43,909 nucleotides of DNA from Jiangella muralis (GTDB taxonomy: Bacteria > Actinomycetota > Actinomycetes > Jiangellales > Jiangellaceae), in the NCBI RefSeq assembly GCF_001270745.1, contig NZ_LFXL01000052.1:1-43909 (forward strand), written 5' to 3'. Under the pieces are notes generated by a model that was not told the origin of the DNA, ran no database searches, and saw only the letters and a list, made by a program, of their open reading frames with translations. A program made the translations under genes and the position numbers. This document shows positions 1-43,909 of the stretch, one piece after another. Numbering within the stretch: position 1 is the first letter of the stretch; every line of letters begins with the position of its first letter.

Positions 1-242
1 GAAGGACTACCGACCTATATCAGCTTCGCTTGGTCTCCGACATGCCGACACTCGAACCGAGTTTGAGCGGGCGTCGCGTGGTGGCGCGCCGCTGGGTGGG
101 ATCACTGTGTTTGCTGGGTGGCGTCGCTGTTGCCAGGGGAACAGTGATGCACCCCACCCGGCGCAGCGATCTCACACAGTGGCGTTGGGGATCGCGTCAC
201 GATTCGCCGTTGTCCCGCAGTTCGCCGCTTTGCGGTAGTGGG

Positions 243-384
243 CCGTCCCCCTGCTGCCCATTTTCTCAGCCGCGCCCGTGCGCCTCAAGTCCGCGCCGCT
301 GTGGTCGGCGTTCGCTGGGCTTGGGGGCTTGGACTTGACCCGCCCGCGTGCGGTCTAAGAACTGGCAGCTATCAGGGGGACGGG
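243..384. repeat. Long hairpin repeat, copy 1
   Basis: The left edge CCGTCCCCCTGCTGCC pairs with the right edge GGCAGCTATCAGGGGGACGG. Inside, stretches around CGCCTCAAG and CTTGACCCG pair as well, giving an imperfect hairpin of about 140 nt. The same edges and core recur at 461-592 and 9824-9956, and the edges alone at 34873-34946, so this is a dispersed family. Confidence 0.65.
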
Positions 385-460
385 GAAGTGCGGGCAGAGC
401 CCGCCCGGTGCACCGTTTGGTGTCCACGGCTCCGGTCATCGAGGTGTGCCCAGACTGCCC

Positions 461-592
461 CCGTCCCCCTGATAAGTGCCCGTTCTTGGCCGCGGGACCG
501 CGGGTCAAGCGGACACCCAACGCGCGAAGCGCCGATCGGGTCCGCTTGAGGCGCGGTCCCGCGGCTGAGAGAATGGGCGCCAGGGGGACGGA
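461..592. repeat. Long hairpin repeat, copy 2 (inverted relative to copy 1)
   Basis: It begins CCGTCCCCCTGATAAGTGCC and ends GGGCGCCAGGGGGACGG. The internal pairs CCGCGGGACCGCGGGTCAAG and CTTGAGGCGCGGTCCCGCGG make a strong stem. The reverse complement aligns with copy 1, so the two copies face each other within the composite at 22-811. Confidence 0.65.
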
Positions 593-808
593 CAACCTGC
601 GGACCACGGCGAACGCGGCAGACCCGGGCGCACGGTCGGCCAGCCAACGCGAAGCCCGGCCAGCCGAGGCGAAGCCCGACCCGACGGAGCGGACCAGGAG
701 ACGCACCCTATCCTCGGCACGCACAGTGATCTCACCCAGTGGCGCGCCGCCACACGACGCCCGCTCAAAACTCGGTTCGAGTGTCGGAGCTTCGGAGACC
801 CAGCGGAG

Positions 809-1240
809 CTAGAGGCCCGCTCGGGGCGCCTCGATGGCGGGGCAGGCGTCCATGACGACCTCCAGCCCGGCCGCCTTCGCCCGCTCGGCCGCCTCCTCGT
901 CGATGACGTCCAGCTGCAGCCAGACGGCCCTGATGCCGAGCCGCTCCCGCTCCGCGATGGCGTCGTCGACCACCTCGCCGACCCGCCGGCTGTTCACGAA
1001 GCAGTCGACGACCTCGACCGGCCCCGGCACGTCGGCGAGCGTCTTGTACCCGTGCGCGTCGAGGGTGTCCTCGCCGCGCGGGTTCACCGGCACGATGGTC
1101 ATGCCGAGGCGGTCGCGCAGGAACCGCGCCACCCCGTACGCGGCCCGCTCGCGGTTCTGCGACAACCCGACGACAGCCCAGGTCGCGGGCGTCGTCAGCA
1201 GGCGGCGGACGGTGTCAGGGTCGTTCGCGTGGGGGCTCAC
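809..1240 (-). CDS. CoA-binding (YccU-like) protein
   Basis: A 143-residue protein of the CoA_binding_2 family, a small Rossmann-fold domain related to the nucleotide-binding part of succinyl-CoA synthetases. The N-terminal stretch TWAVVGLSQNRERAAYGVA is the family's first strand and loop. The later VPVNPRG and the C-terminal VVMDACPAIE are also typical. Length is normal for the family (about 135-145). The start is GTG at 1240. The stop lies at the edge of the inverted repeat at 22-811. A long palindrome (1265-1320) separates it from the iminopeptidase gene upstream, so it probably has its own promoter. Its cellular role is unknown. Confidence 0.85.
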   Translation of the reverse strand: MSPHANDPDTVRRLLTTPATWAVVGLSQNRERAAYGVARFLRDRLGMTIVPVNPRGEDTLDAHGYKTLADVPGPVEVVDCFVNSRRVGEVVDDAIAERERLGIRAVWLQLDVIDEEAAERAKAAGLEVVMDACPAIEAPRAGL

Positions 1241-1264
1241 CCTTCGAGCGTATGTCGGCGCGTT

Positions 1265-1320
1265 CCTTGATCATCAACCGTTGGCGACGCCATCGTGTCG
1301 CCAACGGTTGATGATCAAGG
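1265..1320. repeat. TGATCATCAACC palindrome, copy 1
   Basis: Two perfect 24-nt arms (1265-1288 and 1297-1320) flank an 8-nt loop. The outer part TGATCATCAACC is shared with the palindromes at 16306, 17356 and 43811, while the inner part (GTTGGCGAC) is specific to this copy. It lies between two minus-strand genes and could terminate transcription, although no T-run follows. Confidence 0.8.
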
Positions 1321-1352
1321 ACATCTCGCTCCCGCGCTGGCGCGATGCCGCG

Positions 1353-2291
1353 TCAGCCGGCGAAGGTGGTGGTGGCGTGGCGGAGGGCGGCGGCGACGGA
1401 GCCCTCGGTGGAGGCGTGGCCGCCGTCGACGACGACGAGGCGGGCGTCGGGCCAGGCCCGGGCCAGTTCCCACGCTGCGCGGACGGGTGTCTGCACGTCG
1501 CCGCGGCCGGCCACCAGGACGCCCGGGATGCCGTGCAGCCGGCCGGCGTCGCGCAGCAGCTGGTCGTCCGCGAGCCAGCCGCCGTGGCGGAAGTAGTGCA
1601 GGGACAGCCGCACGAGCGTCGCCGCGAACCGCGGGTCCGCGAAGGCATCGTCCGCGTGCGGGTCCGGGTGCAGACTCAGCGTCGCCGCCTCCCAGGAGCA
1701 CCACGCCGCCACGGCGGCGTCGCGGACGGCGGGGTCGGGGTCGTGCAGCAGCCGGTGGTAGGCGTCGAACACCTCGGCGGCACCCGTCGCCGCGGGCGCC
1801 GGGGCGCTGAACTCGGCCCACGCCTCGGGGAAGAACCGCCCGGCGCCGCCGCCGTAGAGCCAGTCGTCGTCGGCCGGACGCAGCAGCGCGACGCTGGTCA
1901 GCACCATCGCCGTGACGCGGTCCGGGTGCGCCTGCGCGTACGCCAGCCCCAGCGTGCTGCCCCACGATCCGCCGAGCACCAGCCAGCGGCCGATGCCGCG
2001 GTCCTCACGCAGCCGTTCGAGGTCGCCGACGAGCGCCGACGTGTGGTTGGCGGACAGGTCGGCGTGGTGGTCCAGGACGCGCGGCGTGCTGCGCCCGCAG
2101 CCGCGCTGGTCGAGCAGCACGATCCGGTACAGCACCGGGTCGAACAGCTCGCGGTGCGCCGCCGTGCAGCCGCTGCCAGGGCCACCGTGCAGTACGACCG
2201 CGGGCCGGCCCGCGGGGTTGCCGCATTCCTCCCAGTAGACGCGGTGCCCGTCGCCGACGTCGAGGAGGCCGTGCGCGTACGGCTCGGTCAC
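1353..2291 (-). CDS. Proline iminopeptidase (alpha/beta hydrolase)
   Basis: A 312-residue cytoplasmic peptidase of the S33 family, which removes N-terminal proline from peptides. The family signatures are present: HGGPGSG forms the oxyanion hole, GGSWGS carries the nucleophilic serine, and GGHAS near the C-terminus carries the catalytic histidine. LLDQRGCGRS is the usual conserved strand and loop. The GTG start at 2291 overlaps the stop of the SMC-like gene (TGA 2288-2290), so it is the last gene of that operon and translationally coupled to it. A functional link to the ATPase is not obvious; the coupling may only reflect operon growth. Confidence 0.9.
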   Translation of the reverse strand: MTEPYAHGLLDVGDGHRVYWEECGNPAGRPAVVLHGGPGSGCTAAHRELFDPVLYRIVLLDQRGCGRSTPRVLDHHADLSANHTSALVGDLERLREDRGIGRWLVLGGSWGSTLGLAYAQAHPDRVTAMVLTSVALLRPADDDWLYGGGAGRFFPEAWAEFSAPAPAATGAAEVFDAYHRLLHDPDPAVRDAAVAAWCSWEAATLSLHPDPHADDAFADPRFAATLVRLSLHYFRHGGWLADDQLLRDAGRLHGIPGVLVAGRGDVQTPVRAAWELARAWPDARLVVVDGGHASTEGSVAAALRHATTTFAG

Positions 2292-5200
2292 GCGACGTCG
2301 AGGGTGCCAGGCCGGTAGGAGGACATCCAGGTGCGCAGCAGTTCGACCCGGCCGGTGTTGGCGTCGTTGCCGACGACGACCGGCTCCTCGTTGTAGGCCA
2401 TGGTGTCCGAGCGGCGGCGTAGCTTGACGTAGAGTCCGGCCGCCTCGATGGCGTAGCGCTCCATGTCGTCCTGCAGGGCTCCGACGACGGTGATGTTGTG
2501 GTCGTTGCCGATGCGCTCGAACAGCGCGACGGCCTCGCGGCGGTGCTGCTTGCCGAGGTTGCGGCCGAGCTCGTCGAGGATCAGCAGCAGCGGCCGGTCG
2601 CCGCCGCGGGCCAGGGCGGCGGCGCAGACCAGTTTGACGGCCTTCTCGTCCATCTGGGCGGTGTTGCTGCGCAGCGTGTACGCGGACATCCGCTGGCCCT
2701 CGGCGCGCCGCCACTTCGGGCTGACCGTCCACCGCCACGGCTTGTCCGGCTCGGACGGCGGCTCCGGCTCGGGGTAGTCGAGGCCGGCGCCGTAGCCGCC
2801 ATACTCCTGGTCGAGGCGGTCGAACTCGGACGCGACCTTCTTCAGCATCGTCTTGATGCCGGCCGCCAGCGACGTGCGGTGGGCCCGGACGGTCTGCTCG
2901 GCCTCGCCGTACCCGAGCCGCGCGGCCTCGAGGTCGGCGGTGCGCCGGGCCCGCTGCTCGGCGATCTGCTTGAGCTGGTGCCGGTCGTGGTCCTCGTGGT
3001 CGCGCAGGTGGGTGTCGAGCGCCCGCAGCAGCGCCGCCACCAGCGAGACGCGGGTCTCCAGCGCCGCGCCGGACCAGTTCGGCGTGACCAGCAGCTCGCG
3101 CAGCTCCGCGGTCAGCTCCTCCGGCGGGGTGCCGGGCGGGAAGCAGCGGACGGCGACCTCGTCGGTCAGGCGGGTGGCGTCGTCGTCCCACGCGGCGGTG
3201 GTGCGCGCCTGCAGCTCCGACGGCAGCTCGACGAGGTGCCGGCGGGCGGCGTCGGGGGAGTCGCCCCAGGCCTTCTCGCGGTCGAGCAGGGCGAGGCCGT
3301 CGCGCTCCTCGGTCAGCGCGTACCGCTCGGCCTCCTTCTCCTTCGCCGTGACGGCGAGCCGCTTGCGGGTGTCGCGCAGGCTGGTGATGCGCTCTTCGCG
3401 CGAGTTGTGCACGCCCAGCTCGTGGGCGTAGGCGGCCTCGGCGGCGGTCAACTCGGGGGCGAGCGCGTCGCGGTGTTCCTGGCGCTCGGCGTTGGCCGTG
3501 CGCAGGTCGCCGATCTCGTCCTGCAGCCCGTCGGCCCGCTCGGCGGCGTCGGCGGCCTTCGCGCGCGTCTCGGCCCGGGCCAGCGTGGCGCGGGCCTGCT
3601 CGACGACGGCGGCAGCGGCGTCGAGCGCCTCGGTCAGCTCGCGGTGCGCCTCCTGAGCGGCGGCGACGCGGGCCGGCTGGCCGGTGATCGGCTCGGCGAA
3701 CCCGCCGATGGCCAGCACCCCGGCCGCGTCGTCGACGACGGCGCCCTTGCCGGCCCGCGCGGCGACGGCGTCGAGGAACGTCGTGAGGTCGTGCTCGGCG
3801 TCGGCCAGCACCAGCAGCGAGCCGGGCAGCCCGGCCAGCGCCTTCGCCGCCTTCGTCGCGTCCTTCCGGCCGACCACGACGGCCTCGCGGTACGGCGACA
3901 GCCGCGGCTCCCACACGTCCCGTTCGGCGGGTTCGACGGTGACGACGTCGACCAGCGCGGCCGCGTCGAGGCCGGCCGCGCGGAGCCGTTCCACCTGCTC
4001 GGCGGCGACGTCGTCGCCGGACTCAGCGGCCGTGACCCGGCGGGCCGCCGCGGTGGCCGCGGCCCGGGCGACGGCATGCGCGGCGATGGCCTCCTCCAGC
4101 GCCGTCCGGGCCTGCGCGACCTCGGCCGCGGCGGTCTCCGGGGAGCGGCCGTCGGCGGCGCGGGCGTCGTCGACGAGCTGGCGCTGCGTCGTGGTCAGGC
4201 GGTCCAGGTGCTGGGTGGCGGCCAGCTGGGCGGCCTCCAGCTCGCGGTCGCGGGCGATCAGCTCGTTGCGCTTGCGCTGCGCCGCCTCGAACCGGCGCGC
4301 GGACTCGTCGTCGTCGGTCAGCGCCGCCAGCCGGTCCTCGACGGCGTCCAGCTCCTGCCGCAGCGCCGCCTCGGTGTCGTCCAGCTCGGCCAGCGCCTGC
4401 CGCAGCTCCGCGGCCCGCTCGACGCCGTCCAGCAGGTGCCGCGCGCACCGCGACCGCCACGCCGTCCGCGCGTCGCCGAGCAGCTCGCGGGCGGCGAGCC
4501 GGCGGGCGATGCCGGCCTCGATGACGGCGACCTCGCTCTCCCAGCCGGCGATCTGCCGCTCGGTCTCCTCGACCTCGCTGCGGTGCCGGTGCTCGGCCGA
4601 GCGCAGCACCTGCTCGTGCTCCAGCTCGCGGTCCAGCCCGGTGAGCGTCGCGATGGCGTCGAAGATGCGGTGCGGCGGGAGGTCGTTCAACGGCTGGGCC
4701 AGCAGGTTCGCCGCCTGGCTGGAGCGCACCGACGTCGACAGGAACGACACGCAGCGCGCGTTCTGCCCGAACAGCACCCGCGACAGCTGCCCGGCGTGGA
4801 AGTCGGTGCGGCCGTTGCTGCGCGGCAGTTGCGCCCACAGCTCGTCGACCCGCGCGGCCCGCTCGGACTCCGTCGCGCCGTACGGGACGTGCAGCCCGCC
4901 GGTCCAGCGCAGGTCGAGGTAGGGCGCCTTGCGGTTGATCCGCAGCCAGATGGTGACGGCGTCGTCCTGCGGCGCGCTGCCGGGCGAGGCGAAGACGCCG
5001 ATGACGTAGCCGCGGTCGACGTTGGACCAGCGGCCCTCCTGTGCGGCCAGTTCCGCAGTGAACAGCAGTTCGGCCGCACCGGCGGCGCCGCTGGCCAGCT
5101 TCCACTGCTCGTCGGCGTGCAGCAGGCTCAGCGCGGCGATGAACGACGACTTCCCGGCGCCGTTGGAGTCCTTCGGCCCCTGCCCGGCGACGGTGACCAG

Positions 5201-5305
5201 CCCCTGCCCGATCATCGGGACCGGGTGCGTGGACAACCGGGAGATGTCGACGACCTGGACGCCGACGAGCACCCGCTCGCCGACGACGTCGAAGGCAGCG
5301 TTCAC
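2288..5305 (-). CDS. SMC/MukB-like coiled-coil ATPase
   Basis: A 1005-residue ATPase with SMC architecture. The Walker A motif DSNGAGKSS lies near residues 47-54, long Ala/Glu/Arg-rich coiled coils cover roughly 250-480 and 600-880, and a globular hinge-like segment (VEPAERDVWEPRLSPYREAV) separates them. Walker B, LLLILDE, is at about 906-912. The ABC signature is not LSGG: the corresponding region reads SNTAQMDEKA, so the protein is divergent from housekeeping SMC and closer in style to MukB/MksB/JetC. The GTG start at 5305 overlaps the upstream stop (5302-5304), and 4-bp overlaps couple it to both neighbours. By context it should form a complex with the three upstream products. The role (chromosome organisation or plasmid/phage restriction) is inferred, not shown. 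Confidence 0.75.
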   Translation of the reverse strand: MNAAFDVVGERVLVGVQVVDISRLSTHPVPMIGQGLVTVAGQGPKDSNGAGKSSFIAALSLLHADEQWKLASGAAGAAELLFTAELAAQEGRWSNVDRGYVIGVFASPGSAPQDDAVTIWLRINRKAPYLDLRWTGGLHVPYGATESERAARVDELWAQLPRSNGRTDFHAGQLSRVLFGQNARCVSFLSTSVRSSQAANLLAQPLNDLPPHRIFDAIATLTGLDRELEHEQVLRSAEHRHRSEVEETERQIAGWESEVAVIEAGIARRLAARELLGDARTAWRSRCARHLLDGVERAAELRQALAELDDTEAALRQELDAVEDRLAALTDDDESARRFEAAQRKRNELIARDRELEAAQLAATQHLDRLTTTQRQLVDDARAADGRSPETAAAEVAQARTALEEAIAAHAVARAAATAAARRVTAAESGDDVAAEQVERLRAAGLDAAALVDVVTVEPAERDVWEPRLSPYREAVVVGRKDATKAAKALAGLPGSLLVLADAEHDLTTFLDAVAARAGKGAVVDDAAGVLAIGGFAEPITGQPARVAAAQEAHRELTEALDAAAAVVEQARATLARAETRAKAADAAERADGLQDEIGDLRTANAERQEHRDALAPELTAAEAAYAHELGVHNSREERITSLRDTRKRLAVTAKEKEAERYALTEERDGLALLDREKAWGDSPDAARRHLVELPSELQARTTAAWDDDATRLTDEVAVRCFPPGTPPEELTAELRELLVTPNWSGAALETRVSLVAALLRALDTHLRDHEDHDRHQLKQIAEQRARRTADLEAARLGYGEAEQTVRAHRTSLAAGIKTMLKKVASEFDRLDQEYGGYGAGLDYPEPEPPSEPDKPWRWTVSPKWRRAEGQRMSAYTLRSNTAQMDEKAVKLVCAAALARGGDRPLLLILDELGRNLGKQHRREAVALFERIGNDHNITVVGALQDDMERYAIEAAGLYVKLRRRSDTMAYNEEPVVVGNDANTGRVELLRTWMSSYRPGTLDVA

Positions 5306-5961
5306 GTTCCCCTGTTCCTCTCGGTGGGACGGCGCGCGCGGATGGCCGCGGCCAGCGGGCTGTCCGGCGCGGCGGCCAGGATCAGCTCGTGCTCCAGCCG
5401 CTCGCGGGCGGCCTTGGTGAGCCGGTGCAGCGCGGGTCCGGGCAGGTAGGCGGGCCCGTCGACGGCGGCGGACCGGCCGCGCGGCGGCGCGATCTGCACC
5501 AGCCCGGCGGCGCGCAGACGTTGCAGCGCCGGCCGGATCTCGCCGCGCGGCAGCTGGGTGTAGCGGGTCAGCTCGTCGACCGACGTCGGGTGCGCCGACG
5601 TCCACGAGTCGCCGCCGACCAGTCCCTGGCTGCGTGGGATCGCGACCGAGTGCACCAGCACCAGCACCAGCACGGCGCGGTCGACGCGCGACTGCGCCGT
5701 GGTGCCCTCGGCGGTCAGCTGTTCGGTGACGTCGTCGCGGAAGCCCGAGGTCCAGTGCGTGCTGCCGACCCGGACCAGCGTGCGGCCGAGGCGGAACAGC
5801 AGCCGCTGGAGGTCGCGGCGGACGGTCGCGTCGCGCAGCGCCAGCAACTGCGCCTCGGCGACCGGCTCGCGGCCGTGCTCCAGCGCGGCGAACGCGGCCA
5901 GCACCTCGTCGCGGTGCCGTTCGTTCAGCTCGGTGAGGGCGCTGTCGAAGACGGTGCTCAT
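5302..5961 (-). CDS. Winged-helix-like subunit of the SMC-like operon
   Basis: A 219-residue protein with no obvious named family. The N-terminal half is helical (LTELNERHRDEVLAAFAALE). The C-terminal part around VDELTRYTQLPRGEIRPALQ followed by LRAAGLVQIAPP looks like a winged helix, as in MukE/JetB (kite) subunits. I start it at ATG 5961, whose ATGA overlaps the stop of the preceding gene; upstream in-frame codons would give a low-complexity extension. Its stop overlaps the GTG of the ATPase gene. Position directly before the ATPase suggests a structural partner of a kleisin-like complex. This rests on context and predicted fold only. Confidence 0.7.
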   Translation of the reverse strand: MSTVFDSALTELNERHRDEVLAAFAALEHGREPVAEAQLLALRDATVRRDLQRLLFRLGRTLVRVGSTHWTSGFRDDVTEQLTAEGTTAQSRVDRAVLVLVLVHSVAIPRSQGLVGGDSWTSAHPTSVDELTRYTQLPRGEIRPALQRLRAAGLVQIAPPRGRSAAVDGPAYLPGPALHRLTKAARERLEHELILAAAPDSPLAAAIRARRPTERNRGT

Positions 5962-6491
5962 GCGCCGCCCGCCGGCGGCGCGGGCAGCGAGCGCCACAGC
6001 TCGCGCAGCGTGCTCAGCTCCGCCGCGCTCCACGACGCGACCCGCGGGCCGAGCCGGACGACGCGGGTGTCCTCGTCGAACAGCACCCAGCCGGAGCCGG
6101 CCAGCCGGCGGACCGCGCCCATCGCGGCGGCGTGCAGCGCGCGCTCGTCACGGCTGCCGGTGATGCCCCGGAACACGCCGATGACGTGGTCGAACGGCGC
6201 CGGGACGGCGGGCCAGACCGGGCCGCTGGGCTCGGTCCAGCAGCAGCGCAGGCAGGCGGCCAGCACGCGTGCGGTGTCGTTCGGCTGGTCGACGGCGACG
6301 CCCGGCAAACCGAGCTCGTCGAGCACGTCCGGGCGGGCGTTGTCGGGCAGCTCGGGCAGCAGCCAGACGGCGCTCGCGTCGGGCTCGACCAGGCGGGTCA
6401 TGCCGGTGGGGTGGGCGCTGGCCGGTGGGATGCGCTGCGGCCCGGCCGCGCGGTGCCGCGCCCACCAGAGGGCGGTGTCGTCGACGGTCAT
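5958..6491 (-). CDS. Small winged-helix-like protein of the SMC-like operon
   Basis: A 177-residue protein of unknown family. Its C-terminal third (AMGAVRRLAGSGWVLFDED, then RVVRLGPRVASW) reads as one winged-helix unit with a beta wing. A short N-terminal part contains WWARHRAAGP. The start ATG 6489-6491 shares one base with the upstream stop TGA (6491-6493), and its own stop overlaps the next start (ATGA), so it is embedded in the operon. Having two small winged-helix-like proteins beside the ATPase differs from the canonical MukBEF/JetABC set with one. I cannot assign a function. Confidence 0.65.
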   Translation of the reverse strand: MTVDDTALWWARHRAAGPQRIPPASAHPTGMTRLVEPDASAVWLLPELPDNARPDVLDELGLPGVAVDQPNDTARVLAACLRCCWTEPSGPVWPAVPAPFDHVIGVFRGITGSRDERALHAAAMGAVRRLAGSGWVLFDEDTRVVRLGPRVASWSAAELSTLRELWRSLPAPPAGGA

Positions 6492-7699
6492 CAGCTCGCG
6501 GCCCGCCGGAACGTCCCCTCCGACACCCACGACGGGCTGCCGGCGGGGTCGACCCGCAGGCCGCCGGCCCACGTCAGCTCGTAGGCGAGGTCGGGGTGGT
6601 GGTGGATGGCGGTGAGGTCGGCCAGCACCCGGCGCCCGGCGAGCCAGTCGCCGGCGCCGTCGAGCACGTCCGCCACCGCCACCGTGGCGGCGTCGCCGAG
6701 CAGCCGCTCCGCGGTCTCGCGCAGGCTCGCGGCGTCATCGGCCGGGCGGATGTCGTCGGGCGGCGGCTGGCCGGGTCCCTCGGGCCGGGGCGGCGGCTGG
6801 CGGACGGTGTTCGCGCCGCGGCCGGTCTCGACCGCCTCGGTGAGCAGGTTCGGCGAGAACCACGGCGCCGGCGCGTCGAAGACGAAGGTGTCGAGCACGC
6901 CGGCGAGGTCGTCCTCGTCGGCCGTGCGGGCGTAGCTCAGCCACGTCTCGACGGACAGCAGGCCGAGCGCGCGCGTCGTCCCGGCCCGCTCGATCAGCCG
7001 CCCGGCCGCCTTCTCGACGGCGTCGCCGTAGGCGGCCAGCGCGACCCGCAGCGCCGTGCACTCGCGGTCCAGCTGCGGCCAGCGGGTCAGGACGACGGTG
7101 TGCACCTCTTCGGCCTGGCTGATCAGGCCCTTGTTGCCCCAGAGCAGCTGCGCGTGGTCGCCCAGCTGCTCGGCGGTGCTGCCTGCGGCGAGGATGGCCA
7201 GCTCGTTGCCGAGGTGGCGGAAGATCCTGGTCAGGCGGCTGATCGTGGTCTGGCCGGTCGCGGGCTCGGCGTCGCGCGCGGTGACGCTGACGTGCTCGAG
7301 CGTCAGCAGTTGGTGCAACTCGGCCTGGCCGCCCTGCTCGGCCAGCCGGCGCAGGAACAGCAGCATGACGTACGGCGCGAACGCCGCCCGGTGGAACCGC
7401 TCGTTCGGGCGCTCGACGACCTTGCTGATGGCGCCGTACTCGCGCAACACCTCGAACCGGCGGTGGATCAGGCCCGGATCGATCGGACGGCACGCGGCGG
7501 CCGCCTGGTCGACGGTGAGGCCGTCGCGCCCGGCGTCGGCGAACGCGTCGAGGATGGCCTCGTCGACGTCGAGCAGTTCGAGGTCGCTGATCATCGCGCC
7601 GGACTCGCGCGCGAGGACCGCGAAGACCTGCCGGTACAGCCGTTCGACGGCGGCGTCGCCGGCGAGCTGATCGATGGTCAGCTCGGGCCCGGCGGTCAT
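6491..7699 (-). CDS. Kleisin-like (MukF/JetA-like) first gene of the SMC-like operon
   Basis: A 402-residue protein that opens the operon. An N-terminal winged-helix region spans about residues 45-125 (GLTVDQAAAACRPIDPGLIH, then FEVLREYGAI). It is followed by a long helical middle and a proline-rich linker near 300-325 (PPPRPEGPGQPPPDD). The C-terminal domain ends with TWAGGLRVDPAG. An N-terminal winged helix, helical middle and C-terminal domain match MukF/MksF/JetA kleisins, but identity at sequence level is not clear to me. The start is ATG 7699. The 88-bp gap to the minus-strand SDR gene should contain the operon promoter, although no convincing -35/-10 pair is visible. Confidence 0.65.
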   Translation of the reverse strand: MTAGPELTIDQLAGDAAVERLYRQVFAVLARESGAMISDLELLDVDEAILDAFADAGRDGLTVDQAAAACRPIDPGLIHRRFEVLREYGAISKVVERPNERFHRAAFAPYVMLLFLRRLAEQGGQAELHQLLTLEHVSVTARDAEPATGQTTISRLTRIFRHLGNELAILAAGSTAEQLGDHAQLLWGNKGLISQAEEVHTVVLTRWPQLDRECTALRVALAAYGDAVEKAAGRLIERAGTTRALGLLSVETWLSYARTADEDDLAGVLDTFVFDAPAPWFSPNLLTEAVETGRGANTVRQPPPRPEGPGQPPPDDIRPADDAASLRETAERLLGDAATVAVADVLDGAGDWLAGRRVLADLTAIHHHPDLAYELTWAGGLRVDPAGSPSWVSEGTFRRAAS

Positions 7700-7787
7700 C
7701 GGGACAGCATGCCATCCGGGGTGGGGCGGCTGTCCAGCTGTAAGGGGTTGCCGCCGACCGCGAGGTCTGACGCAGTCGGTCGAGAAT

Positions 7788-8489
7788 TCAGTGCTGCTGG
7801 CCGATCGGCCGGACGATGATCTCGTTGACGTCGACGTGCGGCGGCTGACCGACCGCGTAGAGGACCGCCGCGGCGACGTCGCCGGGGTCGAGCTTGGGGT
7901 CGTCCGCCCGTCCCGGCGGGATCGACCCGGTGTCGACGAGGCCCGGCTGCAGCAGCGTCACCCGGATGCCGGTGCCGACGCATTCCGCGCGGATGGCCTG
8001 GGCCAGCCCGGTGACCGCCCACTTCGTCGCCGAGTACAGGTTGCCGGGACGGACGCCGCGTCCGGCCGCCGAGCCGGTGAGCAGCAGGTGGCCCCGCGTC
8101 GCGCGCAGCGCGGGCAGCGTCGCGCGGGCGGTCAGCGCCGGGCCGTAGACGTTCGTCAGGACGAGGTCGCGCCACTCCTCCGGCGGGGCGCCGCCGTCGC
8201 CGAGGAAGGACGTGACGACGCTCGTGCCGGCGTTGGCGAGCACGACGTCCAGCCGGCCGAACCGTTCCTCCGCCTCCGTGACGACGCCGGTCAGCGCCGT
8301 CCAGTCGGTGACGTCGGCGGCGCGGGCCAGGGCGCGGGACGGCCCGCCGAGCTCGTCGGCCAGGGCCGCGAGCGGGCCGGGTGACCGGCCGGTCAGAATG
8401 AGGCGGTACCCGGCGGCCGCGGCCCGCCGGGCGACGGCCGCGCCGATGCCGCGGGACGCACCGGTGATCATGAAGACCGGGTCTGTCAT
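7788..8489 (-). CDS. Short-chain dehydrogenase/reductase
   Basis: A 233-residue cytoplasmic NAD(P)-dependent oxidoreductase. The cofactor motif TGASRGIG is near residue 9, NAG is present in LANAGTS, and the catalytic serine and YxxxK are in LLTGSAAGRG and NLYSATK. Length and order are those of classical SDRs. The substrate cannot be told from sequence. The ATG start at 8489 faces the divergent ROK regulator gene, and a palindrome between them (8548-8566) could influence both. Confidence 0.9.
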   Translation of the reverse strand: MTDPVFMITGASRGIGAAVARRAAAAGYRLILTGRSPGPLAALADELGGPSRALARAADVTDWTALTGVVTEAEERFGRLDVVLANAGTSVVTSFLGDGGAPPEEWRDLVLTNVYGPALTARATLPALRATRGHLLLTGSAAGRGVRPGNLYSATKWAVTGLAQAIRAECVGTGIRVTLLQPGLVDTGSIPPGRADDPKLDPGDVAAAVLYAVGQPPHVDVNEIIVRPIGQQH

Positions 8490-8547
8490 GACGCGACCTT
8501 AGGGCGTCGGATCGCGCGGGCCGGGTCCGGATCGGTAATACTTTTCA

Positions 8548-8566
8548 CCGGAAGGCCACTTTCCGG
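8548..8566. promoter_or_regulatory. Putative ROK operator, site 1
   Basis: CCGGAAGGCCACTTTCCGG has 6-bp inverted arms (CCGGAA/TTCCGG) and a 7-bp spacer. It lies just downstream of a TAATAC -10-like hexamer (8536-8541) and immediately before the ROK gene. The sequence at 10644-10662 has the same arms-and-spacer layout and matches it at 13 of 19 positions. Autoregulation is inferred. Confidence 0.5.
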
Positions 8567-8581
8567 ATGGAGCGAGCAGAC

Positions 8582-9769
8582 GTGTCGCAACGACCTGGCA
8601 CCCCGAGCCTGCTGCGGGCGATGAACGACCGCAGCGCGCTCGAGCTGCTGCTCACCGCCGGCCCGCTGACCCGCGTCGACCTCGGCCGCATGACCGGCCT
8701 GTCCAAGGTGACGGCGTCGCAGTTGCTCGCGCGGCTGCAGGGGCGCGACCTCGTCGAGGTCGTCGGCACCCGGTCGGCCGGCCGCGGCCCCAACGCCGAG
8801 CTGTACGCCGTCCGTCCCGGCTGCTCCTATTCCATCGGCATCGAACTGAACCCCGAGGTCGCCGAGGCGGCGGTCGCCGACGTCACCGGCGCGGTGATCG
8901 GTTCCGTGACGGCGCCGGTCGCGGCCGAGATCACGGCCGGCGGTGGCGCCGACTCGCGCCGGCTGGTGCACGACCTGGCGCTCTCCGCGGCGGCCGACGC
9001 CGGCCTCGCCCTCGCCGACATCGACGACGTCGTCGTGGGCCTGCCCGGCGTCGTCGACCCGTCGACCGGTGACATCGAGCTGTCCTTCGACCTCCCCGGC
9101 TGGCATCGCGGCATGCGCAAGCTGCTGGCGGCCGACCTCGGCTGCGCCGTCTCGTTCGAGAACGACGTCAACCTCGCCGCCGTCGCCGAACGCTCCGAGG
9201 GCGCCGGCCGCGACGTCGACGACATGGTGCTGCTGTGGATCGGGCGCGGTGTGGGTCTGGCGGTCGTGCTCAGCGGCCACCTGCATCGCGGCGCCACCGG
9301 CGCGGCGGGCGAGATCGGCTACCTCCCGCTGCCCGGCGTGCCGTCACCGGCCAGCGTCGAGCGGCCGGCGAGCGGCGCGTTCCAGGCACTCGTCGGCGCC
9401 GGCGCGGTGGACGAGCTGGCGGCCGAGTACGGCATCGTCGCCGACGGCGCGGCCGCCGCGGTGCGGGCGGCGCTGGCCGGTGGCGGCGCGGCGGCGGACG
9501 GTTTCCTGCTGGCGTTCTCGCATCGGCTGGCGCTCGGTGTGGCGTCGGTGTGCACGGTGGTCGATCCCGCGCTCGTGGTCGTGGCCGGTGAGGTGGGGGC
9601 GGCGGGTGGGGACCGCCTGTGCGACCTCGTCGGCGACGACGTCCGCCGCATCGCCCCCGTCAACCCCAGCGTCGTCCCGACCACCGTCCCCGGCGCCCCG
9701 GTGCTGCGAGGCGCCGTCCTCACCGCGGTCGACCACGCCCGGCAGACGTTGTTCGCCTCGACGGAGTAG
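8582..9769 (+). CDS. ROK-family transcriptional repressor
   Basis: A 395-residue regulator with an N-terminal winged helix (RVDLGRMTGLSKVTASQLLA) and a C-terminal ROK sugar-kinase-like domain (VVVGLPGVVD, FENDVNLAAVAE, GRGVGLAVVL). The zinc-binding cysteine cluster typical of many ROK proteins is not evident, which is common in NagC-type regulators of actinomycetes. I prefer GTG 8582, preceded by GGAG at 8569-8572, over ATG 8567, because the latter would overlap the putative operator. The next plus-strand operon is a sugar ABC transporter with a GH3 hydrolase, so the likely ligand is a sugar or amino sugar entering through it. Autorepression is likely from the palindrome at 8548. Confidence 0.85.
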   Translation: MSQRPGTPSLLRAMNDRSALELLLTAGPLTRVDLGRMTGLSKVTASQLLARLQGRDLVEVVGTRSAGRGPNAELYAVRPGCSYSIGIELNPEVAEAAVADVTGAVIGSVTAPVAAEITAGGGADSRRLVHDLALSAAADAGLALADIDDVVVGLPGVVDPSTGDIELSFDLPGWHRGMRKLLAADLGCAVSFENDVNLAAVAERSEGAGRDVDDMVLLWIGRGVGLAVVLSGHLHRGATGAAGEIGYLPLPGVPSPASVERPASGAFQALVGAGAVDELAAEYGIVADGAAAAVRAALAGGGAAADGFLLAFSHRLALGVASVCTVVDPALVVVAGEVGAAGGDRLCDLVGDDVRRIAPVNPSVVPTTVPGAPVLRGAVLTAVDHARQTLFASTE

Positions 9770-9823
9770 CGGCCACGGGTACGGGCTGCTCGCGGCGCAC
9801 GTTCGCCGCTTGGCGGCGGTGGG

Positions 9824-9956
9824 CCGTCCTCCTGCTGCCCATTCTCTTGGCCGCGGCACCGCGCCTCAAGCGGAGCCGAACGGCGCTTCGCGCGAACGCG
9901 GCACCGCTTGACCCGCGGCCCCGCGGCCTAAGAACTGGCAGCTATCAGGGGGACGG
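9824..9956. repeat. Long hairpin repeat, copy 3
   Basis: The edges CCGTCCTCCTGCTGCCC and GGCAGCTATCAGGGGGACGG pair, as do GCGCCTCAAGCGG and CCGCTTGACCCGCGG inside. It is highly similar to copy 1, including the sequence that follows (AAGTGCGGGCACAGCCCGCC versus AAGTGCGGGCAGAGCCCGCC). The copy lies alone between genes, so the unit can exist outside the composite at 22-811. Confidence 0.65.
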
Positions 9957-10265
9957 GGGAAGTGCGGGCACAGCCCGCCCGTGCACCGTTCGCCTGGCGG
10001 CCACTTCACCCGCCGTAGCACCGGCTGGGGATCGGGGTCGGTGAACGTTGCGCCGGGGCTGGCTGTGACCGCTTGAACCGCGGCTCCGCGGCCCCGGGCG
10101 CTGTTGTCAGCCGCCGTCGGAGATGACGATGTGGGCGTCGCCGAGCGTGCCGATGGGGGCACTCCGGCCGGGCCGGGCGTGGGCCGGCGCGGTGGCGGCA
10201 TCGTCGTCACGGTGCCGGGACGATCAGGTGCCCCCGTACGAGCTGCCGGCCTACCGGCCGTTCGC

Positions 10266-10351
10266 TGACGCCCCGCAAACCGGCGCACGCCCCGCAAACC
10301 GGCGGACAGGACCCGTTGCGCGGTCGCAAGCGCCGGTCTCCGGGGCGTCAG
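10266..10351. repeat. 19-bp tandem repeat within an inverted repeat
   Basis: ACGCCCCGCAAACCGGCG occurs twice, at 10268-10285 and 10287-10304. An imperfect reverse complement (GCGCCGGTCTCCGGGGCGTC) follows at about 10330-10350, so the segment can fold back. No function is apparent; iterated operator sites or a degenerate repeat are possible. Confidence 0.5.
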
Positions 10352-10643
10352 GCCGAATCCCGGGCGTCAACGTCCAGGCCTGCCCTTCACGTCCTGGACC
10401 CACGTCACGTCTCCCGACCGGATCACCATCGCGTCGGCACCGTGACGTCGCCGACGAGGGGACCGGCCGCGGCGTCGGTGACTCGGTCGTCACCACAATG
10501 GACGGCCACGTCGTCATCCAACGTGGCGGGTCGCAGGCCCCTCCTTGTTCCGGGCCATCCCCGGTGGCTGCTCATTCGGTAGCGGGACGTTACGGAAACG
10601 TGATCCCCAACACTGGCAAGAAACCTTACAGTGGGCACAGTTA

Positions 10644-10662
10644 CTGGAAGGTTAGCTTCCAG
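10644..10662. promoter_or_regulatory. Putative ROK operator, site 2
   Basis: CTGGAAGGTTAGCTTCCAG has perfect 6-bp arms and a 7-bp spacer; the palindrome extends one base each way (A...T). It lies 45 bp before the lipoprotein start and matches the layout of the site before the ROK gene (8548-8566). It is the best candidate for repressor control of the ABC operon. Confidence 0.55.
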
Positions 10663-10706
10663 TTCACCGTCACGTGCCCTGCTCGGGCCGAACCGGAGGA
10701 ACCGCC

Positions 10707-12005
10707 GTGAACAGAGCACTTCGTCTCACCGCCGGCCTCGCCGCCGCGGCGCTCGCCCTTTCCGCTTGCGGCGGTGACGGCGACGACGACACCACCGAAC
10801 CCGCCGCCGAGGGCGAGACTGCCGAGGCGCCGGAGCCCGCCGAACTGCGGCTGTGGCTCAACGGCCCGGACACGCCCCAGCCGATGCGCGACTGGCTGGT
10901 CGCGGAGTTCGCGGAGCAGAACCCTGGCTCGACTCTGGTCATCGAGGAGCAGGAGTGGGAGGGCCTGGTCGACCGTCTGACGACGTCGCTGGGCAGCGAG
11001 TCCGAGACGCCGGACGTGGTGGAGGTCGGCAACACCCAGGCGCCGACGTTCACCACCGTCGGGGCGTTCAGCGACATCACCGACCAGGTGCCGGACCTCG
11101 GCGGCGACGACCTGCTGCAGGGGTTCGTCGACGCGGGGAGCTGGGACGGCAAGACCTACGCCGTCCCGCTGTACGCCGGGTCGTCCTACGTCTTCTACCG
11201 CAAGGACCTGTTCGCGGCGTCGGGCATCGAGGTGCCGACGAACATGCAGGAGTTCGTCGACGCGGCCGTGAAGCTGAAGCAGGACAACGCGTCCGTGCCG
11301 AACTTCTCCGGCTTCTGGCTGCCCGGCCAGGACTGGCGTGACGGCGCCGCGTTCCTGTGGGACGCGGGCGGCGACTTCGCCGTCGAGGATGGCGGCGAAT
11401 GGAGCGGCGCGCTGTCGACGCCGGAGTCGCAGGAGGGCCTGGAGCTGGTGCAGCGGCTGTTCAACGAGGCCTCCGGCGCGCCGAAGGACGCCAACGAGGC
11501 CGACGGCCACATCCCGTTCTGCGCCGGCGAGATCGGCATGATGCTGCGTCCGGGCTGGCTGCGCGGCCAGATCGAGGACCCCGCGATCGGTTGCCCGGAC
11601 ATGATCGCCAACGTCGGCGTCTTCGCCCTGCCCGGCACCGACGGTGAGCCGGCCCCCGTCCTGCTCGGCGGCTCGAACATCGCCATCTCGGCCCAGTCGC
11701 AGAACCAGGAGCTGTCCGCGAACCTGCTCGAGCTGATCCTCAGCGACGAGTTCCAGAGCCAGTACGCCGAGAACGGCCTCACCCCGGCGAAGGTGTCGCT
11801 GGCCGACGGCCTGGGGACGGACGAGTTCGCCGCCGCCACGATCGAGGCGGTCACGAACGCCAAGCTGACCCCGGCGGCCGCCAACTGGGCCAGCGTCGAG
11901 GGTTCGCGGGTGCTCGAGGACCTGTTCGTCAACATCGCCAACGGCGGCGACGTGCAGCAACTGGCTGAGGAAGCCGATGCCGACATCGCCACCCAGCTCG
12001 ACTAG
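10707..12005 (+). CDS. Sugar ABC transporter substrate-binding lipoprotein
   Basis: A 432-residue extracellular solute-binding protein (family 1, MalE-like). The signal peptide ends in the lipobox LSAC, with Cys21 as the lipidated residue. A Gly/Asp/Glu-rich linker precedes the binding domain (ELRLWLNGPDTPQPMRDWL, then YAVPLYAGSSYVFYRKDLF). The start is GTG 10707, chosen because GGAGGA lies 7 bases upstream and the signal peptide begins at once. The two permeases and a GH3 N-acetylhexosaminidase-like enzyme follow, so amino-sugar oligosaccharides such as chitobiose are plausible cargo, comparable to Das/Ngc systems. No ATPase gene is present here; a shared MsiK-type ATPase elsewhere is likely. 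Confidence 0.9.
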   Translation: MNRALRLTAGLAAAALALSACGGDGDDDTTEPAAEGETAEAPEPAELRLWLNGPDTPQPMRDWLVAEFAEQNPGSTLVIEEQEWEGLVDRLTTSLGSESETPDVVEVGNTQAPTFTTVGAFSDITDQVPDLGGDDLLQGFVDAGSWDGKTYAVPLYAGSSYVFYRKDLFAASGIEVPTNMQEFVDAAVKLKQDNASVPNFSGFWLPGQDWRDGAAFLWDAGGDFAVEDGGEWSGALSTPESQEGLELVQRLFNEASGAPKDANEADGHIPFCAGEIGMMLRPGWLRGQIEDPAIGCPDMIANVGVFALPGTDGEPAPVLLGGSNIAISAQSQNQELSANLLELILSDEFQSQYAENGLTPAKVSLADGLGTDEFAAATIEAVTNAKLTPAAANWASVEGSRVLEDLFVNIANGGDVQQLAEEADADIATQLD

Positions 12006-12012
12006 CAGAGCT

Positions 12013-12052
12013 GGACGGACCGGCCGGGACCAGGGACCCGGCCGGTCCGTCC
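12013..12052 (+). terminator. Strong stem-loop between binding-protein and permease genes
   Basis: GGACGGACCGGCCGGG pairs perfectly with CCCGGCCGGTCCGTCC across an 8-nt loop, starting 8 bases after the stop at 12005. There is no T-run. Such stems after binding-protein genes protect the upstream mRNA or partly terminate, so the lipoprotein is made in excess over the permeases. That role is inferred. Confidence 0.75.
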
Positions 12053-12102
12053 CCCCGGTGCCGCCGCAGGACCCACTGACCGGCCGGGGGCCGGCGGGTG
12101 AC

Positions 12103-13014
12103 GTGACACCCCGCCGGCCCCGACGGCCCCGACGCTCGACACTGCCCTACGTGCTGCTGCTGCCGGCGCTGGCGATCCTGGTCGCCGCGCTCGGCTACCC
12201 GCTGTACCGCCAGGCGGTGATGTCGTTCCAGGACTACGGCCTCGCGCAGCAGTTCGGGCAGCCGCCCGAGTGGGTCGGCCTGGACAACTACGTCACGCTG
12301 GTCACCGACTCGTACCTGTGGACGGTGATCGCCCGGTCGATCCTGTTCTGCTTCGCGAACGCCGCCATCACGATGGTGATCGGTACCGCTCTGGCGGTCC
12401 TGATGACGCTGGTCGGGCGGGGTCCGCGGCTGACGTTGCAGATCGGCCTGCTGCTGGCGTGGGCGATGCCGCACCTGGCGTCGCTGACGGTGTGGCAGTG
12501 GCTGTTCGATGCCCAGTACGGCGTCATCAACTGGGTGCTGGTGAACCTCGGGTTCGACGGGTTCGCCGGGCGCTCCTGGCTGATCGACCAGTTGTCGTTC
12601 TTCGTCGTCGCGACAGTGATCGTCGTCTGGATGAGCGTGCCGTTCGTCGCGTTCGCCGTCTACGCGGGCCTGACGCAGGTGCCGGACGAGCTGTACGAGG
12701 CGGCCGAGATCGACGGCGCGTCGGCGTGGGCCCGGTTCCGCACCGTCACCGTCCCGCTGGTGAAGCCGGTGCTGCTGATCGTCGCGCTGCTGCAGATCAT
12801 CTGGGACCTGAAGGTGTTCACCCAGATCTTCGTGCTGCAGGACGCCGGCGGCATCACGTCGCAGACGAACCTGATCGGCACGTACATCTACCGGCTCGGG
12901 CTGGGCGAGGGCGAGTTCGGGCTGGCGGCGGCCGCATCGTGGTTCGTGCTGCTGCTGACCGTCGTGCTGAGCCTGTACTACGTCCGGGTCCTGGTCCGTG
13001 AGGAGGAACTGTGA
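12103..13014 (+). CDS. Sugar ABC transporter permease (MalF type)
   Basis: A 303-residue inner-membrane protein with about six transmembrane helices; the first is around STLPYVLLLPALAILVAALG. The cytoplasmic EAA loop that docks to the ATPase reads YEAAEIDGASAWARFRTVTV. The start is uncertain: GTG 12103 gives a normal N-terminus, while GTG 12058 would add 15 residues and sits right after the stem-loop. Its stop overlaps the next start (GTGA, 13011-13014), so the two permeases are translationally coupled, consistent with a heterodimeric channel. Confidence 0.9.
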   Translation: MTPRRPRRPRRSTLPYVLLLPALAILVAALGYPLYRQAVMSFQDYGLAQQFGQPPEWVGLDNYVTLVTDSYLWTVIARSILFCFANAAITMVIGTALAVLMTLVGRGPRLTLQIGLLLAWAMPHLASLTVWQWLFDAQYGVINWVLVNLGFDGFAGRSWLIDQLSFFVVATVIVVWMSVPFVAFAVYAGLTQVPDELYEAAEIDGASAWARFRTVTVPLVKPVLLIVALLQIIWDLKVFTQIFVLQDAGGITSQTNLIGTYIYRLGLGEGEFGLAAAASWFVLLLTVVLSLYYVRVLVREEEL

Positions 13015-13844
13015 GCACCCGCATCCGCACCCGGCAGCGGTCGCTCGGCCTGTTGGCCGTCGTCATCGCGCTGCTGTGGATGTTCCCCGTCTACTGGATG
13101 CTGAACAGCTCCTTCCTGCCGTACAACCGCATCCGCGCCTCCGAGCCGTCGTTCGTGCCGCTGAACGGGACGCTGTCGGCGTACAGCCGCGTGTTCGACA
13201 GCAACTTCTTCGACACGTTGCGGACCAGTGCGATGGTCACCGGGCTCACCGTCGTGGCGGCGCTGCTGTTCGCGTTCCTGGCGGCACTGGCGCTGTCGCG
13301 GTTCCGGTTCAGGGGCCGGCGCAGCTTCATCCTGGCGGTGCTGATCATCCAGATGATCCCGGCGGAAGGGCTGTTCATCTCGCAGTTCAAGCTGCTGGAG
13401 GGCTGGCAGCTGCTGAACAACGTCATCGGGCTGTCGCTGCTGTACACCGCGGCGGTGGTGCCGTTCACGATCTGGATGCTGCGCGGGTTCGTCAACGGCG
13501 TGCCGCGCGAGTTGGAGGAGGCGGCGCAGGTGGACGGCTGCAGCCGCCTGCAGGCCTTCTTCCGCATCACGCTCCCACTACTGGCGCCGGGTCTGGTGGC
13601 CAGTGGGGTGTTCGCGTTCCTGCAGGCCTGGAACGAGTTCACCCTCTCCCTAGTGATCATGACAAGGCCGGAGAACATGACTCTTCCACTGTGGCTGCGC
13701 ACGTTCACCGAGGCGAATCGCGTCAGTGACTGGGCCGGTATCATGGCCGGAGCCGTCCTGGTGGCGGTGCCGGTGATGATCTTCTTCCTGCTCGTCCAGC
13801 ACCGTATGACCTCGGGTCTGGTGTCCGGGGCGGTGAAGGGCTGA
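13011..13844 (+). CDS. Sugar ABC transporter permease (MalG type)
   Basis: A 277-residue partner permease. It opens with a short basic segment and a transmembrane helix (LGLLAVVIALLWMFPVYWML). The EAA motif is LEEAAQVDGCSRLQAFFRIT, and the membrane helices are in the usual order. The GTG start at 13011 overlaps the previous stop. Only one base separates its stop from the GH3 gene, so the transporter and hydrolase are co-expressed. The length matches family members of about 275-280. Confidence 0.92.
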   Translation: MSTRIRTRQRSLGLLAVVIALLWMFPVYWMLNSSFLPYNRIRASEPSFVPLNGTLSAYSRVFDSNFFDTLRTSAMVTGLTVVAALLFAFLAALALSRFRFRGRRSFILAVLIIQMIPAEGLFISQFKLLEGWQLLNNVIGLSLLYTAAVVPFTIWMLRGFVNGVPRELEEAAQVDGCSRLQAFFRITLPLLAPGLVASGVFAFLQAWNEFTLSLVIMTRPENMTLPLWLRTFTEANRVSDWAGIMAGAVLVAVPVMIFFLLVQHRMTSGLVSGAVKG

Positions 13845-13845
13845 C

Positions 13846-15321
13846 ATGAACGCGAGTGACCTGCGAGGCCTCGCCCTCGCCACGCTGTTCCCCGGCTTCC
13901 TCGGCGCCCACGACGTGCCGCCGTGGCTGGCCGCGATGGCGGCCGAGGGGCTCGGCGGCGTCGTGCTGTTCGGCCGCAACGTCGACCCCGACCGCGGCGA
14001 CGCCGGCGTGGCCGCGCTGACCGGCGCGTTGCACGCGATCAACCCCGGCCTCATGGTCGCCATCGACGAGGAGGGCGGCGACGTCACCCGGCTCGACGTC
14101 GCGGCCGGGTCGATGCTGCCCGGCAACGCCGCGCTCGGCGCGCTGGACGACCCGGAGGCGACGGAGCGGGTGGCGGCCGAGGTGGCCGCCCGGCTGCGTG
14201 CCTGCGGTATCGACCTCAACCTCGCGCCGGTCGCCGACGTCGACTCCAACCCGTTGAACCCGGTCATCGGGGTGCGCTCGTTCGGCTTCGACCCCGACCA
14301 CGTCGCGCGGCACGTCGCCGCGTACGTCACCGGGCAGCAGGCGCAGGGCGTCGCCGCCGCGGCCAAGCACTTCCCGGGCCACGGCGGCACCAGCGAGGAC
14401 AGCCACGTCACGGTGCCGTCCATCGACGACCCGCTGGACGTCATCCAGACCCGCGACCTGCCGCCGTTCCGGGCGGCGGTGAAGGCGGACGTCAAGATCG
14501 TCATGACGGCGCACATCCGGTATCCCGCGATCGACGGCGACCGTCCGGCCACCCTGTCGCGGCCGGTCATCACCGGCATGCTCCGCGACGAATTGGGCTA
14601 CGACGGCCTGGTGATGACCGACGGCATGGACATGCACGCCATCAGCGAGACGGTCGGGCACGCCGAGGGCGCGGTGCTGGCGCTGCTGGCCGGCGTCGAC
14701 GCGCTGTGCGTCGGCGGCGAGACCGTCGGCCCCGAGACGGTCGAGGCGATGGTGGCCGCGCTGATCGACGCCGTGCGCACCGGGCGGCTGCCGGAGGAGC
14801 GGCTGGCCGAGGCGGCCGGACGGGTCGGGGCGCTGCGCGGCTGGGTGGCCGGCGCGGCGTCGTCGCCGGTGCTGTACGGGTCGGCGGCCGACGCCGCGCG
14901 GCGCGCCGTCACCGTCCACGGCAACATCACGCTCACCGCGCCGCCGCTGGTGGTCGAGCTGGACGACGACCCGTCCATCGCCGCGGGCCCGATCCCGTGG
15001 GGCGTCGGCCGGCACCTGGTCGACCGCCTGCCGGGCACCGTCCTGGCCCGGGTCACGGCGTCGACGGCGGACCTCTCCGCCGTGCTCGCCGCGTTGCCGT
15101 CGCGGCGGCTGGTGATCGGCGTGCGCGGGGTGCGGCGGCGTCCGTGGCAGGTCGCTGCGGTGGAGGCGGCCCGGGCCGCCCGGCCCGACCTCATCGTCGT
15201 CGACCACGACGTCAACCCGCTGCCGGAGGTCCTCGGCGAGCACTACCTGCTCACGCACGGCGCCGCCCGCGTCACGGCGGAGGCCGCGGCGGAACGGCTC
15301 GCGGCCGCGCTCACCCCGTAG
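13846..15321 (+). CDS. Glycoside hydrolase family 3, beta-N-acetylhexosaminidase-like
   Basis: A 491-residue enzyme without a signal peptide, so probably cytoplasmic. The NagZ-type active-site stretch KHFPGHGGTSEDSH (residues 174-187) carries the Asp-His pair that distinguishes GH3 N-acetylglucosaminidases, and MTDGMDM places the nucleophile at Asp259. A C-terminal domain follows from about residue 340. It would cleave imported GlcNAc-containing oligosaccharides or muropeptides. Position one base after the permease genes supports use on the transported sugar. A short palindrome ACCCCGTAGGGGT (15314-15326) spans the stop codon. The exact substrate is inferred. Confidence 0.88.
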   Translation: MNASDLRGLALATLFPGFLGAHDVPPWLAAMAAEGLGGVVLFGRNVDPDRGDAGVAALTGALHAINPGLMVAIDEEGGDVTRLDVAAGSMLPGNAALGALDDPEATERVAAEVAARLRACGIDLNLAPVADVDSNPLNPVIGVRSFGFDPDHVARHVAAYVTGQQAQGVAAAAKHFPGHGGTSEDSHVTVPSIDDPLDVIQTRDLPPFRAAVKADVKIVMTAHIRYPAIDGDRPATLSRPVITGMLRDELGYDGLVMTDGMDMHAISETVGHAEGAVLALLAGVDALCVGGETVGPETVEAMVAALIDAVRTGRLPEERLAEAAGRVGALRGWVAGAASSPVLYGSAADAARRAVTVHGNITLTAPPLVVELDDDPSIAAGPIPWGVGRHLVDRLPGTVLARVTASTADLSAVLAALPSRRLVIGVRGVRRRPWQVAAVEAARAARPDLIVVDHDVNPLPEVLGEHYLLTHGAARVTAEAAAERLAAALTP

Positions 15322-15393
15322 GGGTAGCGGCGGCCCACTCGACCCCTCCTACGGGGGAGGCCGGGCCGGACCCGGACCGGAAGCATCGTCGGT

Positions 15394-16311
15394 ATGACGA
15401 CACTGCGCACCCGGTCCGGGCCGGTCCGGCCTCGTCAGCTGGCCGGCGACGTCCTCGCGATCGGCCGGCCGTGGTTCTGGTTCGTCTCGCTGCTGCCGTA
15501 CTACCTGGGCGTGGTGCTGGCCACGGGCCGCATCGTGCCGCCGGTGGGCGACTGGCCGCTGCTGGCGCTCGGCGCCCTGGTGATCGGGCCGCTGGTGTGG
15601 ATCTCGGTGCTGGCCGTCAACGACGCGCACGACCTGCGCGGCGACCGCCTGAACGCGCGTAAGGCCGGGTCGCCGCTGGTCGTCGGCCGGTTGACGCCGG
15701 CGGCGGCGCAGCTGATCGCGCTGCTGGCCGGGGTGCTGGCGGTGGCCGCGGCGCTGTTCGCGGGACCGTTGTTCGCGCTGGGGACGGCGATCGTGCTGCT
15801 GGTCGGCTGGGCGTACAGCGCGCCGCCGCTGCGGCTCAAGGCCCGCCCCGGCTTCGACGTCGCCGTCAACGCGCTGGCCATCGGCGCCGCCGGGCAGCTG
15901 GCCGGTTGGTCGCTGCTGCGGCCGCTGGCGGAATTCCCGTGGCCGATGGCCGTGCTCGGGACGCTGGTCGGCGCCGCCCTGTACGTCCCGACGACCCTGG
16001 CCGACCTGGAAGCGGACCGGACGAGCGGCTACACGACGGTGGCCGTGCGGCTCGGCCCGCGGCGGGCGTACCTGCTGGGGCTCGGGCTGTGGCTGGCGGC
16101 CGGCCTCCTGTCGCTGGCGATGTCGGCGGCGGACGTGGTGATCCCGCGGTCGATGCTGCCGATGGAGATCGTGCTGGTGCCGCTGCTGGTGATCGCGTAC
16201 CGGCGGCTGGTGCGGGCCGAGCGGACCTTCCGCGGCATCGTCGCCGTCGCCGTGCTGTTCCTGGTGCCGAGCCTGACCTTCGTCCTCACCTACACCCGCA
16301 CCCTCCCATGA
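15394..16311 (+). CDS. UbiA-family prenyltransferase
   Basis: A 305-residue membrane protein with about eight helices. The first Asp-rich motif NDAHDLRGD (residues 76-84) and the second, LADLEADR, are the magnesium/diphosphate-binding sites of UbiA enzymes, which attach a polyprenyl chain to an aromatic or other acceptor. The acceptor cannot be determined; MenA-, ubiquinone- or chlorophyll-like roles and secondary metabolism are all possible. The start is ATG 15394. The stop TGA (16309-16311) is formed by the first bases of the palindrome at 16306, so the last codons CCA-TGA belong to the repeat. Confidence 0.85.
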   Translation: MTTLRTRSGPVRPRQLAGDVLAIGRPWFWFVSLLPYYLGVVLATGRIVPPVGDWPLLALGALVIGPLVWISVLAVNDAHDLRGDRLNARKAGSPLVVGRLTPAAAQLIALLAGVLAVAAALFAGPLFALGTAIVLLVGWAYSAPPLRLKARPGFDVAVNALAIGAAGQLAGWSLLRPLAEFPWPMAVLGTLVGAALYVPTTLADLEADRTSGYTTVAVRLGPRRAYLLGLGLWLAAGLLSLAMSAADVVIPRSMLPMEIVLVPLLVIAYRRLVRAERTFRGIVAVAVLFLVPSLTFVLTYTRTLP

Positions 16312-16361
16312 TCATCAACCTTTTGAGCTGTCCTGACGACGCAAAAGGTTGATGATCATGG
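16306..16361. repeat. TGATCATCAACC palindrome, copy 2 (left edge of the DUF559 unit)
   Basis: Twenty-nt arms begin CCATGATCATCAACCTTTTG and flank a 16-nt loop (AGCTGTCCTGACGACG). It lies between convergent genes and supplies the TGA stop of both (16309-16311 on plus, 16356-16358 on minus). Bases 16306-16358 are an exact reverse complement of 17356-17408, loop included. Confidence 0.85.
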
Positions 16362-17291
16362 GGCGGGGCAGCCGGGCCGGCAGGAGCGTGGGCGGCCGGT
16401 CCAGCCACGCGACTCGAGGACGCGGGCGTGTTCGGCGGCGACGGCGCAGGGGTTGGCGTAGATGTCGGCGTGGCCGTAGCGCAGCGTGGCGTGGCCGTCG
16501 ACGGTGGCGTGGTTGTCGCGGTGGTGGTCACGGAACCGGCCCTCGCCGGTGTGGCCGAGGCGTCCGTCGAGTTCCACCCGGACCTGGTACTCGGCGTAGT
16601 CGACGTCGATCCAGATCACGCGGCTGCCGGTGACGCGTTGTTGGCGGCAGCCGGTGGGCAGGCCGTGGGCGCGTTCGACCCGGTGCAGGTGGCGTAGTTC
16701 CAGCGGCGACTGGGCTCCCTCGGTGACGTCGGCGAGCATGGCTTCGGTCATGGGTCGCCAGCGGATCTTCTTGCGCCGCCCGAGCGCGTCGGCCAGTCGT
16801 TCCGGGGTGGACAGACGGCGTTGGCAGGCGGCCGTCACCCAGGTCTCGGCCTCACGCGGATGCGGCGCGACGTCGACCAGGTCCAGCACGGTCTCGTCGA
16901 GCCGGGTGCGTGGCGGGTTCGCGGCCGGGTGCCGGGTGTGCGGCAGGCGGTGCGCGTAGTGGACGCGGACGCCGTCGATCTTGGTGCGGACGTGCCGTTC
17001 GGCGGGCGCGGTGACGTGGATGACCGGACCGGCGTCGTCACACAGGCCGTCGAGGTAGGCGGCGGTGCGGTGGCTGGCCACCGCGCCCCGGCCGGCGCGC
17101 AGGATCGCCGCCCACACCTGCGCCTCGAACGGGAGTGGCCCGGTGAACGTGGCGAAGGTGTGCGCATGCACACGCTGCCAGCGGCCCGACGCCACGAGCC
17201 ATCGCAGCCGTGCGACCGTCAGCCCCGCGGCCAGCGCCTGCGCACCGCTGATCACACCCCGCTGCCGCTCCAGAACATCGTCGAGCTCCAC
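16356..17291 (-). CDS. AbiEi-like N-terminal / DUF559 C-terminal protein
   Basis: A 311-residue protein. The N-terminal part (VLERQRGVISGAQALAAGLT, then WQRVHAHTF) is the winged-helix domain seen in AbiEi-type antitoxins. The C-terminal part is DUF559, a Vsr/restriction-like nuclease fold: WIDVDYAEYQVRVELDGRLG, then FRDHHRDNHATVDGHATLRY, then the terminal HARVLESRGW region. The likely metal and active-site residues are the Asp in DVDY, the Glu in VELDG and the Arg/Asp of FRDHHRDN. The start is GTG 17291. The stop lies in the left palindrome. No toxin gene of an AbiE pair is adjacent. Its function, whether nuclease, solo antitoxin or repeat-processing enzyme, is unknown. Confidence 0.8.
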   Translation of the reverse strand: MELDDVLERQRGVISGAQALAAGLTVARLRWLVASGRWQRVHAHTFATFTGPLPFEAQVWAAILRAGRGAVASHRTAAYLDGLCDDAGPVIHVTAPAERHVRTKIDGVRVHYAHRLPHTRHPAANPPRTRLDETVLDLVDVAPHPREAETWVTAACQRRLSTPERLADALGRRKKIRWRPMTEAMLADVTEGAQSPLELRHLHRVERAHGLPTGCRQQRVTGSRVIWIDVDYAEYQVRVELDGRLGHTGEGRFRDHHRDNHATVDGHATLRYGHADIYANPCAVAAEHARVLESRGWTGRPRSCRPGCPAP

Positions 17292-17355
17292 GCCTGCCAG
17301 CCTGCGCGACCCGGGCGCGTCCCGCTAGCCCGAATCCCCGATCTGTGGATACCGG

Positions 17356-17408
17356 TGATCATCAACCTTTTGCGTCGTCAGGACAGCTCAAAAGGTTGAT
17401 GATCATGG
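17356..17408. repeat. TGATCATCAACC palindrome, copy 3 (right edge of the DUF559 unit)
   Basis: An exact inverted copy of 16306-16358. Its right arm provides the CCA-TGA end of the minus-strand reductase gene (stop 17403-17405). Its left flank is CGG rather than CCA, and this is the side that faces the 5' end of the DUF559 gene rather than a gene end. Confidence 0.85.
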
Positions 17409-18278
17409 GGAGGAGAGCTGCTCCACCAGCAGGAGCAGAGCGCCGTGGTCGAGGTCGCCGTGGCCTTGGGCGCGCAGGGCGGCCATCAGCGTCGCCGCGA
17501 GGGAGCCGGCCGGGATCGCGACCCCGGCGTCGCGGGCGGCGGCGGTGACGATGCCGAGGTCCTTGTGGTGCAGGTCGACCCGGAAGCCGGGGGTGAAGTC
17601 GTGCGCCACCATGGCCGCCGCCTTCCGGTCGAGGACGGCGCTGCCGGCCAGCCCGCCGGCCAGCACTTCGAGCGCCCGGGACCGGTCGACGCCGTGGGCG
17701 TCGAGGAAGACCAGGGCCTCGGCGACCAGCTGCAGCGTCCCGGCGACGATCAACTGGTTGGCCGCCTTGACGGTCTGGCCGGCGCCGGGCGGGCCGACGT
17801 GGACGACGGTGCGCCCGAGCGCGTCGAACACCGGCCGGGCCGCCTCGAACGCGGCGGCGTCGCCGCCCACCATGATCGACAGCGTGGCGTCGACGGCGCC
17901 CTGCTCGCCGCCGCTGACCGGGGCGTCCAGCACGCCGACACCCAGCGCCGCCCCGGCATCGGCCAGCGACCGGGCGACGTCCGGGCGGATCGTGCTCATG
18001 TCGACGACGACGGTGCCGGGCGCGAGCACGTCGAGCACCCCGCCGGCGCCCAGCAGCACGGCCTCGACATCGGGGGAGTCGGGCAGCATCGTGACGACGA
18101 CGTCCGCGCCCTCGGCCGCCGCGGCCGCCGACGCCGCACCTCGCCCACCCGCGGCGACGAGCCGCTGGACCTTCGCCGGGCTGCGGTTGAACCCGGTCAC
18201 GTCGAACCCGGCCCGCACCAGGTGCGCCGCCATCGGCCCGCCCATGACGCCCAGTCCGATGAAGCCGATGGCCGTCAT
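17403..18278 (-). CDS. Tartronate semialdehyde reductase / 3-hydroxyisobutyrate dehydrogenase-like
   Basis: A 291-residue NAD(P)-dependent beta-hydroxyacid dehydrogenase. It begins with the Rossmann motif IGFIGLGVMGGPMAAHL. The substrate-binding DAPVSGGEQGA and the catalytic-lysine region GPPGAGQTVKAANQ are present in the expected places. Paired with a hydroxypyruvate isomerase by a 4-bp overlap (18275-18278), it is best read as the enzyme reducing tartronate semialdehyde to glycerate in glyoxylate metabolism. No glyoxylate carboligase gene is in the window. The upstream isomerase gene is transcribed first. The stop codon lies in palindrome copy 3. Confidence 0.85.
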   Translation of the reverse strand: MTAIGFIGLGVMGGPMAAHLVRAGFDVTGFNRSPAKVQRLVAAGGRGAASAAAAAEGADVVVTMLPDSPDVEAVLLGAGGVLDVLAPGTVVVDMSTIRPDVARSLADAGAALGVGVLDAPVSGGEQGAVDATLSIMVGGDAAAFEAARPVFDALGRTVVHVGPPGAGQTVKAANQLIVAGTLQLVAEALVFLDAHGVDRSRALEVLAGGLAGSAVLDRKAAAMVAHDFTPGFRVDLHHKDLGIVTAAARDAGVAIPAGSLAATLMAALRAQGHGDLDHGALLLLVEQLSSP

Positions 18279-19063
18279 CGCCAGCTCCCTTCCGCGCGCC
18301 ACGCGAACGGGTCCGCGTCGCCGCTCACGTGTTCCAGTGCCATCCATCCGGCGTACCCGCCGGCGAGGAGGTCGTCGGCCCAGGCCCGCAGCGGCAGCGT
18401 CCCGGTGCCCGGCGCGCCCCGCCCTGGCGCGTCGGCCAGTTGGACGTGCGCGATGCGGTCGCGGAACCGCTTGATCGCGGCCGGGACGTCGTCGCCGTTG
18501 ACGGCCAGGTGGTAGACGTCGAGCAGCAGCCCGACGTTGGCCGCGCCGACCCGGTCGGCGGCGGCCACCGCCTGCGCCGCCGTGCGCAGCGGGTACGCGT
18601 CGATGCCACTGACCGGCTCGAGCAACACCGTCGCGCCGGCCAGCCCGGCGGCCGCGGCCGCGAGGTTGCGATCGGCGACGGCGTCCTGCTCGGCGGGGTC
18701 GTGGTCCGGCAGCCGGTTGCCGTACAGGGCGTTGAAATTCCGGCAGCCCAGCTCGGCGCCGACGTACGCTGCCACCTGAACGCCGGCCAGCAGCTCGCTC
18801 TCGCGGCCGGGCCACGACACGATGCCGCGTTCGCCGGCCGGCAGGTCGCCGGCGAACAGGTTCAGCCCGGCCAGCGCCAGCCCGGACCCCCGGACGGCGT
18901 CGACGAACGCCTCGACCTCGGCATCGCCGGGCGTCGCGGTGGCGAACGGCCACCAGAACTCGGCCGCCTCGAACCCTGCCGCGCGGACGGCGTCGAGCCG
19001 CTCGCGCAGCGGCAGGTGGGTCAGCAGGATCGAACAGTTGACGGCGAATCGGGGGTCGGGCAC
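18275..19063 (-). CDS. Hydroxypyruvate isomerase (TIM-barrel sugar isomerase)
   Basis: A 262-residue enzyme of the xylose isomerase-like TIM-barrel group, close to the Hyi length of about 260. It interconverts hydroxypyruvate and tartronate semialdehyde. The signatures are NCSILLTHLPLRERLDAVRA at the N-terminus, VLLEPVSGID (metal-ligand Glu), LLLDVYHL and HVQLADAPGRGAPGTG. The start is GTG 19063, with AACTGTTC shortly downstream encoding the typical VNCS. It is coupled to the reductase gene. The 129-bp divergent gap to the GH5-like gene should hold both promoters. Confidence 0.85.
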   Translation of the reverse strand: MPDPRFAVNCSILLTHLPLRERLDAVRAAGFEAAEFWWPFATATPGDAEVEAFVDAVRGSGLALAGLNLFAGDLPAGERGIVSWPGRESELLAGVQVAAYVGAELGCRNFNALYGNRLPDHDPAEQDAVADRNLAAAAAGLAGATVLLEPVSGIDAYPLRTAAQAVAAADRVGAANVGLLLDVYHLAVNGDDVPAAIKRFRDRIAHVQLADAPGRGAPGTGTLPLRAWADDLLAGGYAGWMALEHVSGDADPFAWRAEGSWR

Positions 19064-19192
19064 CGGCCCCACTGTAGCCGCCGCCCCAGGGCCGGGCAGG
19101 CCAAGTCCGGGCCCGGGGCACCGGACGGATCGCCGCTGGTGGCGGGTGGCCCGTAGGCTCCGGCCGTCGTCGACATTCAGGGGAGCCCGTTC

Positions 19193-20860
19193 GTGAACCG
19201 CATCGCCCGGCTGGCCATGCTGGCCGTCGTCGCCTCCGTCGTCTCCGTGACGCTGTCCGGCCCACCCGCTTCGGCTGATCCGGCCACGCCGGCCGCCGTC
19301 GAGCCGTTGCCGCGGATCGCCGCCGGGCCGGACCGGACGCTGGTGAACACCCGGACGGGCGAGCAATTCCGCCCCCGCGGCTTCAACTACGTCCGGCTGA
19401 CGCCGATGCCGTCGAATCCGGCGTCGCCGTACCACTCGACGTTCGAGCCGGGCCGGTACGACCCCGCCCGTGCGGACGCCGCGCTGGCCGAGCTCACGAT
19501 GAAGGGCTACGACACGGTCCGGGTGTTCGTCGATCCCGGCGACGGCCAGGACAACCTGATCGGCAAGCCGCACGGACTGGGCCGAGGCGACGCGGACAAG
19601 AGCCCGGCCAACGCCGCCTACCTCGACAACCTGGCCGACTTCGTCCGGCGCGCCGCGAGCTACGGCGTCTACGTGCTGCCGTCGATGGACGTGTTCCCGC
19701 AGAACGGCTACTACCGCGACCTCATCGGGAACAGTCCGCGGCCGGTGAACGTCGAGGGCCGGAACCGGTCCTACATGTACGAGGGGTACATCCGGGCGAA
19801 GGAGGAGTACCTCCGCGTCTTCACCAAGGAGATGAAGGCCCGCCTCGGCGACCTGATGAGCACGTTCCTCGCACTCCAGCTGGACAACGAGGCCTACCTC
19901 AAGTTCACCGAGGCGCCGTTCCACCAGTTCTCCGGGACGGTGACGGTGGCGGGCCGCAGCTACGACATGGCCGTCGCGGCGCAGCGGCAGGCGGCCGCCG
20001 ACAACGCGTTCATCGCCTACGCCGACCGCGGGGTAGCCGCCGTCAAGGCCGTCGACCCGGAGCTCATGGTCACCATGGGCGCCTTCACCAACCTGGCGGT
20101 CAACGGCCGGACCTTCGACGGGCTGTCCGGCCGCTGCGCCGGCGGCGTGGCGTGCACCGATCCTCGCTACCCGGTCCGCGTCTCCGCCGTCACCCGCGAG
20201 TCCGGCCTCGACTTCTTCGACATCCACACCTACCTCGCCGCGGGCCGCACGCTGGCGGCGTCGCTGGGCTCGATGGAGTGGCCGAAGGTGGTCGGTCCGG
20301 TGATCAACGGCGAGTTCGGCACCGAGCGCAAGTGGTTCGCCGGCATCGCCCCGGCCCGCGACGCGCTGGTGGCGCACCAGGTCGGCAGCTGCGACTACGG
20401 GATCTCCGGCTGGCTGTACTGGACCTGGGACACCACCGAGGACGCCACCCAGCGGAAGTTCTTCAGCGGTGTCGAAGCCGGCGGCGTCATCGCGGCGGGA
20501 CTCGCGCCGCGGTACCGGCCGAACCCGTGCAGCACGACCGTGAGCCGGACCGAGTCGATGACGGTGTTCCCGCTGTCCGCGGCCGAACGCGTCAAGGCGC
20601 GGCCTACGTTCAGCGGCAGCGCCGGCGCCGGGCTCGTCACGCTCACCGTCGGCGGCGAGGAGTACGGCCGCACCGACCAGGGCGGGTGGCGGTGGCAGCT
20701 GGTGCCGACCCGGGACCTGCCGGTCGGCGTGCCGTTCGACGCGGTGTTCCGCCGCTACGTCGACGGCCGGCTGTACGACCGCGTCACCGTGCAGAACATC
20801 GTGCTCGGTCAGGCGGCGGCCGCCACGGGAGCCTCCTGCGACCGGAACTGCGTCCGGTAG
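19193..20860 (+). CDS. Secreted GH5-like (cellulase-fold) hydrolase
   Basis: A 555-residue exported protein. The signal peptide ends at PASA (cleavage after about residue 28). The (beta/alpha)8 domain carries the acid/base Glu233 in LQLDNEAYL and the probable nucleophile Glu374 in VINGEFGTE. FFDIHTYLA and WLYWTWDTT are typical of the clan A fold. About 120 C-terminal residues (from around 445) form an extra beta-rich domain. The start is GTG 19193 with GGGAG upstream. The polysaccharide substrate, such as mannan, glucan or a glycoside, cannot be told. Its 3' end overlaps the convergent ABC transporter gene by 52 bp. Confidence 0.8.
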   Translation: MNRIARLAMLAVVASVVSVTLSGPPASADPATPAAVEPLPRIAAGPDRTLVNTRTGEQFRPRGFNYVRLTPMPSNPASPYHSTFEPGRYDPARADAALAELTMKGYDTVRVFVDPGDGQDNLIGKPHGLGRGDADKSPANAAYLDNLADFVRRAASYGVYVLPSMDVFPQNGYYRDLIGNSPRPVNVEGRNRSYMYEGYIRAKEEYLRVFTKEMKARLGDLMSTFLALQLDNEAYLKFTEAPFHQFSGTVTVAGRSYDMAVAAQRQAAADNAFIAYADRGVAAVKAVDPELMVTMGAFTNLAVNGRTFDGLSGRCAGGVACTDPRYPVRVSAVTRESGLDFFDIHTYLAAGRTLAASLGSMEWPKVVGPVINGEFGTERKWFAGIAPARDALVAHQVGSCDYGISGWLYWTWDTTEDATQRKFFSGVEAGGVIAAGLAPRYRPNPCSTTVSRTESMTVFPLSAAERVKARPTFSGSAGAGLVTLTVGGEEYGRTDQGGWRWQLVPTRDLPVGVPFDAVFRRYVDGRLYDRVTVQNIVLGQAAAATGASCDRNCVR

Positions 20861-22695
20861 AGGTCGGCGTACGCGCCGCCGGCGGCCAGCAGTTCGTCGT
20901 GGGTGCCGCGCTCGACGATGCGGCCGTCGTCGACCACCAGGATCTGGTCGGCGTCGCGGACCGTGGACAGCCGGTGCGCGATGACGATGGACGTCCGCCC
21001 GGCCAGGGCCGTCTCCAGGGCTCGCTGCACGGCGGCCTCGGACTGGGAGTCGAGGTGCGCGGTGGCTTCGTCGAGCACGACGATGCGCGGCGCCTTGAGC
21101 AGCAGCCGGGCCAGCGCCAGCCGCTGCTTCTCGCCGCCGGACAGCCGGTAGCCGCGCTCGCCGACGACGGTGTCGAGGCCGTCGGGCAGCGACCGGACCA
21201 GCGGGGCGATCTGCGCCGCGTCGAGCGCCGCCCAGACCTCGTCGTCGGTGGCGCCCGGCCGGGCGTAGCTCAGGTTGGCCCGCAGCGTGGTGTGGAACAG
21301 GTGGGCGTCCTGGGTGACGACGCCGATCGCGTCGCGTAGCGACTGCTGGGTGACGTCGCGGACGTCGTGGCCGCCGACCCGCACCGTGCCGCCGGTGGCG
21401 TCGTACAGCCGCGAGACCAGGTGGGTGACGGTGGACTTGCCGGCGCCGGACGGCCCGACCAGGGCGATCATCTCGCCCGGCCGCGCCGTGAAGGTGACGT
21501 CGTGCAGCACCTGGCCGCCCGGCGTGCTCGCCAGCCCGGCCACCGACTCCAGCGACGCGAGTGAGACCTCGGACGCGGCCGGGTAGCCGAAGTCGACGTG
21601 GTCGAACTCGACCGACGCCGCGTCGGCCGGCAGCGGCGTCGCGTCGGGCGCGTCGCCGACCATCGGCTCGAGGTCGAGCACCTCGAGCACCCGCTCGAAG
21701 CTGACCAGCGTGGTCATGATGTCGACCTGCAGGTTCGACAGCGACGTGATGGGCCCGTACAGGCGGCCGAGGTACGCCGTCAGCGCGACGATGGTGCCGA
21801 CGCTCAGCGTGCCGGCGATGGCGAGCACGCCGCCCATGCCGTACACGAACGCCGTCGCCAGCGCGGCGAGCAGGCCGAGCGACGTCATGAGCACCCGCGA
21901 GTAGACCGCGGTGGTGACGCCGATGTCGCGCACTCGCGCGGCCCGCTCGTCGAACTCGGCGGACTCGGCCTCGGGCCGGCCGAAGACCTTGACCAGCAGC
22001 GCGCCGGCGACATTGAACCGCTCGGTCATGGTCTGGCCCATGTCGGCGGTGAGGTCGTAGCGCTCGCGGGTGAGGTCGGCCAGCTTGCGGCCGACCAGCT
22101 TGGCGGGCAGGACGAACAGCGGCACCAGGACCAGCGCCGCGACGGTGATCTGCCACGACAGCACGAACATCGCGGCCAGCACCGCCGCCGTCGTCGCGAC
22201 GTTGCCGACCACCGTCGACAGCGTGGACGTGAACGCCTGCTGGGCGCCCTGCACGTCGCCGTTGAGCCGGCTGACCAGCGCGCCGGTCTGGGTGCGGCTG
22301 AAGAACGCGATGGGCATGCGCTGGACGTGCGCGAAGACCTGGCTGCGCAGGTCGTGCACCAGCCCCTGGCCGATGCGCGCGGACACGTAGCGCTGCGTGA
22401 GCCCGACGACCGCCGTGACGACGGCGAGCCCGGCGACCGCGATGGCCAGGCCGATGACCAGGCCCTGGTCGCCCTTCAGGACGCCCTCGTCGATGATCAG
22501 CTTGAACAGCAGCGGCTGGGCGGCCCCGAGCAGCGCGTCGACCAGGATCAGGCTCAGGAAGACGGCGAGCTGCTTCTTGTAGGGGCGGGCGAAGGTGAGG
22601 ATGCGCCGGACGGTGCCGGGCGCGAGCTTGTGGGCGGTGACGGAGCGGTCCTTGGTGAAGGAGCGAGTCCGGCCGCCGCGAGTGGAGTCATCCAT
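20809..22695 (-). CDS. ABC exporter, fused permease and ATPase
   Basis: A 628-residue half-transporter of the multidrug/lipid type. Six membrane helices occupy about residues 35-330, followed by the nucleotide-binding domain with Walker A GPSGAGKST, signature LSGGEKQRLALARLLL and Walker B IVVLDEATAHLD with its catalytic Glu. It probably works as a homodimer. The ATG start at 22695 is followed by a basic N-terminus. A MarR-family gene is divergent, with palindromes in the 80-bp gap, so export is probably induced when a drug-like ligand releases the regulator. The C-terminal codons overlap the convergent hydrolase gene. Confidence 0.9.
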   Translation of the reverse strand: MDDSTRGGRTRSFTKDRSVTAHKLAPGTVRRILTFARPYKKQLAVFLSLILVDALLGAAQPLLFKLIIDEGVLKGDQGLVIGLAIAVAGLAVVTAVVGLTQRYVSARIGQGLVHDLRSQVFAHVQRMPIAFFSRTQTGALVSRLNGDVQGAQQAFTSTLSTVVGNVATTAAVLAAMFVLSWQITVAALVLVPLFVLPAKLVGRKLADLTRERYDLTADMGQTMTERFNVAGALLVKVFGRPEAESAEFDERAARVRDIGVTTAVYSRVLMTSLGLLAALATAFVYGMGGVLAIAGTLSVGTIVALTAYLGRLYGPITSLSNLQVDIMTTLVSFERVLEVLDLEPMVGDAPDATPLPADAASVEFDHVDFGYPAASEVSLASLESVAGLASTPGGQVLHDVTFTARPGEMIALVGPSGAGKSTVTHLVSRLYDATGGTVRVGGHDVRDVTQQSLRDAIGVVTQDAHLFHTTLRANLSYARPGATDDEVWAALDAAQIAPLVRSLPDGLDTVVGERGYRLSGGEKQRLALARLLLKAPRIVVLDEATAHLDSQSEAAVQRALETALAGRTSIVIAHRLSTVRDADQILVVDDGRIVERGTHDELLAAGGAYADLYRTQFRSQEAPVAAAA

Positions 22696-22724
22696 GGCGA
22701 CCTCCCGAAAGTCTGTGTAATGCA

Positions 22725-22745
22725 GAGGTTACCTCGTAAAGAGGT
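22725..22745. promoter_or_regulatory. Putative MarR operator with three half-sites
   Basis: GAGGT-T-ACCTC (22725-22735) is a perfect palindrome. A further GAGGT at 22741-22745 makes a second inverted pair with ACCTC across a 5-bp spacer. The block sits midway between the divergent exporter and MarR genes, where control of both promoters is expected. Binding is inferred. Confidence 0.55.
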
Positions 22746-22775
22746 GAGATCGCAAATCGATGGTAGGGTGGACCT

Positions 22776-23201
22776 GTGGACAAGGAGCTCGCCGGGCCCA
22801 TCGCCGACCTGCTGACCAGCGCGAACCGGCGCCTGCGCCGGGCGTCCAGGGCCGAGCTGGAGCGTGCCGGCATCACGCCCAGCCAGCTGCGGGTGCTGCG
22901 GCTGCTCCATGCGGCCGGCGAGCCGCTGCGGGTCAGCGAACTGGCCCGGCAGCTCGACGTCATCCCCCGCTCCGCCACCTCGGTGGTCGACCTGCTCGAA
23001 GAGCGCGGCCTCGTCTCGCGGCAGCCCGACCCCGGCGACCGGCGGGCCATCCTGGTCGCGCCGACCCCGGCGGCCACCGACCTGCTGCGGGCGTTGCGCG
23101 CGAGCCGCGCCGCCGGGGTGGCGCAGCTGGTCGACCGGCTCTCGCCGGAGGAGCAGGCCGAGTTGGCCCGGCTGCTCACCGTCCTCACCGCCGACGACTG
23201 A
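22776..23201 (+). CDS. MarR-family transcriptional regulator
   Basis: A 141-residue regulator with the MarR winged helix: LRVLRLLHAAGEPLRVSELA, then the recognition helix region IPRSATSVVDLLEERGLVSR and the wing QPDPGDRRAILVAPT. The start is GTG 22776. It is divergent from the ABC exporter gene, an arrangement typical of a local repressor of a drug or lipid exporter. Half-sites in the intergenic gap support autoregulation. The ligand is unknown. Confidence 0.9.
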   Translation: MDKELAGPIADLLTSANRRLRRASRAELERAGITPSQLRVLRLLHAAGEPLRVSELARQLDVIPRSATSVVDLLEERGLVSRQPDPGDRRAILVAPTPAATDLLRALRASRAAGVAQLVDRLSPEEQAELARLLTVLTADD

Positions 23202-23365
23202 GCGCCGGCGGGGCGGCGCGAACCGGCGGGGCGGCCACCACGGCGCCCGCCGGTCACACGTCTGGTGCGGACCGACAGCTGGATCGGCCCGCGCTTTGGA
23301 TCATGATCAGCTCCGGCGGCCGTGTCAAGATCGCGTCCACCGGGCGTCGCGGCGGGCCGGCCGGG

Positions 23366-23779
23366 TCAGCCGTCGAGGCCGATCCGGACGGTGTCGAGCA
23401 GGTCGGACGGCTGGCAGCGCTTCGCCACCTGGTCGACCGGCACCCACTCGGACGCGGTGTACTCGGCGCTGAGCTCGACGGGCGTGCCCCACGGCAGCTC
23501 GATGCGGTACACGGCGACCTCGGGGTCGTCGTCGCGGACGGGTTCGGGTGTGGCGACGATGCCGGTCTCTTCGCGCAGCTCGCGGGCGGCGCAATCGGCG
23601 ATCTTCTCGCCCGGCTGCCTGACGCCGCCGGGCGGCACCCAGGCCCACTCGCCGTCGAGGGACTCGATGTCGGCCGGGTGCAGGAGCAGCACGTGCGGCC
23701 CCTTCGGCCCCCGGCTGGTCACGACGATCGTGGCGACGGCCGGGCCGTTCTCGAGCGCCTCGCTGGTCGGGTCGGTCAT
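23366..23779 (-). CDS. NUDIX hydrolase
   Basis: A 137-residue hydrolase with a complete Nudix box: GGVRQPGEKIADCAARELRE followed by ETGI matches GX5EX7REUXEEXGU. It cleaves a nucleoside diphosphate linked to another group; the substrate is unknown. The start is ATG 23779; longer in-frame starts would add a low-complexity arginine-rich extension. Both flanks carry related GC-rich sequence (about 23317-23355 and 23813-23852). Confidence 0.9.
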   Translation of the reverse strand: MTDPTSEALENGPAVATIVVTSRGPKGPHVLLLHPADIESLDGEWAWVPPGGVRQPGEKIADCAARELREETGIVATPEPVRDDDPEVAVYRIELPWGTPVELSAEYTASEWVPVDQVAKRCQPSDLLDTVRIGLDG

Positions 23780-23940
23780 GGCGGACAAGTGTGACGCATG
23801 ACGTGGCCGAATGCGGCCGTATCGCCAGGATCGCGTCGTCCGGCGCGTCGCGGACGGCCCGGTCGCGCGCCGCCGGGGTGGGGGTAGCCCCACCGCAGGC
23901 TCGGGTGGCAACCGGCCCGCGCTGCTGATCACACGTACGT

Positions 23941-25055
23941 ATGATTTCGATCATGACAGCTCTCGACGCCATGACCAGCACCGATGCCGTTCAGGATCGT
24001 CCGCGGCAGCGATTCGTCACCGACTATGCGGAGCTCTCCCAGCGGGTCCGCGCCGCCGGCCTCATGCGGCGCCGTCCGGTCTACTACGCGATCCGGGCCG
24101 CCCTGCTGGCGGTGGTGTTCGCCGGGGGCGTGGCGGCGTTCCTCGCCCTGGGCGACTCGTGGTGGCAGTTGCTGCTGGCGGCCGGGCTCGGCCTGCTGCT
24201 GACCCAGGTGGCCTACCTCGGCCACGACGCGGCGCACCGGCAGATCTTCGGGTCGGGCCGGCGCAACGAGCTGACCGCTCTGCTGCTGGGCAATGTCGTC
24301 GTCGGGCTGAGCCACGGCTGGTGGATGTCCAAGCACAGTCGGCACCACGCCAATCCGAACAAGGTGGACGTCGACCCCGACGTCGAGGCGTCGGTGCTGG
24401 TGTTCACCAGCGACGTGGCGGCCGAGCGGCGGGTGCGCAAGGGGTTCGGCGGCTGGTGGGTGCGTCATCAGGGGACGGTGTTCTTTCCGCTCCTGCTGCT
24501 GGCCGGGCTGAACATGCACGTCAGCGGCCTGCGGACGGTGTTCGGGCGCGGCCGCGTCAGGTTCCGGGCCGTGGAGATCCCGCTGTTGCTCGCCCGGCTC
24601 GTCCTGTACCCCGTCGCGCTGTTCACCGTCCTCTCGCCGGGCCTCGCGGCCGCCTTCCTGGCCGTCCAGCTGGCGGTGTTCGGGGTGTCGATGGGCGCCA
24701 CGTTCGCGCCCAACCACAAGGGCATGCCGATGATCCCCAAGGACCTGAGCCTCGACTACCTGCGCCGGCAGGTGCTGACCAGCCGCAACGTGCGCGGCGG
24801 CCGGTTCGTGGACGTCGCGATGGGCGGGCTGAACTTCCAGATCGAGCACCACCTGTTCCCGAGCATGCCCAGCTCCAGACTGCGGGCGGTCCGTCCGATC
24901 GTGCGGCAGTTCTGCGCCGAGCGCGGCGTGCCCTACACCGAGGCGGGCGTGCTGGAGTCGTGGCGGATCGTGGTCGAGCACCTGAACCGGTCGGCAGCAC
25001 GAACGTCGACCCGTTCGAGTGCCCCATGGCCGCCCGGTTGCGCGCGCCCGCCTGA
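23941..25055 (+). CDS. Fatty acid desaturase with a C-terminal frameshift
   Basis: A membrane-bound di-iron acyl desaturase. The three histidine boxes are complete: HDAAH (residues 95-99), HSRHH (132-136) and QIEHH (300-304); NHK at 258-260 is also typical. Membrane helices surround them. After codon 350 (CGG, 24988-24990) the frame runs on to 25677 antisense to the TetR gene with arginine-rich nonsense. One base later the sequence reads VGSTNVDPFECPMAARLRAP then TGA at 25055, a plausible family C-terminus. A single missing G in CCGG(G)TCGG explains this, and the restored protein would have about 371 residues. The start could be ATG 23941 or 23953; the palindrome ATGATTTCGATCAT (23941-23954) overlaps it and may be a regulator site. 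Confidence 0.8.
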
Positions 25056-25059
25056 CCCG

Positions 25060-25626
25060 TCACTCGTCGACGAGGTCCCCGAGCGCCCCGGCCAGCGCCG
25101 CCGCGTCGGGCAGCGACTCGGGGTCGACGAGCGCCTGCGCGACCAGGCCCGTCACCAGCGCGTAGACCAGCGTGCCGAGGCCCTGCGCGGCCGCCGAGTC
25201 CTCGTCGACGGACGGCCGGCCGAGCACGATCGCGGCCAGCGCTGCGCGTCCGCGGGCGTGGCCGGCCGCGATCTCGGCCCGCAGCTCGTCGTCGAACTTC
25301 GACTGGGTGAGCGCCAGCAGGCCGGCCGCCTGTGTGTCGCCGGAGTCCGGGATCATCTCCAGCAGCGTGGTCAGCAGCGCGCCGAGGCGCTCCGCCCGGG
25401 TTGCGCCGCCCGCCGCCCGCGCGGCCGCCTCGAGGGTGTCGCCCCATTCGCTGCTCAGCTCGATCGCGGCGAGGTTCATCAGCCGGTCCTTCGAGCCGAA
25501 GTAGTAGCTGATCGACCCCAGGTTGGCCGCCGCGGCGCCGGCGATGTCGCGGGCCGTCGTGCCGCTGTAGCCCTTCTCGAGCAGACACTTCTTCGCCCCG
25601 GCGATGAGGGCTTCGCGCTGAGACAT
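25060..25626 (-). CDS. TetR-family transcriptional regulator
   Basis: A 188-residue regulator. The N-terminal helix-turn-helix reads KGYSGTTARDIAGAAAANLG followed by SISYYFGSKDRLM, the usual TetR layout. The C-terminal domain is helical and variable. The start is ATG 25626. It follows the Lrp gene by 5 bp on the same strand, so the two are probably co-transcribed. It ends 4 bp from the convergent desaturase gene, making desaturase or fatty-acid control a reasonable but unproven role. Confidence 0.85.
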   Translation of the reverse strand: MSQREALIAGAKKCLLEKGYSGTTARDIAGAAAANLGSISYYFGSKDRLMNLAAIELSSEWGDTLEAAARAAGGATRAERLGALLTTLLEMIPDSGDTQAAGLLALTQSKFDDELRAEIAAGHARGRAALAAIVLGRPSVDEDSAAAQGLGTLVYALVTGLVAQALVDPESLPDAAALAGALGDLVDE

Positions 25627-25631
25627 GGTCG

Positions 25632-26114
25632 TCAGCGTACGGAGGTGAGGCGCGCGAGGAGCGGGGTGATGCGGTAGGGGACGAGTTCGCGCATGACCAG
25701 CGCGGTGTTGGTGCGCTCCACGCCGGGGATGGCCAGGATCTGGCCGGCGATGCGGTAGAGGTCGGTGTCGTCGGTGGCGACGATGTGGACGAGCAGGTCG
25801 GTGGGGCCGCTGATGCCGTGGACCTGCAGCACCTCGGGGATGTCGGCGAGCGCGGCGCCGACCTCGTCGAGGAAGCGCTGGGTGACCTGGGTGGTGACGA
25901 AGGCCGTCAGCGGGTAGCCGAGCGTGCGCGGGACGACCCGGCGCTCGAACGAGTCGAGGACGCCCGCCCCCTCCAGCCGGGCCAGGCGGGCCTGGACGGT
26001 GTTGCGGGAGAGCCCGAGCCGGTCGGCGAGGGCGAGGACGGTGGCTCGCGGGCTCTCGGTGAGCGCGGCCACGAGGCGGGCGTCGGTGGCGTCGAGCCTG
26101 TCGTGCGTGGGCAT
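25632..26114 (-). CDS. Lrp/AsnC-family transcriptional regulator
   Basis: A 160-residue regulator. The N-terminal helix-turn-helix (LADRLGLSRNTVQARLARLE) is followed by the RAM ligand-binding domain (GPTDLLVHIVATDDTDLYRI, then IPGVERTNTALVMREL). The start is ATG 26114. It is divergent from the E1/transketolase-like gene with a 132-bp gap, an arrangement like mdeR-mdeB of Pseudomonas, in which an Lrp-type protein controls a 2-oxoacid dehydrogenase E1. An amino acid such as a branched-chain or sulfur amino acid is the expected effector. Confidence 0.88.
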   Translation of the reverse strand: MPTHDRLDATDARLVAALTESPRATVLALADRLGLSRNTVQARLARLEGAGVLDSFERRVVPRTLGYPLTAFVTTQVTQRFLDEVGAALADIPEVLQVHGISGPTDLLVHIVATDDTDLYRIAGQILAIPGVERTNTALVMRELVPYRITPLLARLTSVR

Positions 26115-26246
26115 TGTGCTCGCTCCCGTCCCCGGTCTGTCTGGTCGGCGTGAGCATACTGCTGAATCCTGGATCTGGAGATGGTGCAACCTGGGCTGCT
26201 CATGCTGTGATCGAGCGCATTCTGTCCGAGCATGATGGAGGTCGGG

Positions 26247-28550
26247 ATGACGATGGTCGCGGCGGCGCCGGAGGCGGACCGGTTCGAGACCCTGCGCGAG
26301 ATCGAGCGCCGGGTGCTGTGGTTGTCGACGGCGATGGTCCACCACGCGAACCGGGTGCGGCCGAACCCGTCCGGCGTGAAGGTGGGCGGCCACCAGGCCT
26401 CGTGCGCGTCGATGGCGACGCTCATGACGTCGCTGTGGTTCCGGCACCTGCGCGCCGAGGACCGGGTGTCGGTGAAGCCGCATGCCTCGCCGGTCCTGCA
26501 CGCCGTCAACTACCTGCTCGGCGAGCTGGACGCGGCGAAGCTGACGACGCTGCGGGAGTACGGCGGCCTGCAGAGCTACCCGAGCCGGGCGAAGGACCCG
26601 GACCCGGTCGACTACTCCACCGGCTCGGTCGGCATCGGGGCGACGGCGCCGATCTGGGGCGCGCTGGCCGGCCGGTACGTGGGCGCAGCCGGCGCCGGCC
26701 GGCAGTACTCGCTGGTCGGCGACGCCGAGCTGGACGAGGGCGCGGTCTGGGAGGCGATCCTCGACCCGCACGTCGCCGAGCTGGGCGAGATCGTCTGGAT
26801 CGTCGACGTGAACCGGCAGTCGCTGGACCGCGTCGTGCCCGGCATCGCGATCCCGCGGCTGGAGGGCATGTTCGCCGCCGCCGGCTGGCAGGTGCTGACG
26901 GTGAAGTACGGCCGGCTGCTGGACGACCTGTTCGCCCGGCCGGGCGGCGCGGCGCTGCGGGAGCGGCTGGACCGGATGTCCAACCCCGAGTACCAGCGGC
27001 TGCTGCGCTGCACCGCCGCCGAGCTGCGCGACCGGCTGCCGGACGGCGCCGCCGCCGTCGCGGACCTGCTCGCCGACGTCGGCGACGACACCCTGCTGGC
27101 CGCGGTGCGCAACCTCGGCGGCCACGACCTGCCCGCGCTGGACGCCGCGCTGGGCGCCGTCGACGACACCCGGCCGACCGTGATCTTCGCCTACACCATC
27201 AAGGGCCACGGCCTGCCCACCGAGGGGCACCCGCAGAACCACTCCGCCCTGCTCACCGACGCACAGCTGCACGACCTCGCCGCCACCATGGGCATCGACC
27301 CGGACCGGCCGTGGGAACGGTTCGCCGACGGCACCGACGCCGCCCGGCTGTGCGCGGCGACGGCGGACCGGCTGGCCCGGCCGGCCGTTCGCCCGGCAGC
27401 GGGGCCGGAGTTGCCGGTGGACCTCGGCCGGACGCCCCAGGGGACGGCGACCACCCAGGCCGCGCTCGGCCGGGCCCTGGTCGACCTGACCCGGCAGGCA
27501 CCCGACACGGCCCGCCGCGTCGTGACCGTCAGCCCGGACGTCTCGTCGTCGACCAACCTGGGCGGCTGGGTGAACAAGGTGGGTGTCTGGTCGCCGCGCG
27601 AACGGGTGGACTGGTTCGCCGACGACGCCGAGACCATCCTGCACTGGCGCGAGCGGCCGACCGGCCAGCACATCGAGCTGGGCATCGCCGAGACCAACCT
27701 GGTCGGCCTGCTCGGCGAACTCGGCGCGACGTGGAGCCGGTGGGGCGAGCCGCTGCTCCCCATCGGCGTCCTCTACGACCCGTTCGTCGCGCGGGCCCTG
27801 GAGCCGTGGTCGTTCGGCATCTACGCCGGTGGCCAGTCGATCCTGGTCGGCACCCCGTCCGGCGTCACGCTGGCCCCCGAGGGCGGCGCGCACCAGTCGA
27901 TCATCACGCCGTCCATCGGGCTGGAACAGCCCGGCTGCGTCAGCTACGAGCCGGCCTTCGCCATCGACCTGGAATGGACGCTGCTCGCCGCGCTGGCCCG
28001 GCTCGGCCGTCCGGACGGCTCGTCGGCGTACCTGCGGCTGTCCACCCGCCCCGTCGACCAGACGCTCGCCGCCGTGCCCGCCGACCCGGCCGCCCGGGAC
28101 CGGCGCCGCCGCCAGGTCGTGGCGGGCGGCTACCCGCTGTGCCGGACCACCCGGCCGGACGTGACCATCGCGGCCATGGGCGCCGTCGTCCCCGAAGCGC
28201 TGGCCGCGGCCGACCGGCTGGCCGAGAGCGGGGTCGCCGCCGACGTCGTCTGTGTCACCAGCCCGGACCTGCTGTTCCGCGCCGTCCAGGCCCGCGGCGG
28301 CCGCGACGATGCCCCGTCCTGGATCCTCGACCAGCTGCTGCCCGCTGGCCGGGCCGCCCCGCTCGTCACCGTCCTCGACGGGCACCCGCACACGCTGGCG
28401 TTCCTCGCCACCGTCCACCGAGTCCGGCACGTCGCCCTCGGCGTCGCCGGGTTCGGCCAGTCCGGCTCGCTGGAGGACGTCTACCGCCACCACGGCATCG
28501 ACACGGACAGCATCATCAGCGCCGCGCTCGACTGTACGCTCCTCGAATGA
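26247..28550 (+). CDS. Thiamine-diphosphate 2-oxoacid dehydrogenase E1 / transketolase-like
   Basis: A 767-residue single-chain enzyme like AceE/MdeB. The ThDP-binding region is LVGDAELDEGAVWEAI followed by IVWIVDVNRQSLD. The pyrimidine domain has IELGIAETNLVGLLGELGA, and the C-terminal transketolase domain runs from about residue 590. Substrate-site histidines occur in VGGHQAS and KPHASPVLHAVNYL. I use ATG 26247 because GGAGG lies 6 bases upstream; ATG 26232 is also in frame. It would decarboxylate a 2-oxo acid, perhaps 2-oxobutyrate as for MdeB, or pyruvate. It is shorter than AceE (about 890). The divergent Lrp regulator and following amino-acid oxidase suggest amino-acid catabolism. Confidence 0.8.
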   Translation: MTMVAAAPEADRFETLREIERRVLWLSTAMVHHANRVRPNPSGVKVGGHQASCASMATLMTSLWFRHLRAEDRVSVKPHASPVLHAVNYLLGELDAAKLTTLREYGGLQSYPSRAKDPDPVDYSTGSVGIGATAPIWGALAGRYVGAAGAGRQYSLVGDAELDEGAVWEAILDPHVAELGEIVWIVDVNRQSLDRVVPGIAIPRLEGMFAAAGWQVLTVKYGRLLDDLFARPGGAALRERLDRMSNPEYQRLLRCTAAELRDRLPDGAAAVADLLADVGDDTLLAAVRNLGGHDLPALDAALGAVDDTRPTVIFAYTIKGHGLPTEGHPQNHSALLTDAQLHDLAATMGIDPDRPWERFADGTDAARLCAATADRLARPAVRPAAGPELPVDLGRTPQGTATTQAALGRALVDLTRQAPDTARRVVTVSPDVSSSTNLGGWVNKVGVWSPRERVDWFADDAETILHWRERPTGQHIELGIAETNLVGLLGELGATWSRWGEPLLPIGVLYDPFVARALEPWSFGIYAGGQSILVGTPSGVTLAPEGGAHQSIITPSIGLEQPGCVSYEPAFAIDLEWTLLAALARLGRPDGSSAYLRLSTRPVDQTLAAVPADPAARDRRRRQVVAGGYPLCRTTRPDVTIAAMGAVVPEALAAADRLAESGVAADVVCVTSPDLLFRAVQARGGRDDAPSWILDQLLPAGRAAPLVTVLDGHPHTLAFLATVHRVRHVALGVAGFGQSGSLEDVYRHHGIDTDSIISAALDCTLLE

Positions 28551-28586
28551 AGCGCCCCTGGCGCAGGACCGACCTGAGGAACCGAG

Positions 28587-29783
28587 TTGCGCAGTCTCTC
28601 GGAGGCACCTGACCTCTTCGCGATGGCGGGAGCTCTCGCGAACCTGCTGGGCGCCCCGGTCACGATCGAGGACCACGACGCGAGGGTCCTGGCGTACTCG
28701 GACGGTCAGATGTCGGCCGACCAGGCGCGGACCGCGACGATCCTCGGCCGTCAGGTCCCGCCCGAGTACCGGGAGGCGTTGCGCGCCGCGGGCGTGTACC
28801 GCCGCATCTCCACCCAGGACGGCGTCGTCTATGCCGACCTCGCCGACGCCGGGATGAAGCCGCGCGCCGTGGTCGGGATCCGCGCCGGCGACGAGCTGCT
28901 CGGGTCGATCTGGGCGCTCGTCCCCGCAGAGCTGTCCGCGGCGCAGGAGAAGGACCTCCTCGAGGCGGTCCCGATCGTCGCTGACGCTCTGCTCCGGAAC
29001 CGGGCCCGCGACGATCGGGCCGGCGAGCAGGTCGCCGCCCTCCTCGAGGGCGGCGCCGACGCGGAGGCCGCGGCCGCCCGGCTCGGTCTCGCCGGCCGGC
29101 TCACCGTGCTGGCCGTCGCGACGACGACCGACGCGGCCAGGGTGGACCGCACGGCCGGCGCCCTGACCCTGCGGCTGGCCGCCTCGGCCACACGGCCGGT
29201 CTCGGCCGTGCTCGACGGCGTGCTGTACGTCGTGGTGACCGCCGAGGCCGACGCGGTGCACCGGATCGTGGCGGACTTCCTGCGGCGCGGCGGCGACGGC
29301 GGCCAGCTCGTCGCCGGAATCGGGCGGACGGTGCCCGGCCCCGCGCACGCCCACCGGTCCAGGTCCGACGCCGACAACATCGTCCGCATGCTGGCCGGCC
29401 GGGGCTCGGCCGGCGTGGCGCTGCCGATCCAGGACGCCTTCGTCGACGTCGTCACGGCCCGGGTCGCCGACGTCATCGAGGCCGAGGACCTCGGCGGCTA
29501 CGGCCCCCTGGCCGCGCTGGAGCGGTTCGACGCCGAGCGGGGCACGGAGCTGGTGAAGACCGCGCGCGCCTACCTGGCCCGGGGCGGCGACGTCAGCGCC
29601 GCCGCCGCGGATCTCACCGTGCACCCCAACACGCTGCGCAACCGGCTGCGCAAGGCACTGGAGGCCGTGGGCGTCGACTTCGACGACGCCGATACCAGAC
29701 TGGCGTTGATGCTGCAGCTGAAGGCGGCGGCGCTGGCCGATCGCACCGCGCGTCGCGGGGAACGCTGGCCGCCCCGCCAATGA
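28587..29783 (+). CDS. PucR-family transcriptional regulator
   Basis: A 398-residue regulator. An N-terminal GAF-like region (LANLLGAPVTIEDHDARVLA) is followed by a central GGDEF-like PucR domain. The C-terminal helix-turn-helix contains ARAYLARGGDVSAAAADLTV followed by HPNTLRNRLRKA. The start is TTG 28587, supported by GAGGA 6 bases upstream. PucR/CdaR proteins are usually activators of neighbouring catabolic genes, here most likely the downstream flavoenzyme or the E1-like gene. A 37-bp gap from the E1 gene allows read-through. Confidence 0.85.
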   Translation: MRSLSEAPDLFAMAGALANLLGAPVTIEDHDARVLAYSDGQMSADQARTATILGRQVPPEYREALRAAGVYRRISTQDGVVYADLADAGMKPRAVVGIRAGDELLGSIWALVPAELSAAQEKDLLEAVPIVADALLRNRARDDRAGEQVAALLEGGADAEAAAARLGLAGRLTVLAVATTTDAARVDRTAGALTLRLAASATRPVSAVLDGVLYVVVTAEADAVHRIVADFLRRGGDGGQLVAGIGRTVPGPAHAHRSRSDADNIVRMLAGRGSAGVALPIQDAFVDVVTARVADVIEAEDLGGYGPLAALERFDAERGTELVKTARAYLARGGDVSAAAADLTVHPNTLRNRLRKALEAVGVDFDDADTRLALMLQLKAAALADRTARRGERWPPRQ

Positions 29784-29816
29784 CCCGGCACCTCCGCCCG
29801 GTGACGATGGTGACTA

Positions 29817-29977
29817 GGGGGTGGCTGACGGATCTTCGGCGGCGCGGATCGACGCCCAGCCGCCGACCAGCGGCGTTGTCGTCGTCGGTCGATGGCTCCG
29901 CATCGACCTTCTCCTCCGCCTTGCTGGACCGACGACTGGACGCCGCCCGCATCCACCAATATCCGTCAGCCACCCCC
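29817..29977. repeat. 161-bp segment bounded by 17-bp inverted repeats
   Basis: GGGGGTGGCTGACGGAT (29817-29833) is the exact reverse complement of 29961-29977. No target duplication is clear. It occupies most of the gap between the PucR and flavoenzyme genes. It could be a MITE-like insertion, or an operator pair for looping by the PucR regulator. It contains no gene. Confidence 0.6.
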
Positions 29978-30003
29978 AGCCATCTCACCAGGAGGTTTCG
30001 TCC

Positions 30004-31263
30004 ATGTCCGCCCAGTCGTCCGGCCGCGCCCCGCGTCATGTCGTCGTCGCCGGCGCCGGCATCGTCGGCCTGTCCACCGCGTGGTTCCTGCAGGAGCGTG
30101 GCGTGGAGGTCACCGTGGTCGACCGCGTGGGCGTCGCGGGCGGCTCGTCGTGGGGTAACGCCGGTTGGCTCGCGCCGGCACTCACCACGCCGCTGCCGGA
30201 GCCGGCCGTCCTGGCCTACGGGCTCAAGGCCGTGCTGAGCCCGTCGTCGCCGGTATACGTGCCGCTGCGGTTCGACGCCGGCCTGATCCGCTTCCTGGCC
30301 GGCTTCGCCCGCAACTCGACGCCGCGGCGGTGGCGGCGGTCGATGGCGGTCTTCGCCGGGCTCGGGCGCGACGGCCTGGCCGCCTACGAGACGCTGGCCG
30401 CCAGCGGCGTCGCCGCCGAGGTGCGCGACGCCGATCCGTTCCTCGTCGGCCTCGGGTCCGACGCGGCGTTGCGCGCCTTCACCGCCGAGCTGCGGCACGT
30501 CGAGGAGGCCGGCGTGGAGGTCGCGGCGGACGTGCTCGGCGGCGCCGAGGCGCGCGAGCTGGAGCCCGCCCTCGGCCCGGGGGTGGCGGCGGCGGTGCGG
30601 CTGCGCGGGCAGCGCTTCATCGACCCGGCCGTCTTCGTGCACGCGCTCGCCGACGCCGTCGTCGCTCGTGGCGGCAAGCTGTTGGAGGGCGTCGCCGTCG
30701 ACGGCGTTCGCGACCTGGGCACTGAGGTCGTCGTGGATTCCGGCTCCGGCGAACTGCGCGCCGACGCCGTCGTGCTCGCGACCGGCGCCCGGCTGGGCGA
30801 GCTGGCCCGGCCATTCGGCGTGCGCCGGCCGGTCCAGGCCGGCCGCGGCTACAGCTTCAGCGTGCCGCTCGACCACGTCCCCGCCGGACCCGTCTACTTC
30901 CCCGATGTCCGGGTGGCCTGCACACCGCTGCGGGGCCGGCTGCGGGTGGCCGGCACCATGGAGTTCCGCCCGCCGAACGCGCCCCGGGACCCCCGGCGCA
31001 TCGCGGCCATCATCGAGTCCGCCCGCACCCGCCTGGCCGGCGTGCGCTGGGACGAGCGCACCGACGAGTGGGTGGGATCGCGCCCGTGCACGAGCGACGG
31101 CCTGCCCCTGGTCGGACCCACCCGGTCGCCCCGCGTCCACGTCGCAGGCGGCCACGGCATGTGGGGCGTGGCGCTCGGGCCGCTCACGGGTCGCGAGGTG
31201 GCCGCCACCCTGGTGACCGGCCGGCGGTCCGGCCAGATCGCGGCCTTCGACCCGCTGCGCTGA
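30004..31263 (+). CDS. FAD-dependent D-amino-acid dehydrogenase-like oxidoreductase
   Basis: A 419-residue flavoenzyme of the DAO/DadA group. The FAD-binding motif VVVAGAGIVGLSTAWFLQER is at residues 13-32, and SSWGNAGWLAP, AVVLATGARLGEL and the C-terminal GGHGMWGVALGPLTGR are typical of DadA. It would oxidise a D-amino acid or secondary amine to a 2-oxo acid and pass electrons to a quinone or another carrier. The start is ATG 30004 with AGGAGG 8 bases upstream. Control by the PucR regulator just upstream is likely. Its 2-oxo acid product could feed the E1-like enzyme. Confidence 0.85.
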   Translation: MSAQSSGRAPRHVVVAGAGIVGLSTAWFLQERGVEVTVVDRVGVAGGSSWGNAGWLAPALTTPLPEPAVLAYGLKAVLSPSSPVYVPLRFDAGLIRFLAGFARNSTPRRWRRSMAVFAGLGRDGLAAYETLAASGVAAEVRDADPFLVGLGSDAALRAFTAELRHVEEAGVEVAADVLGGAEARELEPALGPGVAAAVRLRGQRFIDPAVFVHALADAVVARGGKLLEGVAVDGVRDLGTEVVVDSGSGELRADAVVLATGARLGELARPFGVRRPVQAGRGYSFSVPLDHVPAGPVYFPDVRVACTPLRGRLRVAGTMEFRPPNAPRDPRRIAAIIESARTRLAGVRWDERTDEWVGSRPCTSDGLPLVGPTRSPRVHVAGGHGMWGVALGPLTGREVAATLVTGRRSGQIAAFDPLR

Positions 31264-31283
31264 GTCAGAACTCCCGGCCCGCG

Positions 31284-31781
31284 TCAGGTCACCGCGAGGC
31301 CGAGCTGCTCGCCCCAGCGGCGGGCGCGTTCCTCCTCGCCGTCGGCCAGCGGACCGGTCGTGCCTGTCACGAAGAAGCTCGCGGCGGCGGCCACCGGACG
31401 GTAGCCGCGGCGACGCAGCAGCCGGCGGGCGGCGTGCGCCGCTGATCCGGGCAGCCGCGGCTTGTCGGCCTTGGTGTCGAAGGTCGCGACCATGGCGCCG
31501 TCGGCGTGCACCTCGGCCAGCCATTCGCGCAGCCCCGTCGCCTTGGAGACGACTCCGCCCGGGGCCTTCTCGGCCGCGTTCGCCCGGGTCGACCGGCGGC
31601 TCAGGCCGAAGGCATGAGTCGGGCCGCCGACCACCAGCAGGTCGACGCCGTCGAGTGAGCTGCCCGCGGAGCCGACCTCGAGCGTGTCGACCGTCATGGT
31701 GACGGACAGTCCGTCCGCGATCGCCTCGGCGATCTTCTGGGTGTTGCCAAACATGGACTCGAAGACGACGAGTGCGCGCAT
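31284..31781 (-). CDS. Flavodoxin-like protein
   Basis: A 165-residue flavodoxin-fold protein. The FMN phosphate loop VVFESMFGNTQKIAEAIADG is at the N-terminus, and GGPTHAFGLS matches the second FMN loop. It probably carries FMN and acts as an electron carrier or small quinone-type reductase. The start is ATG 31781 with AAGGAAG upstream. It is convergent with the flavoenzyme gene, 20 bp away, and divergent from the unknown gene at 31915. Confidence 0.85.
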   Translation of the reverse strand: MRALVVFESMFGNTQKIAEAIADGLSVTMTVDTLEVGSAGSSLDGVDLLVVGGPTHAFGLSRRSTRANAAEKAPGGVVSKATGLREWLAEVHADGAMVATFDTKADKPRLPGSAAHAARRLLRRRGYRPVAAAASFFVTGTTGPLADGEEERARRWGEQLGLAVT

Positions 31782-31914
31782 GATGACACTTCCTTCCGTA
31801 CCCTTCTCCTGGGTCCACCCTGCGCCTGGACGACGCCACTGAACCACCCCCGTTCGGCCTCTGACCTGGGGACCTACGGCCCGGTAACGTGTGGGTGGGG
31901 AGGAATGGCAAGCG

Positions 31915-32496
31915 ATGGACGTCACGACGTACGCGAACGCCACGGTCCTGTGTCGCCGGCTGGCGGGCAGGCTTTCTGACGTGGTTCTCGAGGCCGTCCG
32001 GGTCTACTACTTCGTCGGTGAGGGCGACCTCGCCGATGCCTCGTTGCTGGTCAGCCTGGCGATGGAGGACGTCCAGATCACGCCGGCGGAACGGGATCTG
32101 ATCCGTGCCGTGGTCGCCGATCCGAACGCGGCCGAGTTCGAGGATCTGCGCGTCGTGGATGAGCCGGTCATCCCGGTCCACGACTTCCAACCGGCGGGGC
32201 CGCCGACCGCGCCGGATCCGGCTCGCGCTGACGACATCCTGGCCGCCGAGGCCGACAGGCATCGGGTACACAGCCTGCATCGCACGTGGCGCAGTTCGAC
32301 GGGCGACCCCGGAACCGGGACCTGGGTCTACGTTGCGATGGTCGGCGATTCCGCCGACGAGCTGGGGGTGCACTCGGCCCTGAGCTCGAGGCTCGGCGTG
32401 TCACTCCGGGTGGCGTGGCCGATCGAGGCGGTCGCCGTCAGCGAGCCGAACTCTTACCAGGATCGGGCATTGGCCGGCGCCGTCCAGGTGTCATGA
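31915..32496 (+). CDS. Unknown protein, first of a three-gene string
   Basis: A 193-residue cytoplasmic protein I do not recognise. The N-terminal half is helical and acidic (LCRRLAGRLSDVVLEAVRVY, then DASLLVSLAMEDVQITPAER), and the C-terminal part (TGTWVYVAMVGDSADELGVH) may be alpha/beta. No membrane segment is seen. The ATG 31915 start is preceded by GGGGAGG 11 bases away; GTG 31891 is an alternative. The stop TGA overlaps ATG 32493 of the next, broken reading frame, so it belongs to a translationally coupled string of three. Confidence 0.65.
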   Translation: MDVTTYANATVLCRRLAGRLSDVVLEAVRVYYFVGEGDLADASLLVSLAMEDVQITPAERDLIRAVVADPNAAEFEDLRVVDEPVIPVHDFQPAGPPTAPDPARADDILAAEADRHRVHSLHRTWRSSTGDPGTGTWVYVAMVGDSADELGVHSALSSRLGVSLRVAWPIEAVAVSEPNSYQDRALAGAVQVS

Positions 32497-32630
32497 CGCG
32501 GTAGCCCCGTCTGACCTGGTCAGAAGCTCACCGTACCCTTGAGCAGCTGGCGGACCGGCTGGCTGGGCTGCGCTCGTCGCTGGAGGACGTGCGGCAGCTG
32601 TACGTCGCGGAGCAGGAGCGCCAGCCATGA
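32493..32630 (+). pseudogene. Small coiled-coil gene interrupted by an amber codon
   Basis: The frame opens with ATG 32493 (ATGA overlap with the upstream stop), reads Met-Thr-Arg and then TAG (32502-32504). It continues open for 41 codons to TGA 32628-32630, which overlaps ATG 32627 of the next gene. The remainder looks like genuine protein: LEQLADRLAGLRSSLEDVRQ has a leucine heptad pattern typical of a coiled coil. No alternative ATG/GTG/TTG start with a ribosome site lies after the amber. The intact product would be about 45 residues. It is either a recent nonsense mutant or, less likely, a recoded gene. Confidence 0.6.
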
Positions 32631-32905
32631 CCGGCGCCGAGGGCCGCAATGTGGTGTGCTCGGTGAAGAGGTGCGACGAAACCGGCACGCATACGGTTCA
32701 CCGGCTCTACCTTGCGTCGATCCCGGCCGAGTCCGGCCGTTGGATGCTCTGCGTCAACGTGTTTCGGCCCCACGGCTCCGGCACCGGAGTCGAACTGACC
32801 ACCGCGCCGCGTCATGGCCACAGCACCGTTGTGCGCCTCGGGACCCGTGCAGCCGGATTGCTCCGCGAGGCGATCACCGACGCCGTAGAGCGCATCGAGC
32901 CGTGA
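32627..32905 (+). CDS. Unknown 92-residue protein, third of the string
   Basis: A small protein with no recognised family. Cysteine occurs in VVCSVKRCDETG and LCVNVFRPHG; the first two (spaced C-x4-C) could bind metal, but no full zinc site is evident. The C-terminal half is helical (LGTRAAGLLREAITDAVERI). ATG 32627 overlaps the stop of the amber-interrupted frame. The 4-bp overlaps on both sides imply that the three proteins were made together. Confidence 0.6.
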   Translation: MTGAEGRNVVCSVKRCDETGTHTVHRLYLASIPAESGRWMLCVNVFRPHGSGTGVELTTAPRHGHSTVVRLGTRAAGLLREAITDAVERIEP

Positions 32906-33073
32906 GTCGGCCGTTACGGCATCTGAACGACCAAGCGCCGAAGTCCAGCCCGCTGGACGGGGCCAGTCTCCAGCTCGGACACCAGTTGGACGAGTTGGGG
33001 CCGGCCCACGATCGAGAAGGAGTAAACATGCAGGTAGAAGGCACAGACGCAGGTCTCCGCTACTATAGGGGCC

Positions 33074-33238
33074 ATGACGGTCCCGGCGTTCAGCGATCCG
33101 GCCATTGTGGTCACCGCGACGCCTGCCGACCCCGAGCGGGAACGTGCGGAGTGGCGGGCGTGGTGGTCGACTCTGCCCGCGGTCGAGCGGGACCGGCCCG
33201 CGGCTGAGGTGCTCGCCGAGATCCGCGACGAAGACTAG
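33074..33238 (+). CDS. Putative VapB-like antitoxin
   Basis: A 54-residue acidic protein (ending AEVLAEIRDED) just upstream of a PIN-domain toxin remnant. The stop TAG (33236-33238) overlaps the toxin GTG by one base, the tight coupling usual in toxin-antitoxin pairs. The start is ATG 33074. TACTAT at 33061-33066 resembles a -10 box so close that the mRNA may be leaderless. An ATG at 33028 has a better ribosome site but opens another frame. The family is not certain; the antitoxin call rests on size, position and the toxin behind it. Confidence 0.6.
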   Translation: MTVPAFSDPAIVVTATPADPERERAEWRAWWSTLPAVERDRPAAEVLAEIRDED

Positions 33239-33638
33239 TGCCGCAGCGTTACGTCCTCGATGCCTCCGCCGGCGTCGAGATCCTCAACCGCACGCCTTCT
33301 GGCATGGCCCTGACCACCCACACGTTCCGGCCCGTGCCGAGGAATGGACCGTCGATCACTTCTACGTCGAGGTCGCCAAGGTGATCCACCGTGACGTGCT
33401 CCGCGGCATCCTCACCGAAGCCCGAGCCGCGGCGCTCATCGACGGGCTGGTCAACTGGCCCCTGTCGGTTGCCCAGTCCGCACCACTCCTGCGCGACGCC
33501 TGGACGATGCGGAACAACATCACCATCCACGACGGCCTCTACGTGGCCCTTGCCCGCCACCTCGGCGCCACCCTCGTCACGGCCGACCAGAAGTTAGCCA
33601 AGGCGCCGGGACTGGGTGCGCTGATTCTGGCACCGTGA
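33238..33638 (+). pseudogene. VapC-like PIN-domain toxin, frameshifted
   Basis: The GTG 33238 frame gives RYVLDASAGVEILNRTPSG, the start of a PIN-domain ribonuclease with its first acidic residue. It then becomes nonsense. From about 33310 the -1 frame continues with EEWTVDHFYVEVAKVIHRD, then ITIHDGLYVALARHLGATLV and TADQKLAKAPGLG, which hold the remaining acidic residues. A one-base loss between about 33304 and 33335 explains the split. The toxin is therefore probably dead, while the antitoxin is intact. A sequencing error cannot be excluded. Confidence 0.7.
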
Positions 33639-33761
33639 TCGCGTTCTCATCGGCCCTATGAGCAATAGCCGGCGGGCGCCGGTGGGCCGGTCCTGCGCTG
33701 TGGCGTGGAATGCGCAGAAGCAGCCCCGGCGTGTCCCCAGGAGTGCTGACAAGTCGAAACG

Positions 33762-33917
33762 TTAGTCCTTGTCTTCTTCCCAGTCCGCCGTAACCGCTAC
33801 GTCTTCGACGCGCTGCCTGTGGCTTTCCTTGCTGTTGGAGAGGTCCGTCCTGTCCTCACGAGGCGTCTCAATTCGCCGCGAAGTCGGTTGGTTATCCTCA
33901 TTCCTGTCTCTGCCCAT
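33762..33917 (-). CDS. Small highly charged unknown protein
   Basis: A 51-residue frame with a strong ribosome site (GGGAGGAG, 4 bases before ATG 33917). The product is very hydrophilic: an Arg/Asp/Asn-rich N-terminus (GRDRNEDNQPTSRR) and an acidic C-terminus (TADWEEDKD). It contains codons such as AGA, ATT and TAA that are rare in this genome, suggesting foreign origin. On the same strand, upstream, lie the membrane protein and DUF2188 genes. I know no function; small charged proteins like this are common on integrated elements. Confidence 0.55.
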   Translation of the reverse strand: MGRDRNEDNQPTSRRIETPREDRTDLSNSKESHRQRVEDVAVTADWEEDKD

Positions 33918-34041
33918 CGTGCTCCTCCCGTCTGTTCAGGTGCCATACCGGCGACCTCTGGCGATAGTACTCGGCGTGTGTATATGTCGATCCAGGGTCG
34001 CTTCAAGAACAAATTGACCCATCCGGCGCTGGTCCGAACCA

Positions 34042-34506
34042 TCAAACGAGCTTCACAGAGCACGGTCGTGGGCCCCCAGCATTCGAGGTCCAGGAGTAGA
34101 CTCTCAGTGACGCTTCGCCTGGCTCGATCCACTTATGTTCCTTCAAGATTGAGAACGTCTTCTTTCGTTCCCATGCGACGCGGTGTGGCTCGGTCTTCGG
34201 GTCCTCTAGGTCCGGCAGGCTGAAACGCAGACCGGTACCTGTCTGCCTCAAGTAGAAGTGTGAACTGCCGATGTTGGTCAGGTCTATTCGAGCGATCAAG
34301 AACCAGCGGCCCTCAATCTCGATCCATTTCGCCGACAGGTCCACAAGTGTACGCGGCTGGAATGTGCGTCCTTTTGCGAGCTTGTAATAGGCCCAGATGC
34401 CCGCCGCTGCGACGCCGACCGCTGTCAGTGCGCCCGCAACAATATCAACCCAGATGCTCGCAATCTCAATCTGGCTGAGCTTGTCCGCATCATCCGATCG
34501 CGACAT
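34042..34506 (-). CDS. Unknown membrane-anchored protein
   Basis: A 154-residue protein. One N-terminal transmembrane helix (IVAGALTAVGVAAAGIWAYY, about residues 23-42) is followed by a beta-rich domain (RTLVDLSAKWIEIEGRWFLI, then IDLTNIGSSHFYL). A short cytoplasmic tail precedes the helix. I do not recognise the family. Base use is less GC-rich than the chromosome average. It starts 15 bp after the DUF2188 gene on the same strand, so the two probably form one transcript. The ribosome site at ATG 34506 is weak, consistent with coupling. Confidence 0.6.
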   Translation of the reverse strand: MSRSDDADKLSQIEIASIWVDIVAGALTAVGVAAAGIWAYYKLAKGRTFQPRTLVDLSAKWIEIEGRWFLIARIDLTNIGSSHFYLRQTGTGLRFSLPDLEDPKTEPHRVAWERKKTFSILKEHKWIEPGEASLRVYSWTSNAGGPRPCSVKLV

Positions 34507-34521
34507 CGCCGAGCGACGATA

Positions 34522-34764
34522 TCATCGCTTGTCGCGAGGAGGGTTTGGGTCGTTTCCTGGTGCGATGGTGTCGGCGTCTCGGATCTTTCCTTCGCGGTTC
34601 TTAATCACCAATTCGCCACCGCCGCTGTGCTCTAGTATTTCTCGCGCACGTTCAATAGCCTCGGCCTGGGTTTGGTGTCTGCTGCTCGCGCGCGACGCGC
34701 CTGGAGCCTCTACCTTCCATCCTCCATCGCTGTGCGGCGCGACCTGCCGTTCGTTTCGTGCCAT
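34522..34764 (-). CDS. DUF2188 family protein
   Basis: An 80-residue protein with the DUF2188 pattern: GGWKVEAPGASRASSRHQTQ (dGGW..k..ga.rA....dTQ), then AEAIERAREILEHSGGGELV and IKNREGKIRDADTI. The biochemical role of the family is unknown; it is frequent in accessory regions. ATG 34764 is preceded by AGGGGG 5 bases upstream. It heads a minus-strand group with the membrane protein and possibly the 51-residue gene. Confidence 0.75.
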   Translation of the reverse strand: MARNERQVAPHSDGGWKVEAPGASRASSRHQTQAEAIERAREILEHSGGGELVIKNREGKIRDADTIAPGNDPNPPRDKR

Positions 34765-35306
34765 GTTGCCCCCCTTGCAGAGTTGGTGCTTGACCACAGC
34801 ACTCTAGATCCGTCCCCGGACAGAAGCATCGAGGACGAGTCGGAGGCACACCTGAGCGCGGATCATTCTGGGGTCGTCCTCATAGCTGCCGGTCGTTGGC
34901 TTGACGCGCAGAGCGGAGGCCAAAGGATGGCAGCTATGAGGGGGACGCCAACGACGGTGACTGTGTGCGCATGATCGAGCTGGTGTCGGCCGTGAAGGAG
35001 CCCGCCGGCCGACAGGCCCGGAATGGCCGCCAGGCCGCACGCCCGGAGGCCGGGCGGGCACGGCGCGCGCAGCGCGCCGCTTGATCTCGGAGAGGTCGAT
35101 CCGGCAGTTCACTGAGGTGGATCGCCCGGCCTCGCCGGGACGATCGTGGCTGTTGACCTGTTGAGCACCTGTGGCCCGCGTCGCGGTAGCCTGAAGTGTG
35201 TGTCGACGACCGGGGGGTGTGTGCGGGGGACCTTCCGCCCGGTCGCTGAACGTGCCATGATACGGCTCACCATGCTGATGAGCGTGCCAAGGGCGAAGGG
35301 GTTTCG
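34765..35306. other. Gene-free region with hairpin and promoter sequence
   Basis: About 540 bases without a believable gene. It contains the long-hairpin relative (34873-34946), a TTGACC/TTGAGC cluster near 35150-35165, and a TGATAC -10-like hexamer (35258-35263) about 44 bases before the first gene of the MBL module. No -35 at the right distance is evident. Confidence 0.5.
34873..34946. repeat. Long hairpin repeat, short divergent copy 4
   Basis: GTCCTCATAGCTGCC and GGCAGCTATGAGGGGGAC are inverted around a 38-nt interior. The edges match those of the copies at 243, 461 and 9824, including the GGCAGCTAT-AGGGGGAC block, but the interior is shortened. It sits at the upstream border of the three-gene MBL module. 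Confidence 0.55.
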
Positions 35307-36035
35307 GTGGTCGTCCCCAAGATAGCTCTCGAAGGTGCATCGGTTGTGGTCCGAGGTCAGTTTAACCCTGCCATGTTCTCCCCCGCCTGGTTCTTGATGA
35401 ATGGCCTAGTTGGGAAGGCGGAATACGAGGCGGCGGACGTCGAGGCTATCGTTGCGCCCGTAGCGTCTTTTCGCCTCGATTGGCTACAAGTTAACGTTCA
35501 GGCCGAGATGTTCCAGGTGCTGACCGATAAAACCGATGCCTACGAGTCTCTGAGAGACGTCGCGGTTGGCGCACTAGGAGCCCTTCCTGGGACGCCGATA
35601 AGCCAGCTCGGAATAAATCGGCAGGTTCACCTTGTCACTGAGAACGCCCATGAATGGCACGCAGTTGGCGACGCTCTTATTAGGAACGATGTGTGGGAAG
35701 GCGTGCTTACCCTCCCAGGTCTTGCAGACGTGACCACGTGGTCCGTAAGGCCGGACAAGTACGCGGGAAGAATACAGGTGCAAGTTCAGCCTTCCTCAAA
35801 GGTGGAGTTCGGAGTCTACATCGCCTACAACGATCACTATGATCTAACGATCGTTGAATCGCAGCCACAATCGCGTGATGAGTTCGGTACCCGCCCAAAC
35901 GCTGGCACGGGGACGCTCTCGGCGGAGAAGGTCTCGGTTGCAGTCGAGATTCTGTCGGGCGAGTGGGCAGAGTGCATGAAGCGCGCAGGGCAGGTTGTGG
36001 AACGCGTTGCTGCGCAAAAGGAGGGGGCGGCATGA
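35307..36035 (+). CDS. Unknown protein, first gene of the MBL module
   Basis: A 242-residue protein reminiscent of, but not clearly in, the TIGR04255 group of sporadically distributed proteins: VVVRGQFNPAMFSPAWF, then SFRLDWLQVNVQAEMFQVLT and SQLGINRQVHL. Probable beta-rich domain; no membrane segment. GTG 35307 is preceded by GAAGGGG 5 bases away. Its stop overlaps the next start (ATGA, 36032-36035). Codon use is less GC-rich than the chromosome average. The function is unknown. Tight coupling to the next two genes argues for a complex or pathway. Confidence 0.65.
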   Translation: MVVPKIALEGASVVVRGQFNPAMFSPAWFLMNGLVGKAEYEAADVEAIVAPVASFRLDWLQVNVQAEMFQVLTDKTDAYESLRDVAVGALGALPGTPISQLGINRQVHLVTENAHEWHAVGDALIRNDVWEGVLTLPGLADVTTWSVRPDKYAGRIQVQVQPSSKVEFGVYIAYNDHYDLTIVESQPQSRDEFGTRPNAGTGTLSAEKVSVAVEILSGEWAECMKRAGQVVERVAAQKEGAA

Positions 36036-36628
36036 GTCGGACCGGCACGCTTGGTGCCCAGCAGTTGGCGGGAACAACCAGTACGAGCGTCGGCGGGGCT
36101 GCTCGGCCGGCCTGGAGCCCTGATGTAGCAGAGCTAATACGGCGCTATGTGCAGGCGACCAGCGAGAGCGATACGACACCGATCTCCAGTGTGGACCCTG
36201 CAAGATCGCCTACTGCTGTGGACCTGACCAGTCCTGGAGAACTCGGAGAAGCGGCGACTGTTGCGCCTGCGCAACCGGCGCGGCGCTTCGAACTTACGCC
36301 TGTCCTGGGGCTAAAGAAGTGGCTGGGTCGGGTGCTAGAAATCGATGGGCCAATCTTTACTGCGGAACTGGTACCGCTCGACCCTGTCGACGGACCGGCT
36401 GTATGCGCTGATTTTGAGCTTCAGCTGTTATCGCCTGACGAGGCTGAGGTCCGATCGGGCGACACCTTCTATTTGACTGTTCGAACGGTCGAAGAGGGCG
36501 CGGGGCGCAGAACTACGACCTCAAGTCTCCGGCTGAGGCGGCTTGGACGCTGGACCGAGAGTGATATCGAGCAGGTTAGGGCGCGAGCACGCCGCAAGCT
36601 AGCGCGGTTCAGCCAGTATGTTGACTGA
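36032..36628 (+). CDS. Unknown protein, middle gene of the MBL module
   Basis: A 198-residue protein. The first 85 residues are low in complexity, rich in Ser/Thr/Ala, and probably disordered. The C-terminal part has a small beta domain (LKKWLGRVLEIDGPIFTAEL, then SGDTFYLTVRTVEEGAG and SLRLRRLGRWTESDIEQV) and a terminal basic helix. I recall similar beta-barrel-like proteins in accessory operons, but know no function. It overlaps the first gene by 4 bp and the MBL gene by 11 bp (36618-36628), so all three are translationally coupled. Confidence 0.65.
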   Translation: MSRTGTLGAQQLAGTTSTSVGGAARPAWSPDVAELIRRYVQATSESDTTPISSVDPARSPTAVDLTSPGELGEAATVAPAQPARRFELTPVLGLKKWLGRVLEIDGPIFTAELVPLDPVDGPAVCADFELQLLSPDEAEVRSGDTFYLTVRTVEEGAGRRTTTSSLRLRRLGRWTESDIEQVRARARRKLARFSQYVD

Positions 36629-37718
36629 TCCGCCTGCTGAAGACGAGTTCGAGGTTTCGATTTTTGGTCCCGGGAAGGGTGAATCAATCGCGGTCCATCT
36701 CGGAAGGAACGAGTGGATCATAGTTGATTCTTGCATTGATCAGGCGGACGGTTCGAATCCGGTCGCAACTTATCTGGGCCAAATTGGTGTGGACCTGGCT
36801 ACGCAAGTTCGCTTAGTTGTTGCAACCCATGCGCACGATGATCATTTCGCTGGAATAGCCGAATTGTTCCGCGCTTGTTCCGCCGCCAGATTCGTGTGCT
36901 CCTCGGCAGTGACATCGGAAGAGTTCTTTGCTCTAACGGAGATTGACGTAGAGCTTGAGAAGGTGATGCGCGCAAGTGCCTTGGCTGAATATCGTAAAGT
37001 CATTCGTTATGTCGAGGATCGGGGTCGCTCCTCGAATGGGCTGAGGCCAATGATACGTGCGTCCAATCAAAGAGTACTTCTCAGCCGGACGTCATCGGAG
37101 CTAGCGGCGAAGGTGACGGCTCTGTCGCCCTCCGATGAGGCGGTAACGCGGGCGTTGCGGACTCTTGCACGCGGTGCTGCGTCGAGTGGCGATCTCCGTC
37201 GGCTGCCGACCCGCGACCCGAATGAGTTGGCTATCGCGATTTGGGTTGAGGTCGGAGAATGCGCCGCGCTCCTGGGGGCGGACCTACTAACCGGCCCCGC
37301 TGGCTGCGGCTGGGGCGCCGTGCTTGCGGAGTTCGTTCCAGACTTTCCGGCTTCGCTATTCAAGGTGCCGCACCACGGCTCGCCTAACGCTCATCACGAT
37401 GATGTTTGGGCTACATTACTGGATGGTGCACCGGTCGCATTGCTGGCCCCTTATCGAGCTGGCCGGACTCCCCGGCCTTCGGATGCTGATCGGCAGCGAA
37501 TCTGCGGGCTAACTGAGCGAGCATTTATCACGGCGTCGCCGGAGATGCCCAAGCCGAGGCGGGCGGTTAAGACAATGGCGGCTGCCCTTGGGACGCTTCC
37601 CGCGCGTATTCATGAGCCTTGGGGTCGTTCTGGTCACGTGCGCGCTCGGTTCGGTGCGCGCGATGCTCGCTGGCGTGTGGAGTTGTCGGACATCGCCCGC
37701 CCTCTGTGTGGGACGTAG
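36618..37718 (+). CDS. ComEC-like metallo-beta-lactamase-fold hydrolase
   Basis: A 366-residue MBL-fold protein. The metal-binding motif THAHDDHFAG lies at residues 70-79. LLGADLLTG (a likely bridging Asp) and LFKVPHHGSPNAHHDD follow, the order found in the hydrolase domain of ComEC. There is no signal peptide or membrane helix, so it is a free cytoplasmic enzyme, perhaps a nuclease or phosphodiesterase. The start is ATG 36618, overlapping the previous gene. Its stop (37716-37718) is followed about 12 bp later by an integrase remnant, so the module sits at an element boundary. Substrate and role are unknown; defence is a hypothesis. Confidence 0.75.
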   Translation: MLTDPPAEDEFEVSIFGPGKGESIAVHLGRNEWIIVDSCIDQADGSNPVATYLGQIGVDLATQVRLVVATHAHDDHFAGIAELFRACSAARFVCSSAVTSEEFFALTEIDVELEKVMRASALAEYRKVIRYVEDRGRSSNGLRPMIRASNQRVLLSRTSSELAAKVTALSPSDEAVTRALRTLARGAASSGDLRRLPTRDPNELAIAIWVEVGECAALLGADLLTGPAGCGWGAVLAEFVPDFPASLFKVPHHGSPNAHHDDVWATLLDGAPVALLAPYRAGRTPRPSDADRQRICGLTERAFITASPEMPKPRRAVKTMAAALGTLPARIHEPWGRSGHVRARFGARDARWRVELSDIARPLCGT

Positions 37719-37730
37719 TCGCGCCTACAA

Positions 37731-38315
37731 GGTTCGGTCAGCCTCGGCGCGGCGATCCTGGCCATCTCGCCCGACGACATCGACCGTGCGGCGCAGGTGG
37801 CGCTGATCCAGCGGCAGCTCAAGACGGTCAACGGGGTCCAGATGTTCGCGCTCCCGAAGGGCGGCAAGACGCGCACGGTCCCGGTGTCGGGTGGGCTGTT
37901 GGAGGTTCTGGACGAGTACGGCGAGATGTTCCCGCCGGTCGAGGTGAAGCTGCCCTGGCGCATCCCCGACGGGGAGCAGGTGGTGGCCCGGCTGATGGTG
38001 ACCGGCGAGAACGGTCGTCTGTACTCCGGGGACCTGTTCACGAAGGTGGTGTGGCAGAACGCGTTCAAGGCGGCGGCGCTGACGTACCGCCCTCGGACCG
38101 ACGGCATGCACGAACTCAGGCACTTCTACGCCTCGACGTTGCTCGCCCGCGGAGTGTCGATCAAGGAGCTGGCCGAGTACCTGGGGCACGCCGACGCCGG
38201 TTTCACGTTGCGGACCTACACCCACCTGGTTCCGTCCAGCCACGAGCGGGCACGACAGGCCGTCGATGCCGTGTTCGGGCCCGAAAGTGACGGCCCAGAG
38301 ACGGCCCGATCATGA
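37731..38315 (+). pseudogene. Tyrosine recombinase, N-terminally truncated
   Basis: The C-terminal catalytic half of a phage-type integrase. GGKTRTVPVSGG, then HELRHFYASTLLARGVSIKE, GHADAG and TLRTYTHLV supply the box II H-x-x-R, the His and the Tyr nucleophile. Homology starts abruptly near 37731, in the same frame as the preceding MBL gene's stop. The N-terminal DNA-binding domain and first catalytic Arg are missing and are not elsewhere in the window. A GTG at 37797 could give a 172-residue protein, but it would be inactive. It marks a decayed integrated element. Confidence 0.75.
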
Positions 38316-38341
38316 AAACCGGCCTTCGACGCGCTCCTGGG

Positions 38342-39511
38342 CTAGAAGCTCACAACCCCTTTGAGCAGCTGTCTTGCCATGACCATGCGCTGGATCTGGT
38401 TGGTGCCTTCGTAGATCTGGGTGATCTTGGCGTCGCGCATCATCCGCTCGACCGGGTAGTCGCGGGTGTAGCCGTAGCCGCCGAAGAGCTGGACGGCGTC
38501 GGTCGTCACGGCCATGGCGACGTCGGAGGCGAAGCATTTGGCGGCGGCGCCGAGGAAGCTCAGCATGGGCTCGTCGCGCTCTGACGCCGCCGCCGCGCGG
38601 TAGACCATCTGGCGGGCGGCCTCGGTCTTCATGGCCATGTCGGCGAGCATGAACTGGACGCCCTGGAAGTCGGCGATGGGACGGCCGAACTGCTGGCGCT
38701 CCTGGACGTAGGCCGTAGCGGCCGCGACGGCGCCGGCGGCGATGCCGACCGCTTGGGCGCCGATGGTGACGCGGGTGTGGTCGAGCGTGCGCAGGGCGAT
38801 CTTCAGGCCCTGGCCGAGGTCGCCGACGACGCGGTCGGCGGGGATCCAGCAGTTGTCGAAGAGCAGTTCGCGGGTCGGCGAGCCCTTGATGCCGAGCTTG
38901 CGCTCGGGCGCGCCGTAGGAGAAGCCGTCGTCGGTGGACTCGACGACAAAGGCGGTGATGCCGCGGGACCCGGCGTCGGGGTCGGTGACGGCCATGACCG
39001 TGTAGTATTGCGACACCCCGGCGTTGGTGATCCACGACTTCTGGCCCGACAGCCGGAAACCGTCTCCATCGGGGACCGCGCGGGTCGTCATGGACGCGGT
39101 GTCGGAGCCGGCCTCGCGCTCGGACAGCCCGTAGGAGAACATCGCCTCGCCCGCGGCGACGGGCGGCAGGTACTTCTCCTTGACGGCGGGCGACGCGGCC
39201 AGCAGCAGCGGCATGGTGCCCAGCTTGTTGACCGCCGGGATGAGCGACGACGACGCGCAGGCGCGGGCGATCTCCTCGATGACGATGCAGGTGGCCAGCG
39301 CATCGGCGCCGGCGCCGCCGTACTGCTCGGGGATGTGCGGCGCGTGGAAGTCGGCCGAGCGGAGCGCGTCGTACGAGGCCTGCGGGAACGTGGCGGTCTC
39401 GTCGGCCTCCGCGGCGTGCGGCGCCACCTTGTCGGTGCACAGCTCGCGCACCGCGGACCGGATCGCCTCGTGCTCGTCGCTGAGCCGGTACAGGTCGAAG
39501 TCGGCATCCAT
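38342..39511 (-). CDS. Acyl-CoA dehydrogenase
   Basis: A 389-residue flavoenzyme oxidising acyl-CoA to enoyl-Co[17 protein letters not shown] and the FAD/acyl region [17 protein letters not shown] are conserved. [20 protein letters not shown] and [19 protein letters not shown] carry the catalytic base Glu and C-terminal signature. The length is standard. The start is ATG 39511. It is convergent with the integrase remnant (26-bp gap) and divergent from the UDP-glucose dehydrogenase gene. Chain-length preference cannot be deduced. Confidence 0.93.
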
Positions 39512-39622
39512 CCTCCGATGCTACTCGCCAGTAGGGTCGGTACCGCAAGTGCGGCATGGCGACGCCCGGCAGCGGCTTGTAGATTCGACACGACGAATCG
39601 GCCAGAACGGGTGGGATTGATC

Positions 39623-40939
39623 GTGACCATGCGCATCTCCGTCATCGGCACCGGCTACCTGGGCGCCGTCCACGCCGTCGGCATGGCCGAGCTGGGCTAC
39701 ACCGTCGTCGGCATCGACGTCGACGCGGAGAAGGTCGCGGCGCTGGGCCGGGGCGAGGCCCCGTTCTACGAGCCCGGGCTGGACGAGCTGCTGGCCAAGC
39801 ACTCCGGCACCGGACGCCTGACGTTCACCACCGACTTCGCCGCGGCCGCCGGCGCCGAAGTCCACTTCGTCTGCGTCGGCACCCCGCAGCGTCGCGACGG
39901 CCTGGCCGCCGACATGCGCTACGTCGAGGCGGCCGTCGACACCCTCGCGCCGTACCTCGACAGCGCCTGCCTGGTGGTGGGGAAGTCGACGGTGCCGGTG
40001 GGCACCGCCGCGGCGCTCGCCGACCGGCTGGCCAAGACGGCGCCGGTCGGCGCCGGCGCCGAGCTGGCGTGGAACCCGGAGTTCCTGCGCGAGGGGTTCG
40101 CCGTCGAGGACACCCTGCACCCCGACCGCCTGGTCTTCGGTGTCACGTCCGCCGAGTCCGAGCGGAAGCTGCGCGAGGTCTACGCCCGCACCATCGCCGA
40201 CGGCACGCCGGTCATCGTCACCGACCTGCCCACGGCCGAGCTGGTGAAGGTGTCCGCGAACGCCTTCCTGGCCACCAAGATCTCGTTCATCAACGCCATG
40301 GCCGAGATCGCCGAGGTGGCCGGCGCCGATGTCACCAAGCTGGCCGACGCCATCGGGCACGACGCCCGCATCGGCCGGAAGTTCCTGAACGCCGGCATCG
40401 GCTTCGGCGGCGGTTGCCTGCCGAAGGACATCCGCGCGTTCATGGCCCGGGCCGGCGAGCTGGGCGCGTCGCACTCGCTGGCCTTCCTCGCCGAGGTCGA
40501 CGCCATCAACCTGCGCCGCCGCCAGTACGTCGTCGACCTCACCCGCGACCTCGTCGGCGGCAGCGTCGCCAACCGCCGCATCGCGGTGCTGGGCGCCGCG
40601 TTCAAGCCGCACTCCGACGACGTCCGCGACTCGCCCGCGCTGAACATCGCCGGCCAGCTGCACCTGCAGGGTGCCCGGGTGTCCGTCTACGACCCGAAGG
40701 CCACCGCCAACGCCCGCAAGGTCTTCCCGACGCTGCCCTACGCCGACTCCGCCGTCGAGGCCTGCCGCGACGCCAGCGTCGTCCTGCACCTCACCGAGTG
40801 GCAGGAGTTCCGCGAGCTCGACCCCGCGGAGCTGGCCGGCATCGTCGAGACCCCGGTCGTCATCGACGGCCGCAACTGCCTCGACGCCGACGCCTGGCGG
40901 GCGGCCGGCTGGACCTACCGGGGCCTCGGCCGCCCCTGA
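39623..40939 (+). CDS. UDP-glucose 6-dehydrogenase
   Basis: A 438-residue NAD-dependent enzyme making UDP-glucuronate from UDP-glucose. The Rossmann motif ISVIGTGYLGAVHAVGMAEL is at the N-terminus, followed by VGKSTVPVGTA and WNPEFLREGFAVED. The catalytic cysteine is in GIGFGGGCLPKDIRAF and the C-terminal NAD domain in VLGAAFKPHSDDVRDSP. The start is GTG 39623; ATG 39629 is equally possible, and the long upstream open frame is a shadow of the dehydrogenase gene. It precedes a convergent LCP gene, consistent with cell-surface polymer synthesis, though the two are not co-transcribed. Confidence 0.92.
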   Translation: MTMRISVIGTGYLGAVHAVGMAELGYTVVGIDVDAEKVAALGRGEAPFYEPGLDELLAKHSGTGRLTFTTDFAAAAGAEVHFVCVGTPQRRDGLAADMRYVEAAVDTLAPYLDSACLVVGKSTVPVGTAAALADRLAKTAPVGAGAELAWNPEFLREGFAVEDTLHPDRLVFGVTSAESERKLREVYARTIADGTPVIVTDLPTAELVKVSANAFLATKISFINAMAEIAEVAGADVTKLADAIGHDARIGRKFLNAGIGFGGGCLPKDIRAFMARAGELGASHSLAFLAEVDAINLRRRQYVVDLTRDLVGGSVANRRIAVLGAAFKPHSDDVRDSPALNIAGQLHLQGARVSVYDPKATANARKVFPTLPYADSAVEACRDASVVLHLTEWQEFRELDPAELAGIVETPVVIDGRNCLDADAWRAAGWTYRGLGRP

Positions 40940-40954
40940 CCCAGCCCCGCGGGG

Positions 40955-42223
40955 TTACGGCTGGGCGTCGAGGACGGACTGGGGGACGGCGTCGCCGTTC
41001 TGCAGTGCGGTCCACAGCTCGCCGGAGAGCTCGGCGTCCCAGGTGACGGTGTTGCCGATCTCGCCCAGCGGGACGGTGATGGTGTCGCCGGAGCCGCCGG
41101 AGACCGAACCGATGCCGCGGGCGAACGCGAACATGTCCATCGGGCCGGTGTCCTCGTCGAGCACCAGGGCGTCCCCGCCGGCCAGCATGGTCCGCGTCAG
41201 CTCGATCGGGTTGACCAGCGTGCCGGGGGAGAGCGCCTTGTCGGAGATGGCCGAGATCAGCTCGCGCTGCCGCTGCACCCGGCCGATGTCGGACGTCGGG
41301 TCGAAGTGCCGGGCGCGGGCGTAGCCGAGCGCGTCGGGGCCCTGCAGCGTCTGGCAGCCGGCCGGGAGGTCGATGTGCGCCTGCTCGTCCTGCACGGGAT
41401 CGTCGAGACAGATCTCGACGCCGCCGAGCGCGTCGACGATGCCGGCGAAGCCGCCGAAGCCGATCTGCACGTAGTCGTCGATGGCGACGCCGGTGGCCGC
41501 CTCGATCGTCTCGACCAGCAGTGGCGCGCCGCCGAATGCGAACGCGGCGTTGATGCGGTTCTCGCCGTGGCCGGGGATGTCGACGACGGAGTCGCGCGGG
41601 AGGCTGATCAGCGCGTTGCGCTCGCCGCCGCCGGGGACGCTCAGCAGCATGATGGTGTCGGTGCGCTGGCCCTCGGTGCTGCCGGTGCCCAGCTCGCTCT
41701 GCTCCTCGTCGGAGAGGTCCTCGCGGCTGTCCGAGCCGACCAGCAGGAACACCCGGCCCTCGGAGGTGGCCGAGCCGTGGTCGGACGGAATGGCGTCGAC
41801 CTTCTCGATGCGGCCCCACACGTACCAGAGCAGCGCGCCGAGCGCGATCAGGACGACCAGCCAGAACGACAGGAACCAGCGGAGGAAGCGGACGAAGCCG
41901 GAGCGCTTCTTCTTCGGCCGGCCGGGCGGTTCGGCGCCTTCGCGGCGACGACGGGTGGGCGGCGGCGCCGCGGGGGGCGCGCCGGCGCCGTCGGTGTCGG
42001 CCGGGCCGTACGCGTCGGCCGGCATGACGCTGGTGCCGCTCGGCACCGCTGCGGCCGGCGCCGGGCCGGGCCCGGGCTCGTCCTGCGGGCTGTGGGCCAC
42101 GCCGCCGCGATAGGAGACGCCGGGGACGTGGCCGGCTTGGTACTCGGTGACCTTGACCTCGGTCCCCCGGGCACCGCCGTCAGCCCCGTATGCCGCCATG
42201 CCTGCCTCGCCGTCTGGTCGCAT
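40955..42223 (-). CDS. LytR-CpsA-Psr (LCP) family glycopolymer transferase
   Basis: A 422-residue membrane protein. A proline-rich cytoplasmic N-terminus of about 110 residues ends in the basic stretch GRPKKKRSG and is followed by one transmembrane helix (about 115-136). The extracellular LCP domain has VGSDSRED, TDTIMLLSVPGG, ISLPRDSVVD, ENRINAAFAFGG and IGRVQRQRELI with the conserved Asp and Arg residues. It transfers lipid-linked glycopolymers to peptidoglycan. I start at ATG 42223; ATG 42199 is in frame and possible. It is convergent with the UDP-glucose dehydrogenase gene. Confidence 0.9.
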   Translation of the reverse strand: MRPDGEAGMAAYGADGGARGTEVKVTEYQAGHVPGVSYRGGVAHSPQDEPGPGPAPAAAVPSGTSVMPADAYGPADTDGAGAPPAAPPPTRRRREGAEPPGRPKKKRSGFVRFLRWFLSFWLVVLIALGALLWYVWGRIEKVDAIPSDHGSATSEGRVFLLVGSDSREDLSDEEQSELGTGSTEGQRTDTIMLLSVPGGGERNALISLPRDSVVDIPGHGENRINAAFAFGGAPLLVETIEAATGVAIDDYVQIGFGGFAGIVDALGGVEICLDDPVQDEQAHIDLPAGCQTLQGPDALGYARARHFDPTSDIGRVQRQRELISAISDKALSPGTLVNPIELTRTMLAGGDALVLDEDTGPMDMFAFARGIGSVSGGSGDTITVPLGEIGNTVTWDAELSGELWTALQNGDAVPQSVLDAQP

Positions 42224-42276
42224 CACGCTCGACCATACCGTCGCCGGACAGCTCTGTAACCTGCCGATCTCGCGTG

Positions 42277-43083
42277 TCATACCTGGACGGAGACGGCGTC
42301 GCCGGCGCGCAGCCCGAACTCGGCGGCCGCCGAGCCGCCGTTCACGACCAGCTCCAGGAAGCCCGGCCCGGAGCTGCCGGTGACCAGCGCGGCGGCGCCG
42401 ACGGGCACGTCGGAGAGCCGCTCGTGATGACGCACCTTCGTGGCGCCGACGGCGACCCGGTCGCCCGCGACGACCCCGAGGTCGGCGGCGGTGCAGGTCA
42501 GTTTGCAGTTGCCGAAGTTGTCGACGAGCGCGACGCGGACGCCGTCCGGCCGGTCCGGCACCGGCAGGTCCACGGACGAGGACGGCACCGGCCGGTCGTC
42601 GAGCACCCACTTGGCCAGCAGCGGCAGGTACCAGAGGCTGCGGAACTGCGTCGTCGCCAGCCCGGCGGCGTCGGCCGCGCCGATGGAGGCCCACTCGGCC
42701 GCCGCCAGCACCGTCGCCGCGTCCGTCACCGAGACGGAGCTCACGCCGAGGTGCCGGCGCACCGGGTCCAGCAGCACCGGGTCGTACGTTGTGAACACGG
42801 TGTGCCGGCCGTGCCGGAACCAGCCGAACGGCGCCCCGTTGGGCCATTCGCCGTCCCGTGGCGCCACGTTGACCAGCGTCACCGTCGGGAAACCGTCCTC
42901 GCCGAGCAGCCGCGTCGACAGCAGCACGTCCAGCAGGGTCAGCCCGGCCGACTCCAGCGGCGCCGGCCCGTCCAGCGGCAGCAGCACCGGCGACCGCCCG
43001 AACAACGCCGCCATGCGCGTGGTCAGCCGGGCCTGCGCGTTGGCGTCGGAACAGTCGGTGAGGTAGGTGATCGGCGGATACAT
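42277..43083 (-). CDS. SAM hydroxide adenosyltransferase family (DUF62) protein
   Basis: A 268-residue protein of the SAM hydrolase/fluorinase-chlorinase superfamily. Hydrolase members convert S-adenosylmethionine and water to adenosine and methionine. An N-terminal domain (YLTDCSDANAQARLTTRMAA) contains the substrate Asp region and VNVAPRDG. The C-terminal beta domain has the typical VALVDNFGNCKLTCTAADLG. The start is ATG 43083 with GGGAGG upstream (complement of 43094-43099). A 5' leader with leader peptide, pause hairpin and terminator precedes it, suggesting attenuation. The N-terminal domain is divergent, so substrate assignment is tentative. Confidence 0.7.
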   Translation of the reverse strand: MYPPITYLTDCSDANAQARLTTRMAALFGRSPVLLPLDGPAPLESAGLTLLDVLLSTRLLGEDGFPTVTLVNVAPRDGEWPNGAPFGWFRHGRHTVFTTYDPVLLDPVRRHLGVSSVSVTDAATVLAAAEWASIGAADAAGLATTQFRSLWYLPLLAKWVLDDRPVPSSSVDLPVPDRPDGVRVALVDNFGNCKLTCTAADLGVVAGDRVAVGATKVRHHERLSDVPVGAAALVTGSSGPGFLELVVNGGSAAAEFGLRAGDAVSVQV

Positions 43084-43118
43084 GGTTCCCCTCGGGAGGT
43101 GGGCATGAACAAGTCACT

Positions 43119-43156
43119 GAAAAGAAAATGGGCCCCCGCGCGGTGCGGGAGCCCAT
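43119..43156 (-). terminator. Intrinsic terminator in the leader of the SAM hydrolase-family gene
   Basis: On the minus strand, ATGGGCTCCCGC pairs with GCGGGGGCCCAT across a short loop, followed by TTTTCTTTTC. It lies 35 bp before the start codon at 43083, so it acts on that gene's own leader. A second hairpin (CTGACG/CGTCAG, 43161-43179) precedes it and could be the pause or antiterminator element. Confidence 0.7.
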
Positions 43157-43175
43157 TGAGCTGACGGAGTGAGCG

Positions 43176-43220
43176 TCAGGCCAGCATCGAACGGCCGCAC
43201 CGGGGGTGCAGCATTCGCAT
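43176..43220 (-). CDS. Putative regulatory leader peptide
   Basis: A 14-codon frame, MRMLHPRCGRSMLA, lies upstream of the terminator and ends at 43176, within the first strand of the pause hairpin. It contains three Met codons and one Cys codon, which would fit control by methionine or cysteine supply for a gene acting on SAM. It could extend to GTG 43241, giving 21 residues and possibly a leaderless start. The assignment is inferred from layout. Confidence 0.45.
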   Translation of the reverse strand: MRMLHPRCGRSMLA

Positions 43221-43282
43221 CGTGGCCTGGACGTGCGTCACATCGACGACCGTACCCGACGGCGGCCGCCTACGCTGACCGC

Positions 43283-43795
43283 ATGAGTCCAGAGGGCCGG
43301 CCCGCCTCGGCCGCGCAGACCAGCCTGTCGCGCATCATGACCGCGCTCGACGCCAACCTGCTCGGCACCGTGCACGGCGGCGTCATCATGAAGCTCGTCG
43401 ACGACGTCGCCGGCGCGGTGGCGCAGCGGCACGCCGGTGGCCCGGCCGTCACGGCGTCGATGGACGAGATGACGTTCCTCGAGCCGGTGCACGTCGGCAA
43501 CCTCGTGCACGCGCACGCGAAGGTGAACTGGACCGGCCGGACGTCGATGGAGGTCGGCGTGCGGGTGGTCGCGGAGCCGTGGAACGAGGTCCGCCCGGCC
43601 ACCGCGGTCGCCACGGCCTACCTCGTGTTCGTCGCGCTCGACCCGGACGGCGCGCCGCGTGAGGTGCCGCCGGTGCTGCCGGAGACCGACGAGGACCGCC
43701 GCCGGTTCGCCGAGGCCGAGATCCGCCGCACCCATCGGCTGGCCCGGCGCGCGGCGATCCTGCGCTCCCGCGAGGAGCGCATGCCGACGCCTTGA
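43283..43795 (+). CDS. Acyl-CoA thioesterase, hotdog fold
   Basis: A 170-residue YciA/BFIT-like thioesterase. NLLGTVHGGVIMKLVDDVAG is the hotdog helix with the conserved His-Gly-Gly and the catalytic Asp, and ASMDEMTFLEPVHVGNLVHA is the following strand. It hydrolyses acyl-CoA to free acid and CoA; chain specificity is unknown. The start is ATG 43283. A TACGCT -10-like hexamer lies only 7 bases upstream and no ribosome site is visible, so the mRNA may be leaderless. A palindrome follows the stop by 15 bases. Confidence 0.9.
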   Translation: MSPEGRPASAAQTSLSRIMTALDANLLGTVHGGVIMKLVDDVAGAVAQRHAGGPAVTASMDEMTFLEPVHVGNLVHAHAKVNWTGRTSMEVGVRVVAEPWNEVRPATAVATAYLVFVALDPDGAPREVPPVLPETDEDRRRFAEAEIRRTHRLARRAAILRSREERMPTP

Positions 43796-43810
43796 CCCGC
43801 CCCCGTTCCA

Positions 43811-43859
43811 TGATCATCAACCTTCTATGTCGCGATAGCAGCCCAGAAGGTTGATGATC
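43811..43859. repeat. TGATCATCAACC palindrome, copy 4
   Basis: The arms TGATCATCAACCTTCT and AGAAGGTTGATGATC flank an 18-nt interior (ATGTCGCGATAGCAGCCC). The outer 12 bases are the same as in copies 1-3, and CCA precedes the TGATCA as at 16306. It follows the thioesterase gene and may terminate it. The last 50 bases of the window hold nothing I can identify. Confidence 0.75.
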
Positions 43860-43909
43860 TCTCTGTCAAGATCGTGGGTGCCGGGGTGCTGCTCGACGGG
43901 GTGGTGTCC

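Follow-up and report, generated by a model that had tools for sequence, protein, structure and literature searches.

An approximately 1.1-kb unit of Jiangella muralis, in which one gene for a predicted nuclease is enclosed by two inverted copies of a long palindrome, is on balance probably a REPtron-like element whose nuclease would drive its palindromes by cutting and copying them. The layout (a gene between palindromes) is well supported, and comparisons at the sequence level show units, private palindromes, a match of palindrome to gene lineage over location, dispersed copies, and unit, solo and empty states of the same sites. A REP-like architecture with a different enzyme, as proposed by an earlier sequence-only reading, is supported by the flanking, copy-number (two arm types) and site comparisons, the activity of the nuclease being a prediction. 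The unit lies in a 43,909-nt stretch of DNA (contig NZ_LFXL01000052.1; hereafter the window), whose relevant features are collected in Table 1.

Table 1. The palindrome-flanked unit, its neighbours and two solo palindromes in the window (window positions).
Feature	Position	Strand	Remark
Solo palindrome, arm type CAACCGTTGGCGAC	1265..1320		near perfect; arms like those flanking paralogue L013
UbiA prenyltransferase gene, left neighbour	15394..16311	+	ends on the first TGA in palindrome copy 1
Palindrome copy 1 (CCATGATCAT...ATGATCATGG)	16306..16361		at the 3' end of the nuclease gene
Gene of the 311-aa protein	16356..17291	-	AbiEi-like part (~1-190) and predicted Vsr/DUF559-like nuclease fold (~193-298)
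Palindrome copy 2	17356..17408		copy 1 exactly inverted, loop too
ORF, right neighbour	17403..19265	-	C-terminal half of 3-hydroxyisobutyrate dehydrogenase type; stop within palindrome copy 2
Solo palindrome, CAACCTT arms	43808..43863		arm type of the unit; right end imperfect

The unit, its protein and flanked homologues

The inverted repeat arms (16305-16358 and 17356-17409; 54 nt each, spaced by 997 nt) are 100% complementary, loop included, and each, taken by itself, folds into a hairpin as single-stranded DNA (z = -9.9 and -7.1 versus shuffles), which bears out the perfect inverted hairpin termini that had been claimed. The claims of a single enclosed gene and of related palindromes near 1265 and 43811 lacking it proved correct as well. 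The two flanking copies are inverted, yet they are also near-direct repeats of each other. The nuclease gene and the UbiA-type gene both end in the outer TGA triplets of copy 1, and three genes of the window in all take their stop codon from a palindrome; copy 2 is situated ~65 nt upstream of the nuclease start codon as used here. The 1265 copy lies between two same-strand genes, upstream of one, and the interval aligned to it is palindrome-free in five relatives. The whole window gave no Rfam match at gathering scores. Imperfect inverted and direct repeats (43-95 nt, 76-89%) that are unlike the palindromes occur at 22-810 and 9800-9977.

The protein had been described as a Vsr-like DUF559 protein with an AbiEi winged helix. 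The AbiEi assignment stands (AbiEi_4, 31.7 bits, above the Pfam cut-off of 25; N-terminus called AbiEi by PADLOC), whereas DUF559 remains below its Pfam cut-off (17.3 versus 20.6 bits; E = 0.0045) and the fold is recovered by model. The structure model comprises an AbiEi-like part and a Vsr-like nuclease fold with middling Z, and the predicted nuclease assignment rests partly on it, besides the sub-cut-off DUF559 match. The nuclease residues are invariant across 30 proteins; the fold (by model) and the conserved acidic residues are those of the Vsr/DUF559 nuclease superfamily. A Y1 (HUH) tyrosine transposase domain was absent from the protein, in which Pfam recognized AbiEi_4 and a weak DUF559 only. 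The reading of the PADLOC call as an AbiE toxin-antitoxin system was rejected, since the window has no partner toxin beside the gene: an AbiEii gene was found neither between the palindromes nor among the two neighbours (UbiA and hydroxyisobutyrate dehydrogenase types). The plasmid collection searched held no homologue of the nuclease gene, and a phage search yielded two matches (31-36% identity) in unannotated gut records. The current database name of such proteins is ‘type IV toxin-antitoxin system AbiEi family antitoxin domain-containing protein’.

Genes of this type are usually flanked by palindromes, as the sequence-only reading had expected for DUF559 genes. The genome of origin carries ten homologues (E 0.001, query included), of which the six close ones (62-100% identity) are accompanied by palindromes or their remnants with different arms (CAACCTT at the window unit, CAAAGAA at L010, CGGCGATCGACC at L011, CGGCGATC.CTGG at L012, CAACCGGTGGCGAC at L013 and GTTCCCTCGCGG at L014), and the four distant ones (L312-L315) by one or two flanking hairpins. 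Among family units with full flanks, hairpins were present on at least one side in 53/56 and on both in 38/56, versus 9/336 random control windows from family loci. The family genes without a hairpin by the criterion used thus amount to 3/56, plus L105 (G013), a gene without hairpins that was excluded from the 56-unit and 48-gene sets. The sample from outside the family was built from the best 80 of 294 loci (46 after removal of family rows and 4 duplicates) and 7 loci of another search; from these 53, the 48 with full flanks showed hairpins on at least one side in 35, on both in 12 and on none in 13 (control windows: 5/288). Left and right flanks matched above the 99th percentile of mismatched pairs in 27/48 of them; within the family this statistic (0/56 above the 99th percentile) is uninformative, because orthologous flanks match across loci, and the arm comparison was used instead. 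The genera with hairpin-flanked genes include Planosporangium, Virgisporangium, Dactylosporangium and Actinomadura; no hairpin was found at genes of Actinopolymorpha (two), Actinoallomurus, Trebonia kvetii and Nakamurella. At L084, L102 and L011, one of the two flanking palindromes is reduced or absent.

In genome G011, a 57-nt palindrome type (GGAGAAATCGGGG and variants) occurs as two pairs whose members are ~1 kb apart. Between the members of each pair lies a distant homologue (profile E 5.7e-15 and 1.6e-12), whose protein matches DUF559 above the cut-off and MTES_1575 just below. These were the 2 pairs with an enclosed homologue among the five opened that are 0.8-1.05 kb apart; pair C2 of G018 encloses a threonine dehydratase-like ORF (read from the translation), and pairs C1 of G018 and C8 of G012 enclose no homologue.

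Palindrome copies, arm types and occupied sites

The genome (7.27 Mb, 76 contigs) contains 65 forward and 48 reverse occurrences of TGATCATCAACC and 106 copies of TGATCAT-N25..45-ATGATCA, versus 0 for both in the reversed control. Several arm types occur side by side (among the first 100 palindromes listed). The core measured 50 nt in 81 and 49 nt in 22 of 110 palindromes of the first loci set; outside it, 218 end readings gave C (195), C (200) and A (164), so that the element reads CCATGATCAT ... ATGATCATGG, with symmetric ends (CCA directly outside TGATCAT on both sides). A GTAG tag at the palindrome end was absent from these 218 readings.

The arms could be read on both flanks in 43/58 family units, with an identity of 0.95 within a unit and 0.45 between lineages. 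Units occupy a small number of conserved sites, but in the protein tree they cluster irrespective of site. Lineage and place were set against each other in the 41/45 clade units with readable arms (clades picked by hand from the protein tree). Mean arm identity was 0.96 for the same clade at the same site (52 pairs) and 0.93 at another site (26 pairs), versus 0.54 for different clades at the same site (42 pairs) and 0.49 at another (700 pairs); 0/2000 label permutations reached a contrast as large, and the exception was one same-clade pair (L074/L087) with different arms. The UbiA site alone hosts units of three lineages in seven species, two of them in the orientation opposite to that in the window. 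It is well supported by these comparisons that enzyme lineages of soil actinobacteria tend to own a private palindrome, the arm following gene lineage and not place. The winged helix covaries with the palindrome arm and the nuclease part does not; the pair L080/L092 was left out of this correlation as ‘same site’, though a block of genes lies between the two.

The expectation that palindrome number tracks the gene held, with exceptions such as G001, for the two arm types counted in 12 genus genomes (CAATGATCC and GTTCCCT); for the general palindrome pattern, G012, G014, G016 and G018 are exceptions within the family. The CAATGATCC arm had 5, 35, 25 and 20 matches in the four genomes with the gene, and 0 (six genomes), 1 (one genome) and 12 (G001) in the eight without. 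For GTTCCCT, the eight genomes with the gene had 13, 12, 6, 35, 2, 15, 7 and 25 matches (the 2 in G004 being the flanks of its own unit; the G001 gene has an internal stop), and the four without it 0, 0, 3 and 6. The general palindrome pattern was recovered in 22/22 family genomes (1 to 214 sites, no control match) and, outside the family, in 17/38 genomes (1 to 13 sites, control match in three), including G026 (13 sites), where a 55%-identical gene is flanked by one of its palindrome types. Within the family, the exceptions G012 (161 sites), G018 (72) and G016 (5) have distant homologues only, and G014 (10 sites; 75% complete) has no homologue at E 1e-10, as is the case outside the family for G050 (7 sites). 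The copies of G012 are mainly of one type (GAACACT arms, first 50 sites), and the distant homologues examined in G012 and G018 sit beside other palindromes or none, never the abundant type. Palindromes without a close gene could be explained by lost genes, assembly gaps or another enzyme.

Comparison of orthologous loci, which the sequence-only reading had suggested as a route to precise junctions, revealed unit, solo and empty states, but the junctions themselves were blurred by divergence. The UbiA flank was found in 12/12 genus genomes, with the unit in 7 and neither homologue nor palindrome in 5 (3.8-kb locus); in G001 and G011 the UbiA frame closes with its own TAG, followed by sequence matching the right flank of the window, and ~23 bp stand in place of the window's unit. 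At the L078 site, whose flank is nearly whole in 9 genomes, G004 carries the unit, G010, G008 and G001 a same-type solo, and five carry none; the left junction is common to G004 and G010, and the downstream sequence differs among these genomes. The L080 site is empty in 6/6 other genomes with a nearly whole flank. Out of seven solos compared, 6 had no family palindrome in the aligned interval of every relative with both flanks aligned, the interval being occupied in one case by another palindrome; the seventh is the 43808 copy, which was not counted as missing in relatives. One solo of G018 is located inside a 476-aa E2 acyltransferase ORF, between the E3-binding and catalytic domains. No target-site duplication stood out clearly: CGACCT borders the G004 unit on both sides and occurs once in G000, and none is visible at the UbiA site. 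At the site orthologous to a solo of G000 (L133:6137), G010 (L131:3396) carries a different palindrome, with TGAGCACC arms.

A candidate mechanism and its alternatives

We reason that the winged helix would read the palindrome arm and that the Vsr-like domain would nick or cut the palindrome, in the form of a duplex, a cruciform or a single-strand hairpin. When the break is repaired, palindromes might be copied to new sites and, in a homing-like manner, solo palindromes turned into units; recombination between the two flanking copies would invert the unit or drop its gene, leaving a solo copy. Homing of the unit is plausible; that one and the same site may hold a unit, a solo or nothing is consistent with homing-endonuclease copying into a gene-less allele. 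Tentatively, and with somewhat less than an even chance of being right, this could be extended to a second REP system across Actinomycetota with an enzyme unrelated to RAYTs, in which Vsr-like nucleases addressed by their winged helix would cut private palindromes, home into solos and seed new ones, the address being rewritten by changes of the recognition helix.

The alternative offered by the sequence-only reading, in which the palindromes are simple bidirectional transcription terminators that bracket the gene by chance, fits poorly and seems to us very unlikely: strong hairpins and the stop codons at three gene ends would suit it, as would the orientations around 25 palindromes of this genome (7 convergent, 4 tandem, 3 divergent, 11 undecided, by a rough caller that misjudged the right side of the 1265 copy), but 15000-18500 contains no terminator-like T-run site, one copy (G018) lies inside an ORF, the 1265 copy stands between two same-strand genes and upstream of one, the arms follow nuclease lineage and not site, and 6/7 of the solos compared are missing in relatives. 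Absence of solos at aligned sites, together with the copy within an ORF, also weighs against the protein being a regulator, with the palindromes as its operators, the dispersed copies as its regulon and the nuclease domain secondary. We regard such a regulator as unlikely, even though the AbiEi-type winged helix, its covariation with the arm and the palindrome ~65 nt upstream of the start codon are what it would predict, since the nuclease residues are invariant in 30 proteins, the hairpins are long and the second copy is placed exactly at the stop codon.

The richness of G012 and G018 in palindromes without a close nuclease gene would be expected if some other enzyme (a RAYT or an IS transposase) moved the palindromes and the nuclease gene were a passenger or guard; with each gene lineage having its own arms, and with symmetric ends (CCA directly outside TGATCAT) devoid of the GTAG tag, we consider this distinctly unlikely. 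The solos might also be mere relics of units that inserted and lost their gene by recombination between the flanking copies, without any spread of the palindromes themselves. Same-type solos and units at one site in different species agree with this, as does the nature of the flanking copies (inverted and also near-direct repeats), but about a hundred sites face ten homologues in this genome, and relics as the whole explanation appear improbable.

Relation to known systems

As described in PMC2817692, a RAYT gene always has two inverted REPs at its flanks, coevolves with these and is tied to their number. In E. coli the RAYT cleaves REPs in single-stranded form and requires the GTAG tag, a requirement that is less strict in other RAYTs; the way in which REPs spread is still called open (PMC8266576). 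The present system is REPtron-like in layout, with a gene between two inverted palindromes that coevolve with it and a dispersed copy number tied to the gene (here with exceptions), as described for REPtrons (PMC2817692, PMC8266576); it also resembles tnpA-REP in that the plasmid collection contained no homologue. It does not belong to the REPtron family: the predicted enzyme combines an AbiEi-like part with a Vsr-like nuclease fold instead of being a Y1/HUH transposase, the palindromes are ~56 nt long, symmetric and without the GTAG tag, the hosts are Actinomycetota with several homologues per genome, and units are also found inverted, with different lineages at one site. In TIRYT/TIRtron elements (PMC3733652), a RAYT-like transposase gene lies between long terminal inverted repeats that can form small repeat families; a gene between inverted repeats is common to both, but their enzyme is a tyrosine transposase, whereas the present system has an unrelated enzyme and ends that are palindromes themselves.

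The C-terminal domain shares its fold, by model, with Vsr/DUF559/MTES_1575 nucleases (including the homing endonuclease I-Bth0305I), but here it is joined to an AbiEi-like module, is associated with palindromes and may act in homing. The N-terminal 190 residues resemble the AbiEi antitoxin (AbiE type IV toxin-antitoxin), from which the protein differs by the nuclease-like domain that follows and by having no AbiEii gene within the unit or as either of its neighbours. Among the matches listed for literature outside subscription journals and preprints, none tied a DUF559 or AbiEi protein to dispersed palindromes, and RAYT was the sole dedicated REP partner enzyme that we found described. If the proposed reading is true, the combination of palindrome and dedicated nuclease arose more than once (a second, unrelated enzyme in the same architecture), which would give a meaning to proteins now named as AbiEi family antitoxin domain-containing and to many dispersed actinobacterial hairpins, and would provide matched protein and DNA sequences from nature on which a recognition code could be tested.

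With regard to the palindrome loops, one of five central tetramers (CATG, CATA, CAGG, CATC or GATA; strands collapsed) is found, whatever the arm type, in 67 of the 104 distinct 50-nt palindromes, so that recognition may extend to the loop. A 1.6-kb element with CAATGCCGTTAAGTTAGGGCGG ends lies inside the loops of unit palindromes at three places in G009 (L097, L098 and L099; ~99% identical), with ~10-nt direct repeats at two copies, and looks like an IS targeting these palindromes.
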